A stretch of 64,000 nt of DNA from an uncultured Desulfobacteraceae bacterium (lineage in GTDB: Bacteria; Desulfobacterota; Desulfobacteria; Desulfobacterales; UBA5852). The notes below the pieces were generated by a model that was not told where the DNA came from, did not search any database, and saw nothing but the letters and a program-made list of their open reading frames with translations. Of the stretch, positions 1 through 64,000 are shown one piece after another (the stretch's first letter is position 1; each line of letters begins with the position of its first letter). The stretch is from assembly GCA_913060875.1 (NCBI GenBank), contig CAJXSL010000003.1, forward strand, positions 397,045 to 461,044, given 5' to 3'. The position numbers were made by a program, and so were the translations under genes.

Positions 1-139
1 GCCGATCGACGTATCGATGTCAAAACCTGGTTGGTCTTGTCGCATTTTGCCCGTTTCGGGACCATCTGATGGACCCTTATGACAGGCGCCGTCAGTGTTG
101 ACATTGGAACTTTGGGACCTATACTGGGAAACATGTGCA

Positions 140-163
140 ATCGCCGCCAGGCTCGGCGGCGAT
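140..163 (+). terminator. Hairpin in the leading intergenic stretch
   Basis: A perfect 9-bp stem (ATCGCCGCC with GGCGGCGAT) and 6-nt loop, followed only by GTTTG rather than a T run. It may be the weak terminator of a gene lying left of the window. All three plus-strand frames are open from base 1 for at least 22 codons, so no partial gene can be supported there. Bases 1-194 otherwise hold nothing recognisable. Confidence 0.3.
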
Positions 164-194
164 GTTTGAATAACCATCTATATCTGTGAGGGGT

Positions 195-956
195 ATGCGA
201 TTTCTCTTATATAATATTCGATACGGCGCCGGCACCGGTTGGAAAGTCCATTTCCCGGTGCCTTTCAGCGGTTATCTGAAACGCACGGGTGACAATTTTC
301 GCCAGATTGCGGATTTCATCAAATCCGTCAATCCGGACATCACCGGACTTATCGAGATCGACAGCGGTTCTTTTCGGGCGGACCGCAGCAACCAGGCCCG
401 GTTGATTGCCGAAGAAATTCAACATCACCATATTTTCAAAAACAAATACAGCGGAAAATCCATGGTGCGTAAACTGCCCCTGTTCAACAAACAGGGCAAT
501 GCCTTCCTGACCAACCAGGATATCCGCAACCTGCAATTCCATTACTTCAACCGCGGTTTCAAGCGGTTGGTGATCGAAGCGGAGTTGAAGGAATTTAAAA
601 CGTTTATCGTCCATTTGTCCCTTCAGTACCGCCATCGCCAGGAGCAACTGCGCGACCTGAATGCCCTGGTGTGCGCCTCGGGCAAGCCGGTGATTGTGGC
701 CGGCGACTTCAACGTATTCCGTGGTGAAAAGGAGCTGGAACATTTTCTGGCGGCCACCGGTTTGTTGAACGCCAACGCGGCCGGGGAGCCGTCTTACCCC
801 AGTCGTGCACCCCGGCGTCAGCTGGATTTCATCCTCCACAGCCCGGAAATTCAGGCGCATCGGTTTGAAGCGCCCCGGGTTCCGTTCTCTGACCATATTC
901 CGTTGATCTGGGATTTTGAAATTCGCCATCGCGCCGGCCTTGCGCGTGCCGCCTAG
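195..956 (+). CDS. Endonuclease/exonuclease/phosphatase family protein
   Basis: Metal-dependent phosphodiesterase fold (DNase I/EEP superfamily), about 253 residues, the usual size for a stand-alone domain. The opening MRFLLYNIRYG holds the family's first strand with Asn. An acidic metal ligand is in 'GLIEIDSG' (about residue 55), the catalytic 'AGDFNVF' lies near residue 170, and the C-terminal 'SDHIPLIW' carries the Asp-His pair. All key residues are present, so it should be active. There is no signal peptide, so it is probably cytoplasmic; the substrate cannot be read from sequence. A GTG at 186 is an alternative start; ATG 195 fits the family better and has GAGG just upstream. Its 3' end is followed after about 50 bp by the Slp lipoprotein gene in the same direction. 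Confidence 0.8.
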   Translation: MRFLLYNIRYGAGTGWKVHFPVPFSGYLKRTGDNFRQIADFIKSVNPDITGLIEIDSGSFRADRSNQARLIAEEIQHHHIFKNKYSGKSMVRKLPLFNKQGNAFLTNQDIRNLQFHYFNRGFKRLVIEAELKEFKTFIVHLSLQYRHRQEQLRDLNALVCASGKPVIVAGDFNVFRGEKELEHFLAATGLLNANAAGEPSYPSRAPRRQLDFILHSPEIQAHRFEAPRVPFSDHIPLIWDFEIRHRAGLARAA

Positions 957-1008
957 CACAGCACAGTTGACCCAATGTACCACCCCTAAACCGATCCGGA
1001 GGGCGGCC

Positions 1009-1572
1009 ATGTCCACATTGGCAAACGGTTACCGAAGAGGAATCGGCCTTGTCGCCGCCGTTATGCTTTGTGTCTGCACAGGGGGTATGACCGGTTGTGT
1101 TTCCGGTATATCGGACTATTCGCGCGCCATGGTAACCTACCAGGGCCCATTTGACGATTTGCAGCGAGCGCCCGACCGCCACCGCGGTCAGGTGGCCATC
1201 CTGGGGGGGCGGATTGTGGAAACAACCCCGTCGGCCGCAGGGACTGAAATCATGGTCTTGCAACTGCCCCTGGGCACCAGGGATAAACCCGCCCTGGACA
1301 AGGCGTCCGAAGGACGATTTCTCATCGTTTCGCCCGAATTCCTTGATCCGGCCGCCTACCGGAAACTGACGCTGATTACCGTCGTCGGCGAGGTTGCCGG
1401 TCACGAGGTTCGTCAGGTGGGGGACTATGCCTATACCCTGCCGGTCCTGCAACCGATTGAAATCAAACAATGGGCATCGAATGACGGCGGTGGTGGGCCG
1501 GCCGTGCACTTGGGCATCGGCCACGGTACGCGGGGCAGCGGTGGTGGGGCCGGTTTCGGGATATCATTTTAA
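1009..1572 (+). CDS. Slp family outer-membrane lipoprotein
   Basis: About 187 residues. The start at 1009 follows a GGAGGG site; a longer in-frame start at 916 would overlap the upstream gene and place the signal peptide internally. The N-terminus is a lipoprotein signal with a hydrophobic stretch ending in 'GMTGC' (lipobox Cys near residue 29). The body matches the Slp (starvation/stationary-phase lipoprotein) family: 'YQGPFDDLQRAPDRHRG', then 'GGRIVET' and an OB-like strand set ending near 'PVLQPIEIKQW'. The C-terminal 25 residues are Gly/His-rich, low-complexity and not typical of E. coli Slp. Slp proteins are associated with the outer membrane under starvation or acid stress; the molecular role is not known. 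It lies in the same direction as the EEP gene and may be cotranscribed with it. Confidence 0.8.
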   Translation: MSTLANGYRRGIGLVAAVMLCVCTGGMTGCVSGISDYSRAMVTYQGPFDDLQRAPDRHRGQVAILGGRIVETTPSAAGTEIMVLQLPLGTRDKPALDKASEGRFLIVSPEFLDPAAYRKLTLITVVGEVAGHEVRQVGDYAYTLPVLQPIEIKQWASNDGGGGPAVHLGIGHGTRGSGGGAGFGISF

Positions 1573-1615
1573 GAACCGCGGCCACATGGCCGGGGCAGCG
1601 GGCCGTCCCGCAGAA

Positions 1616-1912
1616 CTATTCGGTATCGAAACCGTTATTGATCCGCTCTTTGAGGGCTTTGCCGACTTTAAAATTCGGTAATCGCTTGGGGGCAACCTTT
1701 ACAGCGGTACCGGTTTTGGGATTGCGCCCCACATAACCCTCGTACTGTTTGACCTTGAAGGTGCCGAACCCTCTGATATCGACACGATCGTCCATGGCCA
1801 GGGAATTCGACATGCTGTCAAAGATGATATCCACGATTTCTTTGGCCTTCTTCTGTGAAATATCCTCTTCTTGAGCCAGTATCCGGTGTAACTGCTCTCC
1901 GGTCAACTGCAT
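1616..1912 (-). CDS. HU/IHF family DNA-binding protein
   Basis: 98 residues, the canonical size. Contains the family signature around 'RGFGTFKVK' and the minor-groove arm 'GRNPKTG' with the Pro that intercalates into DNA, then 'PNFKVGKALKERIN' as the C-terminal helix. The tail resembles IHF subunits more than HU, but alpha and beta cannot be separated here. Such proteins bend DNA by about 160 degrees, and IHF-type bending is what brings enhancer-bound activators to sigma-54 promoters, which may matter given the three sigma-54 promoters in the next 16 kb (inference). A good AGGAGG site precedes the start by 11 nt. The upstream 200 bp is AT-rich (TATTATATAAA around 1975) and probably holds its own promoter, separate from glnA, whose terminator lies at 2122-2159. 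Confidence 0.88.
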   Translation of the reverse strand: MQLTGEQLHRILAQEEDISQKKAKEIVDIIFDSMSNSLAMDDRVDIRGFGTFKVKQYEGYVGRNPKTGTAVKVAPKRLPNFKVGKALKERINNGFDTE

Positions 1913-2121
1913 GGCTTACAATTCCTCCTGATTGATCTTGGTTGCCGCCCGATTCGCATTACCAAAAGCGAATTTATATAATAATGTCTGTTAGAAGTGT
2001 GATCTAGTAGTCGATAATCAGCCATTTTACAATACGGTAAAAAAAACGTAAAAATACCTAGTCTAATTGAGTACTATGTGGAGGTGGTTTTCATGGCCAG
2101 TTGGGGTTCAGAATCGCCACC

Positions 2122-2159
2122 GGGAAAAGAAAAGGCCTCCGTTGCGGGAACGGCGGCCT
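2122..2159 (-). terminator. Rho-independent terminator after glnA
   Basis: Read on the minus strand: an 11-bp stem (AGGCCGCCGTT / AACGGAGGCCT, one mismatch) with a CCCGC loop followed by TTTTCTTTT. It lies about 50 bp after the glnA stop and should end the glnD-amtB-glnK-glnA transcript before the HU gene. Confidence 0.85.
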
Positions 2160-2168
2160 GGGAAGGAT

Positions 2169-2202
2169 CCGGTCGGCAGTGCGAAACCGCCGACCGGTTT
2201 TT
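2169..2202 (+). terminator. Second hairpin after glnA, U-tract on the plus strand
   Basis: Perfect 9-bp stem CCGGTCGGC / GCCGACCGG with an 11-nt loop and TTTTT on the plus side. It lies immediately after the glnA stop. No plus-strand gene enters from the left, so it may act against antisense transcription, or simply stabilise the glnA 3' end on the minus transcript. Confidence 0.5.
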
Positions 2203-2207
2203 ATGAT

Positions 2208-3620
2208 TTAGATATCGTAGTACAGAAAAAACTCATGCGGGTGCGGCCGCAGGTTGACGTCGTTGACTTCATTTTCAGTTTTATATTCGATCCAGGTGTC
2301 GATGACGTCCTGGGTGAACACATCCCCCTTCAAAAGAAAGGCATGATCCTCTTTGAGGGCTGCCAGGGCTTCCTGGAGGGAGCCGGGGGCGGAGGGCACG
2401 TCGGCCAGTTCTTCAGGGGACATGCCGTAGATGTCCTTATCCAGGGGCTCGCCGGGATCGATTTTGTTCTGGATGCCGTCCAGAGCCGCCATGAGCATGG
2501 CTGAAAACGCCAGATAGCCGTTGCAGGACGGATCCGGTGTCCGGAACTCGATGCGTTTGGCCTTGGGAGAGGCGGAATACATGGGGATGCGGACCGAAGC
2601 ACTGCGGTTGCGGCTGGAATAGGCCAGGTTGACAGGGGCTTCGAATCCCGGCACCAGGCGTTTGTAGGAGTTGGTGGTGGGGTTGGTGAAAGCGCACAGG
2701 GCGCGGGCATGTTTCAGAATGCCGCCGATGGCGTAGAGCGCCGTTTCGGAGACGCCGGCATAGCCGTCGCCGGCAAAGGTCGGCTCGCCGTCTTTCCAGA
2801 TGCTGATGTGGGTATGCATGCCGGTGCCGTTGTCCTCGAACAGGGGTTTGGGCATGAACGTCACGGTGTAACCGTTGCGGGCGGCCACGTTTTTCAGGAC
2901 ATATTTGAACCACATGAGCTGATCGCCCATCTGAAGCAGCGGTTTGAAGCGCATATCGATTTCCGCCTGGCCACCGGTGGCCACTTCGTGGTGCTGGCAT
3001 TCCACATCGATGCCGAGATCTTCCAGAACCAGCAGCATCTCGGTGCGCAGGTCCTGGAATTTGTCCATGGGCGGCACCGGAAAATAGCCTTGCTTGTGGC
3101 GGGGTTTGTAGCCCAGGTTCGGCGCTTCATCGCGCCCGGTGTTCCAGATGCCCTCGATGGAGTCGACTTCATAGAAGGCCCGATGGCGGGAGGACTCGAA
3201 ACGGATTTCATCGAAAATGAAAAATTCCGCTTCCGGCCCGATGAAGGCCGTGTCCCCGATACCGGTGCTTTTCAGGTAGGCCTCGGCTTTCTGAGCGATG
3301 AACCGGGGGTCCCGGGTATACGATTCGCGGGTGATGGGATCCACGATGTTGCCGACAATTACAAGGGTCGGAACTTCGAAAAATGGGTCCATTTTGGCGG
3401 TGGCCGGGTCGGGGATGACCAGCATGTCGCTGGCGTTGATGGGCTGCCAGCCGCGAATACTGGAACCGTCGAAGCCGTAGCCATCTTCAAAGCTGGATTC
3501 ATCCAGCTCGCTCATGGGGACGGTGAAATGCTGCCATACGCCCGGGAAATCCAGAAAGCGGATATCCACAACTTTGGCGCCTTTTTCCTTTGCCAAGGCC
3601 AATACGTCTTTGGGGGTCAT
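2208..3620 (-). CDS. glnA: Glutamine synthetase, type I
   Basis: Makes glutamine from glutamate, ammonia and ATP; the entry point of ammonium assimilation, forming dodecamers in the cytoplasm. 470 residues, typical of GSI-beta. Beta-grasp N-terminus ('[16 protein letters not shown]'), metal/ATP ligands in '[12 protein letters not shown]' and '[10 protein letters not shown]', '[10 protein letters not shown]' with the metal-binding His, and '[19 protein letters not shown]' in the glutamate/ATP region. The segment '[11 protein letters not shown]' carries the tyrosine that GlnE adenylylates (Tyr397 in E. coli), so activity should be under covalent control, and glnE lies 10 kb away. Start has AAGGAGG upstream. 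Last gene of the glnD-amtB-glnK-glnA unit, 107 bp after glnK, followed by a strong terminator. Confidence 0.98.
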
Positions 3621-3727
3621 GATGTTCCTCCTTGATTAATTAAGTAAGTATATATGGAATAATGATGGATCATGCTCCAGTGTACACATGATGATAATTC
3701 GATTGGCGGTCATGCTGCTGCGGATGG

Positions 3728-4111
<384 letters not shown>

Positions 4112-4116
4112 TTACA

Positions 4117-5412
4117 TTAGACATTCTGAATTTCAAAAGCGCGTTCGCCGTGTTGGGCATTGTCCAGGCCGACAATTTCTTCTTCATGGTCTACCCGCAG
4201 GCCGCCCGTGATCAGTTTGGTGATATAAGCGACGACAAAGGTTCCGACTGCTGAAAAGGCGGCCGTCCCGATGATGGACAGGAACTGGATCCAGACTTGC
4301 TTGGGATTGCCGTAAAAGAGCCCGGTGCCGATTTCGTTGACTGCGGGATTGGCGAACAGGCCGGTGGCCAGGGCACCCCAAATTCCGCACAGTCCGTGCA
4401 CCCCGAAGGCATCCAGGGAATCGTCGTACCCCAGCATGTTTTTCAGTTTGGAAACGCTGACGTAACCCAGCACACCGGCCAGCAAGCCGATGACCAGTGA
4501 TGCCGGCATGCTGACGAAACCGGCGGCCGGGGTAATGGCCACCAGTCCGGCCACGACACCGGAAGCCAGCCCCAGAACGGTGGGTTTGCGGGTAACGGCC
4601 CATTCGGCGAACATCCAGGACAGTGCTCCCATGGCGGCCGAGGTGTTGGTCACCAGGAAGGCCGAGCCGGCCACGCCGTCAGCGGCCAGCTGACTGCCGG
4701 CATTGAAGCCAAACCAGCCGAACCACAAAAGGGCGGCACCCAGGGCCGTCAAGGTGATGCTGGACGGAAACATGGCCTCTTTCCCATAGCCGATACGCCG
4801 TCCCACCATGAAAGAAAGCACGAGACCGGCCACGCCCGCATTGATATGGACCACGGTGCCGCCGGCAAAATCGAGGGCTCCCATCGATCCCATCCAACCG
4901 CCGCCCCAGGCCCAGTGGGCCACCGGGGCATAGATGAAGGTCAGCCAGAGGATCGTAAAGACCACCCAGGACGAAAATTTCATGCGGTCGACGATGGAGC
5001 CCAGCACCAGGGCCACGGTAATGCCGGCAAAGGTCATCTGGAACAACAAAAAGACATAGGTGGGGATGGTGCCGGAGAGGCTGTCCACCCCGATGCCGTT
5101 GAGAAAGAAAAAGTCGAATCCGCCGAACAGGCCGGCCTTGCTGGGGCCAAAGGCCAGCGTATAGCCCCACATGACCCAGATGATGCTGCCCAGGCAGTAG
5201 GCCACCATGGTCATGGCAATGGTATTCAATAAATTTTTATAACGGGACATTCCGCCGTAAAAAAGCGCGAGTCCGGCCGGGGTCATCATCATGACCAGGG
5301 CGGTGGAAACAATCATCCAGGCGGTATCGCCGGTATCGAGACCGTCGGCGGCCAGGGCGCTCGCCGGCAGCAGCAGTACAAGTGCCAAAGGATTAAGCAG
5401 TTTTGCGATCAT
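4117..5412 (-). CDS. amtB: Ammonium transporter (first copy)
   Basis: Trimeric ammonium channel of the inner membrane. The start at 5412 gives 431 residues: signal peptide 'LALVLLLPASALAADG' followed by eleven predicted membrane segments. Opening in-frame starts further upstream would run through glnD in another frame and are rejected. Pore histidines are in 'FAGGTVVHINAG' and 'FGVHGLCGIWG'; the C-terminal tail 'GLRVDHEEEIVGLDNAQHGE' is the conserved cytoplasmic region that contacts GlnK. The start overlaps the glnD stop by 20 bp, and a GGGGAGGAA site lies inside glnD, so translation is probably coupled. Followed by glnK at 50 bp. Confidence 0.95.
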   Translation of the reverse strand: MIAKLLNPLALVLLLPASALAADGLDTGDTAWMIVSTALVMMMTPAGLALFYGGMSRYKNLLNTIAMTMVAYCLGSIIWVMWGYTLAFGPSKAGLFGGFDFFFLNGIGVDSLSGTIPTYVFLLFQMTFAGITVALVLGSIVDRMKFSSWVVFTILWLTFIYAPVAHWAWGGGWMGSMGALDFAGGTVVHINAGVAGLVLSFMVGRRIGYGKEAMFPSSITLTALGAALLWFGWFGFNAGSQLAADGVAGSAFLVTNTSAAMGALSWMFAEWAVTRKPTVLGLASGVVAGLVAITPAAGFVSMPASLVIGLLAGVLGYVSVSKLKNMLGYDDSLDAFGVHGLCGIWGALATGLFANPAVNEIGTGLFYGNPKQVWIQFLSIIGTAAFSAVGTFVVAYITKLITGGLRVDHEEEIVGLDNAQHGERAFEIQNV

Positions 5413-8062
5413 GAGATTCAGGTTCCTCCCCTTCCTTGCGAGAAGTTGGTCGGCCGTTTGCCGGCGGTAAAACGGCCTGTATGGTTGCTTTGATGCGGGC
5501 GACCTGATCAGGGTCGTCCACTTTCTGGCCGTCGAAATCCCGCACATAAAAGATATCGACGACCTGGTCGACATTGGTGGCGATCTTGGATACCCACACA
5601 TCGAGATGGCAGCGAAAAAGGGCATCCGTGATGCTGAAAAGCAGGCCGGGAAAATCCTCGGCAAAAACTTCCACGATGGTAAAAAAGCTGGACGTCTGAT
5701 TGTCGATTTCGATCCGTTGCGGCCGGTCCATGGCGGCGGGCCGGGGCGAGCGATAGTTTTTCATGCGGGGCTGCAGGCGGACGGCCAGGTCCAGGGAGCC
5801 TTCCAGGGCCTGGACAAGGTGCTGACGGGTTTTTTCCCATTTTTCCGTCTCGAAGATGGGATCCGGGGGCGGTTCCACCTTGAAAATATCCAGCGCGATG
5901 TTGTTGCGCCAGGTAAAGGCCTGGGCATCGAGGATGTTGATGCCGTTGAGGGTGAATACACCGGCAATCCGCGAGAAAAGTCCGGGCTGGTCCTGGGCGC
6001 AGATGGTGACGATGCGGGTGTCGGACGTCAGCGAGGGTTCGATTTCCCAAACGAACGGCGCGTTTTCCAGTTGGCGATAGAGTTCAACGTGCGTCTGAAT
6101 CACTTCCGGAGGAACATTCAGAAGGTAGCGCGGCGACAGGACCCTGAGCAGGGCTTCCAGGTCTTTCTGCCGGCGCTTGGGAGCTTGGGCCAGAAGCGTT
6201 TCACGTTTGCGGGCGAAATCAGCCACGGCTTCCCGGGAGGCGAGTTCGCCTTTTTCGAGTACGTTCAGGACTTTGAGAAAGAGATCTTTCAGAAGGGCGG
6301 CGGTCCAGCTGTTCCAGGCTTTGGGGCCGGTGGCCATGGAATCGGCCATGGTGAGCAGATAGAGCATTTTCAGCCGTTCCGCATCGTTGATGCGCCGGGC
6401 ACAGTAAAGCGCCGTTTCTTCGTCGTTGATATCCCGTCGTGTCGCGGTCTTGGCGAGCAGTAAGTGTTCACGCACCAGAAAGGCGACCGTGTCGATGTCG
6501 GACGGCCGATACCCTTTTTCGGTCAGAATCTCGGGGACCAGGGCCTCACCTTTGGCGGAGTGGTTGCCGCCGGGCTGACCCTTGCCGATGTCATGCAGGA
6601 GAGCGCCCCACAGGAGCAATTTGCGGTTTTTGATCTCGCTATAGAGCTGGCCTGCCAGGTCGCCATCGCCAGCGTTGGCTTCGGCAAATGTTTTCAGGAT
6701 CTTGACGGTCCGCAGCAGATGCAGGTCAACCGGATAGATGTGGTACTCGTCGTATTGAATGCAATTAACAACGGCATGAAATTCAGGAATAAAGCGCTCC
6801 AGCAGCCCGGTGTGAAGCATGGCATTGAGCACGCTGAAGGTCGGTGCCGCGGCCTGGAGTATTTTTTCAAACGAGCGCACGGCACCGCGCGAACTGCGAA
6901 GCTCGGCATCGCAAAGATGGCCGAACTCCCGCACAATGCGGCGCGCCTCGGATCCCAGGGGCAGGCGGAGCCGGGCACTCTCTTCGAAGATCTGGAGCAG
7001 CAGCAGCGGTGATGCCGATACGAGACGCGGGGATTCGAAATGCAGGGCATCCTTTACGATATCAATCCCGTCGATCCTGGTGACCTTGGCTCGCCGCTTG
7101 AGCCGGCGGGAACGCTTTTCATACCCCTGTTCAAACAGGAACATAAGGTGCTGCTGTTTGATGAATTCCATCTGACTATGGAGATCTCCCAGAAACCGCT
7201 CCACGGGCTGCTGGCCGTTTTCTTTCCGGTAGCCCAGCGCTTTGGCGATCCGGAGCTGGTTTTCGAAATGCAGCTGATCGTATTTGCGGCCGTTGAGCAG
7301 GTGCAGGCGGTTGCGCACGTTGCCGATGAATTCGAGGGCATCGGTCAGCTGTTCGAACTCTTCATGGGACAGGTAGCCCTGATATTCCAGATCGCGCACC
7401 TGGGTAAGCCCCGACTTGATGCGCGCAATCCAGAGCATGGTGTGGAAGTCACGGAGACCGCCCTGGCCTTCCTTGAGATTGGGCTCCAGCAGATACGTCG
7501 AGTCCCCGAATCGTTCGTGACGGGCCTGGTTGGTTTCCACCAGCCAGTCCACGACTTTACGGGACTGACGCATGACAACTTTTTGCCGCAGTTGCTGGGT
7601 CAAGGACATGTACAGGCGGGACATGCCACAGACGAAACGCGCGTCCAGCAGGGGGGTCAGAATCTCAAAGTCCCTGCCGGCCAGCGACAGGCATTCCTTC
7701 AACGATCGTGTGGCATGGCCGACATCCAGGCCGATGTCCCACAAGGGATAGACAATTTCCTGGATCAGGCTTTCCGCGCTTTGGGGGACCCGTTTTTCAA
7801 AAATGATGAGCAGGTCGATATCGGAATGGGCGCATTGGTCGCCACGGCCGTAACCCCCCAGGGCGATAATGGCATACGGGTTGCGGGTGATATCCATGCG
7901 CGGGCCAATGGCGCTGGTTTCGAAGCTGCTTCGAAAATACTCATCCACCAACGCGGACATGCCCTGCATAAAAGCAAAGGCGTGGGTGCGGGGCAGTTCG
8001 CGAATCAGGCGATTCCGACCGCGATGGAGTATTTCCGCTGCATTTTGTTTCGTTTTTGGCAT
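5393..8062 (-). CDS. glnD: PII uridylyltransferase / uridylyl-removing enzyme
   Basis: Bifunctional glutamine sensor that uridylylates PII when glutamine is low and deuridylylates it when high. 889 residues, full length. Nucleotidyltransferase domain first ('ALGGYGRGDQCAHSDIDLLI', about residues 67-86), then the helical GlnD region, an HD domain ('LLWGALLHDIGKG...NHSAKGE', about 480-510) for UMP removal, and two C-terminal ACT domains ('DQPGLFSRIAGVF' near 695 and 'EDFPGLLFSITDAL' near 800) that sense glutamine. It is the first gene of the glnD-amtB-glnK-glnA unit and lies just behind a sigma-54 promoter with paired upstream dyads. No clear Shine-Dalgarno precedes the ATG. Confidence 0.97.
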   Translation of the reverse strand: MPKTKQNAAEILHRGRNRLIRELPRTHAFAFMQGMSALVDEYFRSSFETSAIGPRMDITRNPYAIIALGGYGRGDQCAHSDIDLLIIFEKRVPQSAESLIQEIVYPLWDIGLDVGHATRSLKECLSLAGRDFEILTPLLDARFVCGMSRLYMSLTQQLRQKVVMRQSRKVVDWLVETNQARHERFGDSTYLLEPNLKEGQGGLRDFHTMLWIARIKSGLTQVRDLEYQGYLSHEEFEQLTDALEFIGNVRNRLHLLNGRKYDQLHFENQLRIAKALGYRKENGQQPVERFLGDLHSQMEFIKQQHLMFLFEQGYEKRSRRLKRRAKVTRIDGIDIVKDALHFESPRLVSASPLLLLQIFEESARLRLPLGSEARRIVREFGHLCDAELRSSRGAVRSFEKILQAAAPTFSVLNAMLHTGLLERFIPEFHAVVNCIQYDEYHIYPVDLHLLRTVKILKTFAEANAGDGDLAGQLYSEIKNRKLLLWGALLHDIGKGQPGGNHSAKGEALVPEILTEKGYRPSDIDTVAFLVREHLLLAKTATRRDINDEETALYCARRINDAERLKMLYLLTMADSMATGPKAWNSWTAALLKDLFLKVLNVLEKGELASREAVADFARKRETLLAQAPKRRQKDLEALLRVLSPRYLLNVPPEVIQTHVELYRQLENAPFVWEIEPSLTSDTRIVTICAQDQPGLFSRIAGVFTLNGINILDAQAFTWRNNIALDIFKVEPPPDPIFETEKWEKTRQHLVQALEGSLDLAVRLQPRMKNYRSPRPAAMDRPQRIEIDNQTSSFFTIVEVFAEDFPGLLFSITDALFRCHLDVWVSKIATNVDQVVDIFYVRDFDGQKVDDPDQVARIKATIQAVLPPANGRPTSRKEGEEPESHDRKTA

Positions 8063-8109
8063 GATAGTGTCGTAAATTTCGTGGTGTTACCGTACGGTGG
8101 AAACAACCA

Positions 8110-8124
8110 GCAATTGTTGTGCCA
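8110..8124 (-). promoter_or_regulatory. Sigma-54 (-24/-12) promoter of glnD-amtB-glnK-glnA
   Basis: On the minus strand TGGCAC-AACAA-TTGC, a perfect match to the sigma-54 core TGGCAC-N5-TTGC. The predicted start is near 8098, giving a 36-nt leader to glnD. The spacing and sequence are seen directly; promoter use is inferred from the match, the nitrogen genes behind it and the enhancer-like pair upstream. Confidence 0.88.
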
Positions 8125-8201
8125 GCGGCTAAAAATCCAAATAAAGTGTTATTTAACAGGTGGTTATGCGAAGCGTTGGCCACGTTGCCATAATAATTTG
8201 C

Positions 8202-8248
8202 TACAAATATGTAACGATCATACCCAATAAAACTACAAATTTGTTCTT
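8202..8248 (-). promoter_or_regulatory. Paired enhancer-like dyads upstream of glnD
   Basis: Two dyads of the form ACA-N4-TGT: TACA-AATA-TGTA centred at 8207.5 and ACA-AATT-TGT (AACTACA...TGTTCTT) centred at 8239.5. They are 32 bp apart (three helical turns) and about 110 and 142 bp upstream of the predicted start, the same geometry as the two strong NtrC sites of E. coli glnA. The half-site differs from enteric NtrC (GCACC...GGTGC). The rest of 8063-8378 has no gene. Confidence 0.7.
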
Positions 8249-8378
8249 ATGATAATCATTTTATGAGAGGAAGGTAGGCCCCCGGGTGGTGGCAGCCTCT
8301 GGTGAAAGGCGGTGTCGATGCGTGGAGAATAGGGCGGGCCGGATGCTTCGGCGAGGCGTTCGCATCCGGCCCGTGAAA

Positions 8379-9713
8379 TTAGAGCTGGTTTTCAACCGCG
8401 CGGATGGCCCGCTTCAGCATGTCGACCATGGTATCGATTTGTTCCTCGTCAATGGTAAAGGGCGGGGCCAGCAAAATATGGTCGCCATGGATGCCGTCCA
8501 CACCGCCGCTGCCCGGGTAGGTAATCAGGCCCCGCTGAAAGGCCTGACTGGCCACCTGGATATTGATTTTCAAGTCGCGGTCGAACCAGGCGTGGCTGGC
8601 TTTGTCGCGGACCAGTTCGATGCCGGCAAACAGGCCCTGTCCCCGAATATCGCCAACGATATCCAAAGCGCTGAGATCCCCAAGTTTATCCATCAGATAG
8701 GCTCCCATGTTGCGGGAGCGCTCCACCAGGGCGTTTTCCTGGATGTACCGGAGGACGGCGGCGCCGATGGCTGTCGACAAAGGGTTCTGGCCGTAAGTGT
8801 GGCCGTGCACAAAGACCCCCGAGCCGTTTTTGATGGTTTCATGGATATCGTCTTTGACCATGACGGCGCCCAGAGGGGTGTAGCCGGAGCTCAGCCCCTT
8901 GGCCATGACGATGAGATCCGGGACCACCCCCCAGAGATCGATACCGAAATTCCGGCCGCAGCGGCCGATTCCGGTCATCACCTCGTCGGCAATCAGTTTG
9001 ATGTCGTATTGATTACAAATTTGTCGGATGCGCTGCCAGTAGCCGTCCTTGGGTACTACGGCGCCGGCCGTGGCCCCCACCACCGGTTCGGCAATGAAGG
9101 CCCCCACGGAATCCGGGCCCTCGTGTTTGATGCAGCGTTCGAGTTCATCCGCACACTGGAGGTCGCAGGTTTCGGGCGTTTCCTTGAACCCGCAGCGGTA
9201 GCAGTAGGCCGGTTCGATGTGCGGGGTGTGCTGGAAAATGGGCATATAGTGGCTGCGACGGGCCGTGTGGCCGCCCAGTGCCAGGGCGCCGGTGGTATTG
9301 CCGTGGAAACTGGACCAGCGCGAAATCACCTTGTATTTGTCGGGTTGGCCGGCTTCCCGCCAGTATTGGCGTACAAGCTTGACGGCTGACTCAACGGCTT
9401 CGGATCCGCCGGAGAGAAAATAGGTGCGGGTAAGGGATTCATCGGGGGCCATCTGGTGCAGCAGGTCGCCCAATTCACAGGCCGCCGGGTTCGTGAAATG
9501 GCTGCTGTGAACAAACGGTACGCGCTTGAACTGGGTCTGCATGGCGTTCAGTATTTCCGGAACGCAATGGCCGATGCTCACCACGCAGGCGCCGCCGGAT
9601 CCATCGATGTATTGCTTGCCATCGGTGTCCCAAATATAGACCCCTTCGGCCCGATCGGCCACGGGGTAAATTTTTCGCAGATTGCGATAAAAAACATGAT
9701 TGCATGCTTCCAT
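8379..9713 (-). CDS. Class III pyridoxal-phosphate aminotransferase
   Basis: Fold-type I PLP enzyme that moves an amino group from an omega-, beta- or similar amino acid to a keto acid. 444 residues. 'DGSGGACVVSIGHC' near the N-terminus, cofactor-loop 'SGGSEAVESAVKL', 'FHGNTTGALALGG', 'LIADEVMTGIGRCG' with the Asp that binds the pyridine nitrogen, and 'VMAKGLSSGYTPLGAV' with the Schiff-base Lys. A Cys cluster 'CYRCGFKETPETCDLQC' around residue 175 is unusual outside the aspartate-aminotransferase-family subgroup. Substrate is not readable; the adjacent beta-keto acid cleavage gene, 21 bp upstream, suggests the pair handles a beta- or omega-amino acid. Convergence with no other gene; the glnD control region follows downstream. 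Confidence 0.85.
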   Translation of the reverse strand: MEACNHVFYRNLRKIYPVADRAEGVYIWDTDGKQYIDGSGGACVVSIGHCVPEILNAMQTQFKRVPFVHSSHFTNPAACELGDLLHQMAPDESLTRTYFLSGGSEAVESAVKLVRQYWREAGQPDKYKVISRWSSFHGNTTGALALGGHTARRSHYMPIFQHTPHIEPAYCYRCGFKETPETCDLQCADELERCIKHEGPDSVGAFIAEPVVGATAGAVVPKDGYWQRIRQICNQYDIKLIADEVMTGIGRCGRNFGIDLWGVVPDLIVMAKGLSSGYTPLGAVMVKDDIHETIKNGSGVFVHGHTYGQNPLSTAIGAAVLRYIQENALVERSRNMGAYLMDKLGDLSALDIVGDIRGQGLFAGIELVRDKASHAWFDRDLKINIQVASQAFQRGLITYPGSGGVDGIHGDHILLAPPFTIDEEQIDTMVDMLKRAIRAVENQL

Positions 9714-9734
9714 GGGGCGTGTCTTTCACCTCGC

Positions 9735-10583
9735 TTAATCGATTTGGGCTAAAATGCGATCCTTCCGGTCCGGGTCCAGGGAAAGGATCCGACGGGCTTC
9801 CTCCGGAGATGCAAGGTCCCGTCCTATCATACCGGCTATGGCGGCCACCCTTTCCACCAGTTGGACATTGGTGGCCCGTGTCCCGTCGGGCAGGTTGAGA
9901 TTGTCCTCGATTCCCGCCCGGACATGGCCCCCCATGGCGATGGCGGCGGCGGCCAGGGGAATTTCAGCCTTGCCGATTCCCGCCACGGTCCAGGTGGCCT
10001 CGGGGGGTAATGAATCCGCCAGGAAAACTAGATTGCGTACCGTTCCGGGCATGGCGCCGGGGGCGCCAATAACGAAATCGAAATGCAGGGGCGGGGTCAA
10101 AAGCCCTTTTTTTACCAGGTGCAGGGCGTTGTTGATCATGCCGGTTTCAAACACTTCGATCTCGGGCTTGACCCCGGTGTCCCGGAACACCTCGGCCAGA
10201 AACCGAATAAAGTCCGGCGAATTTTCATAGATGATGCCCGGCAGGTTGTTGGACCCCGTTGTGAAGGAGGCCATTTCAGGGAGCAGCCGCACGGGATTGG
10301 CCCGGGCATCCCAGTCTTTGCCCGCCCGGGCCCCGGTGGACAACTGGATAATGACCTCCGGCGCCAAGTCCTTGATCCGGCGTGCGGTTTCCTTGAAAAT
10401 CGCCAGGTCCAGGGTCGGCTTCCCCTTGGCATCCCGGGCATGGACATGGAAAACGCTGGCGCCGGCTGCAGCGCAGCGCTTGACGTCTTCCGCGATTTCT
10501 TTGGGTGTCAGCGGCACATGGGGGGTGTGCTCGCGGGTCGGCACATTGCCCGTCAGGGCTGTCGTAATAATCAGTTTTTCCAT
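9735..10583 (-). CDS. Beta-keto acid cleavage enzyme (BKACE / 3-keto-5-aminohexanoate cleavage family)
   Basis: Zn-dependent DUF849-type TIM barrel, 282 residues. The family condenses a beta-keto acid with acetyl-CoA to give acetoacetate and a new acyl-CoA; the founding member Kce acts in lysine fermentation. Zinc ligands are seen in 'ASVFHVHARD' (two His near residue 46) and 'MGGHVRAGIEDN' (metal Glu and substrate Arg near 228-233); 'QLSTGA' and 'IGAPGAMPGT' are other family motifs. BKACEs act on many substrates, so the specific reaction cannot be assigned. The gene follows amtB2 after 147 bp containing two hairpins and precedes the aminotransferase by 21 bp; together they may release nitrogen from an amino acid such as beta-lysine (inference). 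Confidence 0.85.
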   Translation of the reverse strand: MEKLIITTALTGNVPTREHTPHVPLTPKEIAEDVKRCAAAGASVFHVHARDAKGKPTLDLAIFKETARRIKDLAPEVIIQLSTGARAGKDWDARANPVRLLPEMASFTTGSNNLPGIIYENSPDFIRFLAEVFRDTGVKPEIEVFETGMINNALHLVKKGLLTPPLHFDFVIGAPGAMPGTVRNLVFLADSLPPEATWTVAGIGKAEIPLAAAAIAMGGHVRAGIEDNLNLPDGTRATNVQLVERVAAIAGMIGRDLASPEEARRILSLDPDRKDRILAQID

Positions 10584-10646
10584 AGGCCGTCTAATTGATC
10601 ATCTTGACGGGGTTGTCAATTGAAATTGCCCGTTCGGGATGAATTT

Positions 10647-10714
10647 CAGGACGCCCGCGCGAGCAGGCGTCCTGTTCAGGGAGGATCGGGCCGGGGTTGG
10701 CTGCCCCCGGCCCG
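10647..10714 (-). terminator. Two strong GC hairpins between amtB2 and the BKACE gene
   Basis: Stem CGGGCCGGGG / CCCCGGCCCG (10687-10714, 8-nt loop) and stem CAGGACGCC / GGCGTCCTG (10647-10674, 10-nt loop). Neither is followed by a T run on the minus strand, so they may attenuate or stabilise the amtB2 3' end rather than stop transcription fully; downstream BKACE and aminotransferase may still receive read-through. Confidence 0.5.
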
Positions 10715-10730
10715 TGGCTTCGATCCGATG

Positions 10731-12062
10731 TCAGCTCTGGGCATAGGAGGACACCTCGAAGTCGGGATAGGCGTTGCCGCCGTGCTCGCTGAAATCCAAA
10801 CCTTCGGCTTCTTCCTCGGGCGATACGCGCAGGCCGATGGTTTTGTCGATCAGTTTGAACATGACGAGCGCGACCGGGAAGGTCCACAGAAAGCAGGCCG
10901 CAATGCCGAGGAGTTGGACGCCGATGATGCCGGCCGTCGTGCCGCCGATGTTGAAAATGCCGGCGGCCAACGTGCCCCAGGCACCATTCACGCCATGCAC
11001 GGAAACAGCCCCCACCGGGTCGTCCACCTTGATTTTGTCCAGGAACATGACCGAGAAGACCACCAGGACGCCGGCGACGCAGCCGATGATGACAGCGCTG
11101 GCGGGGCTGACATTGGCGCACCCGGCGGTAATGGCCACCAGGCCGGCCAAAGCCCCGTTCAGGCTCATGCTGACTTCCGGCTTGCCGAATTTGAACCAGG
11201 AGGTCACCATGGCCAGAATGGCGCCGGCGGCGGCGGCCAGGTTGGTGTTGACGAAGATCATGGCAATGCTTTTGTCGGCCGTCGTGGTGGAGCCGGGATT
11301 GAAACCGAACCATCCCAGCCAGAGGATGAAGACCCCCAGGGCGCCAAGCGGCATATTATGCCCGGGGATGGGCCGCATGCTGCCGTCGGGCAGGTATTTG
11401 CCGATGCGGGGCCCGAGGACGATGGCACCGGCCAGGGCCGCCCAGCCGCCCACGGAGTGCACCACGGTGGAGCCCGCGAAATCGATGAACCCCAACCCTT
11501 CCAGCCAGCCGCTGCCGTTGAAAAGGCTGCCCCAGGCCCAACTGCCGAAAATCGGATAAATCAGGCCGCAGACACCGATGCTGTAGAGCATATAGCCGGT
11601 AAATTTGGTGCGTTCGGCCATGGCCCCGGAAACGATGGTGGCGGCCGTGGCGGCAAAGACCACCTGGAACATCCAGAACGCCAGCACCCATGGGTCGCCG
11701 TCGGGCGTAAAATCACTCAGAAAAAAACCGGAGGTGCCGAACCAGCCCGTGCCGGAAGCGCCGAACATCAGGCCAAATCCGATGGCCCAGTAGACGATGG
11801 ATCCCATGGAGAAATCCATCAGGTTTTTCATCAGGATATTGATGGCGTTTTTGGCGCGGGTAAATCCGGCTTCCACCATGGCGAAGCCGGCCTGCATGAA
11901 AAAGACCAGGGCGGCGGCAATCAAAGTCCAGAGATAGTTGGCGTGGTCCTGGACCAGTATAATGGCTTCCTTGTTGCTGAGGGCGGTCGGCGTGTCATCG
12001 CCGGCCCATGCGTTTACCGCTGTAATGGCGATCAGTGCGATTATATGAATCCATACCTTCAC
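10731..12062 (-). CDS. amtB: Ammonium transporter (second copy)
   Basis: 443 residues with GTG start (12062) behind an AAGGAGA site. Signal peptide 'IIALIAITAVNAWAGD', eleven membrane segments, pore His in 'FAGSTVVHSVGG' and 'VSVHGVNGAWG', conserved 'GAMAERTKF' and cytoplasmic tail 'GLRVSPEEEAEGLDFSEHGG'. It is clearly diverged from the first copy (longer loop 'KYLPDGSMRPIPGHNM', which is typical of a second bacterial Amt clade), so this is not a recent duplication. It is 41 bp downstream of glnK2 in the common glnK-amtB order and should be controlled by that PII protein and by the sigma-54 promoter at 12518-12532. Confidence 0.95.
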   Translation of the reverse strand: MKVWIHIIALIAITAVNAWAGDDTPTALSNKEAIILVQDHANYLWTLIAAALVFFMQAGFAMVEAGFTRAKNAINILMKNLMDFSMGSIVYWAIGFGLMFGASGTGWFGTSGFFLSDFTPDGDPWVLAFWMFQVVFAATAATIVSGAMAERTKFTGYMLYSIGVCGLIYPIFGSWAWGSLFNGSGWLEGLGFIDFAGSTVVHSVGGWAALAGAIVLGPRIGKYLPDGSMRPIPGHNMPLGALGVFILWLGWFGFNPGSTTTADKSIAMIFVNTNLAAAAGAILAMVTSWFKFGKPEVSMSLNGALAGLVAITAGCANVSPASAVIIGCVAGVLVVFSVMFLDKIKVDDPVGAVSVHGVNGAWGTLAAGIFNIGGTTAGIIGVQLLGIAACFLWTFPVALVMFKLIDKTIGLRVSPEEEAEGLDFSEHGGNAYPDFEVSSYAQS

Positions 12063-12103
12063 GATGTTTCTCCTTGAATAGGGTGGCGTGGTTGTTGAAA
12101 TGA

Positions 12104-12514
<411 letters not shown>

Positions 12515-12517
12515 TCA

Positions 12518-12532
12518 GCAAGGGGCGTGCCA
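12518..12532 (-). promoter_or_regulatory. Sigma-54 promoter of glnK2-amtB2
   Basis: Minus strand TGGCAC-GCCCC-TTGC, a perfect -24/-12 element. Predicted start near 12506, 64-nt leader to glnK2. Supported by the paired dyads about 102 and 132 bp upstream. Confidence 0.9.
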
Positions 12533-12599
12533 TTGGATCTAAAATTAGTTTAACTGTCTGTTATATATATTAATTTTAAATTATTTGGTTTGCTTCTAA

Positions 12600-12647
12600 A
12601 ACAACATTTTTGTAGTTATAGAAGTAAATAACAACAAATATGTTGTT
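12600..12647 (-). promoter_or_regulatory. Paired enhancer-like dyads upstream of glnK2
   Basis: The clearest pair in the window: AACAACA-TTTT-TGTAGTT (12600-12617, one arm mismatch) and AACAACA-AATA-TGTTGTT (12630-12647, perfect 7-bp arms). Centres are 30 bp apart. The whole stretch 12540-12660 is very AT-rich against a GC-rich background. Confidence 0.75.
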
Positions 12648-12691
12648 ATTAATGCTTGAAAACACGATTGTGTGTTTTTTGGGGAAGGGCG

Positions 12692-15604
12692 TCAGGCGTG
12701 GTCGTTTGCGTCCAGATAGTGCTGCCAGGTGCGGATGACATGGTCGCGTTTGGTCTGGAAGGGTTCGGCCGGGAGGACGGTGGGCTGATTCTGCAGGCTG
12801 AGCCGGTGGACGGCGGCCCGGTAGGTCAAATAGGCCTCCCGGAGGCGGTAGGCGGTGGTATGGTCCATGAGGCCGCTGTCGATCAGGGTGACCAGAAGAC
12901 GGACATTGTCGGTCCACCGGGTGAGGTTGGGGTGCTGGCCGGAATAGGCCAGCACCAGGTATTGGACCAGAAATTCGATATCCACGATGCCGCCCCGCCC
13001 CTGCTTGAGATCGAAGAGGGTGGGATCCGGTTGGGCATGTTCCGCCAGCAGCCGCCGGCGCATGTCCCGGACGTCGTGCCTGAGTCTGTCGGGGTCGCGC
13101 GGGCGCACCAGGACGGCGTTCCGTATTTGCTGGAAGCGCTCCAGGAGGGCGGCATCGCCGCTGATGGCGCGGGATCGGATCAGGGCCTGGTGTTCCCAGG
13201 TCCAGGCTGTTTCATCCTGGTAGCGGGCGAACGCGTCGATATGGCTGACGAGGGGACCGGCACTGCCGCTGGGACGCAGCCGCATGTCGGTTTCATAGAT
13301 GCGTCCGGCCCGGGTGTGGGTGGTCAGCATATGGATGACACGCTGGCCCAGCCGGGCAAAGAACTGGCCGTTGTCGATGGGTTGGGGCCCACCGGTTGTT
13401 TGTCCCTTGGCGGCCGCATGTAAAAAGACCAGGTCCAGATCGGACCCATAGCCCAGTTCCAGCCCCCCCAGCTTGCCGTAGGCTACTATGGCGAATCCCG
13501 TACGGCAGGGCGTCGCGCCCAGTTGGCAGGTCGGCCGTCCGTGCTTGGCGGCAAGGTTGCGCCAGACCATTGCCACCACCGCCTCGAGGATGACCTCCGC
13601 CAGATCGGAAAGGTGGTCGCTGACTTTCATCAAAGGCAGTTCGCCGCTAACGTCCGCCGCAGCCACCCGCAGGGTGTGCACCTGCCGATAGATGCACAGG
13701 GACTCGATCAGGAACTCCATTTCGTCGTCGGGCACCTTGCTCAGGGTATGGGCCAGGTCGGCCGCCATTTCCCGGCGATCCGGCGGACTGAAAAGCGTGC
13801 GGGGGTCGATGAGCTCGTCGAGCAGGACCGGGCGCCGGGCCAGGAAAGTGGCGATGAAATGGCTTGCCCCGACCAGTCGCACCAGGTGCTGCAGCACGGT
13901 GGGGTTTTCGGCCAGCAGCGCCAGGTAAGTGGTGCGCCGGCCGATATTGGCCAGGATGTCGATGATGCGTGCCAGGGTAAGATCGGGTTGCTCCGCCTGG
14001 CAGGCTTCCTTGAGAAAAAGGGGCATCAACCGATCCAGGCGCTGTTGTCCTTCGTGGCTGAATTTGTGTTTATCCGCCTGGCGGCGCAAAAAGGCCAGCC
14101 GTTCAAGAACGCTTTGGGGGTTGTCAAAACCGGCTTGGGCGAGGATGGCCCGGGTCTGGTCCGCATCGACGGAGGCGTGCCAAACGCGTGACAAGGGATC
14201 CGTCTGCAAGGCCGCGGCGGTGGTTTCGGATGGGGCTTCGGTGACCGGTTCCAGCAGGGTGGCGAATTGGTGATGAACCAGGCGCCGGTGCTTTTCCAGG
14301 TCCGCCATGAAAGAGGGTGTGTCCGCATAGCCCATGGCCCAGGCCAGGCGCATCCGCGCGGTCGGGTCGTCGGGAAGATCGTGGGTTTGCTGGTCCTGGT
14401 AGGCCTGGAGCCGGTGTTCGGTGCGCCTCAAAAAACAATACGCCTCCCGGAGGGCGGCACCGGTATCCGCCTGTAAGGATCCGAACCGGACCAGAAGGTC
14501 CAAAACCTTCAGGATGCGACGTTCCTGGAGTTCGGGTTCCACGCCCCCCCGGATCAGCTGGAAAATCTGTCCGAAAAACTCCACTTCCCGAATGCCGCCG
14601 GCCCCCAGTTTGATGTTTTTCTCGATGCCCCGGCGTTTGACTTCCATGGCGATTTTCTGCTTCATTTCCCGCAGGGATTCGAATACGCCGTAATCGAGAT
14701 AGCGCCGGTAAACAAAGGGTCGCAGCAGGGCCAGCAAATCCCGGCCGGCCTGGTCGTCCCCGGCCACCACGCGGGCTTTGACCCAGGCGTAGCGTTCCCA
14801 CTCCCGGCCCTGGTTCTGGTAGTAGGCTTCCATGGCCCCAAAGCTCATGACCAGGGGGCCGCTTTCGCCGTAAGGGCGCAAGTTGGTATCGATACGAAAG
14901 ACGAAGCCCTCGGCCGTGACCTGGCCAAGGGTTTTGACCAACTGCCGGCAGAGCCGGGTAAAAAACTCGTCATTGGATACCGATCTGGCCCCGCCCCTGG
15001 TGCGACCCGCCGCCGGGAAGGCAAAAATCAGATCCACATCCGATGAAAAATTCAATTCGCCGGCCCCCAATTTGCCCATCCCGATGACCACCAGCTGCTG
15101 GGGGGTATCGTCTGCGCCGGTGGGCGTACCCAACTCCAGACACAGCCCCTCGTAAAGCACCCTGAGGGCCCGTTCGATACAGGCATCCGCCAGGGCGGAC
15201 AGATCGTTCATGGTTTCGTCAAGATCGGCCCGGCCGGCAAGATCCCGCCAGGCGATGCGCACCATTTCACGACGGCGTATGCGCCGCAATTGATCGTCCA
15301 GCTGTTGCGCCAAGCTGCCATTGGGATCATCCCCAACCGCTGGCCCGCATGTCGCCAGAACGTTGCGGTAGGTTGCCGGCGCATAGGCCTTGGTGAGATC
15401 GCCACTGTGCAGCAGATCGTCGAGCATGTCGGGATGGCGCTGGCAGGTGCGGGCAATGAAATCGCTGCAAGCCAACACCGTTTGCGTTTCGGTATCCGAA
15501 TCGGCCGGCAGGTCGAGCGGGCATCCGGCCTGGAGAGCCGCGGCCTTCAGGGCTTCAAGCTTGTCCTGGGCTTCATGGGCCAGCGTGTCGGGCAGTTGCG
15601 GCAT
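12692..15604 (-). CDS. glnE: Glutamine synthetase adenylyltransferase / adenylyl-removing enzyme
   Basis: Bifunctional enzyme that attaches or phosphorolytically removes AMP on the GlnA tyrosine under PII and glutamine control. About 970 residues from ATG 15604 (GAGGAG just upstream); a frame opening at 15727 lacks a ribosome site and overlaps the protease gene. Two nucleotidyltransferase domains as expected: adenylyl-removing 'GMGKLGAGELNFSSDVDLIF' (about residue 175) and adenylylating 'AYGKLGGLELGYGSDLDLVF' (about 685), separated by the helical PII-binding linker. Both retain the G-S-D-x-D metal motif. It lies 101 bp after the M48 protease gene on the same strand and probably shares its promoter rather than the sigma-54 promoters nearby. 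Confidence 0.97.
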   Translation of the reverse strand: MPQLPDTLAHEAQDKLEALKAAALQAGCPLDLPADSDTETQTVLACSDFIARTCQRHPDMLDDLLHSGDLTKAYAPATYRNVLATCGPAVGDDPNGSLAQQLDDQLRRIRRREMVRIAWRDLAGRADLDETMNDLSALADACIERALRVLYEGLCLELGTPTGADDTPQQLVVIGMGKLGAGELNFSSDVDLIFAFPAAGRTRGGARSVSNDEFFTRLCRQLVKTLGQVTAEGFVFRIDTNLRPYGESGPLVMSFGAMEAYYQNQGREWERYAWVKARVVAGDDQAGRDLLALLRPFVYRRYLDYGVFESLREMKQKIAMEVKRRGIEKNIKLGAGGIREVEFFGQIFQLIRGGVEPELQERRILKVLDLLVRFGSLQADTGAALREAYCFLRRTEHRLQAYQDQQTHDLPDDPTARMRLAWAMGYADTPSFMADLEKHRRLVHHQFATLLEPVTEAPSETTAAALQTDPLSRVWHASVDADQTRAILAQAGFDNPQSVLERLAFLRRQADKHKFSHEGQQRLDRLMPLFLKEACQAEQPDLTLARIIDILANIGRRTTYLALLAENPTVLQHLVRLVGASHFIATFLARRPVLLDELIDPRTLFSPPDRREMAADLAHTLSKVPDDEMEFLIESLCIYRQVHTLRVAAADVSGELPLMKVSDHLSDLAEVILEAVVAMVWRNLAAKHGRPTCQLGATPCRTGFAIVAYGKLGGLELGYGSDLDLVFLHAAAKGQTTGGPQPIDNGQFFARLGQRVIHMLTTHTRAGRIYETDMRLRPSGSAGPLVSHIDAFARYQDETAWTWEHQALIRSRAISGDAALLERFQQIRNAVLVRPRDPDRLRHDVRDMRRRLLAEHAQPDPTLFDLKQGRGGIVDIEFLVQYLVLAYSGQHPNLTRWTDNVRLLVTLIDSGLMDHTTAYRLREAYLTYRAAVHRLSLQNQPTVLPAEPFQTKRDHVIRTWQHYLDANDHA

Positions 15605-15705
15605 GGGCTCCTCGATGATGCAGTCGTAAAGATTTTGGGTACGAATTAAGGTTTGCGATGTTAATGGCGTAAGCTTTAGCGCGTGATGCGTGCTGATCGG
15701 TCGGG

Positions 15706-17031
15706 CTATGATTTGATTTTGCCCCATTGGACAAGCCGTTGATAGGCGTGTTCGGCTTGGGGCCCCTGATTGACCTGCTTAAGATAAGCGATGTAGAACT
15801 CGGACGCTTCCTTCTTCCGGCCGGCGCCTTCCTGGGCATAGCCTTTTAGAAACAGAATTTCAGGATTTTTAGGCAGGCGGACGTCATAGGCTTCGAAATC
15901 ATTGAAGGCGGCATCGAATCGGCCGATTTTGATGCGTGCAAATCCGGAAACGAGATAACTTTGGGCCTCGCCGGGATAGGTCTGCTTGGCCGTTGCCGCG
16001 TAGCGCTCGGTCTGCTTGAATTTCTTTTGGGCAAAGCGGCATTTGGCCATCAGCAGGTTGGCGGTGTAGTCCCGGGGTGCTGATTTCAAGGCCTGCTGGA
16101 ATTGCGCGGCGGCACTGTCATAGTCCTGGCGGGCCATCTCCTTCTCCCCGTTTTGCATGGCTTCGATGGCTGCCCGCATGCGCCGCAGGCCCGCGGTGTG
16201 GTCCATGTAGCGCTCACGATACAGGGACCCCTTGGCCTGGGGGTAGCGGGTGCGGCTGGCATTGACGGCCTGCTGGTAGCGTTCGTCACTCATGGGGTGG
16301 GTCGAAAAAAGCATCTGAACGGCATTGGGTTTCTGTTTGTTGAGGGTGCGCAGCATATCCATCAGGCCGACAAAGCCTTTCGGATTATAACCGGCCGCGG
16401 CCATATAGCGCAGGCCCAGGTCGTCGGCTTCCCGTTCGTTGTCCCGGCTGTAGGAGGCCAGCAGGGCCCCGGCGCCGATGCTGCCCAACTGGGCCGTCAG
16501 GTCGCCCAGCGCACTGCTCTGGCCGCCCACTACCGCGGCCGCGCCACCCACCAGGGCCTGGGTCAGCATGGCCTGGGACATTTGCCGGGCCGTGTGCCGG
16601 GCATTGACATGGCCAAGCTCGTGGCCCAGAAGCGAAGCCAGTTCGCCCTCGTCGTTGAGCTTGAGCAGGATGCCGCGCGTGGTGGAAATGGTGCCGCCCG
16701 GAAAGGCATAGGCGTTGATGTAGGTGGCGTTGACCACGTTGAAACGATAGGGCATGCGGGGGCGATGGCTCAGGCCGGCCAACCGTTTGCCGGTTTGGTC
16801 GATATAGGCCTCCAGCCGGCGATCCTGGGTGATGCCGTAATCCGCCGAAAGCTGGTAGGGGGAATTCTGGCGATCGATCTGGATTTCCTGCTGCTCGGAC
16901 ATCAGCATGAACTGGCTCTCACCGGTTACCGGATTGGTGGCGCAGCCGCTTAACAGTCCGGCTGCGGCCAGGGTGCTCAGGCGGAGAAAGTCCCTGCGGC
17001 TCATGCCGGAAAGGGGCGTCATGGCTTTCAT
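15706..17031 (-). CDS. M48 family metalloprotease with TPR tail (BepA-like lipoprotein)
   Basis: 441 residues. The N-terminus 'SRRDFLRLSTLAAAGLLSGC' combines a twin-arginine motif with a lipobox, so it is probably exported folded through Tat and lipidated. Peptidase domain with zinc motif 'LLGHELGHVNARH' (HExxH, about residue 140) and third ligand in 'NEREADDLGLRYM'. From about residue 290 there are TPR-like helices. This is the layout of BepA/YfgC, a periplasmic protease-chaperone for outer-membrane protein assembly. Start supported by AAAGGA at 8 nt. Followed by glnE with 101 bp between; a functional tie to nitrogen control is not evident. Confidence 0.9.
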   Translation of the reverse strand: MKAMTPLSGMSRRDFLRLSTLAAAGLLSGCATNPVTGESQFMLMSEQQEIQIDRQNSPYQLSADYGITQDRRLEAYIDQTGKRLAGLSHRPRMPYRFNVVNATYINAYAFPGGTISTTRGILLKLNDEGELASLLGHELGHVNARHTARQMSQAMLTQALVGGAAAVVGGQSSALGDLTAQLGSIGAGALLASYSRDNEREADDLGLRYMAAAGYNPKGFVGLMDMLRTLNKQKPNAVQMLFSTHPMSDERYQQAVNASRTRYPQAKGSLYRERYMDHTAGLRRMRAAIEAMQNGEKEMARQDYDSAAAQFQQALKSAPRDYTANLLMAKCRFAQKKFKQTERYAATAKQTYPGEAQSYLVSGFARIKIGRFDAAFNDFEAYDVRLPKNPEILFLKGYAQEGAGRKKEASEFYIAYLKQVNQGPQAEHAYQRLVQWGKIKS

Positions 17032-17081
17032 TGGAAAGGTCCTTTCAAGATGGTGTTAGAAGCCTTTGCAACTTAAAAAGC

Positions 17082-17110
17082 GGTATACTGAAAAATTGAT
17101 GCGAGATCAA
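17082..17110 (-). promoter_or_regulatory. Candidate sigma-70 promoter for the M48 protease-glnE unit
   Basis: Minus strand TTGATC - 17 bp - TATACC, each hexamer 4/6 to consensus with optimal spacing, 50 bp before the protease ATG. Confidence 0.45.
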
Positions 17111-17221
17111 TTACGGCTTGATTCTTCCATTCGAGATCAGCTATGGTAGCCGCTCGCCTTGTGTGTGGGGTCGCAGCATCTTCCTGAAAATGCACATGAA
17201 AATTCGGTACACACCTTATCG

Positions 17222-17264
17222 ACAAAATTGTTATTTGTGGCGCGATAAAATGACAAATTTGTCA
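17222..17264 (+). promoter_or_regulatory. Paired enhancer-like dyads upstream of the glutamate synthase genes
   Basis: ACA-AAAT-TGT centred at 17226.5 and the perfect 14-bp palindrome TGACAAATTTGTCA (17251-17264) centred at 17257.5: 31 bp apart, about 151 and 120 bp before the predicted sigma-54 start. Same architecture as at glnD and glnK2. The intergenic stretch 17032-17559 contains these sites, the two promoters and a long leader, and no convincing gene. Confidence 0.68.
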
Positions 17265-17351
17265 CAATAAGGGTGCCGCCTATTTGATGCTGCGGCGTTT
17301 AAAATATCTAACTATTCAAAATAATAATAAATAATTGCCACTGGCGCCTTA

Positions 17352-17366
17352 TGGCATGGCTGTTGC
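17352..17366 (+). promoter_or_regulatory. Sigma-54 promoter of the glutamate synthase cluster
   Basis: TGGCAT-GGCTG-TTGC, one mismatch (T for C) to TGGCAC-N5-TTGC. Predicted start near 17378, giving an unusually long leader of about 180 nt before the first gene. Confidence 0.75.
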
Positions 17367-17559
17367 TTTGCATCACCAAGGCGCATCGATATCCGTATGG
17401 CGCGTGCGATCGGTTGCCTCTCTACGGCCCTTGCATCTTGCGATTGCGATGACGGAGGGTGCGTTCATTCCTGCCTTGGGGGCGGGTATTTGCAAGGCAT
17501 AAGCATTACGGGTGGTCGGTGGTTTCAAGAATGAATTCTGGCAAGGAGGATCAATCCCT

Positions 17560-18690
17560 ATGTGCCGCTTATTTGCCATAACCAGCGAGGATCCCCTTTC
17601 CCCGATGGTGGCGCTCCAGGCGCTGGACGTCATGCGGGAAGGTCATGACGGCTCCGGTGTGGGCCTTTTCCTGCGTGATCTGGGGGGGGCGTTCGAAGAT
17701 ATCAAGGACGCTCCCGTCTTATCCGGTATCTTCAGCGAATCCGGCCTGAAGCGTCTGGATGCCTATATGATGGATCTGGGGTTCATGACCAAGTACAAGT
17801 TGTCCATCAAAGTGCCCAAATCACCGCCGCCGGGGGTGCCCCGGCGCGATATCTACCTGGTGCGGGCCTATGAATATCCCGAGGACTGGGATGGTCTGCC
17901 CCAGAGTGAGCTTTACAACCGGCTCTTGGAAACCCGGCTCACCCTGCGTGCCATGGGTGAAGAACGCGGCGACATGATTGTCTTCTCCTTTTGGCCGGAT
18001 GTGATCATGATCAAAGAGATCGGCGACCCGTTGCACGTGGCCAAGCATCTGCAGCTGGACCGGAAAGAATTGCAGGCCCGGATCATCATGGCCCAGGGGC
18101 GCCAGAACACGAATTATGCCATCAATCTCTATGCCTGCCATCCTTTTTTTATCCAGGGTTTTTCCACCATGACCAACGGGGAGAACACGGCCTTCATCCC
18201 CATCCGGGAATACCTGTCTTCACGTGATTTTCCGGGCTATGTCGGCTACCAGTCCGACTCCGAGGTGTTCACCCACATTTTGCATTTCGCGGCCACCCGG
18301 CTGGGGCTGGGGGCGGAAGCCTATAAGCACATCATTACCCCCTTGCAGGACGAGGACCTTCGCGTGCATCCCAACCACCAGCTTTTAAAAGGCCTCAAAC
18401 AGACCTGCCGCAAGCTGATTATCGACGGCCCCAACTGCGTTATCGGGTCTTTACCGGACCACAGCCTGTTCATGGTTCAGGACCGCAAGAAGTTGAGACC
18501 CGGCGTGGTGGGGGGCCGGCCGGGGCGTTATGCCTTCTCGTCGGAATTGTGCGGCCTCGATGCGGCTATCCCGGAGCGCGACAAATCCCAGGACTTCCAA
18601 CCCATGCACTTGGACACCGCGATTGTGAATGCGGATCGTCAGGAGGTTAAGATATGCAGCCAGAAGGACCCATTGCACCTTTCTCACTGA
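17560..18690 (+). CDS. Glutamate synthase glutaminase subunit (class II glutamine amidotransferase)
   Basis: Releases ammonia from glutamine for the synthase. Start at 17560 preceded by AAGGAGGA and giving N-terminal 'MCRLFAI', so Cys2 becomes the Ntn nucleophile after Met removal; a frame opening at 17512 would bury it. 376 residues, equivalent to the first domain of bacterial GltB as a separate polypeptide, as in archaeal-type glutamate synthases. 'REGHDGSGVG' and 'GQNTNYAINLYACHPF' / 'NGENTAF' correspond to the glutamine pocket and oxyanion region. It overlaps the next gene by 37 bp. Expression is probably driven by the sigma-54 promoter at 17352-17366. Confidence 0.9.
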   Translation: MCRLFAITSEDPLSPMVALQALDVMREGHDGSGVGLFLRDLGGAFEDIKDAPVLSGIFSESGLKRLDAYMMDLGFMTKYKLSIKVPKSPPPGVPRRDIYLVRAYEYPEDWDGLPQSELYNRLLETRLTLRAMGEERGDMIVFSFWPDVIMIKEIGDPLHVAKHLQLDRKELQARIIMAQGRQNTNYAINLYACHPFFIQGFSTMTNGENTAFIPIREYLSSRDFPGYVGYQSDSEVFTHILHFAATRLGLGAEAYKHIITPLQDEDLRVHPNHQLLKGLKQTCRKLIIDGPNCVIGSLPDHSLFMVQDRKKLRPGVVGGRPGRYAFSSELCGLDAAIPERDKSQDFQPMHLDTAIVNADRQEVKICSQKDPLHLSH

Positions 18691-20288
18691 GCATCAAGGA
18701 TTTGCCCTGGCAGATCGCGTGGGACAAGGACAAGTGCACGCTTTGCGGCCGCTGCACGGCCGCTTGCCCGGTCAATGCCATCGAACTCGGTGTTTTTCGC
18801 CAGCGGCAGGTGGCGCCGGCGGTGGGCATCCTGGAAGCGCCCGCCAACGAATACAAGCTCTATTACGGCATTCGCCAGAAAACCGACCCGGCCTATGCCT
18901 GTGTTGGTTGTGCCATGTGCAACATGGTCTGCCCCAACGATGCCATCATCCCCATGCACGGCGATGAGATCGACAAACTGCGCATGCATAACAACCGGGG
19001 CGGCCAGGCCCGACGGCGGGGCGGCCGCCGCAACGACCCCGGCAGCCTGCTGGACCAGATCAAGTTTATCCGCATCTCCATGCTGACCGACCCGGCTCTG
19101 GATGCCGGCCGGCACGAGTTCGAACTGCGCACCCTGTTGGGCCGTGTGCTGCCGCCGGAGCAGAACCTCAAATTCATGGCGGAGAACGGGTGGACTCCCC
19201 CGGTGCGGGAAATCTACCCCCTCATGATCGGCGGCATGTCCTTCGGCGCCCTTTCGCCCAACATGTGGGAAGGTTTGCAGATGGGGGTGGCCTATCTGAA
19301 CGAGGAACTCGGCATGCCGGTGCGCATGTGCACCGGCGAGGGCGGCTGCCCGCCGCGTCTCCTGCGCTCACGCTTTCTCAAATATGTGATTCTGCAAATC
19401 GCCAGCGGCTATTTCGGCTGGGACGAAATCATTCATGCCCTTCCCGAAATGAAGGAAGACCCCTGCGCCATCGAGATCAAATACGGCCAGGGCGCCAAGC
19501 CGGGGGACGGGGGCCTGCTCATGTGGTACAAGGTCAACAAGCTGATCGCCGCCATTCGGGGTGTTCCCGAGGGTGTCAGCCTGCCCAGCCCCCCGACGCA
19601 CCAGACCCAGTATTCCATCGAGGAATCCGTGGCCAAGATGATCCAGTCCATGTATATGGCCTGGGGATTCCGTGTGCCGGTTTATCCCAAGATTTCGGCT
19701 TCCACCACATCGTTAGCGGTGCTGAACAACCTGACACGCAACCCCTATGCCGGTGCCCTGGCCATCGACGGGGAGGATGGCGGCACCGGGGCGGCCTACA
19801 ACGTATCCATGAACCACATGGGCCACCCCATCGCCAGCAACATCCGCGATTGCTACCTCAACCTGACCAAAGTCGGCATGCAGAACGAAATTCCGATCAT
19901 TGCCGGCGGCGGGGTCGGCAAGACCGGCAACATGGCCGCCAATGCCGCCGCCTTGATCATGCTGGGGGCGAGCGCCGTCCAGGTCGGCAAATACATCATG
20001 CAGGCGGCCGCCGGGTGTCTGGGTTCCGAAAGCGATCGCTGCAACATCTGCAATATCGGCCTGTGCCCCAAAGGCATCACGTCCCAGGATCCGCGGCTAT
20101 ACCGCCGGCTGGATGTGGACCAGGTGGCCGAGCGGGTGGTGGACGTCTTCCTGGCCTTCGACACCGAGCTGCGGAAGATCCTGGCGCCCCTGGGGCGTTC
20201 GACATCCCTGCCCATCGGCATGTCCGATGCCCTGGGTATTGCGAGTAAAGAAGCGGCCGATCGGCTGCAGATCAATTATGTCGTCTGA
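18654..20288 (+). CDS. Glutamate synthase central FMN subunit with ferredoxin domain
   Basis: The synthase core: transfers ammonia to 2-oxoglutarate and reduces the iminoglutarate with FMN. 544 residues. N-terminal two-cluster ferredoxin ('CTLCGRCTAACP' near residue 25 and 'CVGCAMCNMVCP' near 82) precedes the TIM-barrel domain with 'GGMSFGALSPNMWEGL', 'GEGGCPPRL', 'IEIKYGQGAKPGDGGLL', and the FMN/3Fe-4S region 'CNICNIGLCPKGI'. The start has AGGAGG at 8 nt and lies inside the preceding gene. The fused ferredoxin is the archaeal/anaerobe arrangement and suggests reduced ferredoxin or internal NAD(P)H supply as the electron source. Confidence 0.93.
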   Translation: MQPEGPIAPFSLSIKDLPWQIAWDKDKCTLCGRCTAACPVNAIELGVFRQRQVAPAVGILEAPANEYKLYYGIRQKTDPAYACVGCAMCNMVCPNDAIIPMHGDEIDKLRMHNNRGGQARRRGGRRNDPGSLLDQIKFIRISMLTDPALDAGRHEFELRTLLGRVLPPEQNLKFMAENGWTPPVREIYPLMIGGMSFGALSPNMWEGLQMGVAYLNEELGMPVRMCTGEGGCPPRLLRSRFLKYVILQIASGYFGWDEIIHALPEMKEDPCAIEIKYGQGAKPGDGGLLMWYKVNKLIAAIRGVPEGVSLPSPPTHQTQYSIEESVAKMIQSMYMAWGFRVPVYPKISASTTSLAVLNNLTRNPYAGALAIDGEDGGTGAAYNVSMNHMGHPIASNIRDCYLNLTKVGMQNEIPIIAGGGVGKTGNMAANAAALIMLGASAVQVGKYIMQAAAGCLGSESDRCNICNIGLCPKGITSQDPRLYRRLDVDQVAERVVDVFLAFDTELRKILAPLGRSTSLPIGMSDALGIASKEAADRLQINYVV

Positions 20289-20337
20289 TAACATAAGGGC
20301 TGGAGCGGGTTGATCATCAACCCCTGTGGAGATTTTC

Positions 20338-22683
20338 ATGAGCAGTGACGCCAATCAGGAACAGAGTGTGTTTCATATCATCAGCGGTCAGGACAATGGC
20401 GAACGCATCGAATCCCGGGTGCTGGAAGAAAAAATCCAGGAAGCGGTGGCCAATGGCGAACGGAGCTTGAAAATCCTGGCCTTTGGCCAGCACGGCATCG
20501 GCGGCCGGCTGTGGAAGGCCGGCGACGAAAAGGTGCACATCCGGGTCGAGGGACCGCCGGGACAACGGCTGGGTTCCCTGGGATTTGACAACACCACCAT
20601 CGAGGTGGACGGGCCGGCATCGGACGATACCGGCTGGCTCAATGCCGGGGCTGAAATCATCGTCCAAGGCAATGCCGGCAACGGGACCTGCAATGGGATG
20701 GCCCAGGGGGCTGTACGGGTGGCCGGCAACATCGGTGCCCGCGGCATGACCATGACCAAAAGCAACCCGCGTTTCGCGCCGCCCGAACTATGGGTATTGG
20801 GGTCGGTGGGGGATTATTTCGGCGAATTCATGGCCGGCGGCATCGCCGTCATCTGCGGCGTGAATCCGCAAACGCCCGGCAACGTCCTGGGCTACCGGCC
20901 CTTTGTGGGTATGGTGGGCGGCAAGGCCTTTTTTCGCGGTCCTCATGGCGGCTATAGCCAGGGGGACGCCAAACTGGAGCCCATCGGTGATGCCGACTGG
21001 CAGTGGCTGACGGAAAACGTGCCGGTTTTTCTGCAGCGCATCCAGCGGGAAGAGCTGATGGGTGAATTGACGGACCGCACCCAGTGGCAAATGATCGTGG
21101 CCCGCAGCCCCCATGAAAAAAAGACCCGCCGGACCCGTCCAATGGCCGCCTTTCACCAGGACGTTTGGGACCAGGAACTCGGTCGGGGCGGTATTATCGG
21201 GGACCTCAGCGACCAGGACCGCAGCCAGATACCGGTGGTCACCACCGGGGATCTGCGGCGTTTCGTGCCGGTCTGGGAAAACCGCAAGTATGCGGCCCCC
21301 TGTGAAGCGTCCTGTCCCTCCGGTATTCCGGTGCAGGAACGCTGGCGCCTGGTGCGGGAAGGCAAGATGGACGAGGCCGTCGATCTGGCCCTGAGCTATA
21401 CGCCGTTTCCCGCCACGGTATGTGGTTATCTTTGCCCCAACCTGTGCATGAGCAGTTGCACCCGGCAGTCGGCTTTTATGGTGCCGGTGAATATCAGGGG
21501 GCTGGGACAGGCCAGCGTCAAGGCTGCCATCGGGGAGATGCCGCCCCTGAGCGGCCGTAAAGTTGCCGTGGTCGGTGGCGGCCCGGCCGGTATTTCGGTG
21601 GCCTGGCAGCTGCGCCGCAGCGGCCATGAAGCCACGGTCTATGATACCTCCGCTTTACTGGGCGGGAAGATTGCATCGGCCATTCCCAGCAGCCGCATTC
21701 CGGAAGACGTGGTTTCGGCGGAACTCGAGCGGGTCCGCAAGGTCATTCCCCATGTCCACCTGCAGCAGGACGTGCAGCAGGACGATATTGTCCAGCTGTG
21801 TGAAGATTACGATTTTGTCGTCCTGGCCACCGGCGCCCAGAAGCCGCGGGTGGTGCCGGTGCCCGGCAAAGAACGCCTGATCACGGCCCTGGATTTTCTG
21901 ACGGACGCCAAGGTGGGACGCGCCCGTGTGGGAAAGCGGGTCGTCATTATCGGGGCCGGCAATGTGGGCTGTGACGTGGCCACCGAGGCGCATCGGCTGG
22001 GCGCCGAGGACATCACTTTGATCGACATCCAGGAACCCCTCTCCTTCGGCAAGGAGCGGGAAGAGGCGGAGAAAGTGGGGGCCAAGTTCCGCTTCCCCTG
22101 CTTTACCAAGGAAATCACCGAAAAGGGTGTGGTCCTGCAGGACGGGGAACTGCTTCCGGCGGAAACCGTGTTCATCTCCATCGGCGACGCTCCGGATTTG
22201 AGCTTCATTCCGGAAGATATTGCCACCGAGCAAGGCTTTGTGGTGGTCAACGAGCATTTTCAGACCACGGACAGCCGTGTTTTCGCCATCGGCGACATGG
22301 TCAAACCGGGGCTGCTCACCGATGCCATCGGTGCCGGCCGCAAGGCGGCCGCCGCCATCACGGAAATGCTGGAAGGCCGCCGGCCGGTGAGCGATACGCG
22401 CCAGATGATCGACAAGCGAAGGATTTCACTGGAATATTTCGATCCTCGCATTTTGGATTACGACGATATCGACCATTGCGGTTCCCAGTGTTCCTCGTGC
22501 GGGTCCTGCCGGGATTGCGGCATTTGCGTGGCGGTCTGTCCGAACAGCGCCATCAGCCGCGCCGAAACCCCCGAGGGGGGTTACGAATATGTCGTGGATG
22601 CGGAGCGCTGTATCGGCTGCGGGTTCTGTGCCGGCGCCTGCCCCTGCGGCATCTGGGATCTGGTGGAAAACACGCCGCTTTGA
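20338..22683 (+). CDS. Fused glutamate synthase GXGXG domain, FAD-NAD(P)H oxidoreductase and ferredoxin
   Basis: 781 residues from ATG 20338 (GGAG upstream). Residues 1-250: the right-handed GXGXG beta-helix that in GltB is the C-terminal domain ('GNAGNGTCNGMAQGAVRVAGNIG'-like glycine repeats). About 320-380: Cys-rich GltD N-terminal cluster ('CEASCPSGIPV', 'CGYLCPNLCMSSC'). About 405-660: FAD fold ('VAVVGGGPAGISVAW') and NAD(P)H fold ('VVIIGAGNVGCDVATEA'). The last 60 residues: two 4Fe-4S motifs ('CGSCRDCGICVAVCP', 'CIGCGFCAGACP'). It therefore joins part of the large subunit to the small subunit with an added ferredoxin. Follows the FMN subunit by 49 bp and completes the enzyme. Confidence 0.9.
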   Translation: MSSDANQEQSVFHIISGQDNGERIESRVLEEKIQEAVANGERSLKILAFGQHGIGGRLWKAGDEKVHIRVEGPPGQRLGSLGFDNTTIEVDGPASDDTGWLNAGAEIIVQGNAGNGTCNGMAQGAVRVAGNIGARGMTMTKSNPRFAPPELWVLGSVGDYFGEFMAGGIAVICGVNPQTPGNVLGYRPFVGMVGGKAFFRGPHGGYSQGDAKLEPIGDADWQWLTENVPVFLQRIQREELMGELTDRTQWQMIVARSPHEKKTRRTRPMAAFHQDVWDQELGRGGIIGDLSDQDRSQIPVVTTGDLRRFVPVWENRKYAAPCEASCPSGIPVQERWRLVREGKMDEAVDLALSYTPFPATVCGYLCPNLCMSSCTRQSAFMVPVNIRGLGQASVKAAIGEMPPLSGRKVAVVGGGPAGISVAWQLRRSGHEATVYDTSALLGGKIASAIPSSRIPEDVVSAELERVRKVIPHVHLQQDVQQDDIVQLCEDYDFVVLATGAQKPRVVPVPGKERLITALDFLTDAKVGRARVGKRVVIIGAGNVGCDVATEAHRLGAEDITLIDIQEPLSFGKEREEAEKVGAKFRFPCFTKEITEKGVVLQDGELLPAETVFISIGDAPDLSFIPEDIATEQGFVVVNEHFQTTDSRVFAIGDMVKPGLLTDAIGAGRKAAAAITEMLEGRRPVSDTRQMIDKRRISLEYFDPRILDYDDIDHCGSQCSSCGSCRDCGICVAVCPNSAISRAETPEGGYEYVVDAERCIGCGFCAGACPCGIWDLVENTPL

Positions 22684-22718
22684 CGGTTTTGGGCATGCAA
22701 CCGCAGCACCAAAAGGCT

Positions 22719-22753
22719 CCGGCCCCTCCCGACCAAGGGATAGGGGCCGGTTT
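22719..22753 (+). terminator. Terminator after the glutamate synthase cluster
   Basis: Stem CCGGCCCCT / AGGGGCCGG with a second inner pairing TCCC/GGGA, followed by TTTACC. It starts 36 bp after the stop. The T run is short. Confidence 0.6.
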
Positions 22754-22757
22754 ACCA

Positions 22758-22816
22758 TTGATAAAACGTATCAAGTTCATTACTAGAATTTATTTTCAGG
22801 GGTTGCCTCGCAACCC
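22758..22816 (+). promoter_or_regulatory. Control region before carA
   Basis: Contains the dyad TTGATA-AAACG-TATCAA (22758-22774), a -10-like TAGAAT at 22784-22789 and a tight hairpin GGGTTGC-CTC-GCAACCC at 22800-22816. The -35/-10 spacing from TTGATA is 20 bp, too long to be a good promoter by itself, so a regulated start is likely. No known riboswitch was recognised. Confidence 0.35.
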
Positions 22817-22918
22817 ATCACCGGGTGCCTTCTCCTTTTAATGGTCTGGGTGACGGTGCAACGACAACGGAACGGCCAGGCCGAACGGCCGGTTTCAAGT
22901 ATGATGGGCATGGATTCC

Positions 22919-24073
22919 ATGAAAGCATTGCTTGCGTTAGAAGACGGGCGGACATTTCAATGCCGCTCGTTTACGGGACCGGGGGAATCGCGGGGCGAGG
23001 TGGTGTTCAACACCAGCATGACCGGGTATCAGGAGGTGTTGACCGATCCCTCCTACAGTGGCCAGCTGGTGACCATGACCTATCCCCTGGTGGGGAATTA
23101 CGGCGTCAATCCTGAAGATGTGGAGTCGGCCCGCATTCAGGTGGCGGCTTTTATCATCAAGGAGTACCAGGCTTTTCACAGCAACTATCGGGCCACGGAA
23201 TCCCTGGCGGACTACCTGCAGGCCCAGGGCGTCATGGGAGTGGAAGACCTGGATACCCGTGCGCTGACCCGCCACATCCGTAAAACCGGCGCCATGCGTG
23301 CCTTCCTGTCCACTTCCGTTCTGGAGCCGGATGCCGCTGTGGCCCAGGCCCGTGTCATTCCCGGTATGGCGGGGCAGGATCTGGCCAGCCAGGTCACCAC
23401 CACAGGGCCTTTTCGCTGGATCGACAACCAGGCGATCCCACTGGATCCGCCCGGCGGCAAGGCGACGGCTTTGAACCAGGATATCTGGCAGGCGCGCGGT
23501 CGTCGGCATTCGGTGGTGGCCATGGACTTCGGCATCAAATACAATATCCTGCGTTGCCTCGAACAGGCGGGTTGCGAGGTGGTGGTGGTGCCGGCGGCCA
23601 CTTCGGCGGACACGATCCGCGCCATGGCGCCCAATGGTATATTTTTATCCAACGGTCCCGGCGATCCCGAACCGGTGCGGTTTGCCATCGACACCATCCG
23701 GGACTTGCTGGGCTACCGTCCCATGTTCGGCATCTGCCTGGGGCACCAGTTGATGGGGTTGGCCCTGGGCGGGAAAACCTACAAACTCAAATTCGGCCAC
23801 CGGGGCGCCAACCAGCCGGTCAAACATCTGCCCAGCGGCCGCATCGAGATTACCTCCCAGAATCATGGGTTTGCGGTTGATCCCGCGTCCCTGTCGGACC
23901 GGGAGGTCGACATCACCCATATCAACCTCAACGACAACACCCTGGAGGGCTTTCGCAGCCGTCGCTATCCGGCCTATGCGGTCCAGTATCATCCCGAAGC
24001 GTCGCCCGGCCCCCATGACGCCCGTTATCTGTTTGCCGAATTTGACCGGTTGATGAACGACAACCCATCTTGA
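22919..24073 (+). CDS. carA: Carbamoyl-phosphate synthase small subunit
   Basis: Glutamine amidotransferase subunit feeding ammonia to CarB for arginine and pyrimidine synthesis. Family start 'MKALLALEDGRTFQC' fits ATG 22919; in-frame ATGs at 22901, 22904 and 22910 are possible and no start has a clear Shine-Dalgarno. N-terminal interaction domain 'GEVVFNTSMTGYQEVLTDPSY', then the class I amidotransferase with 'MFGICLGHQLMGLAL' (nucleophile Cys), 'SQNHGFAVD', and 'VQYHPEASPGPHD' (His and Glu of the triad). 384 residues, full length. 82 bp ahead of carB. Confidence 0.95.
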   Translation: MKALLALEDGRTFQCRSFTGPGESRGEVVFNTSMTGYQEVLTDPSYSGQLVTMTYPLVGNYGVNPEDVESARIQVAAFIIKEYQAFHSNYRATESLADYLQAQGVMGVEDLDTRALTRHIRKTGAMRAFLSTSVLEPDAAVAQARVIPGMAGQDLASQVTTTGPFRWIDNQAIPLDPPGGKATALNQDIWQARGRRHSVVAMDFGIKYNILRCLEQAGCEVVVVPAATSADTIRAMAPNGIFLSNGPGDPEPVRFAIDTIRDLLGYRPMFGICLGHQLMGLALGGKTYKLKFGHRGANQPVKHLPSGRIEITSQNHGFAVDPASLSDREVDITHINLNDNTLEGFRSRRYPAYAVQYHPEASPGPHDARYLFAEFDRLMNDNPS

Positions 24074-24155
24074 GGATGGGCCTGACAGCGGTTGCCGAAA
24101 TTGCCATCATCGGGGCCGTTTATCTGATCGCCAAACTTAACAGAGACCCGAATCC

Positions 24156-27419
<3,264 letters not shown>

Positions 27420-27449
27420 TTTACAGATAAATTTGGGAGACCCCTAACC

Positions 27450-28865
27450 ATGATGATTAATGACGAAAGACCCCGTGAGGCCTGCGGGCTTTTTGGGATT
27501 CACGGTCACCCGGATGCCTCCAAGCTCACCTATTTCGGGCTCTATGCCTTGCAGCACCGGGGGCAGGAAAGCGCCGGTATCGCGGTTTGCCAGGACAAAA
27601 CCATCGTGGGGCACAAGGGGATGGGACTGGTTTCCGACGTGTTTGCCATGTCGCACCTGGAACAGCTGAGCGGTGGCAGTGCTGTGGGCCATGTTCGCTA
27701 TTCCACCACCGGCAGCTCCATCCTGGGCAATGCCCAGCCGTTTTTCGTCCGCCACCAGCATCGATCGTATGCCCTCGCGCACAACGGCAACCTTGTCAAC
27801 GCGCATATCCTGAAAGACGAACTGGAGCGGTCCGGTTCCATTTTCCAGACCACCATGGACAGTGAGGTGTTTCTGCACCTTTTTGTCAAAAACCTGAAAC
27901 ATGGTTTTGAAGGCGCCCTTGTCGAAACGGCCAAACGTTTGCAGGGGGCGTTTTCGTTCGTCCTGCTCACCTCGGAAGGCGAGGTCATTGGCATCAAGGA
28001 CCCCAATGGGTTTCGCCCCCTGTGTCTGGGGCGTCTCAACGGCAGCTATGTCCTGGCATCGGAGAGCTGCGCCCTGGATCTGGTGGAGGCCGAGTTCGTG
28101 CGGGAGCTGGACCCGGGTGAAATCGTGATCATCGGTGACGACGGCGTCAAAAGCATCAAGACGCGGCCGGAAGGGGCCAAACGGACGTTCTGCATTTTTG
28201 AGTATATCTATTTTGCCCGCCCGGACAGTACGATTTTCGGCCAGAATGTCTACATGACCCGCAAGGCCCACGGGCGGCAACTGGCCCTGGAATCCCCGGC
28301 GGAGGCCGACCTGGTCATGCCGTTTCCCGATTCCGGAACCTATGCGGCCCTGGGATTTTCCGAGGCTTCCGGCATCCCGTTTGAAATGGGCATGATCCGC
28401 AACCACTATGTCGGGCGGACCTTTATCCAGCCGACCCAGAGCATGCGCGATTTCGGGGTGCGGGTTAAACTGAACCCGGTCAAGGAATTGTTGAAAGGCA
28501 AGGATATCGTCATTATCGAGGACTCCATTATTCGGGGCACCACGGCCAAGACCCGTGTCAAAGCCCTGCGCGAACTCGGCGTGCGGCGCGTCCACTTGCG
28601 CGTCAGCGGTCCGCCGCACCGTTTCCCCTGTCATTACGGCATCGATTTTTCCACCAAGGGGGAACTGATCGCCGCGCGCATGTCCGTGGAAGAACTGGGT
28701 AATTACCTGGGATTGGACTCCCTGGCCTATCTCAGCCTGCCCGGGCTGCTGAAGTCCACAGGGGTGGCCCGGCCCGAAAACTATTTTTGCAAAGCCTGCT
28801 TCGACGGCTGTTATCCGGTGGATTTCGATGGCGGCCTTTCCAAAAACTGCATGGAAATGCTATAA
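27450..28865 (+). CDS. purF: Amidophosphoribosyltransferase
   Basis: First committed step of purine synthesis: PRPP and glutamine to phosphoribosylamine. 471 residues. The first 11 residues form a short propeptide that must be removed to expose Cys12 in 'EACGLFGIHG', as in Bacillus-type PurF. Glutaminase domain 'QHRGQESAGI', 'GHVRYSTTG', 'AHNGNLVN'; PRPP motif 'DIVIIEDSIIRGTTAK' (about residue 352). The C-terminal cysteines ('ENYFCKACFDGCYPVDF') and an upstream Cys are consistent with the structural 4Fe-4S cluster of the Bacillus type. 30 bp downstream of carB, GGGAGA before the start. Confidence 0.96.
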   Translation: MMINDERPREACGLFGIHGHPDASKLTYFGLYALQHRGQESAGIAVCQDKTIVGHKGMGLVSDVFAMSHLEQLSGGSAVGHVRYSTTGSSILGNAQPFFVRHQHRSYALAHNGNLVNAHILKDELERSGSIFQTTMDSEVFLHLFVKNLKHGFEGALVETAKRLQGAFSFVLLTSEGEVIGIKDPNGFRPLCLGRLNGSYVLASESCALDLVEAEFVRELDPGEIVIIGDDGVKSIKTRPEGAKRTFCIFEYIYFARPDSTIFGQNVYMTRKAHGRQLALESPAEADLVMPFPDSGTYAALGFSEASGIPFEMGMIRNHYVGRTFIQPTQSMRDFGVRVKLNPVKELLKGKDIVIIEDSIIRGTTAKTRVKALRELGVRRVHLRVSGPPHRFPCHYGIDFSTKGELIAARMSVEELGNYLGLDSLAYLSLPGLLKSTGVARPENYFCKACFDGCYPVDFDGGLSKNCMEML

Positions 28866-28909
28866 TCCCCCGTATCAGGATATCGGCCGTAAATTGATAC
28901 GGAGCGCCT

Positions 28910-29410
28910 ATGCAGGAATCACGCTACCTCAAAGACAATCTGGAGAACATTCAACGCTTGATGGCCATACCGGCCCTGCGCAATTTTGAAACCAGCAATC
29001 TCAGCCGGCTGCTGCTCCTGAGCAAAATGCGTGAGTATGAAAGCGGTGAAATCATCATCCAGGAAGGGGACGAAGATCCCTGGCTGTATTTTTTACTGGA
29101 AGGCAGTGTCCGCATCACCAAAAAGGATGTCGAAATCAGCGTTATTTCGGAAATCGGCGACGTCTTCGGTGAGATGCGCATCATCGACAGCCAGAGCCGT
29201 TCCGCCACGGTGGTGGCCCTGGAACCCACGGTTTGCCTGGCCATCAATACGGCCGCCAAAGAGCGCATGGTGGGTTCGGGCGACCGGGATGAGCAGCTTG
29301 ATTTCCTTCTTTTGCTTTACCGTATTTTTGCCGAATTTCTCTCCATCCGTCTGCGGCTGACCAACGAAGAGTTGATCAAGGCCAACAAAATCCTCAAGGC
29401 ACTCGCATAG
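28910..29410 (+). CDS. Cyclic nucleotide-binding domain protein
   Basis: 166 residues, essentially one cNMP-binding beta-barrel with flanking helices and no DNA-binding domain. 'YESGEIIIQEGDEDPWLYFLLEGSVRI' and 'EIGDVFGEMRIIDSQSRSATVVAL' match the phosphate-binding cassette; the cassette has 'GEMRIIDSQSRSAT', keeping the Glu and Arg of the ligand site. It probably acts as a soluble sensor that contacts another protein. The stop is 4 bp before the radical SAM gene, so the two are likely cotranscribed. A start-proximal dyad CGTATCA...TGATACG (28868-28898) brackets the leader. Confidence 0.8.
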   Translation: MQESRYLKDNLENIQRLMAIPALRNFETSNLSRLLLLSKMREYESGEIIIQEGDEDPWLYFLLEGSVRITKKDVEISVISEIGDVFGEMRIIDSQSRSATVVALEPTVCLAINTAAKERMVGSGDRDEQLDFLLLLYRIFAEFLSIRLRLTNEELIKANKILKALA

Positions 29411-29414
29411 GCCC

Positions 29415-30446
29415 ATGATTCGCAAGCGTACAGTGGCGTTTTCCCCCCACGCGGTCAATCTTTTCTTCCACATTTTAACCCGCTGCAACCTGAACTGCCG
29501 CCATTGCTATATCAATCCCGACCAGCACGGCAGGGCCACCCTGCCGCTGGCGACGATCGAAAGATGGCTCAGGGTGTTTACCGCGATCGGCAAACCGGCC
29601 AACCTGATTCTTCTCGGGGGAGAGCCTACGCTGCACCCGGACCTGACTGCGGTGGTCAAGGCCGCCCGCCGTCTGCAGTTTGCCTCGGTCACCATCGACA
29701 CCAACGGCTATCTGTTTCACGACATCCTGGAGCGCATTACCCCGGAAGAAGTCGATTATTTCAGCTTCAGCCTGGACGGTGCCACCGAGAAGACCAACGA
29801 TGCCCTGCGGGGGCGAGGCTCTTACGCGGCCTGCCTGGACGGTATCCGCCGGGCCGTGGCCCGGGGGTTCAGCACGAGTCTTATCTATACCGTGAGCTCG
29901 GCCAACATCGATGAGTTGGCGCAGATGGGGCCGCTGCTGGAGGATCTCGGCATCGAGCGGTTTTTCATCCAGGTGCTGGGGATTCGGGGCAATCCGGCCC
30001 ATGCCGCCGATGAGGGGGCATCGGATCCGTTGCTCCAGGTGGATCGGGAGCGTTGGCTGGCCGTGGTTCCGGCCGTGGCCCAGGCCATTGCCGACCAGGG
30101 GTTGACCGTGACGTATCCCAAGGTCTTTTTGCCCCCCACGGAAGCGTTTGCCTGTGCCGGACGGGTCGCGGATAATTTCTTCGTTTTCCCCAACGGCCGC
30201 GTCTATCGCTGCCCCTTGTGCGAAGATTTTCCGCTGCACTCGCTGCGGATCGAAGACCAGGGCCTGGTGCCCATGCCGGCCATCAATGAAAACGATCTTT
30301 TTGCCCTGGACATACCGGAAGGCTGCGTCATGAACCGGCTGGTGCAGCCGGGCAACCTGGCCTATGACGGCGATGGCGCTCCTCTGTATCGGATTGCCTG
30401 CTGTCTGCTGAAGGAAGAAATTCTGCCCCCCGGAGCAGCGGCATGA
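29415..30446 (+). CDS. Radical SAM protein with SPASM-like C-terminus
   Basis: 343 residues. Cys24, Cys28 and Cys31 in 'CNLNCRHCY' bind the catalytic 4Fe-4S cluster; 'LLGGEPTLHPDL' is the SAM-binding GGE motif, followed by 'TIDTNGYLF' and 'FSLDGATEKTNDALRG'. The C-terminal part has 'CAGRVADNFFVFPNGRVYRCPLCED', with Cys placement like a reduced SPASM/twitch auxiliary-cluster domain, and a final 'RIACCLLKEE'. Such proteins modify peptides or small molecules; the substrate is unknown and no precursor peptide was recognised beside it. It overlaps the following HTH/zinc-ribbon gene by 4 bp. Confidence 0.85.
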   Translation: MIRKRTVAFSPHAVNLFFHILTRCNLNCRHCYINPDQHGRATLPLATIERWLRVFTAIGKPANLILLGGEPTLHPDLTAVVKAARRLQFASVTIDTNGYLFHDILERITPEEVDYFSFSLDGATEKTNDALRGRGSYAACLDGIRRAVARGFSTSLIYTVSSANIDELAQMGPLLEDLGIERFFIQVLGIRGNPAHAADEGASDPLLQVDRERWLAVVPAVAQAIADQGLTVTYPKVFLPPTEAFACAGRVADNFFVFPNGRVYRCPLCEDFPLHSLRIEDQGLVPMPAINENDLFALDIPEGCVMNRLVQPGNLAYDGDGAPLYRIACCLLKEEILPPGAAA

Positions 30447-30751
30447 TGCCGGAAGAAAATGAGGCCCGCACCGTGCGGCAGGACATGATCGCCCTGCTGC
30501 AAACCGAAGCCTGCAGCCTGCGGGACATTTCCCAGGCCCTGCATATCTCCGAAAAAGAGGCGGGCGACCATCTGGCCCATATTCGTCGCAGCTTGTCGAC
30601 CACCCGGCAGGTTTTGCGCATTCACCCCGCAACATGCCGGGCATGTGATTTTGTCTTCCGGGAGCGGCAGCGGTTTTCCCGCCCGGGGCGATGCCCGCGC
30701 TGCCGGGCGACCCGCATATCCCTGCCGCGGTTTTTCATCCGAAGCGGTTAA
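30443..30751 (+). CDS. Small winged-helix and zinc-ribbon protein
   Basis: 102 residues. N-terminal helix-turn-helix ('TEACSLRDISQALHISEKEAGDHLAHIRRSL') followed by a four-cysteine ribbon, 'CRACDFVF' and 'RCPRCRATRI'. This resembles small archaeal and deltaproteobacterial transcriptional regulators that pair a wHTH with a C-terminal zinc ribbon. It overlaps the radical SAM gene by ATGA-type coupling, so it may regulate or be modified with it. Role not known. Confidence 0.75.
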   Translation: MMPEENEARTVRQDMIALLQTEACSLRDISQALHISEKEAGDHLAHIRRSLSTTRQVLRIHPATCRACDFVFRERQRFSRPGRCPRCRATRISLPRFFIRSG

Positions 30752-30782
30752 AGCGGCGCTTTCCCCAGCCGGATTGGTGACA

Positions 30783-31325
30783 ATGACACAGCACGAAACA
30801 CGACGACCTTATGGCAATATCATCCTCACAGGTTTTATGGGGACGGGCAAGTCATCGGTGGGGCGCCTCCTGGCGGCGCGACTTGGTTTTACGTTCGTGG
30901 ATACGGATGCGGCCATCGAAAGCCGTTGCGGGCAGACGGTCCACGAGATTTTCCGTGACCGTGGCGAACCGGCCTTCCGTGCCATGGAAGCCGCCTTGGC
31001 ACAGGAGTTGGGCGCGGGTGATAGACAGGTGATTGCTACGGGGGGGCGCATGATGCTGGACAGCGCCAATGCTGCCGCCCTGTCCCGCCATGGGCTGATT
31101 TTTTGTCTGTGGGCAACCCCCGAGGAGATTCTTGAACGGCTTTCCGGCGCATCGACAGCGGTGCGGCCCTTGCTGGAGGGACCCGATCCGGAGGCGCGCA
31201 TCCGGTTGCTGTACGAAGAACGGCAGGCCGGTTATAAGCAATTTTCGCCGGTGACGACCTCCGGCAAAACCATCACTGCGGTGGTTGAAGAACTGCTCGC
31301 GATGCTAAATATTCCCCCGGTCTGA
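30783..31325 (+). CDS. aroK: Shikimate kinase
   Basis: Phosphorylates shikimate with ATP. 180 residues from ATG 30783. P-loop 'GFMGTGKSSVG' (residues 17-27), shikimate-binding 'FVDTDAAIE' and 'FRDRGEPAFRAMEAA', lid region 'STAVRPLLEG' with catalytic Arg, and adenine-loop 'YEERQAGYKQ'. One oddity: the usual GGG of the shikimate site ('ATGGG') reads 'ATGGRMML', with Arg in the third position. It converges on aroB with 51 bp between and no clear terminator. It completes, with the four minus-strand genes, the path from DAHP to shikimate-3-phosphate. Confidence 0.92.
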   Translation: MTQHETRRPYGNIILTGFMGTGKSSVGRLLAARLGFTFVDTDAAIESRCGQTVHEIFRDRGEPAFRAMEAALAQELGAGDRQVIATGGRMMLDSANAAALSRHGLIFCLWATPEEILERLSGASTAVRPLLEGPDPEARIRLLYEERQAGYKQFSPVTTSGKTITAVVEELLAMLNIPPV

Positions 31326-31376
31326 CGGGCCCGACACGCTGGTTTCCACCCCCCCGCAGCTATTTCCCACGACCCT

Positions 31377-32408
31377 TTAAAGCGCTTCGTCTGCCAGAAC
31401 CGCGCGCAGTTCGGCCAGCGGGATCGGTTCGATTACGGCCCGGCCAATGCCCTCCAATAAAACAAAATGAACGTGATCGCCTTCCCTTTTTTTATCCTTG
31501 CCCAAGGCTTCCAAAACGGCCTCCCGTTCAAAGGCCATTCGCACGGGCAGGTTCAACTGCCTGAGAAGCGCCCGCATCCGATCGGTTTCGCCGGCGGTGA
31601 TCAAACCGCGACGTTGCGAGAGATGGGCTGCCAGCACCATGCCGATACTGACGGCCTGGCCGTGGGGCACGCCGGTCACTTTTTCGATGGCGTGCCCGAA
31701 GGTATGGCCGAAATTGAGTTTGCGCCGTTCGCCGGCTTCCTTTTCATCCCGATTGACGACGGCGGATTTGATGACCACCGATTCATAGACCAGCCGTTCG
31801 ATCACCCCGGTATCCAGCGCCAGGGCCCGGGCGGCATCTTTTTCCAGGGCGTCGAACATCCCGGCGTCGGCGATAAGGGCATGCTTGACGATTTCGGCAA
31901 AACCGCACTGCAGCTGCGCTTCGGGCAGGGTGTGTAAAAGCGCCGGATCGCAGATAACGAATCCGGGCTGGTTGAACGTCCCCACCATGTTTTTATAACC
32001 GCCGAAATTGACGCCGTTCTTGCCGCCGACACTGGCATCCACCTGGGCCAGCAGGGTGCTGGCCACGAACCCGAAGCGGATGCCCCGCAGATAGGTCGAG
32101 GCCACGAAGCCGGCCACATCACAGACAATGCCCCCGCCGATGCCGAGGATCCAGGCGGAACGATCCGCCTCGATCTCCACCAGTTCAGCGTATATCCGGG
32201 CAACCGTATCGAGGGTCTTGATGCCTTCGCCGGTTCCGATGGTAATGATAGGGCCGGCCGGGAACTGGTCGGCATATCGCCGGCCAACGTTTTCGTCCGT
32301 GATGATGATCGGTGACGCAACCGGCAGATAGCGGCCTAAATTACCGAGTGCTTCACCGACTATAATCGTTGATGGGCCGGAGGCGCCCTGGATCTGGATT
32401 TGTTTCAT
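31377..32408 (-). CDS. aroB: 3-dehydroquinate synthase
   Basis: Cyclises DAHP to 3-dehydroquinate with NAD and a divalent metal. 343 residues from ATG 32408; the frame stays open upstream through DAHP synthase in another frame but that extension is not family-like. 'ILGIGGGIVCDVAGFVASTYLRGI' for NAD, 'DASVGGKNGVN' for substrate, metal ligands in 'FAEIVKHALI' (Glu), 'NFGHTFGHAIE' (two His). Follows DAHP synthase by about 95 bp on the same strand and probably lies in its attenuated transcript. Confidence 0.95.
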   Translation of the reverse strand: MKQIQIQGASGPSTIIVGEALGNLGRYLPVASPIIITDENVGRRYADQFPAGPIITIGTGEGIKTLDTVARIYAELVEIEADRSAWILGIGGGIVCDVAGFVASTYLRGIRFGFVASTLLAQVDASVGGKNGVNFGGYKNMVGTFNQPGFVICDPALLHTLPEAQLQCGFAEIVKHALIADAGMFDALEKDAARALALDTGVIERLVYESVVIKSAVVNRDEKEAGERRKLNFGHTFGHAIEKVTGVPHGQAVSIGMVLAAHLSQRRGLITAGETDRMRALLRQLNLPVRMAFEREAVLEALGKDKKREGDHVHFVLLEGIGRAVIEPIPLAELRAVLADEAL

Positions 32409-32502
32409 GGTGTCGATCTTTCGCCGGGTAATTGCCCACCGGACCGGGAAACGGCAGGACAGCCGCCCCTTGGTCGCCTTGGTCGGATCACAGGTGGTCG
32501 CT

Positions 32503-33579
32503 TCACGATGCGCGCTCGAGCTGACCACGGGTGCCCACAAGTTTTTCGTGGGCGCTGGTCAGCAATTCTTCGGTGGTTTCCCATGAAATACATTCATCGG
32601 TGATGGAAACGCCGTACTTCAAGGCCGCTTTATCTCCGGTGAATTTCTGATTGCCCTCATGCAGGTTGCTTTCCAGCATGAGGCCGATGACGGATTCACT
32701 GCCGTTGACGATCTGGTCGACGACATTGCGCCAGACAATGGCCTGGCCCTGGAATTTTTTGTGGGAATTGGCGTGGGAACAGTCCACGATGATGGCCTCG
32801 GGAAGCCCTTTGGTAATCAGCATCAGCCGTGCTTCTTCGATGCTGATGGGGTCGTAATTGGGCCGGCTGCCGCCGCGCAGGACGATATGCCCGTAAGGGT
32901 TGCCGCCGGTTTGCACGATGCAGGTCTGGCCATCCTGGTCGATTCCCAGGAAGGTCTGAGCGGCATGCGCCGCCACGAGGGCGTTGATGGCGGTGGACAG
33001 CTTGCCGTCGGTCCCGTTTTTGAATCCTACCGGCATGGAAAGGCCCGAGGCCATTTCCCGATGGGTTTGAGATTCGGTGGTACGGGCACCGATGGCCGAC
33101 CAGCAGACCACATCGGCCAGGTACTGCGGTGTAATCGGCTCGAGCATTTCGGTGGCGGTGGGCAGTCCCATTTCGGCGATTTGCATAATCAGGCGGCGGG
33201 CTTTGACCAGCCCGGCATTCATGTCGCAACTGCCGTCCAACTCCGGATCGCTGATCAGGCCTTTCCACCCTATCGTGGTGCGCGGTTTTTCAAAATAGAC
33301 CCGCATGACCAGGAAGAGGGTATCTTTTACCTTTTCCTGCAGGGCAGCCAGGCGTTCGGCATACGCCAGAGCGGCTTTTTCGTCATGGATAGAACACGGA
33401 CCGATGATGGCCACGATCCGTTTGTCTTCCTTGTTGATGATGCGCTGAATCGTTTCCCGGCCTTCAACGACGGTTTTTTCCGCCTGGGGCGAGAGAGGCA
33501 GTTGTTGCTTCAATGCGCGGGGCGGCATCAGTGGCAGATAGTCCTTAATTCTGAGGTCTTCGGTTCGTGGTGCGGGCAT
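32503..33579 (-). CDS. aroF: 3-deoxy-7-phosphoheptulonate (DAHP) synthase, class I
   Basis: First step of aromatic synthesis: PEP and erythrose-4-phosphate to DAHP. 358 residues, of the AroF/AroG/AroH type: 'AIIGPCSIHD', 'MRVYFEKPRTTIGWKGLI', 'TATEMLEP', 'WSAIGARTTESQTHREMASGL', 'GFKNGTDG', 'VDCSHANS', 'GLMLESNL'. The N-terminal extension (about 35 residues) is where Tyr or Phe act allosterically in enteric enzymes; which amino acid inhibits this one cannot be told. AAAGGAA precedes the ATG. The 266-bp leader carries a Tyr/Phe-rich peptide and two terminators, so transcription is probably attenuated by aromatic amino-acid supply. aroF is used as a label; aroG or aroH are equally possible. Confidence 0.95.
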   Translation of the reverse strand: MPAPRTEDLRIKDYLPLMPPRALKQQLPLSPQAEKTVVEGRETIQRIINKEDKRIVAIIGPCSIHDEKAALAYAERLAALQEKVKDTLFLVMRVYFEKPRTTIGWKGLISDPELDGSCDMNAGLVKARRLIMQIAEMGLPTATEMLEPITPQYLADVVCWSAIGARTTESQTHREMASGLSMPVGFKNGTDGKLSTAINALVAAHAAQTFLGIDQDGQTCIVQTGGNPYGHIVLRGGSRPNYDPISIEEARLMLITKGLPEAIIVDCSHANSHKKFQGQAIVWRNVVDQIVNGSESVIGLMLESNLHEGNQKFTGDKAALKYGVSITDECISWETTEELLTSAHEKLVGTRGQLERAS

Positions 33580-33668
33580 GGCTGGTTTCCTTTCGGCACC
33601 GTTGCGTGCTCAACAGGGGTGATGCACGGGTTTGGGCAATGGTTTGAATTGTCCTCAACCGGGCCGAA

Positions 33669-33704
33669 CAAAAAGGCCGTGGAGCGATTTATCGCCACGG
33701 CCTT
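33669..33704 (-). terminator. Leader terminator T2 of DAHP synthase
   Basis: Minus strand: 10-bp stem AAGGCCGTGG / CCACGGCCTT with an inner CGAT/ATCG pairing and TTTTTGTT after it. Lies 90 bp before the DAHP synthase ATG. Its 5' arm (33694-33700) is complementary to the 3' arm of T1, so it can be disrupted. Confidence 0.82.
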
Positions 33705-33711
33705 TATAAAT

Positions 33712-33747
33712 AAAAAAACCGCGGCATTTGGTCGGCCGGCGGTTTTT
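33712..33747 (-). terminator. Leader terminator T1 of DAHP synthase
   Basis: Minus strand: 9-bp stem AAAAACCGC / GCGGTTTTT (33739-33747 with 33714-33722), with an additional inner GCC/GGC pairing, running into seven T residues. It starts 20 nt after the stop of the leader peptide. Its 5' half (33730-33743) can instead pair with the end of the leader coding sequence (33775-33788). Confidence 0.78.
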
Positions 33748-33767
33748 GAGGTTTTATGTAAAGGGAT

Positions 33768-33845
33768 TCAGGGCACCGCAGGCAGACCGGCGAAATAAAA
33801 ATAAAAGCCGAAATAAAAATAATATTTGTCTGCCAAGCTTTGCAT
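33768..33845 (-). CDS. Tyr/Phe-rich leader peptide of DAHP synthase (attenuator)
   Basis: A 25-codon frame on the minus strand with ATG and TGA. Residues 8-18 read YYFYFGFYFYF: five Tyr and five Phe codons in eleven positions, in a peptide that otherwise begins MQSLADK and ends AGLPAVP. GGGA lies about 7 nt before the ATG, and a sigma-70 promoter ends about 28 bp upstream of the ATG. Two terminators follow before the DAHP synthase gene. This is the layout of pheA/pheS/trp-type leader peptides, where ribosome stalling at the control codons prevents termination. The codon run cannot be explained by composition: the local bases are AT-rich but the frame is specifically TAT/TTT/TTC. It is far too short for routine gene finders. 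Function inferred. Confidence 0.88.
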   Translation of the reverse strand: MQSLADKYYFYFGFYFYFAGLPAVP

Positions 33846-33872
33846 GCTGGTTTCCCGTTAATGGTTCAGCAA

Positions 33873-33901
33873 ACGATAACGGTGGAGGAGACGAATGTCA
33901 A
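33873..33901 (-). promoter_or_regulatory. Sigma-70 promoter of the DAHP synthase leader
   Basis: Minus strand TTGACA (perfect -35) - 17 bp - TATCGT (-10, 4/6). It begins 9 bp after the aroE stop codon, and the expected start near 33866 leaves a 20-nt leader before the Tyr/Phe peptide. This separates DAHP synthase-aroB from the upstream aroD-aroE genes. Confidence 0.8.
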
Positions 33902-33910
33902 GAGGCAGCT

Positions 33911-34798
33911 TCACTTTACGGAGGGGCCCCGGCGGATGGCATCGAACATGGCTTCCACAGGTGCTTCCAGACCGGTCCACATTTGAAAGCCGGCCGCGCC
34001 CTGATACACCAGCATCCCGAGACCTTCCACCAACCGACAGCCTTTTTGCCGGGCAATGTCCAAAAGCCGTGTTTGCCGCGGATTGTAGACAATATCGCAG
34101 ACCGCCAGGCCACCGTGCACCAGGTGATCCGGTAGGGGGCACTCCTCCTCCCGTGGATGCATGCCGACGCTGGTGGTATTGACGAGAATATCGGTGTGGC
34201 GCAGCACCGTCTCGAGAGCGGGGGGCTCCATGGGCACGGCGCGACAGCATTCCCGGCCCTGTCGATTGACATCACCGGCCAGCGAATGAGCCTTGGCCTC
34301 GGTTCGGTTGGCAATGGCGATGCGAGCCGCCCCCTGCCGGGCCAGGGTCATGGCGATGGCCCGGGCCGCCCCCCCGCCGCCGAGCAGCATGACGGATTGT
34401 CCTTTGATGGACAGACGGCCGGCCGCTTCGATGGATCGGACGAATCCGATGCCGTCGGTATTGTATCCGGTGGAGCGGCCGTTCCGGATGGTGACGGTAT
34501 TGACGGCCCCGATGGCCCGGGCCAGCGGATCGACAGCGTCCAGGCAATCCATGATGCGGATTTTATGGGGGATGGTGACGTTGTAGCCCGCAAAATTCAT
34601 TTTGGCGATACCGGCCGTCACCGTTTCTAAATCCTCATCCGCCACTTCGATGGGCAGGTAGCAATAGTTCAATCCGAGGATCCGGAAGGCCCGATTGTGC
34701 ATGACCGGCGACAAACTGTGCCCCAGTGGCTGGCCCAACAGTCCGACAAGGCGGGTCCGTGTGTCGATGGGGGGATGGTGATGTTTATCGGTTTGCAT
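33911..34798 (-). CDS. aroE: Shikimate dehydrogenase
   Basis: NADPH-dependent reduction of 3-dehydroshikimate. 295 residues, about 20 longer than E. coli AroE through an N-terminal extension. 'GQPLGHSLSPVMHNRAF' (shikimate-binding Ser pair), 'FAGYNVTIPHKIRI' (catalytic Lys), 'NTDGIGFVRSIE' (Asp), glycine motif 'MLLGGGGAARAIAMTLARQGA' and 'IANRTEAKA' for NADPH. Product feeds aroK. It lies 51 bp after aroD and immediately before the DAHP synthase promoter. Confidence 0.94.
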   Translation of the reverse strand: MQTDKHHHPPIDTRTRLVGLLGQPLGHSLSPVMHNRAFRILGLNYCYLPIEVADEDLETVTAGIAKMNFAGYNVTIPHKIRIMDCLDAVDPLARAIGAVNTVTIRNGRSTGYNTDGIGFVRSIEAAGRLSIKGQSVMLLGGGGAARAIAMTLARQGAARIAIANRTEAKAHSLAGDVNRQGRECCRAVPMEPPALETVLRHTDILVNTTSVGMHPREEECPLPDHLVHGGLAVCDIVYNPRQTRLLDIARQKGCRLVEGLGMLVYQGAAGFQMWTGLEAPVEAMFDAIRRGPSVK

Positions 34799-34849
34799 GG
34801 CTATAAAGGGTTATCCTTTGCCCGGGCCGCGTCTGTCGAGCAGATGGTT

Positions 34850-35638
34850 TCATGCCGATGAGGCGCCATGCCAGGGCAGCAGGGACCAGATTTTTTTCAG
34901 GTCTTCAATCGGCAGTTGTCCCGGTGCTGAAGTCGCCGCACCGCTTGCAAAGGTAATATCGGAGCCGAAAAGATCGCCGGTGATTCGACTGACGGCCCCT
35001 TCGCATCCCATGGAAATGGCGACGAGGGGGATTTTCAGATAGTGGCGACGGGCTTTGCAGGCCGCGGTGAGCAGGGTCAGCACATCGAGACTCTCTTGGG
35101 GCATTACAGCGACCTTGGCGATATCGGCCCCGGCCTTTTCGGCCTCACGGAATTTACCCAGCAGGGTTTCGCCATCGGGGGTGTCTTCAAAATTGTGATA
35201 GGATAACATCAGGTTCACACCGGCCCGCCGGCACAGGGGCCGCAGCACCTGAATCATCTCGTCGCCACTGGACAGTTCGATATCGATCAAATCCACCTGC
35301 TCTGATGTGATGGCCAAACGGTATAACGCCAGCCGGTCCTCAGAGGGCAGGGGGTGTCGGCCCCCCTCAAGCGGGGAGCGGCAGGTAAACAAAAGCGGCA
35401 AGCCTCGGCAGGTGGTATGGAGGGCGGCCAGGGCGTCTTTTACCGCATCCGGCCGTGACAGCGGCGTGAAGGCATCCACCCGCCATTCGATCAGGTCCGG
35501 GCCGAGGGCTATCGCGGCCCGGGCCTGGTCGACCAGGGTCGCATGATCCGCAGCCATCAAGGGCAGGCAAATCAGAGACCGGGGGCCGCCGATCATTTTG
35601 TCCTTGATGTCGATTTTAATCGGGCTCTCGGGTCTCAT
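34850..35638 (-). CDS. aroD: 3-dehydroquinate dehydratase, type I
   Basis: Converts 3-dehydroquinate to 3-dehydroshikimate through a Schiff base. 262 residues from ATG 35638; the open frame upstream covers the phosphatase gene in another frame and is not coding. 'LICLPLMAADHATLVDQA', 'DLIEWRVDAF' (Glu/Arg of the active site), 'MLSYHNFEDTPD' (catalytic His) and 'DIAKVAVMPQ' (Schiff-base Lys). Between the PP2C gene (57 bp upstream) and aroE. Confidence 0.92.
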   Translation of the reverse strand: MRPESPIKIDIKDKMIGGPRSLICLPLMAADHATLVDQARAAIALGPDLIEWRVDAFTPLSRPDAVKDALAALHTTCRGLPLLFTCRSPLEGGRHPLPSEDRLALYRLAITSEQVDLIDIELSSGDEMIQVLRPLCRRAGVNLMLSYHNFEDTPDGETLLGKFREAEKAGADIAKVAVMPQESLDVLTLLTAACKARRHYLKIPLVAISMGCEGAVSRITGDLFGSDITFASGAATSAPGQLPIEDLKKIWSLLPWHGASSA

Positions 35639-35694
35639 GATTCTAAAGCCGGGTGTTGCGTTGCCGGCTGTCGACCAGGGGCGGCCGCGGCATG

Positions 35695-36789
35695 TTAAAG
35701 ATTGCGGATAAGTTCTTTCAGCGTATCCAGCTGAGACGGGGTCAGGTCGTCGAAAGCGACGTCGATGCCTTTGGGGGTTCGGCCCATGATGATGCCTGAC
35801 AGCATAAGATTGGTTTGCGTCTTTGGATCGTTGATGGTCAGCATCAGGGTTTCCCCTTTGGAAAAAGGCTCTGATGTTTCCAGAAAGATACCGTCCAGCC
35901 GAATCGCCCGTGTCTGGGTGGAATAGGAGGCCTCGTCCGTGTCGTATTCCACCAGCACCTGCGGCGGGTCTTCTTCTGTTGATGCGGTGCCGGAAGTGTC
36001 GTCGGCCGGTATTGCCGGGGATGCTTCCACCGGGGGACCCAGTTTGAGCACGATAACGGTAATGTTGTCGTCGCCACCCCGCTCGTTGGCCATGTCCACC
36101 AGTTGGCGGCAAGCATCTTCGGGTGAGTTCTGTTCAACGATTTCACAGATTTCTTCAGGAAAGGTCTTGTCACTCAGCCCATCGGAGCAGATGACCAGGA
36201 TATCGCCTTCCTGGAAGAAGATTTCCGTGGTGTCGGGGTTTACGGTTTCGCCGATCCCCATGGCCCGGGTGATCATGTGGAGATATTGCTGCCCGAGCTT
36301 GAGGCCGCCGTCCGGTGCCAGTGCTTCCTGTTCCGCCATAACGGTGTGCATGGTGGAAACAACATCGGCGCGCCCGTCCCGTACCAGATAGATGGGGCTG
36401 TCCCCCACATTGCTCACCACGGCATGGGTATCGCTGAAGTAAACGGCGGATACCGTTGAGCCCATACCTTTGCAGCGCTCATCATTCTGGGCGTATTCAA
36501 AGGTCTTCAGGTTGGCCCGGCGGATGGCGTAGACCACCTGGTTGGCCTGGGAAGACAGGTTCCGGTCGACACCCACCATCTGGTCGGGGTTGGCCGAAGA
36601 AACGAGCTTGTGCATGGTTTTGCCGATGGTTTCAACCACCAGACGGCTGGCAACTTCACCCGCTTTACGCCCGCCCATCCCGTCGGCCACGACATAGAGC
36701 TGCAACTGGTCGTCGATGAGAAAAGCGTCTTCGTTGCCCTTGCGCTTTTGACCGACATCCGTTTGTCCGGCGGCGGTTACCGATATCAT
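35695..36789 (-). CDS. PP2C Ser/Thr phosphatase with C-terminal PilZ-like domain
   Basis: 364 residues from ATG 36789 (GAGG upstream; an upstream in-frame start adds nine residues). Residues 1-240 form a bacterial PP2C domain with all metal-Asp motifs: 'KGNEDAFLI', 'VVADGMGGRKAGEVAS', 'GSTVSAVYF', 'NVGDSPIYLV', 'CSDGLSD', 'GGDDNITVI'. After an acidic, Pro/Ala-rich linker, residues about 280-364 look like a PilZ domain ('AIRLDGIFLETSEPFSKGETLMLTI'). No clear RxxxR precedes it, so c-di-GMP binding is uncertain. It follows the Ser/Thr kinase gene by about 80 bp, so it is the likely opposing phosphatase. Confidence 0.88.
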   Translation of the reverse strand: MISVTAAGQTDVGQKRKGNEDAFLIDDQLQLYVVADGMGGRKAGEVASRLVVETIGKTMHKLVSSANPDQMVGVDRNLSSQANQVVYAIRRANLKTFEYAQNDERCKGMGSTVSAVYFSDTHAVVSNVGDSPIYLVRDGRADVVSTMHTVMAEQEALAPDGGLKLGQQYLHMITRAMGIGETVNPDTTEIFFQEGDILVICSDGLSDKTFPEEICEIVEQNSPEDACRQLVDMANERGGDDNITVIVLKLGPPVEASPAIPADDTSGTASTEEDPPQVLVEYDTDEASYSTQTRAIRLDGIFLETSEPFSKGETLMLTINDPKTQTNLMLSGIIMGRTPKGIDVAFDDLTPSQLDTLKELIRNL

Positions 36790-36870
36790 TCCATGGCCTC
36801 GTGACGGGCGGGGCAATCAAAGCCGTGTTTGGCTGGCAGACATCCACATCGTATCATATTATGGCTGGCC

Positions 36871-38166
36871 TCATTTTGACGTCGCGTTGGTTTTGAGCCC
36901 CGAACTCTTTTCCAGTCGATAGGAAAGGGTGCGTGCAAAATTTTTAAAAAAAAGGAGTTGAACCGCCTCGGGCGCCTTGTCCATCAACGTGGCACTGATT
37001 TTCATCAAAAGACAATTGGTGTGGGCTGACGCCGAGGCGACACGCGCCTTTCCGGCGATATAGGCCATCTCGCCAAAGCATTCACCCGCCCTGATTTTGG
37101 CAATGACCTGGTCGTTCTTGCGGATTTTGACCTTGCCGTTCAACAGGATATAAAACGTATCGTCAATATCGCCTTCGGCCACGATGACTTTGCCTTTCGG
37201 CACCTTGATGATGCTGCTGGCCAAGCCCAAGCTTTCGATTTGTTCCCGGGTGAAATTGTGGAAAAAGGGGACCTGGTGGAGCAAGTCGATAATATCTTCG
37301 ACCTTTTTATCCCCTGTGGGCAGCATAATGCCGCGCAAGGCAACCCGCAGGTCATAGGCCAAATCCATGCAGGAGGCGTAACGTTGCTCCAGGTTTTTGG
37401 CCAGGGCTTTCCGCATGATGTCGTCGAATATCTCCGGCAGATCCGGACGAAGCTCCCTGATGGGGGTGGGGTTTTCGCGGGTGATCTTGTAAATGACGGC
37501 GAAGTCGTTCTCACCGTTGAAAGTGCGCTGACCGGTAAGCATTTCATACATGACGCATCCCAGTGAGAAGATATCGCTCTGGTGTGTCGTGATCTCTTCC
37601 TTCAATTGTTCCGGCGACATGTAGCTGGGGGTTCCCCAGACACCCTTCTCGGACTTCTGTTTGCTGATGCGGGCGATGCCGAAGTCGGTCAGTTTCGGGG
37701 TCCCCTGATTGTCCAGCATGATATTGGACGGCTTGATATCCCGGTGAATGACCCCGCGCTGGTGCGCGTAACTGAGGGCGCTGCAAACCTTGAAGACAAT
37801 TTCGATGCATTGGTCGAGGGGCAGGAGGTTTTCAGGACGGCAATGTCGTCTCAGCGTTTCGCCTTCGACATATTCCATGATGATGTAGCAGAACTCTTTG
37901 TAAAGCCCGGTATCGTAGATCGCCAGGATGTTGGGGTGGCTGAGACGGCCGGCCGATTGGGCTTCCAGGAAAAGTTGTTTGCGCGACTGGCTCGATATGC
38001 CCTGGGATATCTTGAGGGCGACCTGGCGCTGGATATAGGCATCGCGGGCCAGGTAGACCACACCGGAGCCCCCCTGGCCCAGTTTGCGGATAATTTTGTA
38101 CCGGCCCATGCTTTGACTGTCCATCAGACCGGATATGAATTTTTTGTGTACGGAGGATTTGGCCAC
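36871..38166 (-). CDS. Ser/Thr protein kinase with C-terminal cyclic-nucleotide-binding domain
   Basis: 431 residues with GTG start (AGGA at 7 nt). Eukaryotic-like kinase domain, residues about 20-280: Gly loop 'LGQGGSGVVYLA', Lys in 'VALKIS', 'VIHRDIKPSNIML' catalytic loop, 'LTDFGIARI', 'GTPSYMSPEQL', 'DIFSLGCVMYEML'. Residues about 310-415 form a cNMP-binding barrel ('PKGKVIVAEGDIDDTFYILLNGKVKI', 'RAGECFGEMAYIAGKARVASASA'), with Glu and Arg in the phosphate cassette. No transmembrane segment, so it is cytosolic, unlike most bacterial PknB-type kinases. The layout resembles a cGMP-dependent kinase with the order reversed. Cotranscription with the PP2C gene is likely. Confidence 0.88.
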   Translation of the reverse strand: MAKSSVHKKFISGLMDSQSMGRYKIIRKLGQGGSGVVYLARDAYIQRQVALKISQGISSQSRKQLFLEAQSAGRLSHPNILAIYDTGLYKEFCYIIMEYVEGETLRRHCRPENLLPLDQCIEIVFKVCSALSYAHQRGVIHRDIKPSNIMLDNQGTPKLTDFGIARISKQKSEKGVWGTPSYMSPEQLKEEITTHQSDIFSLGCVMYEMLTGQRTFNGENDFAVIYKITRENPTPIRELRPDLPEIFDDIMRKALAKNLEQRYASCMDLAYDLRVALRGIMLPTGDKKVEDIIDLLHQVPFFHNFTREQIESLGLASSIIKVPKGKVIVAEGDIDDTFYILLNGKVKIRKNDQVIAKIRAGECFGEMAYIAGKARVASASAHTNCLLMKISATLMDKAPEAVQLLFFKNFARTLSYRLEKSSGLKTNATSK

Positions 38167-38301
38167 GTGTTATTCCTGTTGTTCCGTCATGGCACTGTCG
38201 TCATCATTTACTTAAATTTGTTATTCTACCATAATTCATGACCAATCAACACCTTATTGATAGGCCCCGGGCATTTTTCCAGGGCAGCCAAATACATCCC
38301 G

Positions 38302-39339
38302 TTAAACATTAAAGCGAAAATTGATGATATCGCCATCCTTGACCTCATATTGCTTGCCTTCCAGCCGGGTTGTGCCCTGTTTGCGCGCTTCGGCATAACT
38401 GCCGGCCGCCATCAGGTCATCGTAGGCCAGCACCTCCGCACGGATAAACCCCTTCTTGATGTCGGAATGGATCACTTCGGCGGCATCCACGGCCGGGGTT
38501 GCACGCCGGATGGTCCAGGCCCGCACCTCATCCTCCCCCACCGTGAAAAAGGATATCAGGCCCAGCAGGGCATAGGAGCGCTGGATGATCCGGTCGGCCG
38601 CGGCGGCGCTCACGCCGAATTCGGCCTGGAATTCGGCCGCTTCTTCGGGACTCATGCGGGCCAGTTCCTGTTCGAGTTTGCCCCGGATAACCATGGTGTC
38701 CACGGCGTGCAGGTCGGTGGCCGTATCCGGCAACTGGTCATCCTCATCCGTGTTGTTGAACAGGATGAGCTGGGGTTTGGCGGAAAGGAAGGCAAAACCC
38801 CGCAGTTTGTGAGCCGTGGCCAGCTCCGGTGTTTCGCGCAAAGCGTGTTCGGCCTCCAGGGACTCACGGCAGCGGACCAGCAGGGCCAGTTCTTCAGGGT
38901 CGGGCTTTTTGCCGCGCTTCTGGTCCAGTTCAAGCCGTTCAAGGCGTTTTTCAACGACGATCAGGTCAGCGAAGATCAACTCCTCGTCGAGTTGGCGGTA
39001 ATCCGCGACAGGGGTGGGCGCCTGCGAGCCGAAAAGGTCGAAATTGCGGACGCAATGGATCAGGGCGTCGCAATCGCGCACCTGGGTCCAGTAGGGCTGT
39101 TCACCGGCGCGTTTGTCCCGGCTTTGGGGTTGCCCCGCCGGCAGGAAATATTCCACCTGGGCAAATATGGTTTTGCGCGGCTGGTATATGCCGCTGAGGG
39201 TGTCGACCCGATTGTCCGGAACACGAATGGTGCCGATATGGCTCTCGTTTCGGGCGCCGGGGGTTAGGTCGGTTCCGGTCAGGGCTTCAAAAACCGTGGC
39301 TTTGCCGGCTTGCTCCAGCCCGATGATTCCCAATTTCAT
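38302..39339 (-). CDS. YchF/OLA1-like GTPase paralogue (DUF933 C-terminus) with altered P-loop
   Basis: 345 residues from ATG 39339 (AGGAG at 6 nt). 'MKLGIIGLEQAGKATVFEALTG' is the G1 region; canonical YchF has GxPNxGKST. Here the residue after GK is Ala, removing the Ser/Thr that binds Mg. Switch region 'SHIGTIRVPDNRVDTLSGIYQPRK', coiled-coil region 'LIVVEKRLERLELDQKRGKKPDPEEL', 'LILFNNTDED' in place of NxxE/NKxD, and a C-terminal TGS-like DUF933 domain ending 'EVKDGDIINFRFNV'. YchF proteins bind ATP and ribosomes; this variant may have lost hydrolysis. No operon partner is obvious. Confidence 0.82.
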   Translation of the reverse strand: MKLGIIGLEQAGKATVFEALTGTDLTPGARNESHIGTIRVPDNRVDTLSGIYQPRKTIFAQVEYFLPAGQPQSRDKRAGEQPYWTQVRDCDALIHCVRNFDLFGSQAPTPVADYRQLDEELIFADLIVVEKRLERLELDQKRGKKPDPEELALLVRCRESLEAEHALRETPELATAHKLRGFAFLSAKPQLILFNNTDEDDQLPDTATDLHAVDTMVIRGKLEQELARMSPEEAAEFQAEFGVSAAAADRIIQRSYALLGLISFFTVGEDEVRAWTIRRATPAVDAAEVIHSDIKKGFIRAEVLAYDDLMAAGSYAEARKQGTTRLEGKQYEVKDGDIINFRFNV

Positions 39340-39429
39340 GCTGACTCCTTTGGGGCAAGGGGCGGCCGGCCGAGCCGGCCAAGGGGCCGGGACGGTTGGC
39401 GGCGCGCGTCCTGCCAATGATTGCGGTGG

Positions 39430-39942
39430 TTATTCCGGTGGGCGGATCAGCTTGAGCAGATCCCCCTCGGATTCAAATGACATGCGGTTCAGCCCGGGCA
39501 TGCCGTCGGCCAGAAATACATGTCCGCGAAGGCTGTAATTCAACTCGAAGTCTTCCGGAGATCCGGTATTGTCGGCCATCAGGCGCACCATCAGTATGAT
39601 AAAGTCACTGGCGGAGGCGTAGGCGGTCACGGGGTAGACGATGGTGCCCAACTCGGGAAGTTCGGCGGCGGCGTTGGATACGCCGGACGCGATGGTGCTG
39701 TCGTTGATTTCAAGCCGGCAGTCGATGCCTTTCAAGTTGATGGGCACATCGTTTGGGTTGATCAGGCGCAGCTCCATTTGAAAAGCGGTTTCCATGCCGG
39801 TGGATGGTTGCTGGGTGATATTGACCAGGCTGATGCGCGGGGCTTCCAGGGAAGGCACCAGCGTGGCGCAGCCCGTTAGCAGCATGAGGACCAGGGCGGT
39901 TAGGCCGACACGCGATCGGAATTGAGCCGGTAGTGTTTGCAT
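39430..39942 (-). CDS. LEA type 2 (WHy domain) lipoprotein
   Basis: 170 residues from ATG 39942 (AAGGAG at 7 nt). Lipoprotein signal 'VGLTALVLMLLTGC'. Body matches the LEA14/WHy fold: 'APRISLVNITQQPSTGMETAFQMELRLINPNDVPINLKGIDCRLEI' with the characteristic NPN motif, then 'ELGTIVYPVTAYAS'. These are desiccation- or stress-linked beta-sandwich proteins; in proteobacteria they sit in the periplasm or outer membrane. 59 bp after the AsmA gene stop on the same strand and probably cotranscribed with it. Confidence 0.82.
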   Translation of the reverse strand: MQTLPAQFRSRVGLTALVLMLLTGCATLVPSLEAPRISLVNITQQPSTGMETAFQMELRLINPNDVPINLKGIDCRLEINDSTIASGVSNAAAELPELGTIVYPVTAYASASDFIILMVRLMADNTGSPEDFELNYSLRGHVFLADGMPGLNRMSFESEGDLLKLIRPPE

Positions 39943-40001
39943 GGGTGGACTCCTTAAGTTATCGGCTGCCATCCGTCCCCTTGCAGTCGGATGGTGTCGG
40001 T

Positions 40002-41999
40002 CTATTTGAAGAGTTCTTTCAAGAGCCCCTTGGCCGTGTCTTCAAGCGGCTTCAAATCTTCATTTTTCTCGAAGACTTCGTCGAGTTTGCCGGATTCGAT
40101 GAGTTCTTTTTCCACCTGCTGCCGGGCAATGGCTTTGAGATCCGGTGCGAATTGGGGCTGCTGAAAACTTCCGCTGACCAGTACGGGCACCATGATGCCT
40201 TTCCGGTTTTCGGTGTCGCCCTGTCCCTTGATGCTGGCCACAAATTTGGGCTCAATTCGAAAATCGAGCTGCTCGGCCACCAGGTCGGCCCGGCCCTGGG
40301 CCCCCACCCGAAGCAGGGGCGAGAGCATCCGGGTGGCATCGGTCCCGAAGGTGCCGTTGCGCAGGGTGAAAGGCACCGTGAGTTCGGAGAAATCGGTCTT
40401 CGGTTTTTCAGTGACCTGCTCCGCCTGGCCGAAAGCGGCCTGAACATTGCGCACCATGGCCGCCAGATCGATGCCCACCAGGGCGCCGTCGGCAAAGTTG
40501 AGCTGCCCGCCGCCGTTCAGTGTCTGTTTGATGCCCGCCGGCGTGTCGCCTTGAAATGCCAATTTGATATCCGATTGCAGAAGGCCCTCGAGAACGTCTT
40601 TTTGGGCGACATCCCGGATCATGGGGCCGGCGGCAATGTTTTGCAGCGTTAGCCGCAGGTTCGATCGGGGCTGCTTTGGCCCCACGTCAAAGGTTCCGGT
40701 GATGGTCGCCGAACCGCCATACAGTTCACAGGCCAGGGGTTTGATGCGGAATTGGCCGTTGCGGCCGGTGATCTGGAACTGCACGTTTTGCAGATTGGCT
40801 TTTCCGGCTTTAAGCTTACCGACCGTTGCGCGACCATCGAGGATCAGGCGCCGCAACGGTTCATAGTCCGGCCCCTTGGCTTGCGGGGTGGATTGGCCCG
40901 CGCCGGGCCGGTCGGCCGGCCGATCGGTCTTTTTTGCGGGGGCCGGGAGATAGCGATCGAGGTCAATGGTATCCATACGGACGTCGAAGCGAATATCAGG
41001 CCGCTCGAAAGCCTTGGCCGCCATCGTGAAGTCCGTTCGGGTATCGTCCAATACCAGGGTGCCGTCCTCAAGGCGGACTTCAGAGGTGCTGCCGCTTACT
41101 TTGGCTTTCAGGGAAACGGTTTCAAGAACGCCGGGATCGGTGGTTTGCACGGGAAAGGGTTGTCCCAGGCGGTCGAAAAGCTTGCGCGGCGAAAAGGCGG
41201 CCACTTCGAGCTGCAAATCGAAGGCCGGTCGGGACGTCAGGTTGCGGGCCGAACCCTTCAGTACGGCTTCAAGTTCTTCCAGAGCCCCTATTTTCAGATC
41301 GTACGCCAGGGGCTGGCTGGCCGGGGGGCTGCCCAGGGGCCCGACCGTCCCCGCGATCGTTACGGGCTGGCCGTTGAGACGGGTGGAAAAGTCTAAGGTC
41401 ACCGGGCGCTCCAGGGACACATCTGTCAAGGCCAGGTTGATTTCCGACACCTCATGACGCTTGCCGCCGGCATGATCGATGAAGGTCAGGGTGCCGTTGC
41501 GAATGGCAATTTCTTCAGCCGTCAGGGACTGCAGCGCAAACTCCCCGCCTTGGGAGGGCGCCGGCTTTGTTGCGGGAGATGGCGCTGGCTGGGCGGCGGG
41601 CATTTTGAAATCCCAGTTGGTCTGCCCCTTTTTGCTTTTGACGAGCACGATTGCAGGGGATTGCAGGACCACGCGTTTGATCTCAACATTTTTGGAAAGC
41701 AGGGGGATCAATTTAACCCGGGCCTCGAAATCACCGACTTTGAGCAGATCGGTTTCCTTGAATCCGGTCGGGCTGCCCAGGCGCAGATCACCCAGCGCCA
41801 GGCCGACCCAGGGGAAAACCGACAGTTCGATATCCCCTCCGATCTGAAACGTGCGGCCCGTGGCTTCCTGCACCTTGGCCTCGATTTGCGGTTTATACCG
41901 ATTGACATCCACCAGGAGGGGGATCAGGACAACGGCGGCGATCAGCAGGATCAATAACCCGCCGCCGCCGATCAAAAACCATTTTAAAATGCGATTCAT
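40002..41999 (-). CDS. AsmA family protein
   Basis: 665 residues. One N-terminal membrane anchor ('ILKWFLIGGGGLLILLIAAVVLIPLLV') then a large periplasmic body with the AsmA start 'DVNRYKPQIEAKVQEATGRTFQIGGDIELSVFPWVGL' and the C-terminal AsmA module 'LNGGGQLNFADGALVGIDLAAMVRNV'. Long amphipathic beta-strand repeats between them. AsmA-like proteins are thought to bridge inner and outer membranes and move phospholipid. A Pro/Ala-rich stretch near residue 140 ('QPAPSPATKPAPSQ') is a flexible linker. AAGGAGG precedes the ATG; a strong sigma-70 promoter lies at 42219-42247. Confidence 0.9.
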   Translation of the reverse strand: MNRILKWFLIGGGGLLILLIAAVVLIPLLVDVNRYKPQIEAKVQEATGRTFQIGGDIELSVFPWVGLALGDLRLGSPTGFKETDLLKVGDFEARVKLIPLLSKNVEIKRVVLQSPAIVLVKSKKGQTNWDFKMPAAQPAPSPATKPAPSQGGEFALQSLTAEEIAIRNGTLTFIDHAGGKRHEVSEINLALTDVSLERPVTLDFSTRLNGQPVTIAGTVGPLGSPPASQPLAYDLKIGALEELEAVLKGSARNLTSRPAFDLQLEVAAFSPRKLFDRLGQPFPVQTTDPGVLETVSLKAKVSGSTSEVRLEDGTLVLDDTRTDFTMAAKAFERPDIRFDVRMDTIDLDRYLPAPAKKTDRPADRPGAGQSTPQAKGPDYEPLRRLILDGRATVGKLKAGKANLQNVQFQITGRNGQFRIKPLACELYGGSATITGTFDVGPKQPRSNLRLTLQNIAAGPMIRDVAQKDVLEGLLQSDIKLAFQGDTPAGIKQTLNGGGQLNFADGALVGIDLAAMVRNVQAAFGQAEQVTEKPKTDFSELTVPFTLRNGTFGTDATRMLSPLLRVGAQGRADLVAEQLDFRIEPKFVASIKGQGDTENRKGIMVPVLVSGSFQQPQFAPDLKAIARQQVEKELIESGKLDEVFEKNEDLKPLEDTAKGLLKELFK

Positions 42000-42218
42000 G
42001 ATCGCCTCCTTTCACCCGGGTGACGGCATGCCAGACACCGGGCCCCTGTTGAACCCCGAGGGCCACACCCTACAGGCGTGGTGAATCCCTGACTATCCCT
42101 TTTTGCGAACGATGTCGATGGTCATCATGGGATGGTTTCCCGGCCGTCATCAGCACGGCCCGGGGAAGGTGCCGACTGGGTCATCATTCGATTTGCAAAA
42201 ATCGCTCTAACTGCTGGA

Positions 42219-42247
42219 ATTCTAATGATAAGCCGCTATCATGTCAA
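42219..42247 (-). promoter_or_regulatory. Sigma-70 promoter of the AsmA-LEA unit
   Basis: Minus strand TTGACA - 17 bp - TAGAAT: perfect -35, -10 at 5/6, optimal spacing. The expected start near 42212 leaves about 210 nt of leader before the AsmA start; within it no further motif was recognised. Confidence 0.78.
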
Positions 42248-42273
42248 GATGGATAAGCCTAGATCCAACCCCG

Positions 42274-42798
42274 TCAGGGGTAGCGACTTCGGATGAGGTC
42301 CCGGGCCCGGGACCATTCACTGTCCGAATTGAACATGTAGCGGGCAAATCCCAGCGATTCGCTGCCCTTGACCACGGCAACGATGGCGTCGATTTCGATG
42401 GTCCGGTCAAACAGGTCCCAGGGGATTGTTTGCCGTGTCTGGCCTTTCTTGATCCGGATATCGTCGGTTTTGAGGACACCGTACCGCTTGACGCAGGCCT
42501 TCCGGTAAAGGGCTGCTTTCGATTTGCGGGCCGCATTGTTGATGAACCAGGAGCCACCCGCCATGAACGTTCCCAAAAACACCAGCAGCACGATGGCCAA
42601 TGTTTTGCCGACGGCCATCTGGGTCAGCACGAAGGCCACGATGGCCAGCGTAACGACGGTGATAATGAAGTGCGGCGGAATCGTCCGCCGGCCCCCGATG
42701 GCCTGCTGGACCTTCAAGCTGTCTTCAAACGTCAGATAGCCTTTGAAATGGATACCCTTTTCCATCGAACGTCTTGCACCTTTCATTTCATTTGTCAT
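42274..42798 (-). CDS. Unknown protein with two membrane segments (YcxB-like)
   Basis: 174 residues, or 163 from the ATG at 42765. Two hydrophobic helices ('FIITVVTLAIVAFVLTQMA', about 45-63, and 'TLAIVLLVFLGTFMAGGSWFI', about 67-87) followed by a soluble C-terminal domain with 'YRKACVKRYGVLKTDDIRIKKGQTRQTIPWDLFDRTIEID' and 'MFNSDSEWSRARDLIRSRY'. The helix pair plus a PH-like strand region resembles YcxB-type proteins, but this is a shape match, not a motif match. Last gene of a three-gene unit with the two entries below. Function unknown. Confidence 0.6.
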   Translation of the reverse strand: MTNEMKGARRSMEKGIHFKGYLTFEDSLKVQQAIGGRRTIPPHFIITVVTLAIVAFVLTQMAVGKTLAIVLLVFLGTFMAGGSWFINNAARKSKAALYRKACVKRYGVLKTDDIRIKKGQTRQTIPWDLFDRTIEIDAIVAVVKGSESLGFARYMFNSDSEWSRARDLIRSRYP

Positions 42799-42831
42799 CG
42801 CGTTTGACTTTTTCTGGCCGGTTTGGTCGGG

Positions 42832-43551
42832 TTAGGGCTGCCCATAAGGCCCGGGTGTTCTGGCCTGGTGCATTTGCCATTGATTCCAGATACAGATGTA
42901 CAGCAGGATCAGGTTTTCGAATCGCTGGATTTTGATGCGGCGCCCATCGGTCAGTCGGACCAGAATACATAAATAGGACGTTCTTCGGTCGCCGTGGAAA
43001 CCAAAGGCGACACGCTCTATGCGGCCGTAATCGATGCACCGGGTCGCCACCCAGCTTGTCACCACCAGATTGTCTCCGCCGGGCGTCACGGTGTGGGGCA
43101 GCCGGAGGATATAGACCATCATCGGCAGCGTCATGGCGCAAATGAAATACCATGGCATCGTGAAACGCGGGAGATAGACGGAACTGCCCGCGATCAGGAA
43201 GGCGAAAAGGCCCAACACAACTGCCCGGTGAACCGCATACGCCTGCTGTCCCTGGAACGTCTGGACCCCCAATTGCTCCCGCCGCAACGCTGCCAGGCGC
43301 GTGCAAACAGCGGTCAATAACGAGGCGAAATCCGGGGTGGCGTAGAACAAGGGTACGCTTGGCGTTGGATCAGGGCATACGATTTCCACCTTGAGGCCCG
43401 CGATATCCCTCAGGTACTGGATATCTTCCCAGCGGATTTCGATCGGCTTCCGGCCCGGCGGACGATAGATCAGACCATCGGTGCGGATTTCATAGACATG
43501 GGCCCGGTGCCGCTCCGGTTCAAAGGTATAGGTTTGCGTTTCAGGCATCAT
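42832..43551 (-). CDS. Unknown protein with a central two-helix membrane hairpin
   Basis: 239 residues. Soluble N-terminal part ('YEIRTDGLIYRPPGRKPIEIRWEDIQYLRDIAGLKVEIVC'), two membrane segments ('AVVLGLFAFLIAGSSVYL' about 109-126 and 'WYFICAMTLPMMVYILRL' about 133-150) and a second soluble part with a repeated strand pattern ('GGDNLVVTSWVATRCIDYGRIERVAFGF', 'RLTDGRRIKIQRFENLILLYICI'). The flanking segments resemble the two halves of a bacterial PH-domain membrane protein. Starts with ATGATG overlapping the 71-residue gene upstream by 4 bp. Function unknown. Confidence 0.65.
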   Translation of the reverse strand: MMPETQTYTFEPERHRAHVYEIRTDGLIYRPPGRKPIEIRWEDIQYLRDIAGLKVEIVCPDPTPSVPLFYATPDFASLLTAVCTRLAALRREQLGVQTFQGQQAYAVHRAVVLGLFAFLIAGSSVYLPRFTMPWYFICAMTLPMMVYILRLPHTVTPGGDNLVVTSWVATRCIDYGRIERVAFGFHGDRRTSYLCILVRLTDGRRIKIQRFENLILLYICIWNQWQMHQARTPGPYGQP

Positions 43552-43763
43552 GTTGTTACCGCACGATGGTCATTATCGGCAACCGGTTCCAGATAGGCGA
43601 TATTATCCGCCAGGTTGTTGGGCCGCCCGAGGGTATCCAGGATCTGGCTGATCAGGGATGCCAAAATTTTTAGCATCGCCTGGTTGGCGCTTTGGTTGTA
43701 ACGGGCCAGATTAAAAAAGATGTGCTGCGGGCCGTAGTCCGCGGCAGGTGCTCCGTCCGGCAT
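43548..43763 (-). CDS. Small unknown protein resembling a DinB N-terminal helix
   Basis: 71 residues from ATG 43763, which has a near-perfect AAAGGAGGG site; an upstream start would add 16 residues with no ribosome site. 'HIFFNLARYNQSANQAMLKILASLISQIL' resembles the first helix of DinB-like hydrolases (LxxYNxxAN), but the rest of that four-helix fold is missing. It may be a remnant or a small helical partner. Coupled by a 4-bp overlap to the 239-residue membrane protein. Confidence 0.6.
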   Translation of the reverse strand: MPDGAPAADYGPQHIFFNLARYNQSANQAMLKILASLISQILDTLGRPNNLADNIAYLEPVADNDHRAVTT

Positions 43764-44273
43764 CGTCACCCTCCTTTTGAGGCGCTCAATAAGGTTGCCC
43801 AGCGGTTCCACAGATTGAGCCTATGGCATGTTTCATCCGCGAGAGGACCGAAAAAATGACCGCTGCCTCGGTTTACCGGAACGGAAGACCATTGTCTACC
43901 CGTGCTTGGTGATGGGCCGGGGTGCCATTCCGAAACGTGGCAAGGTGAATGGAACGGCGGTGCCGTGGCTTTGCGTGGTGTCCCTGGAGAAGCGTTGATC
44001 TTTTCGCATGAATTTCCTACTATTTCCGATATCGCTGATAGGCGTCCAGCCGTTTCTTAACTTGAGCGAAGCTGTCGGCTGATGCCGGTATAATCATTCA
44101 TGAAAATAGTGCCTGACGCACTGGTCGCGTTTGGTATCTCGATGTCGACGCGAAGCGTCGCCCTTTCAGCTTGACGCTTCGAGCTTGGCGTTTTTTTCAT
44201 AAGAGCGATGGACCTGCCCGGCCAGTGGTATGTCGAAAACCAATAACCCCTATTGAACTGGATTCCCACCCCC
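43764..44273. other. 510-bp intergenic stretch between divergent units
   Basis: Holds the promoters of the three-gene minus unit and of the exporter operon on plus, neither clearly resolved. A TATAAT at 44089-44094 (plus) has TTGAGC 21 bp upstream, too far for a good promoter. GACGC-GAA-GCGTC (44147-44160 region) and the 37-bp dispersed repeat at 44161-44197 are the only structured elements. No gene seen. Confidence 0.5.
44161..44197 (+). repeat. 37-bp dispersed repeat, copy 1
   Basis: Starts CCCTTTCAGCTTGACGCTT, continues CGAGCTTGGCG and ends in seven T. It recurs in opposite orientation at 58617-58654 with about four differences. The direct AGCTTGACGCTT/GAGCTTGGCG near-repeat plus T run gives a terminator-like end. 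Confidence 0.7.
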
Positions 44274-45428
44274 ATGCTTCGACATCTTGTAAGATGGAGT
44301 CTCGTCCTGATTGTGGTTGCTGTCTCCGGCTATGGCATCTGGTGGGCGACCCGGCCCAAGCCGGTCGAGGTGGCGGTCAAACCCGTCACCCGGGGCACGG
44401 TGGAGCGGACCGTGGCCAATACCCGCGCCGGAACGGTCAAGGCCTGCCGCCGGGCCAAGCTTTCCCCCAGCACGGCGGGCCAGATCGCCCAGCTGCCCAT
44501 CCATGAAGGGGATGCGGTCAAAGAAGGGCAGCTCCTGCTGGAGATCTGGAACGAGGATCTGCAAGCCCAGGCGGACCTGGCCGAGCGCCAGATCGCATCG
44601 GCCCGCAGCCGGGCCCGTTCGGCCTGCCTGCGGGCCCGTGTGGCCAGGCGCAATGCCGACCGTCTTACCCGATTGCGCCAAGAGGACATCGTGCCCGAAG
44701 AACGCCTCGACAATGCGGTGTCCGAGGCGGAGGCTCTTCAGGCTGAGTGCGACGGTGCCAAAATCGAGGTGGCCGTCCGGAAATCGCAGTTGGCCGTGGC
44801 AGAGGCCAACCTGGCCCGCACCCGCCTGACCGCGCCCTTTGACGGCGTGATTGCCGAAATCAACGGCGAACGGTTCGAGTTCGTTACCCCTTCGCCCCTT
44901 GGCGTGGCCACGCCTCCGGTGGTGGACATTCTCGACAACGCCTGTTTTTACGTCTCGGCACCCATCGACGAGGTGGACGCCGCCGATATCGAAGTGGGCA
45001 TGCCGGCCCGCATCAGCATGGACGCTTTCCGTGGCCGGCATTTTTCCGGGCGTGTGCGGCGCATTGCGGACTATGTCCTGGACATCGAAAAACAGGCCCG
45101 CACCGTGGATGTGGAGGTGGTGTTCGACGCGGTACCGGCCGACACGACCCTCCTGGCCGGCTACAGTGCGGACATCGAGGTCATCCTGGATGTGAGGCCG
45201 GATGTGGTCCGGGTGCCCACTGAAGCGGTGATGGACGGCCGGCGCGTTTTTGTTTTTATGTCGGCGACGGGCCGCATCGCAGCGCGCGAGGTGCGCCTGG
45301 GCCTGTCCAACTGGGATTGGAGCGAAGTGCTGGAGGGGGTTGCACCCGACGAGCTGGTGGTGGTCAATGTGGACAACCCCGACCTGGCGGACAATGCCGT
45401 GGCCGTGCGGCTGGAGGAGATGCCGTGA
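44274..45428 (+). CDS. Periplasmic adaptor of a MacA-like export system (HlyD/RND family)
   Basis: 384 residues from ATG 44274 (a TTG at 44253 is an alternative; neither has a clear ribosome site). One N-terminal membrane anchor ('LVRWSLVLIVVAVSGYGIWWA'), then barrel-sandwich halves ('GRAKLSPSTAGQIAQLPIHEGDAVKEGQLLLEI' type lipoyl motif and 'TRLTAPFDGVIAEI'), a coiled-coil hairpin between them (about 100-175, rich in Ala/Arg/Glu) and a beta-barrel domain with 'VGMPARISMDAF'. It links the inner-membrane ABC transporter to the outer membrane. Coupled to the ATPase gene by a 4-bp GTGA overlap. Confidence 0.88.
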   Translation: MLRHLVRWSLVLIVVAVSGYGIWWATRPKPVEVAVKPVTRGTVERTVANTRAGTVKACRRAKLSPSTAGQIAQLPIHEGDAVKEGQLLLEIWNEDLQAQADLAERQIASARSRARSACLRARVARRNADRLTRLRQEDIVPEERLDNAVSEAEALQAECDGAKIEVAVRKSQLAVAEANLARTRLTAPFDGVIAEINGERFEFVTPSPLGVATPPVVDILDNACFYVSAPIDEVDAADIEVGMPARISMDAFRGRHFSGRVRRIADYVLDIEKQARTVDVEVVFDAVPADTTLLAGYSADIEVILDVRPDVVRVPTEAVMDGRRVFVFMSATGRIAAREVRLGLSNWDWSEVLEGVAPDELVVVNVDNPDLADNAVAVRLEEMP

Positions 45429-46105
45429 TTCAGCTGGAACAGGTCGAGCGGGTTTTCCAGGTGGGCGAGGAAAAAGTTTACGCCCTGCGGCAGGTCGACC
45501 TGACGGTGCAGAAGGGCGAATACGTGTCCATCATGGGGCCCTCCGGATCGGGCAAATCCACGCTGCTCAATATCCTCGGTCTGCTCGACCGTCCCGACCA
45601 CGGTGTCTATCGCCTGGAGGGCATGGACACCACCGAGCTGAGCGAGCGCCGGCAGGCCCATGTCCGGCGGCATAAAATCGGTTTCATCTTCCAGTTTTTT
45701 CACCTGGTCCCCCGCCTTTCCGCTGCGGAAAACGTCGAGCTGCCCCTGGCCCTGGCGGGCATTGAACACCGCCGCCGCAAGGGGCGCGTGGCCGAGGCTC
45801 TGGAACGGCTCGGTCTGGCCGACCGGGCGCGGCATCGCCCGGACCAGCTCTCGGGCGGCCAGCGCCAGCGCGTGGCCATTGCCCGGGCCACCATCATGAA
45901 GCCGGCCATCATCCTGGCGGATGAGCCCACCGGCAATCTGGACCGGGTTTCGGGCCAGGATGTCATCGCGACGATTGAAGAGCTGAACCGGGACGGCATG
46001 ACGGTGGTCATTGTCACCCACGACCCGGAGCTGGGACAGCGGACCAACCGCCAGGTGCGGATGCTCGACGGCCGCATCGAAGACGACTGCCGGGGGCCGT
46101 CATGA
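45425..46105 (+). CDS. ABC transporter ATPase, MacB/LolD type
   Basis: 226 residues with GTG start overlapping the adaptor stop. Walker A 'GPSGSGKSTLLNILG', Q-loop 'GFIFQFFHLVPRLSA', signature 'LSGGQRQRVAIARA', Walker B 'IILADEPTGNLD', H-loop 'VIVTHDPELGQRTNR'. In E. coli MacB this domain is fused to the permease; here it is separate and serves the two FtsX-type permeases that follow. Confidence 0.95.
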   Translation: MIQLEQVERVFQVGEEKVYALRQVDLTVQKGEYVSIMGPSGSGKSTLLNILGLLDRPDHGVYRLEGMDTTELSERRQAHVRRHKIGFIFQFFHLVPRLSAAENVELPLALAGIEHRRRKGRVAEALERLGLADRARHRPDQLSGGQRQRVAIARATIMKPAIILADEPTGNLDRVSGQDVIATIEELNRDGMTVVIVTHDPELGQRTNRQVRMLDGRIEDDCRGPS

Positions 46106-47307
46106 CCGTCGGGGATGTTTTCGGCTTTGCCTTCCGCTCCCTGCGCGGCTATCCGCTGCGCACCGGTTTGATGCTCCTGGCCATGGCCATCGGGGTGGCG
46201 TCCGTGGTGCTGCTGACGGCCCTGGGGGAAGGGGCCCGGCGCTATGTGACCCGGGAGTTCACCTCCCTGGGGACCCATCTCCTGATCGTACTGCCCGGCC
46301 GTTCGGAAACCACCGGCGGGCCGCCGCCCCTGTTGGGCGAAACGCCGCGGGACCTGACCCTGGCGGATGCCCTGGCCCTGGAGCGCAGCCGTGCCGTGCG
46401 GCGCGTGGCACCGGTCATGGTGGGCTCGGCCCCCGTGACCCGTGACGGTCTGTCACGCGAGACGGTCATCCTGGGATCGACGGCGGCCATGGCCGAGGTG
46501 CGCGGTCTTTCCATGGCCCAGGGCCGCTTCCTGCCGGCCGGGGACGTGTCCCGGGCCGAGGCCGTGTGCGTGCTCGGGCAGAAACTGAAAACGGAGCTGT
46601 TCGCCCAAGCATCCCCCCTGGGACGCTTCGTGCGCATCGGGGACCGCCGGTTCCGGGTGATCGGCGTGCTGGCCCGCCGCGGGCAATCCCTGGGCGTGGA
46701 CATCAGCGACGTGGCCATTATCCCGGTGGCTTCGGCCGCCGCCCTTTTCAATCGATTTTCCCTTTTCCGCATCCTGGTGCAGGCCCGGAACCGGGATGCC
46801 ATTCCCCGGGCCAAAACCGCAGTTCTCGACATCATCCGGGAACGCCACGAGGGGGAGGACGACATCACCGTCATCACCCAGGATGCCATGCTGGCCACCT
46901 TCGACCGTATTTTCCAGACCCTGACGCTGGCCGTGGGCGGGATTGCCGCCATCAGTCTGGCTGTGGCCGGTATCCTGATCATGAACGTGATGCTGATCGC
47001 CGTGTCCCAGCGCACGGGCGAAATCGGCCTCCTAAAGGCCCTGGGGGCGCCGGGGGGCCAGATCCTGCGGCTTTTTCTGTCCGAATCGGCCCTCCTGTCG
47101 CTGGCAGGGGCGGTGCTGGGGCTTCTGTTGGCCTGGGGGGGGCTGCTGTTGACGACGCGTTTTTTTCCGAATTTTCCCATGGCGGCCCCCCTGTGGGCGC
47201 CCCTGGCCGCCGTGGGCGTGGCGTTGTCGGCGGGATTGATTTTCGGGGTGATGCCGGCGCGGCGGGCGGCGCGTTTGGATCCGGTGGCGGCACTGTCCCG
47301 CCGCTAG
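46102..47307 (+). CDS. FtsX/MacB-type ABC permease, first
   Basis: 401 residues. MacB layout: one N-terminal helix ('TGLMLLAMAIGVASVVLLTAL'), a large periplasmic domain (about 45-270), three C-terminal helices ('AVGGIAAISLAVAGILIMNVMLIAVSQRTGEIGLLKALGA', 'ALLSLAGAVLGLLLAWGG', 'WAPLAAVGVALSAGLIFGVMPA'). 'RTGEIGLLKALGAPGGQIL' is the conserved coupling helix. Start overlaps the ATPase stop by 4 bp. No beta-lactam or macrolide specificity can be read. Confidence 0.9.
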   Translation: MTVGDVFGFAFRSLRGYPLRTGLMLLAMAIGVASVVLLTALGEGARRYVTREFTSLGTHLLIVLPGRSETTGGPPPLLGETPRDLTLADALALERSRAVRRVAPVMVGSAPVTRDGLSRETVILGSTAAMAEVRGLSMAQGRFLPAGDVSRAEAVCVLGQKLKTELFAQASPLGRFVRIGDRRFRVIGVLARRGQSLGVDISDVAIIPVASAAALFNRFSLFRILVQARNRDAIPRAKTAVLDIIRERHEGEDDITVITQDAMLATFDRIFQTLTLAVGGIAAISLAVAGILIMNVMLIAVSQRTGEIGLLKALGAPGGQILRLFLSESALLSLAGAVLGLLLAWGGLLLTTRFFPNFPMAAPLWAPLAAVGVALSAGLIFGVMPARRAARLDPVAALSRR

Positions 47308-47384
47308 TGTGCCTTCCGGAAAGGGTTCTTTTCGTCCTGAGCATCGTTTTGGTTGCCGGAAGGATTAAAACGTAAAAATTAAGA

Positions 47385-47485
47385 TTTTGGGCCAAGGTCA
47401 AGGCGGACATGCATTGAAACCCGCAGGCGTACTTAAGTACGTCGAGGACTTGAAATGGAGGTCCAACACCGAGATTGGCCCAAAA
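47385..47485 (+). repeat. 101-bp inverted-repeat element inside the exporter operon
   Basis: Ends are TTTTGGGCCAA and TTGGCCCAAAA (perfect 11-bp terminal inverted repeats, with partial symmetry continuing into AAAATTA outside). The middle contains the 14-bp palindrome CGTACTTAAGTACG (47428-47441). It fills most of the 189-bp gap between two permease genes that would otherwise be adjacent, and its right end lies 11 bp before the second permease start. A smaller inverted repeat CCTTCCGG/CCGGAAGG (47312-47363) precedes it. Confidence 0.75.
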
Positions 47486-47496
47486 GATAATTTTCT

Positions 47497-48696
47497 ATGC
47501 TGATACGTGATGCTTCCAAATACGCCCTCCAGGGCCTGGTGGGCCAGCCCATGCGCAGTTCGCTGACGGCGCTGGGGATTGCCGTGGGCATTGCCGCCGT
47601 GGTGCTGTTGACATCGCTGGGTGAGGGCGTCCACCGCTATGTCCTGGGGGAGTTTACCCAGTTCGGCACCAACCTGATCGGCATTGCACCCGGCAAGACC
47701 TCCACCACCGGGTTTTCCGGGGCGGTGATCAGCAACGTGCGGCCCATGACGATCGAGGATGCCCTGGCCCTCCGAAGGCTGCCGCGGGTGGTGGCCGCGG
47801 TGCCGGTGGTCCAGGGCAATGCGGCGGTCAAATACAGACAGCGCAGCCGCCGGACCTATATTTTCGGGGTCGGCGCGGCTGCGCCCGAGGTCTGGCAGAT
47901 GCGGGTGGCCCAGGGGCGGTTCCTTCCGGATGACGATCCCCGGGCGGCCCGGGCTTTCGTGGTGCTGGGCAGCAAGGTGCGGACCGAGCTTTTCGGCCGA
48001 GACAATCCCCTGGGGCAGCGTGTCCGCATCGGCAGCGAGCACTACCGTGTGCTGGGGGTCATGGAAACCAAAGGCCAGATGCTGGGGTTCGATCTGGACG
48101 ACGCGGTATTCATTCCGGCGGGTCGCGCCCTGGCGCTTTTCAACCGCGAAAGCCTCATGGAGATCGATCTCCTGCATGCCGAGGGAAGCCTTTCCTCGGA
48201 AGTTGCCCGTCGGGCCAGGCAACTCCTGATCGATCGGCACGGGGACGAAGACTTCACCATCGTCACCCAGGACCAGATGCTGGAGGTGCTGGGTTCCATT
48301 CTCAACATTCTCACCATGGCGGTGGGCGCCCTGGGGGGGATTTCCCTGCTGGTGGGCGGGGTGGGCATTCTGACCATCATGACCATCGCGGTGAATGAAC
48401 GCAAAGCGGAGATCGGCCTGCTGCGCGCCCTGGGGGCCGGGCGCCGGCAGATCCTGTCCCTGTTTATCGGCGAGGCCATCGTCCTGGCCAGTCTGGGCGG
48501 CCTGGCCGGTTTGATGGTGGGCGCCGGCGGCGCCTGGCTGCTGGAGAAGATCGTGCCGGCCCTGCCGACCCACACCTCCTGGCGCTACGTGCTGCTGGCC
48601 GAAGGCCTGGCCTGTCTGATCGGCCTGCTGGCGGGGGTGCTGCCGGCCCACCACGCCGCCCGCCTGGATCCCATCGAGGCCCTGCGGGCGGAATAA
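47497..48696 (+). CDS. FtsX/MacB-type ABC permease, second
   Basis: 399 residues, paralogue of the first permease with the same four-helix layout: 'SLTALGIAVGIAAVVLLTSLGEG', periplasmic domain, 'MAVGALGGISLLVGGVGILTIMTIAVNERKAEIGLLRALGAGRRQIL', 'AIVLASLGGLAGLMVGAGGAWLL', 'LLAEGLACLIGLLAGVLPAHHAARLDPIEALRAE'. The start has no Shine-Dalgarno; its upstream sequence is the end of the 101-bp element, so expression may have been changed by that insertion. With one ATPase and two different permeases the transporter may be a heterodimer, unlike homodimeric MacB. Confidence 0.9.
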   Translation: MLIRDASKYALQGLVGQPMRSSLTALGIAVGIAAVVLLTSLGEGVHRYVLGEFTQFGTNLIGIAPGKTSTTGFSGAVISNVRPMTIEDALALRRLPRVVAAVPVVQGNAAVKYRQRSRRTYIFGVGAAAPEVWQMRVAQGRFLPDDDPRAARAFVVLGSKVRTELFGRDNPLGQRVRIGSEHYRVLGVMETKGQMLGFDLDDAVFIPAGRALALFNRESLMEIDLLHAEGSLSSEVARRARQLLIDRHGDEDFTIVTQDQMLEVLGSILNILTMAVGALGGISLLVGGVGILTIMTIAVNERKAEIGLLRALGAGRRQILSLFIGEAIVLASLGGLAGLMVGAGGAWLLEKIVPALPTHTSWRYVLLAEGLACLIGLLAGVLPAHHAARLDPIEALRAE

Positions 48697-48739
48697 GGAT
48701 CGCATCCATTCTTTTTTTGTGTTTACGCTAACAGGTGGC

Positions 48740-49873
48740 TCATTTGAAGAGTTTCACATAGTCCCCATAGCCTTCCTTTTCCAGATCGTCTTTGGGGATG
48801 AACCGCAGGGCCGCCGAGTTGATGCAGTAGCGCAGTCCCGTGGGTTCGGGCCCGTCGTTGAACAGATGCCCGAGATGGGAGTCGGCGTGTTTGCTGCGCA
48901 CTTCGGTGCGCACCATGAAAAATTTCGTATCTTTTTTTTCCACGATGTTTTCCCCCACCAGGGGCCGGGTGAAGCTGGGCCAGCCCGTGCCCGAGTCGAA
49001 CTTGTCCGTAGAGCTGAACAGGGGCTCGCCCGATACCACGTCAACGTAGATGCCGGGTTCGTGGTTGTCCCAGAAGGTATTGTTGAAAGGCGGCTCGGTG
49101 GCATCCTGACGCGTGACCTTGTATTGCAGGGGGGTCAGCCGCTGCTGCAATTCCGCATCGTCGGGGATCGTGTAGGGCGTGTTTTCCACGGCGCCGGATG
49201 CCTCTGCCGACGTTTCAGGTGTTAGCGCTGCGCCGGGCAGTTCTTTGGCCCAGGCCTCTTCCAGGAACCGGTCCCGTCCGGAGCCTGACCGGTACCATTT
49301 GTAACGGATCGGGTTGTTCTTGTAGTAATCCTGGTGATAGTCCTCGGCCGGGTAAAAAGGTCCCAGGGGCAGAATTTCGGTGACGATGGGTTGGGCGAAA
49401 CGCTTGGTTGCGGCCAGCTTCTGTTTGGAGGCTTCCGCCGCCCGGCGCTCATCATCGCTGGCATAGAAGATGGCACTCCGGTACTGGGGGCCCCGGTCCA
49501 CGAACTGCCCGCCGCCGTCGGTAGGATTGATATGCCGCCAGAACACATCGAGCAATTCGGTATAGGTGATTTTACCCGGATCGTAGACCACTTGGATGGC
49601 CTCCACGTGGCCCGTGCGGCCTGAGGATACCTGCTGGTAGGTGGGGTTTTCTTCCGGGCCGCCGGTGTAGCCCGAGATCGCTTCAATAACGCCGTCCACT
49701 TTTTCAAAATCCGATTCCGTGCACCAGAAACAGCCGCCGGCAAAGACGGCCGATCGGGTCGCGGCGGGGATGTCTTTCATATTGTTTTCCTTGGTTTGAT
49801 TTGTACCGCGGACCGATTGGATGCCCAAGAGGACCGCGCCTGCTGCGACGATGGCGATAATCAGATTGCGCAT
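48740..49873 (-). CDS. msrAB: Membrane-anchored MsrA-MsrB fusion (methionine sulfoxide reductase)
   Basis: 377 residues from ATG 49873 (GGAGG at 6 nt). N-terminal hydrophobic segment '[16 protein letters not shown]' sends it to the periplasm. MsrA domain (about 40-200): '[20 protein letters not shown]' with nucleophile Cys, '[13 protein letters not shown]', '[12 protein letters not shown]'. MsrB domain (about 240-377): '[15 protein letters not shown]', '[26 protein letters not shown]' with catalytic Cys. The zinc CxxC pairs of some MsrB are absent. Repairs both epimers of oxidised methionine in exported proteins. Converges on the permease gene with 43 bp between. Confidence 0.94.
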
Positions 49874-49924
49874 GGGGAACCTCCGCAATGTATCCATCGG
49901 ACACGTCCGTTATGGTTAGGGTTG

Positions 49925-49972
49925 CGGCATAGCCGCGAAGCACGATGGTGCGCGGCCGTATAAGCTATGCCG
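49925..49972 (-). other. Nested hairpin upstream of msrAB
   Basis: Outer stem CGGCATAGC / GCTATGCCG (9 bp), then an inner stem CCGCG / CGCGG and a terminal CAC/GTG pair around GATG. No T run, so not a terminator. It lies 52-100 bp before the msrAB start and could be a leader structure or a palindromic repeat. Confidence 0.45.
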
Positions 49973-50072
49973 TATGCCGATCCGCCGGGGGATGGGCTCA
50001 GGTATACTGCCGAAAACAAAATCGAAACCTGACACAGCCGCCTGACTCGAATAGTTGCATAAAAACTATCGT

Positions 50073-50103
50073 GTAGAAAAAATTTCATGAAATATACGGG
50101 CCA
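50073..50103 (+). repeat. 31-bp dispersed repeat, copy 1
   Basis: Begins GTAGAAAAAATTTCATG and continues to CGGGCCA; 26 of 31 bases recur on the opposite strand at 57507-57537. Contains the TTTCATGAAA palindrome. Confidence 0.6.
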
Positions 50104-50280
50104 ATCCGTCCGGCCGCGTTACCCGGGATGGTAAGACCGAAATGGGGGGTTGTCCTGCGGGAAAGGGAAAAAAGTAAGGATCCAGGATTGCTGGCCGGGT
50201 CGGTTCCGTGGTTTCGTGGGGAGGCAGCACGTCAGGGATGTGTGGCTGCCAGGGTGGCACCGGATGGGGGGATGGGGCCG

Positions 50281-50694
50281 CTAGAACCGATTCAAAAGGT
50301 CAGCCAGGCGGATGACAAATTGTCCCGTGCCTTCCTGGACATGAATGCCGATCTGGGCGATCAGGCGATAGGCCAGGGCGAATTGGGCCAGGGCAAACCC
50401 GGCCACGGTGAACTGGCTGATACTGATGAGCCCGATGCCGAACTGGGACAGGGTGAGGCCGCCGCAGGCGAACTGCCCGATGGCAATGACGCCCCTGGCC
50501 ACCACCGGGGTGCGGTTGGGCCGGTATTTGAAAGAGATGTGCAGCAGGGGCAGCCCGAACAGGGTGGTGTCGGACCTGTATTCGAAACCGTAGCCGTCCC
50601 ACTTCGCCCGGGCGGGGTAGGGGGCGCCGCAGCCCGGGCAGGCGACGGCGTCGGCGGATACCTGGTGGTGGCATTCGCGGCATTTGCTCATCAT
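50281..50694 (-). CDS. Zinc-ribbon protein with ten-residue hydrophobic repeats
   Basis: 137 residues. N-terminal ribbon 'CRECHHQVSADAVACPGCGAPYP' (CxxC twice). From about residue 68 a strict ten-residue repeat begins with Gln-Phe: QFACGGLTLS, QFGIGLISIS, QFTVAGFALA, QFALAYRLIA, QIGIHVQ. The repeats are uncharged and Gly/Ala-rich, so they may form a membrane-inserted or solenoid strand array rather than ordinary helices. No family was recognised beyond the ribbon. 12 bp after the rRNA methyltransferase gene on the same strand. Function unknown. Confidence 0.7.
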   Translation of the reverse strand: MMSKCRECHHQVSADAVACPGCGAPYPARAKWDGYGFEYRSDTTLFGLPLLHISFKYRPNRTPVVARGVIAIGQFACGGLTLSQFGIGLISISQFTVAGFALAQFALAYRLIAQIGIHVQEGTGQFVIRLADLLNRF

Positions 50695-50706
50695 GGCAAT
50701 ATGCTT

Positions 50707-51846
50707 TCAGTATAATTCGTATTTGACCAGGCGGCCGTCGAGGCCGCCTGTGGCCAGCGGTTTTTTCCAGGACGGTTTCAGTCCCAGGCGTTTAATGTAG
50801 GCGCGTTCGCCAAAGTAAATGAAGGCTGTGGACCGGCGGCAGCGTTGCTTGAGAAAGTCCCCCAGCTTTTTATAGAACCCGGCCAAATCGTCGTTTCGGC
50901 CCATGCGGATGCCGTAAGGAGGGTTGCAGATAATTACCTTGTCTTCGATATCCGGAATGCTGAACGCATCCTGTTGTTCAATGCCGATATGGTGATTCCG
51001 GGTAATGGCCGCCGCGTTCGTACGGGTGGCGTTAACCGCTTCCGTGGCGATATCGCTTCCGGCAATGAGGCCCGGCGGCGTAAGCATCCTCTGATTGAGG
51101 CCTTCCCGTCTGACCTGTTGCCAAAGGCGTGTGTCAAAGTCGGGCAGGTTTTCAAAGCCAAAGCGCCGGCGCAGGATGCCGGCCGGGGTGCGTGAGGCGG
51201 CCAGGTAGGCTTCACACAACAGGGTGCCGGAGCCGCAAAAGGGGTCCACCAGGGGGCGTTGGCCATCCCATTCCGTCAGGTTGATGATGGCTGCGGCCAG
51301 GGTTTCCACCATGGGGGCCGCTACGGTCTTTTTGCGGTAGCCGCGCCGATGCAGCGATCCGCCGGACGTGTCCAGGCTGATGGTGGCCCTGTTTTTTTCG
51401 ATGTGCAGGTTGAACCACACGTCCGGATAGCGGGTGTCGATGGACGGGCGCTTGCCGGTGCGTCGCCGGAAATAGTCCACCACCGCGTCCTTCAGGCGCA
51501 GGGCGGCAAATTGCGAGTGGGTGATGGTGCTGTGGGAAACCGTGGCGAAGACGGCCATCGTCCGGGACGGATCCAGGAAATTCTCCCAGGGGATCCCGGC
51601 GGCCTGTTGATAAAGGGCCTCGTCCGACGGGCAATGAAAGGACGCAAGCGGCGCCAGCACCCGGCTGATCAGACGGGATTCGAAGTTGACCCGGTAGAGG
51701 ACCTTCGGTTCGGCCTTGAAATGGAGGCCCCGATAGGCGCCCTCGATCCCGGCGGCCCCGAGGCGTCGGAGCTCCGCGGCGGCCAGGTCTTTGATGTCGT
51801 TGGCGACCTGTGCGAAATAGCGGTTTGTCTTCTGATAGATGTGCAT
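50707..51846 (-). CDS. THUMP-domain class I RNA methyltransferase (RlmL-type N-terminal module)
   Basis: 379 residues. N-terminal ferredoxin-like/THUMP region ('YFAQVANDIKDLAAAELRRLGA', 'RVNFESRLISRVLAPLASF') then a Rossmann methyltransferase with SAM motif 'PLVDPFCGSGTLLCEAYLAA' and catalytic 'VIICNPPYGIRMG' (N-P-P-Y, base N2/N6 methylation). It corresponds to the N-terminal half of RlmL, which makes m2G2445 in 23S rRNA; the C-terminal RlmK half is absent, as in most non-enteric bacteria. 5 bp after the PAS gene and 12 bp before the zinc-ribbon gene. Confidence 0.9.
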   Translation of the reverse strand: MHIYQKTNRYFAQVANDIKDLAAAELRRLGAAGIEGAYRGLHFKAEPKVLYRVNFESRLISRVLAPLASFHCPSDEALYQQAAGIPWENFLDPSRTMAVFATVSHSTITHSQFAALRLKDAVVDYFRRRTGKRPSIDTRYPDVWFNLHIEKNRATISLDTSGGSLHRRGYRKKTVAAPMVETLAAAIINLTEWDGQRPLVDPFCGSGTLLCEAYLAASRTPAGILRRRFGFENLPDFDTRLWQQVRREGLNQRMLTPPGLIAGSDIATEAVNATRTNAAAITRNHHIGIEQQDAFSIPDIEDKVIICNPPYGIRMGRNDDLAGFYKKLGDFLKQRCRRSTAFIYFGERAYIKRLGLKPSWKKPLATGGLDGRLVKYELY

Positions 51847-51851
51847 CTCGG

Positions 51852-52217
51852 CTACGCTGGTCCTTTGATCGTGAAGCTTTGTATAAAACCGATGATTTCT
51901 CCTTCGATTTTGTACGGCAAAACCGTGACGGCCAGCACCCGTCCGTTGCGTTCGGTCTCGTAATAGACTTCATCTTGACGTCCTGTCCGCAGCTCCGCGA
52001 ACATTCGGTCGATACGGGTAATGCTGGTTTTCTTTTGATGACAGGCCCGCAGGTCCCGGCCCAGATATTCCGGTTTGCGGTCCACGAACCGGGCGCTGGT
52101 CGCATTGTAGTAAAGGATCCGGCCTTCCAGATCGAGCACCGTTATGCCGACGGGTAATTGATCCAGAATTCCAGCCCGTTGGGCCATATCATCCGCCAGA
52201 TTGATCGGCGTTGTCAT
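51852..52217 (-). CDS. Single-domain PAS protein
   Basis: 121 residues, one PAS domain: 'ILDQLPVGITVLDLEGRILYYNATSARFVDRKPEYLGRDLRACHQKKT', then 'MFAELRTGRQDEVYYETERNGRVLAVTVLPYKIEGEIIGFIQSFT'. The 'RDLRACHQ' Cys-His is shared with a PAS subgroup that can carry heme or flavin in sulfate reducers (uncertain). No output domain, so it should act with a separate partner. Five bp upstream of the rRNA methyltransferase gene; the pairing may be only operonic. Confidence 0.8.
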   Translation of the reverse strand: MTTPINLADDMAQRAGILDQLPVGITVLDLEGRILYYNATSARFVDRKPEYLGRDLRACHQKKTSITRIDRMFAELRTGRQDEVYYETERNGRVLAVTVLPYKIEGEIIGFIQSFTIKGPA

Positions 52218-52365
52218 TCGTTTTCATCCTTGCCTGGGGTGATAATGACGTTCACCGCTGAGTGCCAAGATGTTTCAAGAGAAAGGCTATAACAGACGGA
52301 GGGGCGAGGTGCCAAGCGGATCATGCGCTATCCCGGATATTTCACGCGTTCGATATCGTCGTTGG

Positions 52366-52554
52366 CTATACTTCGTAGAAGACCCTGTAGGGATGGCGGT
52401 ATTGGTAGATGTAGGCTACACCGCTCCTGGTTTCGAGCAGGATGCAGTCATATTCAATGTTGTTTTCATCCAGCAGGGCCTTTACAAGATCGTAATTCAT
52501 ATGGGTCAGATCGCTCACCCTGTAGACCAGTTTATAGGGGTGTTCTCGTTTCAT
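52366..52554 (-). CDS. Small protein with DUF2007-like fold
   Basis: 62 residues from ATG 52554 (AAGGTGAT site); a frame opening earlier is not supported. 'YKLVYRVSDLTHMNYDLVKALLDENNIEYDCILLE...YIYQYRHPYRVFYEV' has the beta-alpha-beta pattern of DUF2007/'putative signal transducing' proteins. 148 bp after it comes the PAS gene. A hairpin GCGGCTGTTTG/AAACAACCGC at about 52629-52651 lies upstream. Function unknown. Confidence 0.6.
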   Translation of the reverse strand: MKREHPYKLVYRVSDLTHMNYDLVKALLDENNIEYDCILLETRSGVAYIYQYRHPYRVFYEV

Positions 52555-52843
52555 GAGATCACCTTCTTTCAACTGAAATATAAGCATCTTTAGGCAGTTA
52601 TGCACGAAAAAGAGCAGCGGTGGACATGCGGCTGTTTGCCAAACAACCGCCGTTTGCGTGGGGGTCTGTTGCAAGGTGCCAAATTGACGCGTGGGCCGGC
52701 TTCTGTTATCGGGAATGAATCCCGGACGTCATGACGACATCCCAAAAAGTGGCGTAGGGAAGGCCTTCGATTTGCGGGAAGAGGTTTGCGGGACTGCCCG
52801 CGTCGCAGGGAATGCCCCCCATGGAGGCGCCTGAGATCACCCT

Positions 52844-53473
52844 ATGCGGCATGATCATTACCATCGGACGGCGTGGTGCTATGACACCCTGATCGAGCCC
52901 TTCATCCGGTCCCTCCGGCCGACAGCCTTTGGCCTTTTTCGACCGGCGGCCAATGCGGCGATCCTGGAAATCGGTTGCGGCACCGGCACACAGCTGGCCT
53001 TCTATCGGGATCAGGGGTGCCGCCCCACGGGCATCGACCTGTCGGCGGCTATGCTGGGCCAGGCCCGCCGCCGTCTGGGCCGCGCAGGCCTTCTTTGCCG
53101 GGGCGATGCCGCCCGCCTGCCTTTTCCCGCCCAATCGTTTGATTGGGCCGTGGCAACCCTGGCTCTGCACGAGATGGCAGCGGTGACGCGCGCCGGCGTG
53201 ATGGCGGAGATGACGCGCATCATCAAGGCCTCCGGACGCCTGGGTTTGGTCGATTATCATCCCCAGCGGGCCGCGACGTTTAACGGATGGGTGACCCGGG
53301 GGATCATCCGGTGCATCGAATTCGCGGCCGGCCGGCGGCATTACGCCAACTACCGGCATTTCCTGGCATCCGGAGGGGTTCCGTCCCTGGCCGAGCAACA
53401 TGGCCTGGTAATGGAACGCCAGAAGTGGGTCACCGGAGGGAATATCGGTATTTATCAGTTGCGGCGGCGTTAG
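52844..53473 (+). CDS. Class I SAM-dependent methyltransferase (UbiE-like)
   Basis: 209 residues. 'WCYDTLIEPFIRSLRP' N-terminal helix, motif I 'AILEIGCGTGTQLAFY', motif post-I 'GIDLSAAMLGQARRR', 'GDAARLPFPAQSFDWAVATLALHEM' and 'ASGRLGLVDYHPQ'. Closest in style to small-molecule or quinone methyltransferases; substrate unknown. It precedes the DUF362-ferredoxin gene by 36 bp in the same direction and may be cotranscribed. No strong ribosome site (GGAGG at 15 nt). Confidence 0.85.
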   Translation: MRHDHYHRTAWCYDTLIEPFIRSLRPTAFGLFRPAANAAILEIGCGTGTQLAFYRDQGCRPTGIDLSAAMLGQARRRLGRAGLLCRGDAARLPFPAQSFDWAVATLALHEMAAVTRAGVMAEMTRIIKASGRLGLVDYHPQRAATFNGWVTRGIIRCIEFAAGRRHYANYRHFLASGGVPSLAEQHGLVMERQKWVTGGNIGIYQLRRR

Positions 53474-53509
53474 ATTTTTTTAGCGTTCATTTTGCTTACA
53501 GGAGAAGCC

Positions 53510-54613
53510 ATGGCATCCAAAGTCTATTTTTGGAATTTACGTACTTCAATGAAAATGCCCTATGACAAGCGGATCAAAAAACTGATCAAACGCGCGGGGG
53601 TGTTTGCAGCCATCGCGTCCCGGGAGTTGGTGGCGGTCAAGATGCATTTCGGCGAGGCGGGCACTACCGGTTTCATCGCACCGGTCCGGGTGGCACCCAT
53701 CCTCGCCCTGATCAAAAAAACCGGGGCCCGGCCGTTTCTGGCGGACACCAACACCCTTTACCAGGGCCAGCGCTATGAGGGCGTTTCCCATGCCCTGGTG
53801 GCGGCCCGGCACGGTTTCGATCCCAACATCCTGGGAGCGCCGGTGGTCATCGCCGACGGTATAAACAGCGGCAACGCCCGGGAGATTCCCTCCCCGGGCC
53901 GGCATTTCGAAACCTGCAGCATAGCCGGTGACATTGCCGATGCGGACGTCCTGGTGACCCTGAATCATTTCAAGGGCCACCTGCTGGCCGGGTTCGGCGG
54001 CGCCCTGAAAAATCTGGCCATGGGGTGTGCCACCGTCAAAGGCAAGATGCAGCAGCATTGCGGCCTGGGGCCGAATCTCGTGACCAAGAAATGCACCGGC
54101 TGCGGGGAATGTGTGGCCGCCTGTCTCCACGGGGCCCTGTCCCTCAAAAAGAAAAAGGCAGCCATCGACCGGGAGCGCTGCGTGGGCTGCGGGGCCTGCA
54201 TGCATGCCTGCGCCTACGGGGCATTGATGATCGACTGGAAGGCGGACACCCCTCTTTTCCTGGAGCGCATGACGGAATATGCGGCCGCGGCCCTGGCGCC
54301 CCACCGGAAAAGCGCCCATATGACGTTTATCACCCAGGTCAGCCCCGGCTGCGACTGCGAGGGGCATTCGGATGCCCCCATCTGCCCGGATATCGGGGTG
54401 CTGGTGTCCGACGACCCGGTGGCCATCGACCAGGCCGCCCTGGACCTGGTGAACCAGGCCCCGCCGTCTTATCCAAGCGCGCTGCCGAAGGGTTTGGCGG
54501 TCGGCGACGACAAGTTCAGGGCCCTGTACCCGGATGTCGACGGCTGTCACGCGCTGGCGTATGCCGAGGAACTCGGCCTGGGCCATAGGGATTACGAGCT
54601 GGTCAAATCGTGA
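53510..54613 (+). CDS. DUF362 protein with two-cluster ferredoxin domain
   Basis: 367 residues from ATG 53510 (AGGAGAA at 6 nt). N-terminal DUF362 half with 'ELVAVKMHFGEAGTTGFIAP', 'FLADTNTLYQGQRYEGVSHALVA', 'LVTLNHFKGHLLAGFGGALKNLAMG', then an inserted 2[4Fe-4S] ferredoxin ('CTGCGECVAACLHGAL', 'CVGCGACMHACAYGAL') and the C-terminal DUF362 part ending 'DGCHALAYAEELGLG'. DUF362 proteins are common in strict anaerobes and thought to act in redox or cofactor chemistry; the role is unknown. A second DUF362 protein without the ferredoxin begins at 63313. Confidence 0.88.
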   Translation: MASKVYFWNLRTSMKMPYDKRIKKLIKRAGVFAAIASRELVAVKMHFGEAGTTGFIAPVRVAPILALIKKTGARPFLADTNTLYQGQRYEGVSHALVAARHGFDPNILGAPVVIADGINSGNAREIPSPGRHFETCSIAGDIADADVLVTLNHFKGHLLAGFGGALKNLAMGCATVKGKMQQHCGLGPNLVTKKCTGCGECVAACLHGALSLKKKKAAIDRERCVGCGACMHACAYGALMIDWKADTPLFLERMTEYAAAALAPHRKSAHMTFITQVSPGCDCEGHSDAPICPDIGVLVSDDPVAIDQAALDLVNQAPPSYPSALPKGLAVGDDKFRALYPDVDGCHALAYAEELGLGHRDYELVKS

Positions 54614-54651
54614 CCGGCCCTTGAAGGAACCATCAACAGAGGGAGGCGACC

Positions 54652-55185
54652 ATGATGGAGACGAACCCGTTGTCCGGTTTTCCGATGATGGCCGGCATGT
54701 CTGCCGAAACCCTTGAAGCGATTGCCCGCCAAGCCGAGATTAAAGCCTTCGAAGCCGGGAGCGTTCTCTTCGAAGAAGGTGATCTGGCCACCGACCTCTA
54801 TGGCCTGGTGGAAGGGGAGGTGGAGTTGAGCATCCTTTTCCGCGATCGGGTGCTCAAGGCGGATGTCCGGCACGAGGAATACGTTCACAAGCGCGTGGAA
54901 ATCATCGAAACGGAACTGGTGTTCGAGACCCTCGAACCCGGGGAGATTTTCGCCTGGTCCGCCCTGATTCCGCCCCACCAGTTGACGTCCACCGCCCGCT
55001 GCACCGCGTCCACCAGGGTCATGGTATTGCCGGCGGAAGCCTTGACCGGCCTTTTCGAACGCGTCCCGCAGGCGGGCCTGGTTTTCATGCAGCGCCTCGC
55101 CGAGGTGATCGCCCAGCGGCTGCGCCTGCGCACCGACAAGCTGATTGAAAGCTGGTACCAGGCGTTTGGGGATGAGCGTCTTTAA
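54652..55185 (+). CDS. Cyclic nucleotide-binding domain protein, second
   Basis: 177 residues, one cNMP barrel with an insertion: 'FEAGSVLFEEGDLATDLYGLVEGEVELSI', an extra acidic loop 'FRDRVLKADVRHEEYVHKRVEIIETELVFETL', 'GEIFAWSALIPPHQLTSTARCTAS'. The insertion lengthens the usual strand hairpin. The final helix ends 'AQRLRLRTDKLIESWYQAFGDERL'; no DNA-binding domain. 38 bp after the DUF362-ferredoxin gene, similar to the kinase and PurF-side cNMP genes in carrying a stand-alone sensor. It converges on the substrate-binding protein. Confidence 0.8.
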   Translation: MMETNPLSGFPMMAGMSAETLEAIARQAEIKAFEAGSVLFEEGDLATDLYGLVEGEVELSILFRDRVLKADVRHEEYVHKRVEIIETELVFETLEPGEIFAWSALIPPHQLTSTARCTASTRVMVLPAEALTGLFERVPQAGLVFMQRLAEVIAQRLRLRTDKLIESWYQAFGDERL

Positions 55186-55215
55186 GCCTGGCGCGGGACA
55201 TGGCCCGTCGCCGCT

Positions 55216-56409
55216 TCAGCGGCCCTGCCAGTAAAGGGGTGGTTGAAACCGTTGCTCCGACAGCGATTCAGGCCAGATGGTGGCAAAGTGGCCGCCCGTG
55301 ATTTGGAGCACGAGGGTGTCGGCCTGGTTCTGCCGCTGGTAGTTGCCATATGCGGTAAAGCGGACCGGGCCGAAGGGGGTTTCCATGTCGATCCGGTCCA
55401 GCGCCGCCCGGATCTGTTCCGGCGCGAGGCCTTCGGCGTTGCGCAGGGCTTCGGCCGCCACCAGCACGGCCGTGTAGGCTTCGGCGCCGTGGTAGTCGGG
55501 CGTTGTTCCAAATTTCTGCATGTAGGTGCGGTAATAGGCTTCGGCCCCGCGAAATCCCGTTTCCGGGGCCCACAGGGCGGCCGTGACCAGCCGGTCCCCG
55601 GAGGTTTTGGCCATTTCAATGAATTTATAATGGGTAAACCCGCCGGCCCCGCCGCATAGGAGGGCATGGAATTTCATGCCCCGGATCTTGGCGACCAATT
55701 GCACCGCGTCTTTCAGGTAGCTCACCATGAAGATCACGTCCGGAGAGTGATACTTCAGCGGTGCCAGAATCCGTTCGAAATAGTCGGAACTGGCGCGCTC
55801 CTTGAAATAGGGAATGATGGCCATCAGCTCGATGTCGTTTTCCCGGCAAAACCACATCATGTTCATGGCCCCGCCCGTGCCGTATGGGCTGTTCTCGTAG
55901 ACGATGGCCATGGTGCGGGGCGACACCCGCTCCGTCAGAAAGGCCTGCAGCCCCTTGGTATATTCGCCGGCCGGCGGATTCAGCCGGTAGACATTGATCT
56001 GCTCGCGCTGGGTGATGCGGTCGTCGGCGGCCGTGCAGACCAGAAAGGGGCGGTCGAGGCGGTTGGCGGTCCTGGCGGTGTAGAGCGTGTTGGCGCTGGC
56101 ATAACCGCCGATCAGCATGACGGCGCCCTGCTGTTTGACAAGCTCGGTCACGGCGGTTTCGCCGCCGCGGCGATCGCCCCGATCGTCGGCATAGACCAGC
56201 TTGAGGGGGCGCCCTTTGATGCCGCCGGCCCGGTTGATGGATTCGAGCGCCATGGTGTAGGAGTTTTGCATCATTTCGGCGTAGGCGAATTTTTCCCAGT
56301 GGACAACCCCGATGACAATGTCCTGGGCCAACAGCTGCCGGGGGCCGATGGCCAGAAGGGCGGCCAGGATGGCCACGGCCGATGTGATGCGTCGCAGTGC
56401 GGTGGTCAT
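55216..56409 (-). CDS. ABC substrate-binding protein, branched-chain amino-acid/amide type
   Basis: 397 residues, type I periplasmic binding fold (Peripla_BP_6). Signal peptide 'ITSAVAILAALLAIGPRQLLA-QD'. 'IVIGVVHWEKFAYAEMMQNSYTMALESINRAGGIKGRPLKLVYADDRGD' with the typical 'GGI.GRPL' and 'MLIGGYASANTLYTARTANRLDRPFLVCTAADD'. AAGGAGG before the start. No permease or ATPase genes lie beside it, so it is an orphan that may serve a transporter elsewhere or act as a sensor. Confidence 0.88.
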   Translation of the reverse strand: MTTALRRITSAVAILAALLAIGPRQLLAQDIVIGVVHWEKFAYAEMMQNSYTMALESINRAGGIKGRPLKLVYADDRGDRRGGETAVTELVKQQGAVMLIGGYASANTLYTARTANRLDRPFLVCTAADDRITQREQINVYRLNPPAGEYTKGLQAFLTERVSPRTMAIVYENSPYGTGGAMNMMWFCRENDIELMAIIPYFKERASSDYFERILAPLKYHSPDVIFMVSYLKDAVQLVAKIRGMKFHALLCGGAGGFTHYKFIEMAKTSGDRLVTAALWAPETGFRGAEAYYRTYMQKFGTTPDYHGAEAYTAVLVAAEALRNAEGLAPEQIRAALDRIDMETPFGPVRFTAYGNYQRQNQADTLVLQITGGHFATIWPESLSEQRFQPPLYWQGR

Positions 56410-56691
56410 GGTTCACCTCCTTGAAACCGTGGGACATACGCCGGATGCCGCATCGACAGGACGCTGGCACCCCGGTCGTTACGTGGTTGAAAGCACAGGA
56501 ACGGCCACTGGCCAGCACCGCAGGTTCGTGAAGCGGGAGAAGGGGGCGGCAGGGAAGCTAAGAGCCATATGGATTGCATCACAGGAAGGAACGCACCATC
56601 AGGGCGACCACACAACGGCAAGTGCAGATAGTATAATTTGGGCACACCGATGGAAAAAGTCAATTGACGGCGGTGCAGAAGGCGGGATGGG

Positions 56692-57489
56692 ATGGGGCTT
56701 GAACCTGAAGATTATAAAGATCTCCGGCGGGCGGTGGACCTGCTTGAAAAGCGGCGCTTTACGGCCCGCCTGACCCATTACGCGGGGCGTCCCATTGAAA
56801 AACTAATGACGACCCTGCCGGCCCGTACTTCGGACCGCGTCCAGCGCGTGGTCCGTTTCACCGTACGCCGGCTACTGGCGGTTGCGGCTAAAACCATGGG
56901 CAAAGGCCGGCATCGGCGCGCTTCACTACGTTTTCACAAGATGGCCGGCGGGGTGAGCGGGGCGGTGGGCGGCGCCTTCGGGCTGCCCGCCCTGGCCGTG
57001 GAACTGCCTGTTTCGACGACCATCATACTCCGTTCCATCGCCGATATCGCCCGCAGCGAAGGGGAAGATATCACGTCGATTGAATGCCGCCTGGCCTGCC
57101 TGGAGGTGTTTGCCCTGGGCGGGCGGGGTACCGCCGCCAACGATGCGGACACGGGCTATTATGCTGTTCGGGCTTCGCTGGCCAAAGCGGTCAGCGAAGC
57201 GGCCCAGCATATCGCCCAAAGCGGATTGACGCACAAGGGTGCGCCTGTCCTGGTGCGGTTCATCTCCCAGATTGCCTCCCGCTTGGGCGTACTGGTGTCC
57301 GAAAAGGTGGCGGCCCAGGCGATTCCGGTGCTCGGGGCGGCCGGCGGCGCCGGCATCAACCTCGTTTTCATGCGGCATTTCCAGGAGACGGCCCAGGGTC
57401 ATTTTATTGTCCGCCGCCTGGAGAGGACCTATGGCCAGGAGGTGGTGCGCCAGGCCTACCAGGAACTGCGTCGAACCGGACGGTCGTGA
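56692..57489 (+). CDS. EcsC family protein
   Basis: 265 residues. 'IEKLMTTLPARTSDRVQRVVRFTVRRLLAVAAKTM', 'KMAGGVSGAVGGAFGLPALAVELPVSTTIILRSIADIARSEGEDI', 'LACLEVFALGGR', and the C-terminal 'AQAIPVLGAAGGAGINLVFMRHFQETAQGHFIVRRLERTYG' match EcsC, a membrane-associated protein of unknown biochemical activity linked to the Ecs transporter in Bacillus. Hydrophobic central segments suggest membrane contact. Converges on the nitroreductase gene. Its upstream 280 bp holds no other gene. Confidence 0.85.
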   Translation: MGLEPEDYKDLRRAVDLLEKRRFTARLTHYAGRPIEKLMTTLPARTSDRVQRVVRFTVRRLLAVAAKTMGKGRHRRASLRFHKMAGGVSGAVGGAFGLPALAVELPVSTTIILRSIADIARSEGEDITSIECRLACLEVFALGGRGTAANDADTGYYAVRASLAKAVSEAAQHIAQSGLTHKGAPVLVRFISQIASRLGVLVSEKVAAQAIPVLGAAGGAGINLVFMRHFQETAQGHFIVRRLERTYGQEVVRQAYQELRRTGRS

Positions 57490-57506
57490 CCGGGCGGATA
57501 CCGCGC

Positions 57507-57537
57507 TAACCCGAACATTGCATGAAATTTTTTCTAC
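57507..57537 (-). repeat. 31-bp dispersed repeat, copy 2
   Basis: Opposite orientation to the copy at 50073; identical over the first 17 bases (GTAGAAAAAATTTCATG on the minus strand) and 26 of 31 overall. It lies between convergent genes. Confidence 0.6.
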
Positions 57538-57555
57538 GTTGCGGAAGCCATTTGC

Positions 57556-58065
57556 TTACCACGTTTCGGTGTGGATGCGCTCCGCCTTGAAGCGGTCTTC
57601 ACTTTTGATTTTCTGGGCCGGCCAGCCCATGACCACCAGCGCCATGGGAATCACCCGGGGCGGCAGTCCGAAATGGCGGCTGAAGCTGGCGACCCGGTCT
57701 TCCATGGGATAGATGCCGGTCCAGACAGTGCCCAGGCCGCGGGCCTGGGCGGCCAGGAGCAGGTTCTGGGTGGCGGCCGCACAGTCCTGGACCCAGAAAC
57801 CGGGAAATTTTTCCAGATCCAGGTCACCGCAGATCATGATGGCCAGCGGGGCTTCCGCGGCCATACCGGCATGGGGGTTGAAATCTTGCACACGGGCCAG
57901 GGTTTCCCGCTCGGTGATGACGATGAACTGCCAGGGCTGGGCATTGCCGGCACTGGGGGCCATCATGGCGGCGGCCAGAATTTCCCGGACCAGTTCTTCC
58001 GGTACGGGCTGGTCCGTATATTTGCGAATGCTCCGGCGCTGGTAAATCGCTTCCAATACATCCAT
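57556..58065 (-). CDS. Nitroreductase family protein
   Basis: 169 residues, FMN-dependent NAD(P)H oxidoreductase of the short nitroreductase clade. 'MDVLEAIYQRRSIRKYTDQPVPEELVREILAAAMMAPSAGNAQPWQFIVI' has the FMN-phosphate Arg-Arg-Ser and the Ser/Asn/Gln pocket; 'DCAAATQNLLLAAQARGLGTVWTGIYP' is the C-terminal conserved part. Divergent from the HxlR-type regulator at 58214, which probably controls it, a common arrangement for electrophile- or quinone-response genes. Confidence 0.92.
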   Translation of the reverse strand: MDVLEAIYQRRSIRKYTDQPVPEELVREILAAAMMAPSAGNAQPWQFIVITERETLARVQDFNPHAGMAAEAPLAIMICGDLDLEKFPGFWVQDCAAATQNLLLAAQARGLGTVWTGIYPMEDRVASFSRHFGLPPRVIPMALVVMGWPAQKIKSEDRFKAERIHTETW

Positions 58066-58156
58066 GGCATGGTCCTTTTTACGGTCAGGTTGACGATGGC
58101 TGTCAAGTGCGGTTCTCTTATGGTACTAAATATCATTTGTAAAGTATGCACTTTTA

Positions 58157-58171
58157 GGTAATACAATTACC
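58157..58171. promoter_or_regulatory. Candidate HxlR operator between the nitroreductase and regulator genes
   Basis: Perfect dyad GGTAAT-ACA-ATTACC within AT-rich sequence (58120-58180), between divergent genes. HxlR/DUF24 regulators bind such palindromes with AT-rich arms. Confidence 0.6.
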
Positions 58172-58213
58172 ATATGGATACTATTGCAGCCGAAGGGGCA
58201 AAGCGGAGGGACC

Positions 58214-58576
58214 ATGGTGAGTGAATGCAGCCTCAAAACCGCAGGCACCAAAACCTATTATTGCGATGTGGAGCTTACCCTCCAGATCATCGGCGGAAAA
58301 TGGAAACCGATTATCCTGTTTCACCTGGGGGCGGACGGCACCCTGCGTTTCAGCGAAATCCGGCGGATTATCCCCAACATCACGCCCAAGATGCTGACCC
58401 AGCAGCTGCGCCAGCTGGAGAGCGACGGCGTGGTCAGCCGGAAAGTATACGCCCAGGTGCCGCCCAGGGTGGAGTATGAGCTGACCGGGCTGGGTAAGAG
58501 TGTCATGCCCATCATTCAGCAGCTTTCCCGCTGGGGCAGACAGTATGAAGGCTGGCTGGAGCGGCACCCCAAGTGA
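58214..58576 (+). CDS. HxlR/DUF24 family transcriptional regulator
   Basis: 120 residues from ATG 58214 (GGAGGG three nt away; GTG 58217 is possible). 'YYCDVELTLQIIGGKWKPIILFHLGADGTLRFSEIRRIIPNITPKMLTQQLRQLESDGVVSRKVYAQVPPRVEYELTGLG' is the full winged-helix HxlR domain. Two Cys near the N-terminus (one just before and one within 'YYCDVELT') sit where redox-sensing HxlR proteins such as HypR/YodB have their thiols. Divergent to the nitroreductase gene, with a dyad at 58157-58171. Confidence 0.92.
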   Translation: MVSECSLKTAGTKTYYCDVELTLQIIGGKWKPIILFHLGADGTLRFSEIRRIIPNITPKMLTQQLRQLESDGVVSRKVYAQVPPRVEYELTGLGKSVMPIIQQLSRWGRQYEGWLERHPK

Positions 58577-58616
58577 AAACCGAACCCTGATAGGGGTTCC
58601 TGCCGGGGCTCTTGTG

Positions 58617-58654
58617 AAAAAAAGCACCAAGCTCAAAGCGTCAAGCTGAAAGGG
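58617..58654 (-). repeat. 38-bp dispersed repeat, copy 2
   Basis: Reverse-strand relative of the repeat at 44161-44197: begins CCCTTTCAGCTTGACGCTT on the minus strand and ends in a T run; about 33 matching positions of 37. It follows the HxlR gene by 40 bp. Confidence 0.65.
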
Positions 58655-58768
58655 TGGGGATCGCGGCGACCTCGAATTATTTCGCCGAACCGGTCCAGCG
58701 TAACCGGTGCCATTTCAATGGTGGATACAACCGGCAACATGCGGGCGGCTTCGCCGAAAGGAAACACC

Positions 58769-59311
58769 ATGCGCAAAGTCTTTGGAATCATCGTGTTGGT
58801 GATGGTGGGGTGTGTCGCCATCCCTTCGGGTATCGAACCGGTGACAGGGTTCGAGCTGGAGCGCTATTTGGGGCGTTGGTATGAGATCGCCCGTCTGGAT
58901 CATTCCTTCGAGCGCGGGCTCACCCATGTCACCGCCGATTACCGCCGGCAGGAGGACGGCCGGATCCGGGTCGTCAACCGGGGCTATCGGCCGGCCGAGG
59001 ATCGCTGGGAGACAGCCGAGGGTGTGGCTGTTCCGGTGGGGGCGGCGGATGTGGGGCGCCTCAAGGTATCGTTTTTCGGCCCGTTTTACGGCGGTTACAA
59101 TATTATCGCGCTGGACAGGGTCGCCTACCGCTATGCCCTCGTGTGCGGCCCCGGCCGGTCCTATCTCTGGATTCTGGCCCGGGAACCCCGTCTGGCGCCG
59201 TCGGTGCGTGACGATCTGGTGGCCCGGGCCCGGGCGCTGGGCTTTGCCACCGAAGAACTGATCATGGTGGCACATAAACCGGTCGATCCCGCGTCCGGCG
59301 GCGATGGATGA
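58769..59311 (+). CDS. Bacterial lipocalin (Blc-like lipoprotein)
   Basis: 180 residues from ATG 58769 (AAAGGA at 6 nt). Lipoprotein signal 'VFGIIVLVMVGC'. Lipocalin motifs: 'LERYLGRWYEIARLDHSFERGL' (GxW), 'GRIRVVNRGYRPAEDRWETAEGVA', 'GYNIIALDRVAYRYALVCGP', 'WILAREPRLAP' (final conserved Arg). Binds fatty acids or lysophospholipids at the outer membrane. Its stop overlaps the start of the Nudix gene by 4 bp. Confidence 0.93.
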   Translation: MRKVFGIIVLVMVGCVAIPSGIEPVTGFELERYLGRWYEIARLDHSFERGLTHVTADYRRQEDGRIRVVNRGYRPAEDRWETAEGVAVPVGAADVGRLKVSFFGPFYGGYNIIALDRVAYRYALVCGPGRSYLWILAREPRLAPSVRDDLVARARALGFATEELIMVAHKPVDPASGGDG

Positions 59312-60000
59312 TGGCCATGCACGGTAAAAGCAATGATAACGTCCCCTGTGGCGAAGCCCTGCGACGGATGATCACGGATAATTTGCATCGATTCCCGGTA
59401 CAGGCCGGCAACGGCGTTGGGAACCGGCGGGCCGCCGTGGCCCTGAGGATCGTGGAAACCGCCCACGGACCGGACGTCTACGGCCTGCCGTACCATGACC
59501 ACTGGGATCCGGGGGCGGCTCTGGTGCTGACCCGGCGGGCGGCAGGCCTGCGCAACCATGCCGGGCAGTGGGCCTTGCCCGGCGGACGCATGGAGGACGG
59601 GGAACAGCCGGAAGAAACGGCCCTGCGGGAGCTGGCCGAAGAGGTGGGGCTGTCGCTGACGCCTGATCGCGTCATTGGACGCCTGGATGATTATGCCACC
59701 CGTTCCGGATTTGCCATCACCCCGGTGGTGATCTGGGGCGGCGTCGGCGTTGATTTGGCCCCCAACCCGGGCGAGGTGGCCTCGGTGCATCGCATCCCCG
59801 TCGGCGAACTGATGCGGGCCGACGCCCCGATTCTGGAAGCCATACCGGAAAGCCGGCATCCGGTGCTCCTCATGCCGGTGGGCAACAGTTGGATTGCGGC
59901 CCCCACGGCCGCGATGCTATACCAGTTTCGGGAAGTGGCCATCCGGGGGAACACGACCCGCGTGGCCCATTTCGAGCAGCCCTATTTTGCCTGGCGGTAG
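59308..60000 (+). CDS. Nudix hydrolase (CoA-pyrophosphatase-like)
   Basis: 230 residues. Nudix box 'GGRMEDGEQPEETALRELAEEVGL' complete (GX5EX7REUXEEXGU). The region 'AALVLTRRAAGLRNHAGQWALPG' and the downstream 'VHRIPVGEL' resemble NudL-type CoA pyrophosphatases, although the UPF0035 motif is not fully seen. Translationally coupled to lipocalin by ATGATG overlap. May recycle CoA or nucleotide derivatives. Confidence 0.85.
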   Translation: MMAMHGKSNDNVPCGEALRRMITDNLHRFPVQAGNGVGNRRAAVALRIVETAHGPDVYGLPYHDHWDPGAALVLTRRAAGLRNHAGQWALPGGRMEDGEQPEETALRELAEEVGLSLTPDRVIGRLDDYATRSGFAITPVVIWGGVGVDLAPNPGEVASVHRIPVGELMRADAPILEAIPESRHPVLLMPVGNSWIAAPTAAMLYQFREVAIRGNTTRVAHFEQPYFAWR

Positions 60001-60066
60001 CACGCGACCGCGTTGCAGCACAACGGGTCCTATCCGCCCGGCCGGACAAACAGGACGGTGACCGTC

Positions 60067-61527
60067 ATGGGTGATCAGATTACCATCTCCATCTGGGTGT
60101 TTGGGCTGCTGGTCGTTCTTGCCCTGGCCGCCGTCCTCGATCGGGTGCTCATCCCCAGCACCCGCTGGTTTCTGCGCCGGCGGATCAACCGGGTCATCGA
60201 TGAGATCGGCACCCGCCTGGACATCGAAATCCGCCCCTTTCAGCTCACCAAACGCCAGGTGCTCGTCGACCGTCTGGCCTTCGATCCCAAGGTTATCGCG
60301 GCGGTCCAGGACTATGCCCGGGCCCATGAGATGCCGTTGGCGGTGGTGCAGAAGAAGGTCATGCGCTATGCGCGCGAAACCGTGCCCTCTTTCAACGCCT
60401 ATCTGTATTTTCGCATCGGCTACTGGGTGGCCAAGCGCATTGCCAGGCTTTTGTATCGGGTGCGCGTGGGGCTGATCCAGAACGAGCACTACCGTGCCAT
60501 CGATCCCGATTCCACGGTGGTGTTTGTCATGAATCACCGCTCCAATATGGACTATATCCTGGTGGCCTTCCTGGCGGCCGAGCGGACGACCCTTTCCTAT
60601 GCCGTGGGGGAGTGGGCCAAGATATGGCCGCTGCACATGCTCATCCGGGCCATGGGGGCCTTTTTTGTCCGGCGCCAGTCCGGCAACACCCTCTACCGGC
60701 GGGTGCTGGAACGCTACATTCACATGGCGACCCGCGAGGGCGTGTGCCAGGCGGTTTTCCTGGAAGGCGGCCTGAGCCGGGACGGCCGGCTGCGCGATCC
60801 CAAGCTGGGCCTGGTGGACTACATGCTGCGGGGCTTCGATCCGGACAAGGACCGGGATATCGTTTTTATCCCGGTGGGCATCAACTACGACCGCACCCTG
60901 GAAGACCGCAGCCTGCTGCGGGCCCTGGACCCCGGGGCCCGGAAGCGCAGTGTCTGGTTCGTGGCGCGGACCACGGCCCGCTTCATCGCCCGCAGCGTGG
61001 TCCTCATGGTGCTCAGCCGCTGGCGGCGCTATGGCTATGCCTGCGTCAATTTTGGTGCCCCGGTTTCCGCCCGGGCCTACTGCCGGGAGCAGGATGTGCG
61101 CTTTCACGCTCTGCCCCGGCGGGAACGGTTCCCGGAGATCGAGCGGCTGTGCCGGTCCATCATGGGCGCCATTGCGGATGTGGTGCCGGTGTTGCCCATC
61201 TCCCTGGTTGCGCATGTTTTTCTGAATGCCATGGACAAGGGGATGGATATTCTGGAAATCGAACGGCGCATCAACGGCGCCCAGGAGGAGCTGGCGGCCC
61301 GGGGCGCCCCTGTTTTCGAGGTTCCCCGCAGCACCCGGGCGCGGGTGATTTCCGAAGCCCTGCATATGCTGTTGCTGCGGCGTATGGTAACGGAGCGCAA
61401 TGGGGTCTACCGGGCGGTGCCCGGGGAGAAGGCCCTCCTGGCCTATTATGCCAACGCCATCAGCCATTGGTGGGTGTCCGCCTCCGTTTCCGGGGCTGCG
61501 CAACCTGTCGGCGGGGAGAGAACATGA
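60067..61527 (+). CDS. Glycerol-3-phosphate/lysophosphatidate acyltransferase-like protein (PlsB-related)
   Basis: 486 residues from ATG 60067. One N-terminal membrane segment ('ISIWVFGLLVVLALAAVL'). Acyltransferase motifs: I 'VFVMNHRSNMDYILVAF' (HX4D), II 'AMGAFFVRRQSGNTLYRRVL', III 'AVFLEGGLSRDGRL' (FxEGxxSR), IV 'DIVFIPVGINYDR'. These are PlsB-like, but the protein is half the length of E. coli PlsB and lacks its N-terminal region. Coupled to the GNAT gene by 4 bp. Likely acylates a glycerophospholipid precursor at the inner membrane. Confidence 0.85.
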   Translation: MGDQITISIWVFGLLVVLALAAVLDRVLIPSTRWFLRRRINRVIDEIGTRLDIEIRPFQLTKRQVLVDRLAFDPKVIAAVQDYARAHEMPLAVVQKKVMRYARETVPSFNAYLYFRIGYWVAKRIARLLYRVRVGLIQNEHYRAIDPDSTVVFVMNHRSNMDYILVAFLAAERTTLSYAVGEWAKIWPLHMLIRAMGAFFVRRQSGNTLYRRVLERYIHMATREGVCQAVFLEGGLSRDGRLRDPKLGLVDYMLRGFDPDKDRDIVFIPVGINYDRTLEDRSLLRALDPGARKRSVWFVARTTARFIARSVVLMVLSRWRRYGYACVNFGAPVSARAYCREQDVRFHALPRRERFPEIERLCRSIMGAIADVVPVLPISLVAHVFLNAMDKGMDILEIERRINGAQEELAARGAPVFEVPRSTRARVISEALHMLLLRRMVTERNGVYRAVPGEKALLAYYANAISHWWVSASVSGAAQPVGGERT

Positions 61528-62021
61528 CGGATTTAACCCTTGTCGAGGGCTACCGACCGGGTGCCATCGGTCGGGTGGCCGAACTCCATGGGGACTATTA
61601 CCACCGGAACTGGGGTTTCGGCCTTTTTTTCGAGGCCAAGGTGGCAACGGAACTGGCCGCCTTTTTCAGCGGCTACGCCGAAGGCCGGGACGGTTTTTGG
61701 GCTGTGGTGGCGAATGGGCGCCTCGAAGGCGCCATCGTCATCGATGGCCGGGAGGCCTCCGGGGCCGGCGCCCACCTGCGCTGGTTTATCATGTCCGACG
61801 ATCTGCGTGGTCAAGGGGCCGGCAACCGATTGATGCAAACCGCCATGGATTTTTGCCGCTGGAAGCGCTACCCTGTGGTCTACCTCTGGACGTTCGAGGG
61901 GTTGGCGGCGGCCCACCACCTCTACAAACGGCACGGGTTTTCCCTTGTCGAACAACACCCGGGGGATCAATGGGGCACGACGGTCACCGAACAGCGGTTC
62001 GAGTGCCGGCTGGGCCGGTGA
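61524..62021 (+). CDS. GNAT family acetyltransferase
   Basis: 165 residues. 'GAIGRVAELHGDYYHRNWGFGLFFEAKVATELAAFF', acetyl-CoA pocket 'LRWFIMSDDLRGQGAGNRLMQTAMDFC' (Q/RxxGxG/A) and 'VYLWTFEGLAAAHHLYKRHGFSLVEQ' are typical of MarR-associated GNAT proteins. GGGGAGAG site before the ATG; overlaps the acyltransferase stop. Substrate unknown. Confidence 0.88.
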   Translation: MTDLTLVEGYRPGAIGRVAELHGDYYHRNWGFGLFFEAKVATELAAFFSGYAEGRDGFWAVVANGRLEGAIVIDGREASGAGAHLRWFIMSDDLRGQGAGNRLMQTAMDFCRWKRYPVVYLWTFEGLAAAHHLYKRHGFSLVEQHPGDQWGTTVTEQRFECRLGR

Positions 62022-62055
62022 ACGCTCCGAATCTATCACCACAAGGAAAGATTGG

Positions 62056-62505
62056 ATGCCATTGCCGAACAGGGCAACCCTTTTGGCCGGCCTATGGCTG
62101 GTTTTGCTGATCGGCTGCGGATTTTCCAGCAGCCGTGATGCCGCATCGGAAACCATGGGACGCTATTTTACCGCCATCGAGGCCCAGGATTACCCGGCCG
62201 CGCTGGCCTGCTATGCGGAAGCCTTTTTTGAGAAAACATCACGGAACGCCTGGGAGCGCAAACTGCGGGGCTACAACCGGCAGCTGGGGAGCCTGGAACG
62301 TTTTGAAGCCATGAGCTGGAACGTGAAAAAACATGTGGGCGCCAACGGCGGCACATTCGTTCAGGTGGTGTACAAAACCGCGTATTCCCGGCACCCGGCC
62401 ACGGAAATGTTCATGCTGCAAAAGGGGGAAGAAGGTTTCCGGATCATTGCCCATCGCCTGGAGGTAAAGGGCGCCCCCAAGCAGGGCGAGACAGAATTCA
62501 TATAG
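62056..62505 (+). CDS. Small DUF4019/nuclear-transport-factor-like lipoprotein
   Basis: 149 residues from ATG 62056 (AAGGAAAG). Lipoprotein signal 'LLAGLWLVLLIGC'. 'SETMGRYFTAIEAQDYPAALACYAEAFFEKTSRNAWERKLRGYNRQLGSLERFEAMSW' and 'GGTFVQVVYKTAYSRHPATEMFMLQKGEEGFRIIAHRLEVKG' have the NTF2-like fold pattern of DUF4019/DUF4878 proteins. Last gene of the lipocalin-Nudix-acyltransferase-GNAT run. Function unknown. Confidence 0.7.
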   Translation: MPLPNRATLLAGLWLVLLIGCGFSSSRDAASETMGRYFTAIEAQDYPAALACYAEAFFEKTSRNAWERKLRGYNRQLGSLERFEAMSWNVKKHVGANGGTFVQVVYKTAYSRHPATEMFMLQKGEEGFRIIAHRLEVKGAPKQGETEFI

Positions 62506-62613
62506 ACGCTGTTTCAAACTAGTCTTTTGGCTCGAAACGATGTTGTGGTGACGGTATTGGTTCGGCCTGAACCATTTGCATCCGGTGGTAAAGCCGAACA
62601 GAAACTTTACTGA

Positions 62614-62755
62614 GTGTCCGTCCATAAGTGGTAGATTTTGGTTCCTGGCAAGGCCCGAGCGCGTTTTAAACCGGAGGAATAGTCAGCTATTTCGAGGATT
62701 GAAAACAAGCGAGAACGCCGCCAGGGGCCGAAAGATGCCATTTATGGATGGGCAC
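62614..62755 (+). repeat. 142-bp MITE-like element, copy 1
   Basis: Ends GTGTCCGTCCATAAGTGG and CCATTTATGGATGGGCAC form imperfect 18-bp terminal inverted repeats. A second copy of the same length starts at 63145. Inner sequence is about 75-80% identical between copies (shared blocks GGTAGATTTTGG, AGGAATAGT, CTATTTCGAGGATT, AAAGATGCCATTT). No target duplication was found. Confidence 0.85.
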
Positions 62756-62786
62756 TAATTAGCGTGCGGGGCAGAGGAGCATTGCG

Positions 62787-63068
62787 ATGACAGCCATGGA
62801 TTATGCGGCCATCGGCACCATGGTGGTGGCGGCCCTTGTTTCGGCCGTGACCTTCGGGATGATTGCCAATTACCTGTTCGACCACCGCCTGGCCGACCGC
62901 GGCGATACGGATGTTTTGGGCATCTACAGGAAATACCGCCGACATATCCGGCAAGCCACCGGCCAGGATTCACCCCTGTTCTGGGTTCATGCGGTGGCGG
63001 CCGGGGTGTTTATTCTGGGGGGGATGATCTACTTCGTGGCGCGTTTCGTGTTCAAGTGGACATTCTAG
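62787..63068 (+). CDS. Small protein with two membrane segments
   Basis: 93 residues: 'AAIGTMVVAALVSAVTFGMIANYLF' and 'VHAVAAGVFILGGMIYFVARFVF' flank a charged loop 'DHRLADRGDTDVLGIYRKYRRHIRQATGQDS'. GCAGAGGAG before the ATG. No family recognised. Lies between the two MITE-like copies. Confidence 0.65.
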   Translation: MTAMDYAAIGTMVVAALVSAVTFGMIANYLFDHRLADRGDTDVLGIYRKYRRHIRQATGQDSPLFWVHAVAAGVFILGGMIYFVARFVFKWTF

Positions 63069-63144
63069 CGGCAAGCACCCTGCGGGCGCGTCCGCGAAAC
63101 ATCCGGGTTAAGGATTATCAAGGGGCCGAGTGAAAAGGTAACTA

Positions 63145-63286
63145 GTGTTCGTCCAGAGATGGTAGATTTTGGTTTCGAGCAAGGTCTGAGCGATTTTGAA
63201 ACCGCAGGAATAGTGGACTATTTCGAGGATTTCAAAAGAGCGAAAACGCCGCTCGGGGCCAAAAGATGCCATTTCTGGATGGACAC
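63145..63286 (+). repeat. 142-bp MITE-like element, copy 2
   Basis: Ends GTGTTCGTCCAGAGATGG and CCATTTCTGGATGGACAC. Relative to copy 1 the stem changes CATAA/TTATG to CAGAG(A)/TCTG on both sides, so the terminal pairing is kept by paired substitutions. Its right end is 27 bp before the DUF362 start. Short reading frames through it are not supported as genes. Confidence 0.85.
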
Positions 63287-63312
63287 GAGACGAAGAAAGG
63301 GTTGTGTTGTCC

Positions 63313-64000
63313 ATGCCAAAAGTTCTCATTACGCCGGCCGACTACGACAGTGTGCGCACGGCCGTGGAGCGTGTTTTTGAATGCTTTCCCCTGCCATTGG
63401 CGGGCAAGACGGTTTGCATCAAGCCCAACGTGCTGCGGGCTTCCCAAGCCCACGAGGGGATCGTGACCCACCCGGCCGTTCTCCGGGCGGTGGTGGAAAA
63501 GGTCAAATCGCTGAAGCCGGCGGATGTTGTCGTGGGGGACAACCCGGGGCTTTTCAGCTACGGGGCCAATGAGGAGAGCTTCTGGCAGACGGGGCTGATG
63601 GAGGCCGCCCGGGGCTGTTACCGCAATATCGGCAACGATGCCGTACGGGTAGCCTTTCCAGCGGAATTTATGCCCAGCGTCAGTATTTCCCGGGCCATCC
63701 ATGAAGCGGATATCGTGATCAGTCTGCCCAAGTTCAAGACCCATGGCCTGACGGTGATGACCGGCGCCATCAAGAACAGCTACGGTTATCTGCCGGGCGC
63801 CCAGAAAGCCCTGTTGCACCGCATCGCCGGCAGCCCCGAGCGGTTCCACGATCTGGTGGTGGAGGTGTTCAAGCTGCGTGTGCCGGACCTGTTCATCATG
63901 GATGCGGTGGTGGGCATGGAGGGCAACGGCCCGGCCTCGCCGGATCTGAGGGATATCGGCCTGATCCTGGCCGCCGACAATGCCGTGGCCCTGGATGCGG
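63313..64000 (+). CDS. DUF362 family protein (cut off at the window end)
   Basis: First 229 residues; runs off the right edge. 'MPKVLITPADYDSVRTAVERVFECFPLPLAGKTVCIKPNVLRASQAHEGIVTHPAVLRAVVEKVKSL' and 'VVVGDNPGLFSYGANEESFWQTGLM', then 'ADIVISLPKFKTHGLTVMTGAIKNSYGYLPGAQKALLHRIAG' are the DUF362 hallmarks (KPN, GDNP, LPKFKTH...KN). No ferredoxin domain in the visible part, unlike the copy at 53510; it may follow beyond the window. Start ATG has only a distant AAAGGG; the MITE-like element supplies the promoter-proximal sequence. Confidence 0.88.
   Translation, partial: MPKVLITPADYDSVRTAVERVFECFPLPLAGKTVCIKPNVLRASQAHEGIVTHPAVLRAVVEKVKSLKPADVVVGDNPGLFSYGANEESFWQTGLMEAARGCYRNIGNDAVRVAFPAEFMPSVSISRAIHEADIVISLPKFKTHGLTVMTGAIKNSYGYLPGAQKALLHRIAGSPERFHDLVVEVFKLRVPDLFIMDAVVGMEGNGPASPDLRDIGLILAADNAVALDA

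Follow-up and report, generated by a model that had tools for sequence, protein, structure and literature searches.

A Tyr/Phe-rich leader ORF and two hairpins as a probable aromatic starvation switch of DAHP synthase in an uncultured Desulfobacteraceae bacterium

Between the genes for shikimate dehydrogenase and DAHP synthase of an uncultured Desulfobacteraceae bacterium lies a 25-codon ORF dense in tyrosine and phenylalanine codons, with two terminators behind it, which raises the questions of whether so short a frame governs the biosynthetic enzyme behind it and of how transcription would pass both barriers. The window analyzed here is the whole 64,000-nucleotide stretch of contig CAJXSL010000003.1 that contains this locus. 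Our analysis draws on sequence anatomy, conservation, covariation, and folding energies, from which we infer that stalling, termination, and read-through take place in vivo; it indicates that the leader ORF and the two hairpins very probably form an aromatic starvation switch that has been kept across the order. The genes, the leader, and its promoter are arranged as follows.

33911..34798, minus strand: aroE, shikimate dehydrogenase, upstream of the leader (above the cut-off of the aroE models)
33873..33901, minus strand: predicted sigma-70-type promoter for the leader RNA, TTGACA-17-TATCGT (consensus scan and relatives)
33768..33845, minus strand: leader ORF with control codons, 25 codons, MQSLADKYYFYFGFYFYFAGLPAVP and stop, conserved among relatives
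33792..33824, minus strand: control codons 8-18; many relatives have Trp or Arg in place of the Gly
32503..33579, minus strand: DAHP synthase (AroFGH class), 358 aa, the proposed regulated gene (TIGR00034 and NF009395, above cut-off)
31377..32402, minus strand: aroB, 3-dehydroquinate synthase, downstream and co-directional (TIGR01357, above cut-off)

The DAHP synthase scores 484 bits with TIGR00034 (cut-off 173), and aroB is probably co-transcribed with it. The leader ORF starts 65 nt past the end of aroE; its codons 8-18 translate into five Tyr, five Phe, and one Gly, exactly the frame and the ten aromatic positions that an initial annotation of this DNA had described. Among the approximately 1,150 ORFs of at least eight codons in the window, the runner-up has six Tyr or Phe per 11 codons against ten in the leader, and none of 40 dinucleotide shuffles of the whole window exceeds seven; the leader ORF is a clear outlier of the window. 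The promoter TTGACA-17-TATCGT, also part of that annotation, was located at 33901-33873 on the minus strand, with 27 nt between its end and the leader ATG. A comparable promoter occurs no more than 130 nt upstream of the leader in 65 of 80 relatives (10% expected from shuffles). The Shine-Dalgarno sequence of the window leader is weak, and the leader fold has a z-score of -4.0. The two terminators said to stand behind the frame, ahead of the DAHP synthase gene, are revealed by folding and by relatives; a simple promoter and terminator consensus scan of the minus strand lists neither of them.

Upstream regions of DAHP synthase homologs (n = 109), taken from the order and phylum to which the window's genome belongs, were searched for a short ORF with at least six Phe, Tyr, or Trp within 11 codons. 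Such a leader is present in 83 of them, a score reached by about 3% of shuffled regions, and at all 83 leader-bearing loci the first terminator (T1) begins 12-31 nt past the leader stop (in one case 51 nt). Within the order alone, 65 of 76 DAHP synthase loci carry both aromatic leader and terminator, so the same short frame does recur upstream of this gene in relatives, as the initial annotation would have it; in a sample of the rest of the phylum, an aromatic leader is found at 13 of 27 loci. Those named contigs that carry this leader bear the labels Desulfobacteraceae, Desulfobacterales, or Deltaproteobacteria, in keeping with the Desulfobacterota of the initial annotation. The remaining 11 order-level loci do not show leader plus T1 directly before the gene; some lie in other operon contexts, and one (L139) has a weaker leader with T1 present.

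The leader peptides share a common pattern (for example, ..SGRFYFYFWYYFxTGLPGVR). The expectation that Tyr and Phe codons would be kept while the flanks drift is borne out in part: the flanks drift and aromatic density is retained, but the identity of the residues drifts as well, Tyr and Phe swapping freely. Besides aromatic density, what persists is the frame, RNA segments 1 to 4 (described below), and the TTGACA promoter. A sub-clade in family f114 (L026, L028, L168, L170, L171, and relatives) has leaders without the GLPGVR ending; there, segment 2 sits in another codon context, GGTTTGCC, segment 3 matches it (GGTAAACC), and T1 contains an A-C mismatch in most leaders. Two Dehalococcoidia/Chloroflexi contigs (L081 and L091) have aromatic short ORFs (..RYFGYYFYR.. 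and ..GYCYYFFTG..) upstream of DAHP synthase; the terminator sequence behind them is a different one, and that phylum may have an aromatic leader that arose independently.

Segments 1 to 4 supply the protector, the antiterminator, and the first terminator.

33828..33834, minus strand: segment 1, GGCAGAC, immediately 5' of the aromatic run, a perfect 7-bp complement of segment 2
33775..33788, minus strand: segment 2, GGTCTGCCTGCGGT (GGTCTGCC..GCGGT), within the ..GLPAV.. codons, the antiterminator 5' strand, which pairs with segment 3
33714..33747 (approximate), minus strand: terminator T1, whose arms are segments 3 and 4, with a U run after the hairpin (folds and relatives)
33714..33725, minus strand: segment 4, GCCGCGGTTTTT, the T1 3' arm and complement of segment 5

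Transcription from the upstream promoter would yield a short RNA in which the leader ORF serves as the sensor of charged Tyr-tRNA and Phe-tRNA. When either is scarce, a ribosome would stall in the Tyr/Phe run and cover segment 1; segment 2, thereby freed, would pair with segment 3 as the antiterminator, T1 (3:4) would be blocked, and RNA polymerase would continue. When aromatic amino acids suffice, the ribosome would reach the stop codon and cover segment 2, T1 would form, and transcription would end. Without translation, the 1:2 hairpin would form and hence T1 as well.

Pairing and its evolution are consistent with this scheme. In the window, 1:2 and 2:3 have energies of -14.0 and -22.9 kcal/mol, respectively. 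In 71 of 81 leaders, segments 1 and 2 pair better with each other than with swapped partners (p = 2e-12), and the evidence for the protector consists of this pairing and of its position, segment 1 lying directly before the run. Segments 2 and 3 likewise pair better natively than with partners swapped among species (p = 5e-7); in 40 aligned leaders, 94% of the cells of helix 2:3 are paired and six of eight core pairs show double changes. Compensatory changes are seen in antiterminator and terminator pairs alike. When the window RNA is folded with segment 2 free, the minimum free energy structure consists of 2:3 plus a helix between segments 4 and 5, and T1 is absent; with segment 2 masked, T1 forms together with the second terminator (T2). 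In the window, T1 has a predicted probability of 0.91 when the ribosome sits at the stop codon; when it is in the run, the values lie at 0.03-0.88 (mean 0.41). The mean in the stalled state is 0.65 among relatives, in which T1 often beats 2:3 at equilibrium, so the switch there must rest on the order of co-transcriptional folding, as in textbook attenuators.

We therefore regard it as highly probable, from this pattern of sequence features, that the leader is a ribosome-mediated transcription attenuator of DAHP synthase and probably also of aroB. The Tyr/Phe attenuation originally proposed for this gene is thus supported by the conserved leader, by T1, and by the compensatory changes; it needs widening in one respect, in that Trp also occurs in 44 of 81 leaders. 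With Trp in about half of the relatives, the sensor is better named aromatic.

The leader also occurs without this enzyme. A covariance model (R1) built from the leader and run on 242 genomes of the order has matches in 211, although only 77 genomes have a homolog of this DAHP synthase. Among the matches examined beyond this DAHP synthase gene, 68 leaders precede the synthase of 2-amino-3,7-dideoxy-D-threo-hept-6-ulosonate (ADTH), an archaeal-type first enzyme of another family than DAHP synthase; these loci were assigned by BLAST to L191, which is above the cut-off for TIGR01949. ADTH synthase is present in 124 of the 242 genomes, a set that overlaps little with the genomes encoding the DAHP synthase, and none was found in the genome of the window. 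In genomes lacking this DAHP synthase, the leader mostly precedes ADTH synthase.

How one stall could open the way past a second terminator is the less obvious part of the design.

33673..33704 (approximate), minus strand: terminator T2, segments 5 and 6, AAGGCCGTGGCGATAAATCGCTCCACGGCCTT followed by a U run (folds and relatives)

T2 stands directly past T1 in 41 of 81 DAHP synthase leaders (L113 doubtful) and in 56 of 68 ADTH synthase leaders. Once 2:3 has formed, the released segment 4 would most likely capture segment 5, so that T2 is blocked too; where T1 forms, segment 5 would stay free and T2 would act as a second barrier. In the energies, 4:5 averages -17.6 kcal/mol natively and -8.3 kcal/mol with unrelated terminators, and none of 367 unrelated terminators pairs as well as the native partner in the window. 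Across the DAHP synthase leaders the 4:5 pairing is 92% kept, with covariation reached by none of 500 shuffles; helices 2:3 and 4:5 jointly contain 39 double-changed cells, against 10.8 in shuffles. The mirror control (3:6, the T1 5' arm with the T2 3' arm) shows covariation at chance level. The result is replicated in the 56 ADTH synthase leaders, where 4:5 beats swaps (p = 0.001; mirror control, p = 0.85). On the ADTH synthase gene tree, the 4:5 core triplet is altered on both strands in eight branches, seven of which retain all three pairs; permutation on the tree reaches the observed level in 0 of 5,000 trials for 4:5 and in 736 of 5,000 for the mirror control. That T2 is a mere duplicate of T1 was considered and rejected: duplication would also give the mirror pairing, which does not covary, so duplication alone does not explain 4:5.

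The chief alternative accepts the attenuator and regards T2 as only a back-up or insulating terminator, with DAHP synthase expressed through leakiness or from a further promoter past T2. The 93 nt between T2 and the start codon in the window leave room for such a promoter, T2 is stable by itself, and about half of the DAHP synthase leaders work without it. At 33 of 41 loci, however, only 15-56 nt separate the end of T2 from the start codon, with little beyond a ribosome-binding site between them; this leaves no room for a separate promoter, and the polymerase must therefore have a way past T2 there. Moreover, in each of two independent gene sets, evolutionary changes in the T1 3' arm are matched by the T2 5' arm, and no such matching is seen for the mirror pairing. 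We consider an insulating T2 unlikely, though worth keeping in view, and think it likely, judging from the pairing data, that one stall disarms both terminators through 4:5 in a domino step. At equilibrium T2 still has a probability of 0.51 in the window and of 0.68 on average once 2:3 has formed, so the domino also needs kinetics.

The remaining alternatives question the attenuator itself. The leader peptide is short and very hydrophobic, and could be a small functional (membrane) peptide or act in trans, attenuation being secondary; a trans role is reported for the trp leader peptide of Sinorhizobium (PMC7298713). This is very improbable here: the conserved C-terminal GLPxVR coincides with antiterminator segment 2 and changes along with segment 3, and the free interchange of aromatic residues fits control codons rather than a folded peptide. 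Terminators ahead of biosynthetic genes are often under riboswitch, T-box, or RNA-binding-protein control, in which case the ORF would be incidental to T1. At the gathering threshold, however, an Rfam scan of the window found no T-box, riboswitch, or other family, and none that was credible at relaxed thresholds (the best relevant match, Phe_leader, RF01859, reaches 18.6 bits against a cut-off of 55); the strongest constraint falls on the translated frame and its aromatic codons, and the conserved pairings are the alternative helices of an attenuator, which together leave such control scarcely plausible. TTT and TAT codons are AT-rich and terminators near genes are common, but coincidence, with ordinary terminators of aroE transcription next to a chance ORF, is hardly credible for a frame that outscores every whole-window shuffle (ten against seven) and is conserved across families with covarying structure.

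By its predicted mechanism, the attenuator is a classic leader-peptide one. Like enterobacterial trpL, pheL, and pheM, it has a protector (1:2), an antiterminator (2:3), a terminator (3:4), and control codons for a pathway product; it differs from them in its mixed Tyr/Phe(/Trp) codons, in controlling the common first step, and in a second terminator tied to the first. The closest functional parallel is the aroR-aroF system of Corynebacterium glutamicum, in which a leader peptide with Phe-Tyr-Phe precedes a DAHP synthase operon, with increased expression on stalling and a response under Phe limitation (PMC11802643, citing Neshat et al. 2014); that system belongs to another phylum, and the passages of that paper that concern it mention no tandem terminators. 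With this precedent, a Tyr/Phe leader ahead of DAHP synthase is not altogether novel; for the present lineage, in which the initial annotation took it to be non-standard, a search of the openly readable literature found no description of a leader peptide at DAHP synthase. For aroF of Escherichia coli and Shewanella, Tyr attenuation has been proposed (PMC2659441, citing Camakaris et al. 1980), so that gene, aromatic signal, and proposed RNA-level control are shared, whereas the portion of that paper on aroF describes no leader peptide; at gammaproteobacterial DAHP synthase loci in the searched set, the leader model finds nothing convincing.

Two serial terminators before one gene are also found in the tandem THI riboswitches of Desulfovibrio, which have one terminator each (PMC545781), and in the rimP leader (PMC2965389). 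The THI tandem comprises two sensors, whereas the window leader has one sensor that apparently disarms two terminators via 4:5. The same search of openly readable literature found no description of a leader-peptide attenuator with linked tandem terminators; the linkage thus appears to be undescribed, a claim of novelty that reaches as far as that literature does.

The genome of the window, which was searched with the covariance model only, contains further matches. One is a Tyr-rich leader, MTRRVDSYYYYAWPEIRPRPWLR (..DSYYYYAWPEIRPRPWLR), with one terminator before aroA, encoding EPSP synthase (L222; contig C10, 112423-112510, minus strand). A weak match (E 0.013; L225, at about 60457-60492 on the minus strand of contig C20) is a leader with WWWW, MRFQGHLELKQWWWWHLT, which stands ahead of trpE and is followed by tandem terminators; from its layout, it would be a Trp attenuator with the tandem design of the window leader. 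A third match (L223, C5:99257) was set aside; it looks like a plain terminator with no aromatic gene behind it. Elsewhere in the searched genomes, the leader precedes pheA (chorismate mutase/prephenate dehydratase; tested at L230, with L270, L277, and L283 read likewise), aroE (L234), and a TIGR01361-class DAHP synthase (L288); nearly all its targets are aromatic biosynthesis genes. When the model was run on DAHP synthase loci almost all of which belong to other phyla, nothing convincing emerged (best E 0.006). On balance, we favor the view that the leader unit is the order's standard aromatic switch, a six-segment domino (1:2, 2:3, 3:4, 4:5, 5:6) that stays in place while the enzyme is replaced (AroFGH, TIGR01361, or ADTH synthase) and that is used at other aromatic genes too.

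Attenuators are textbook material, mostly described operon by operon. Here, a single leader design appears to govern how aromatic biosynthesis is entered across one order and part of its phylum, and appears to outlive the exchange of its enzyme for a non-homologous one; whether regulation is conserved when an enzyme is replaced thereby becomes directly testable. The tandem layout suggests how one stalled ribosome may clear two serial terminators, an arrangement that would tighten repression relative to one terminator. Of practical use are the annotation of a class of short genes and models ready for Rfam, no family of which covers the leader at threshold.

Several matches extend to genes whose products were assigned by sequence reading. 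Four of them, from other families in the phylum, are aromatic leaders ahead of shikimate-kinase-like genes (L299, L305, L311, and L315), and a WWWW leader precedes a gene resembling indolepyruvate ferredoxin oxidoreductase (iorA; L308). Phe-rich short ORFs (..FFFFD) with terminator-like matches are located before putative LivK-type ABC-transporter substrate-binding genes (L309, L310, L316, and L318), where the arrangement suggests that Phe-responsive uptake is possible.
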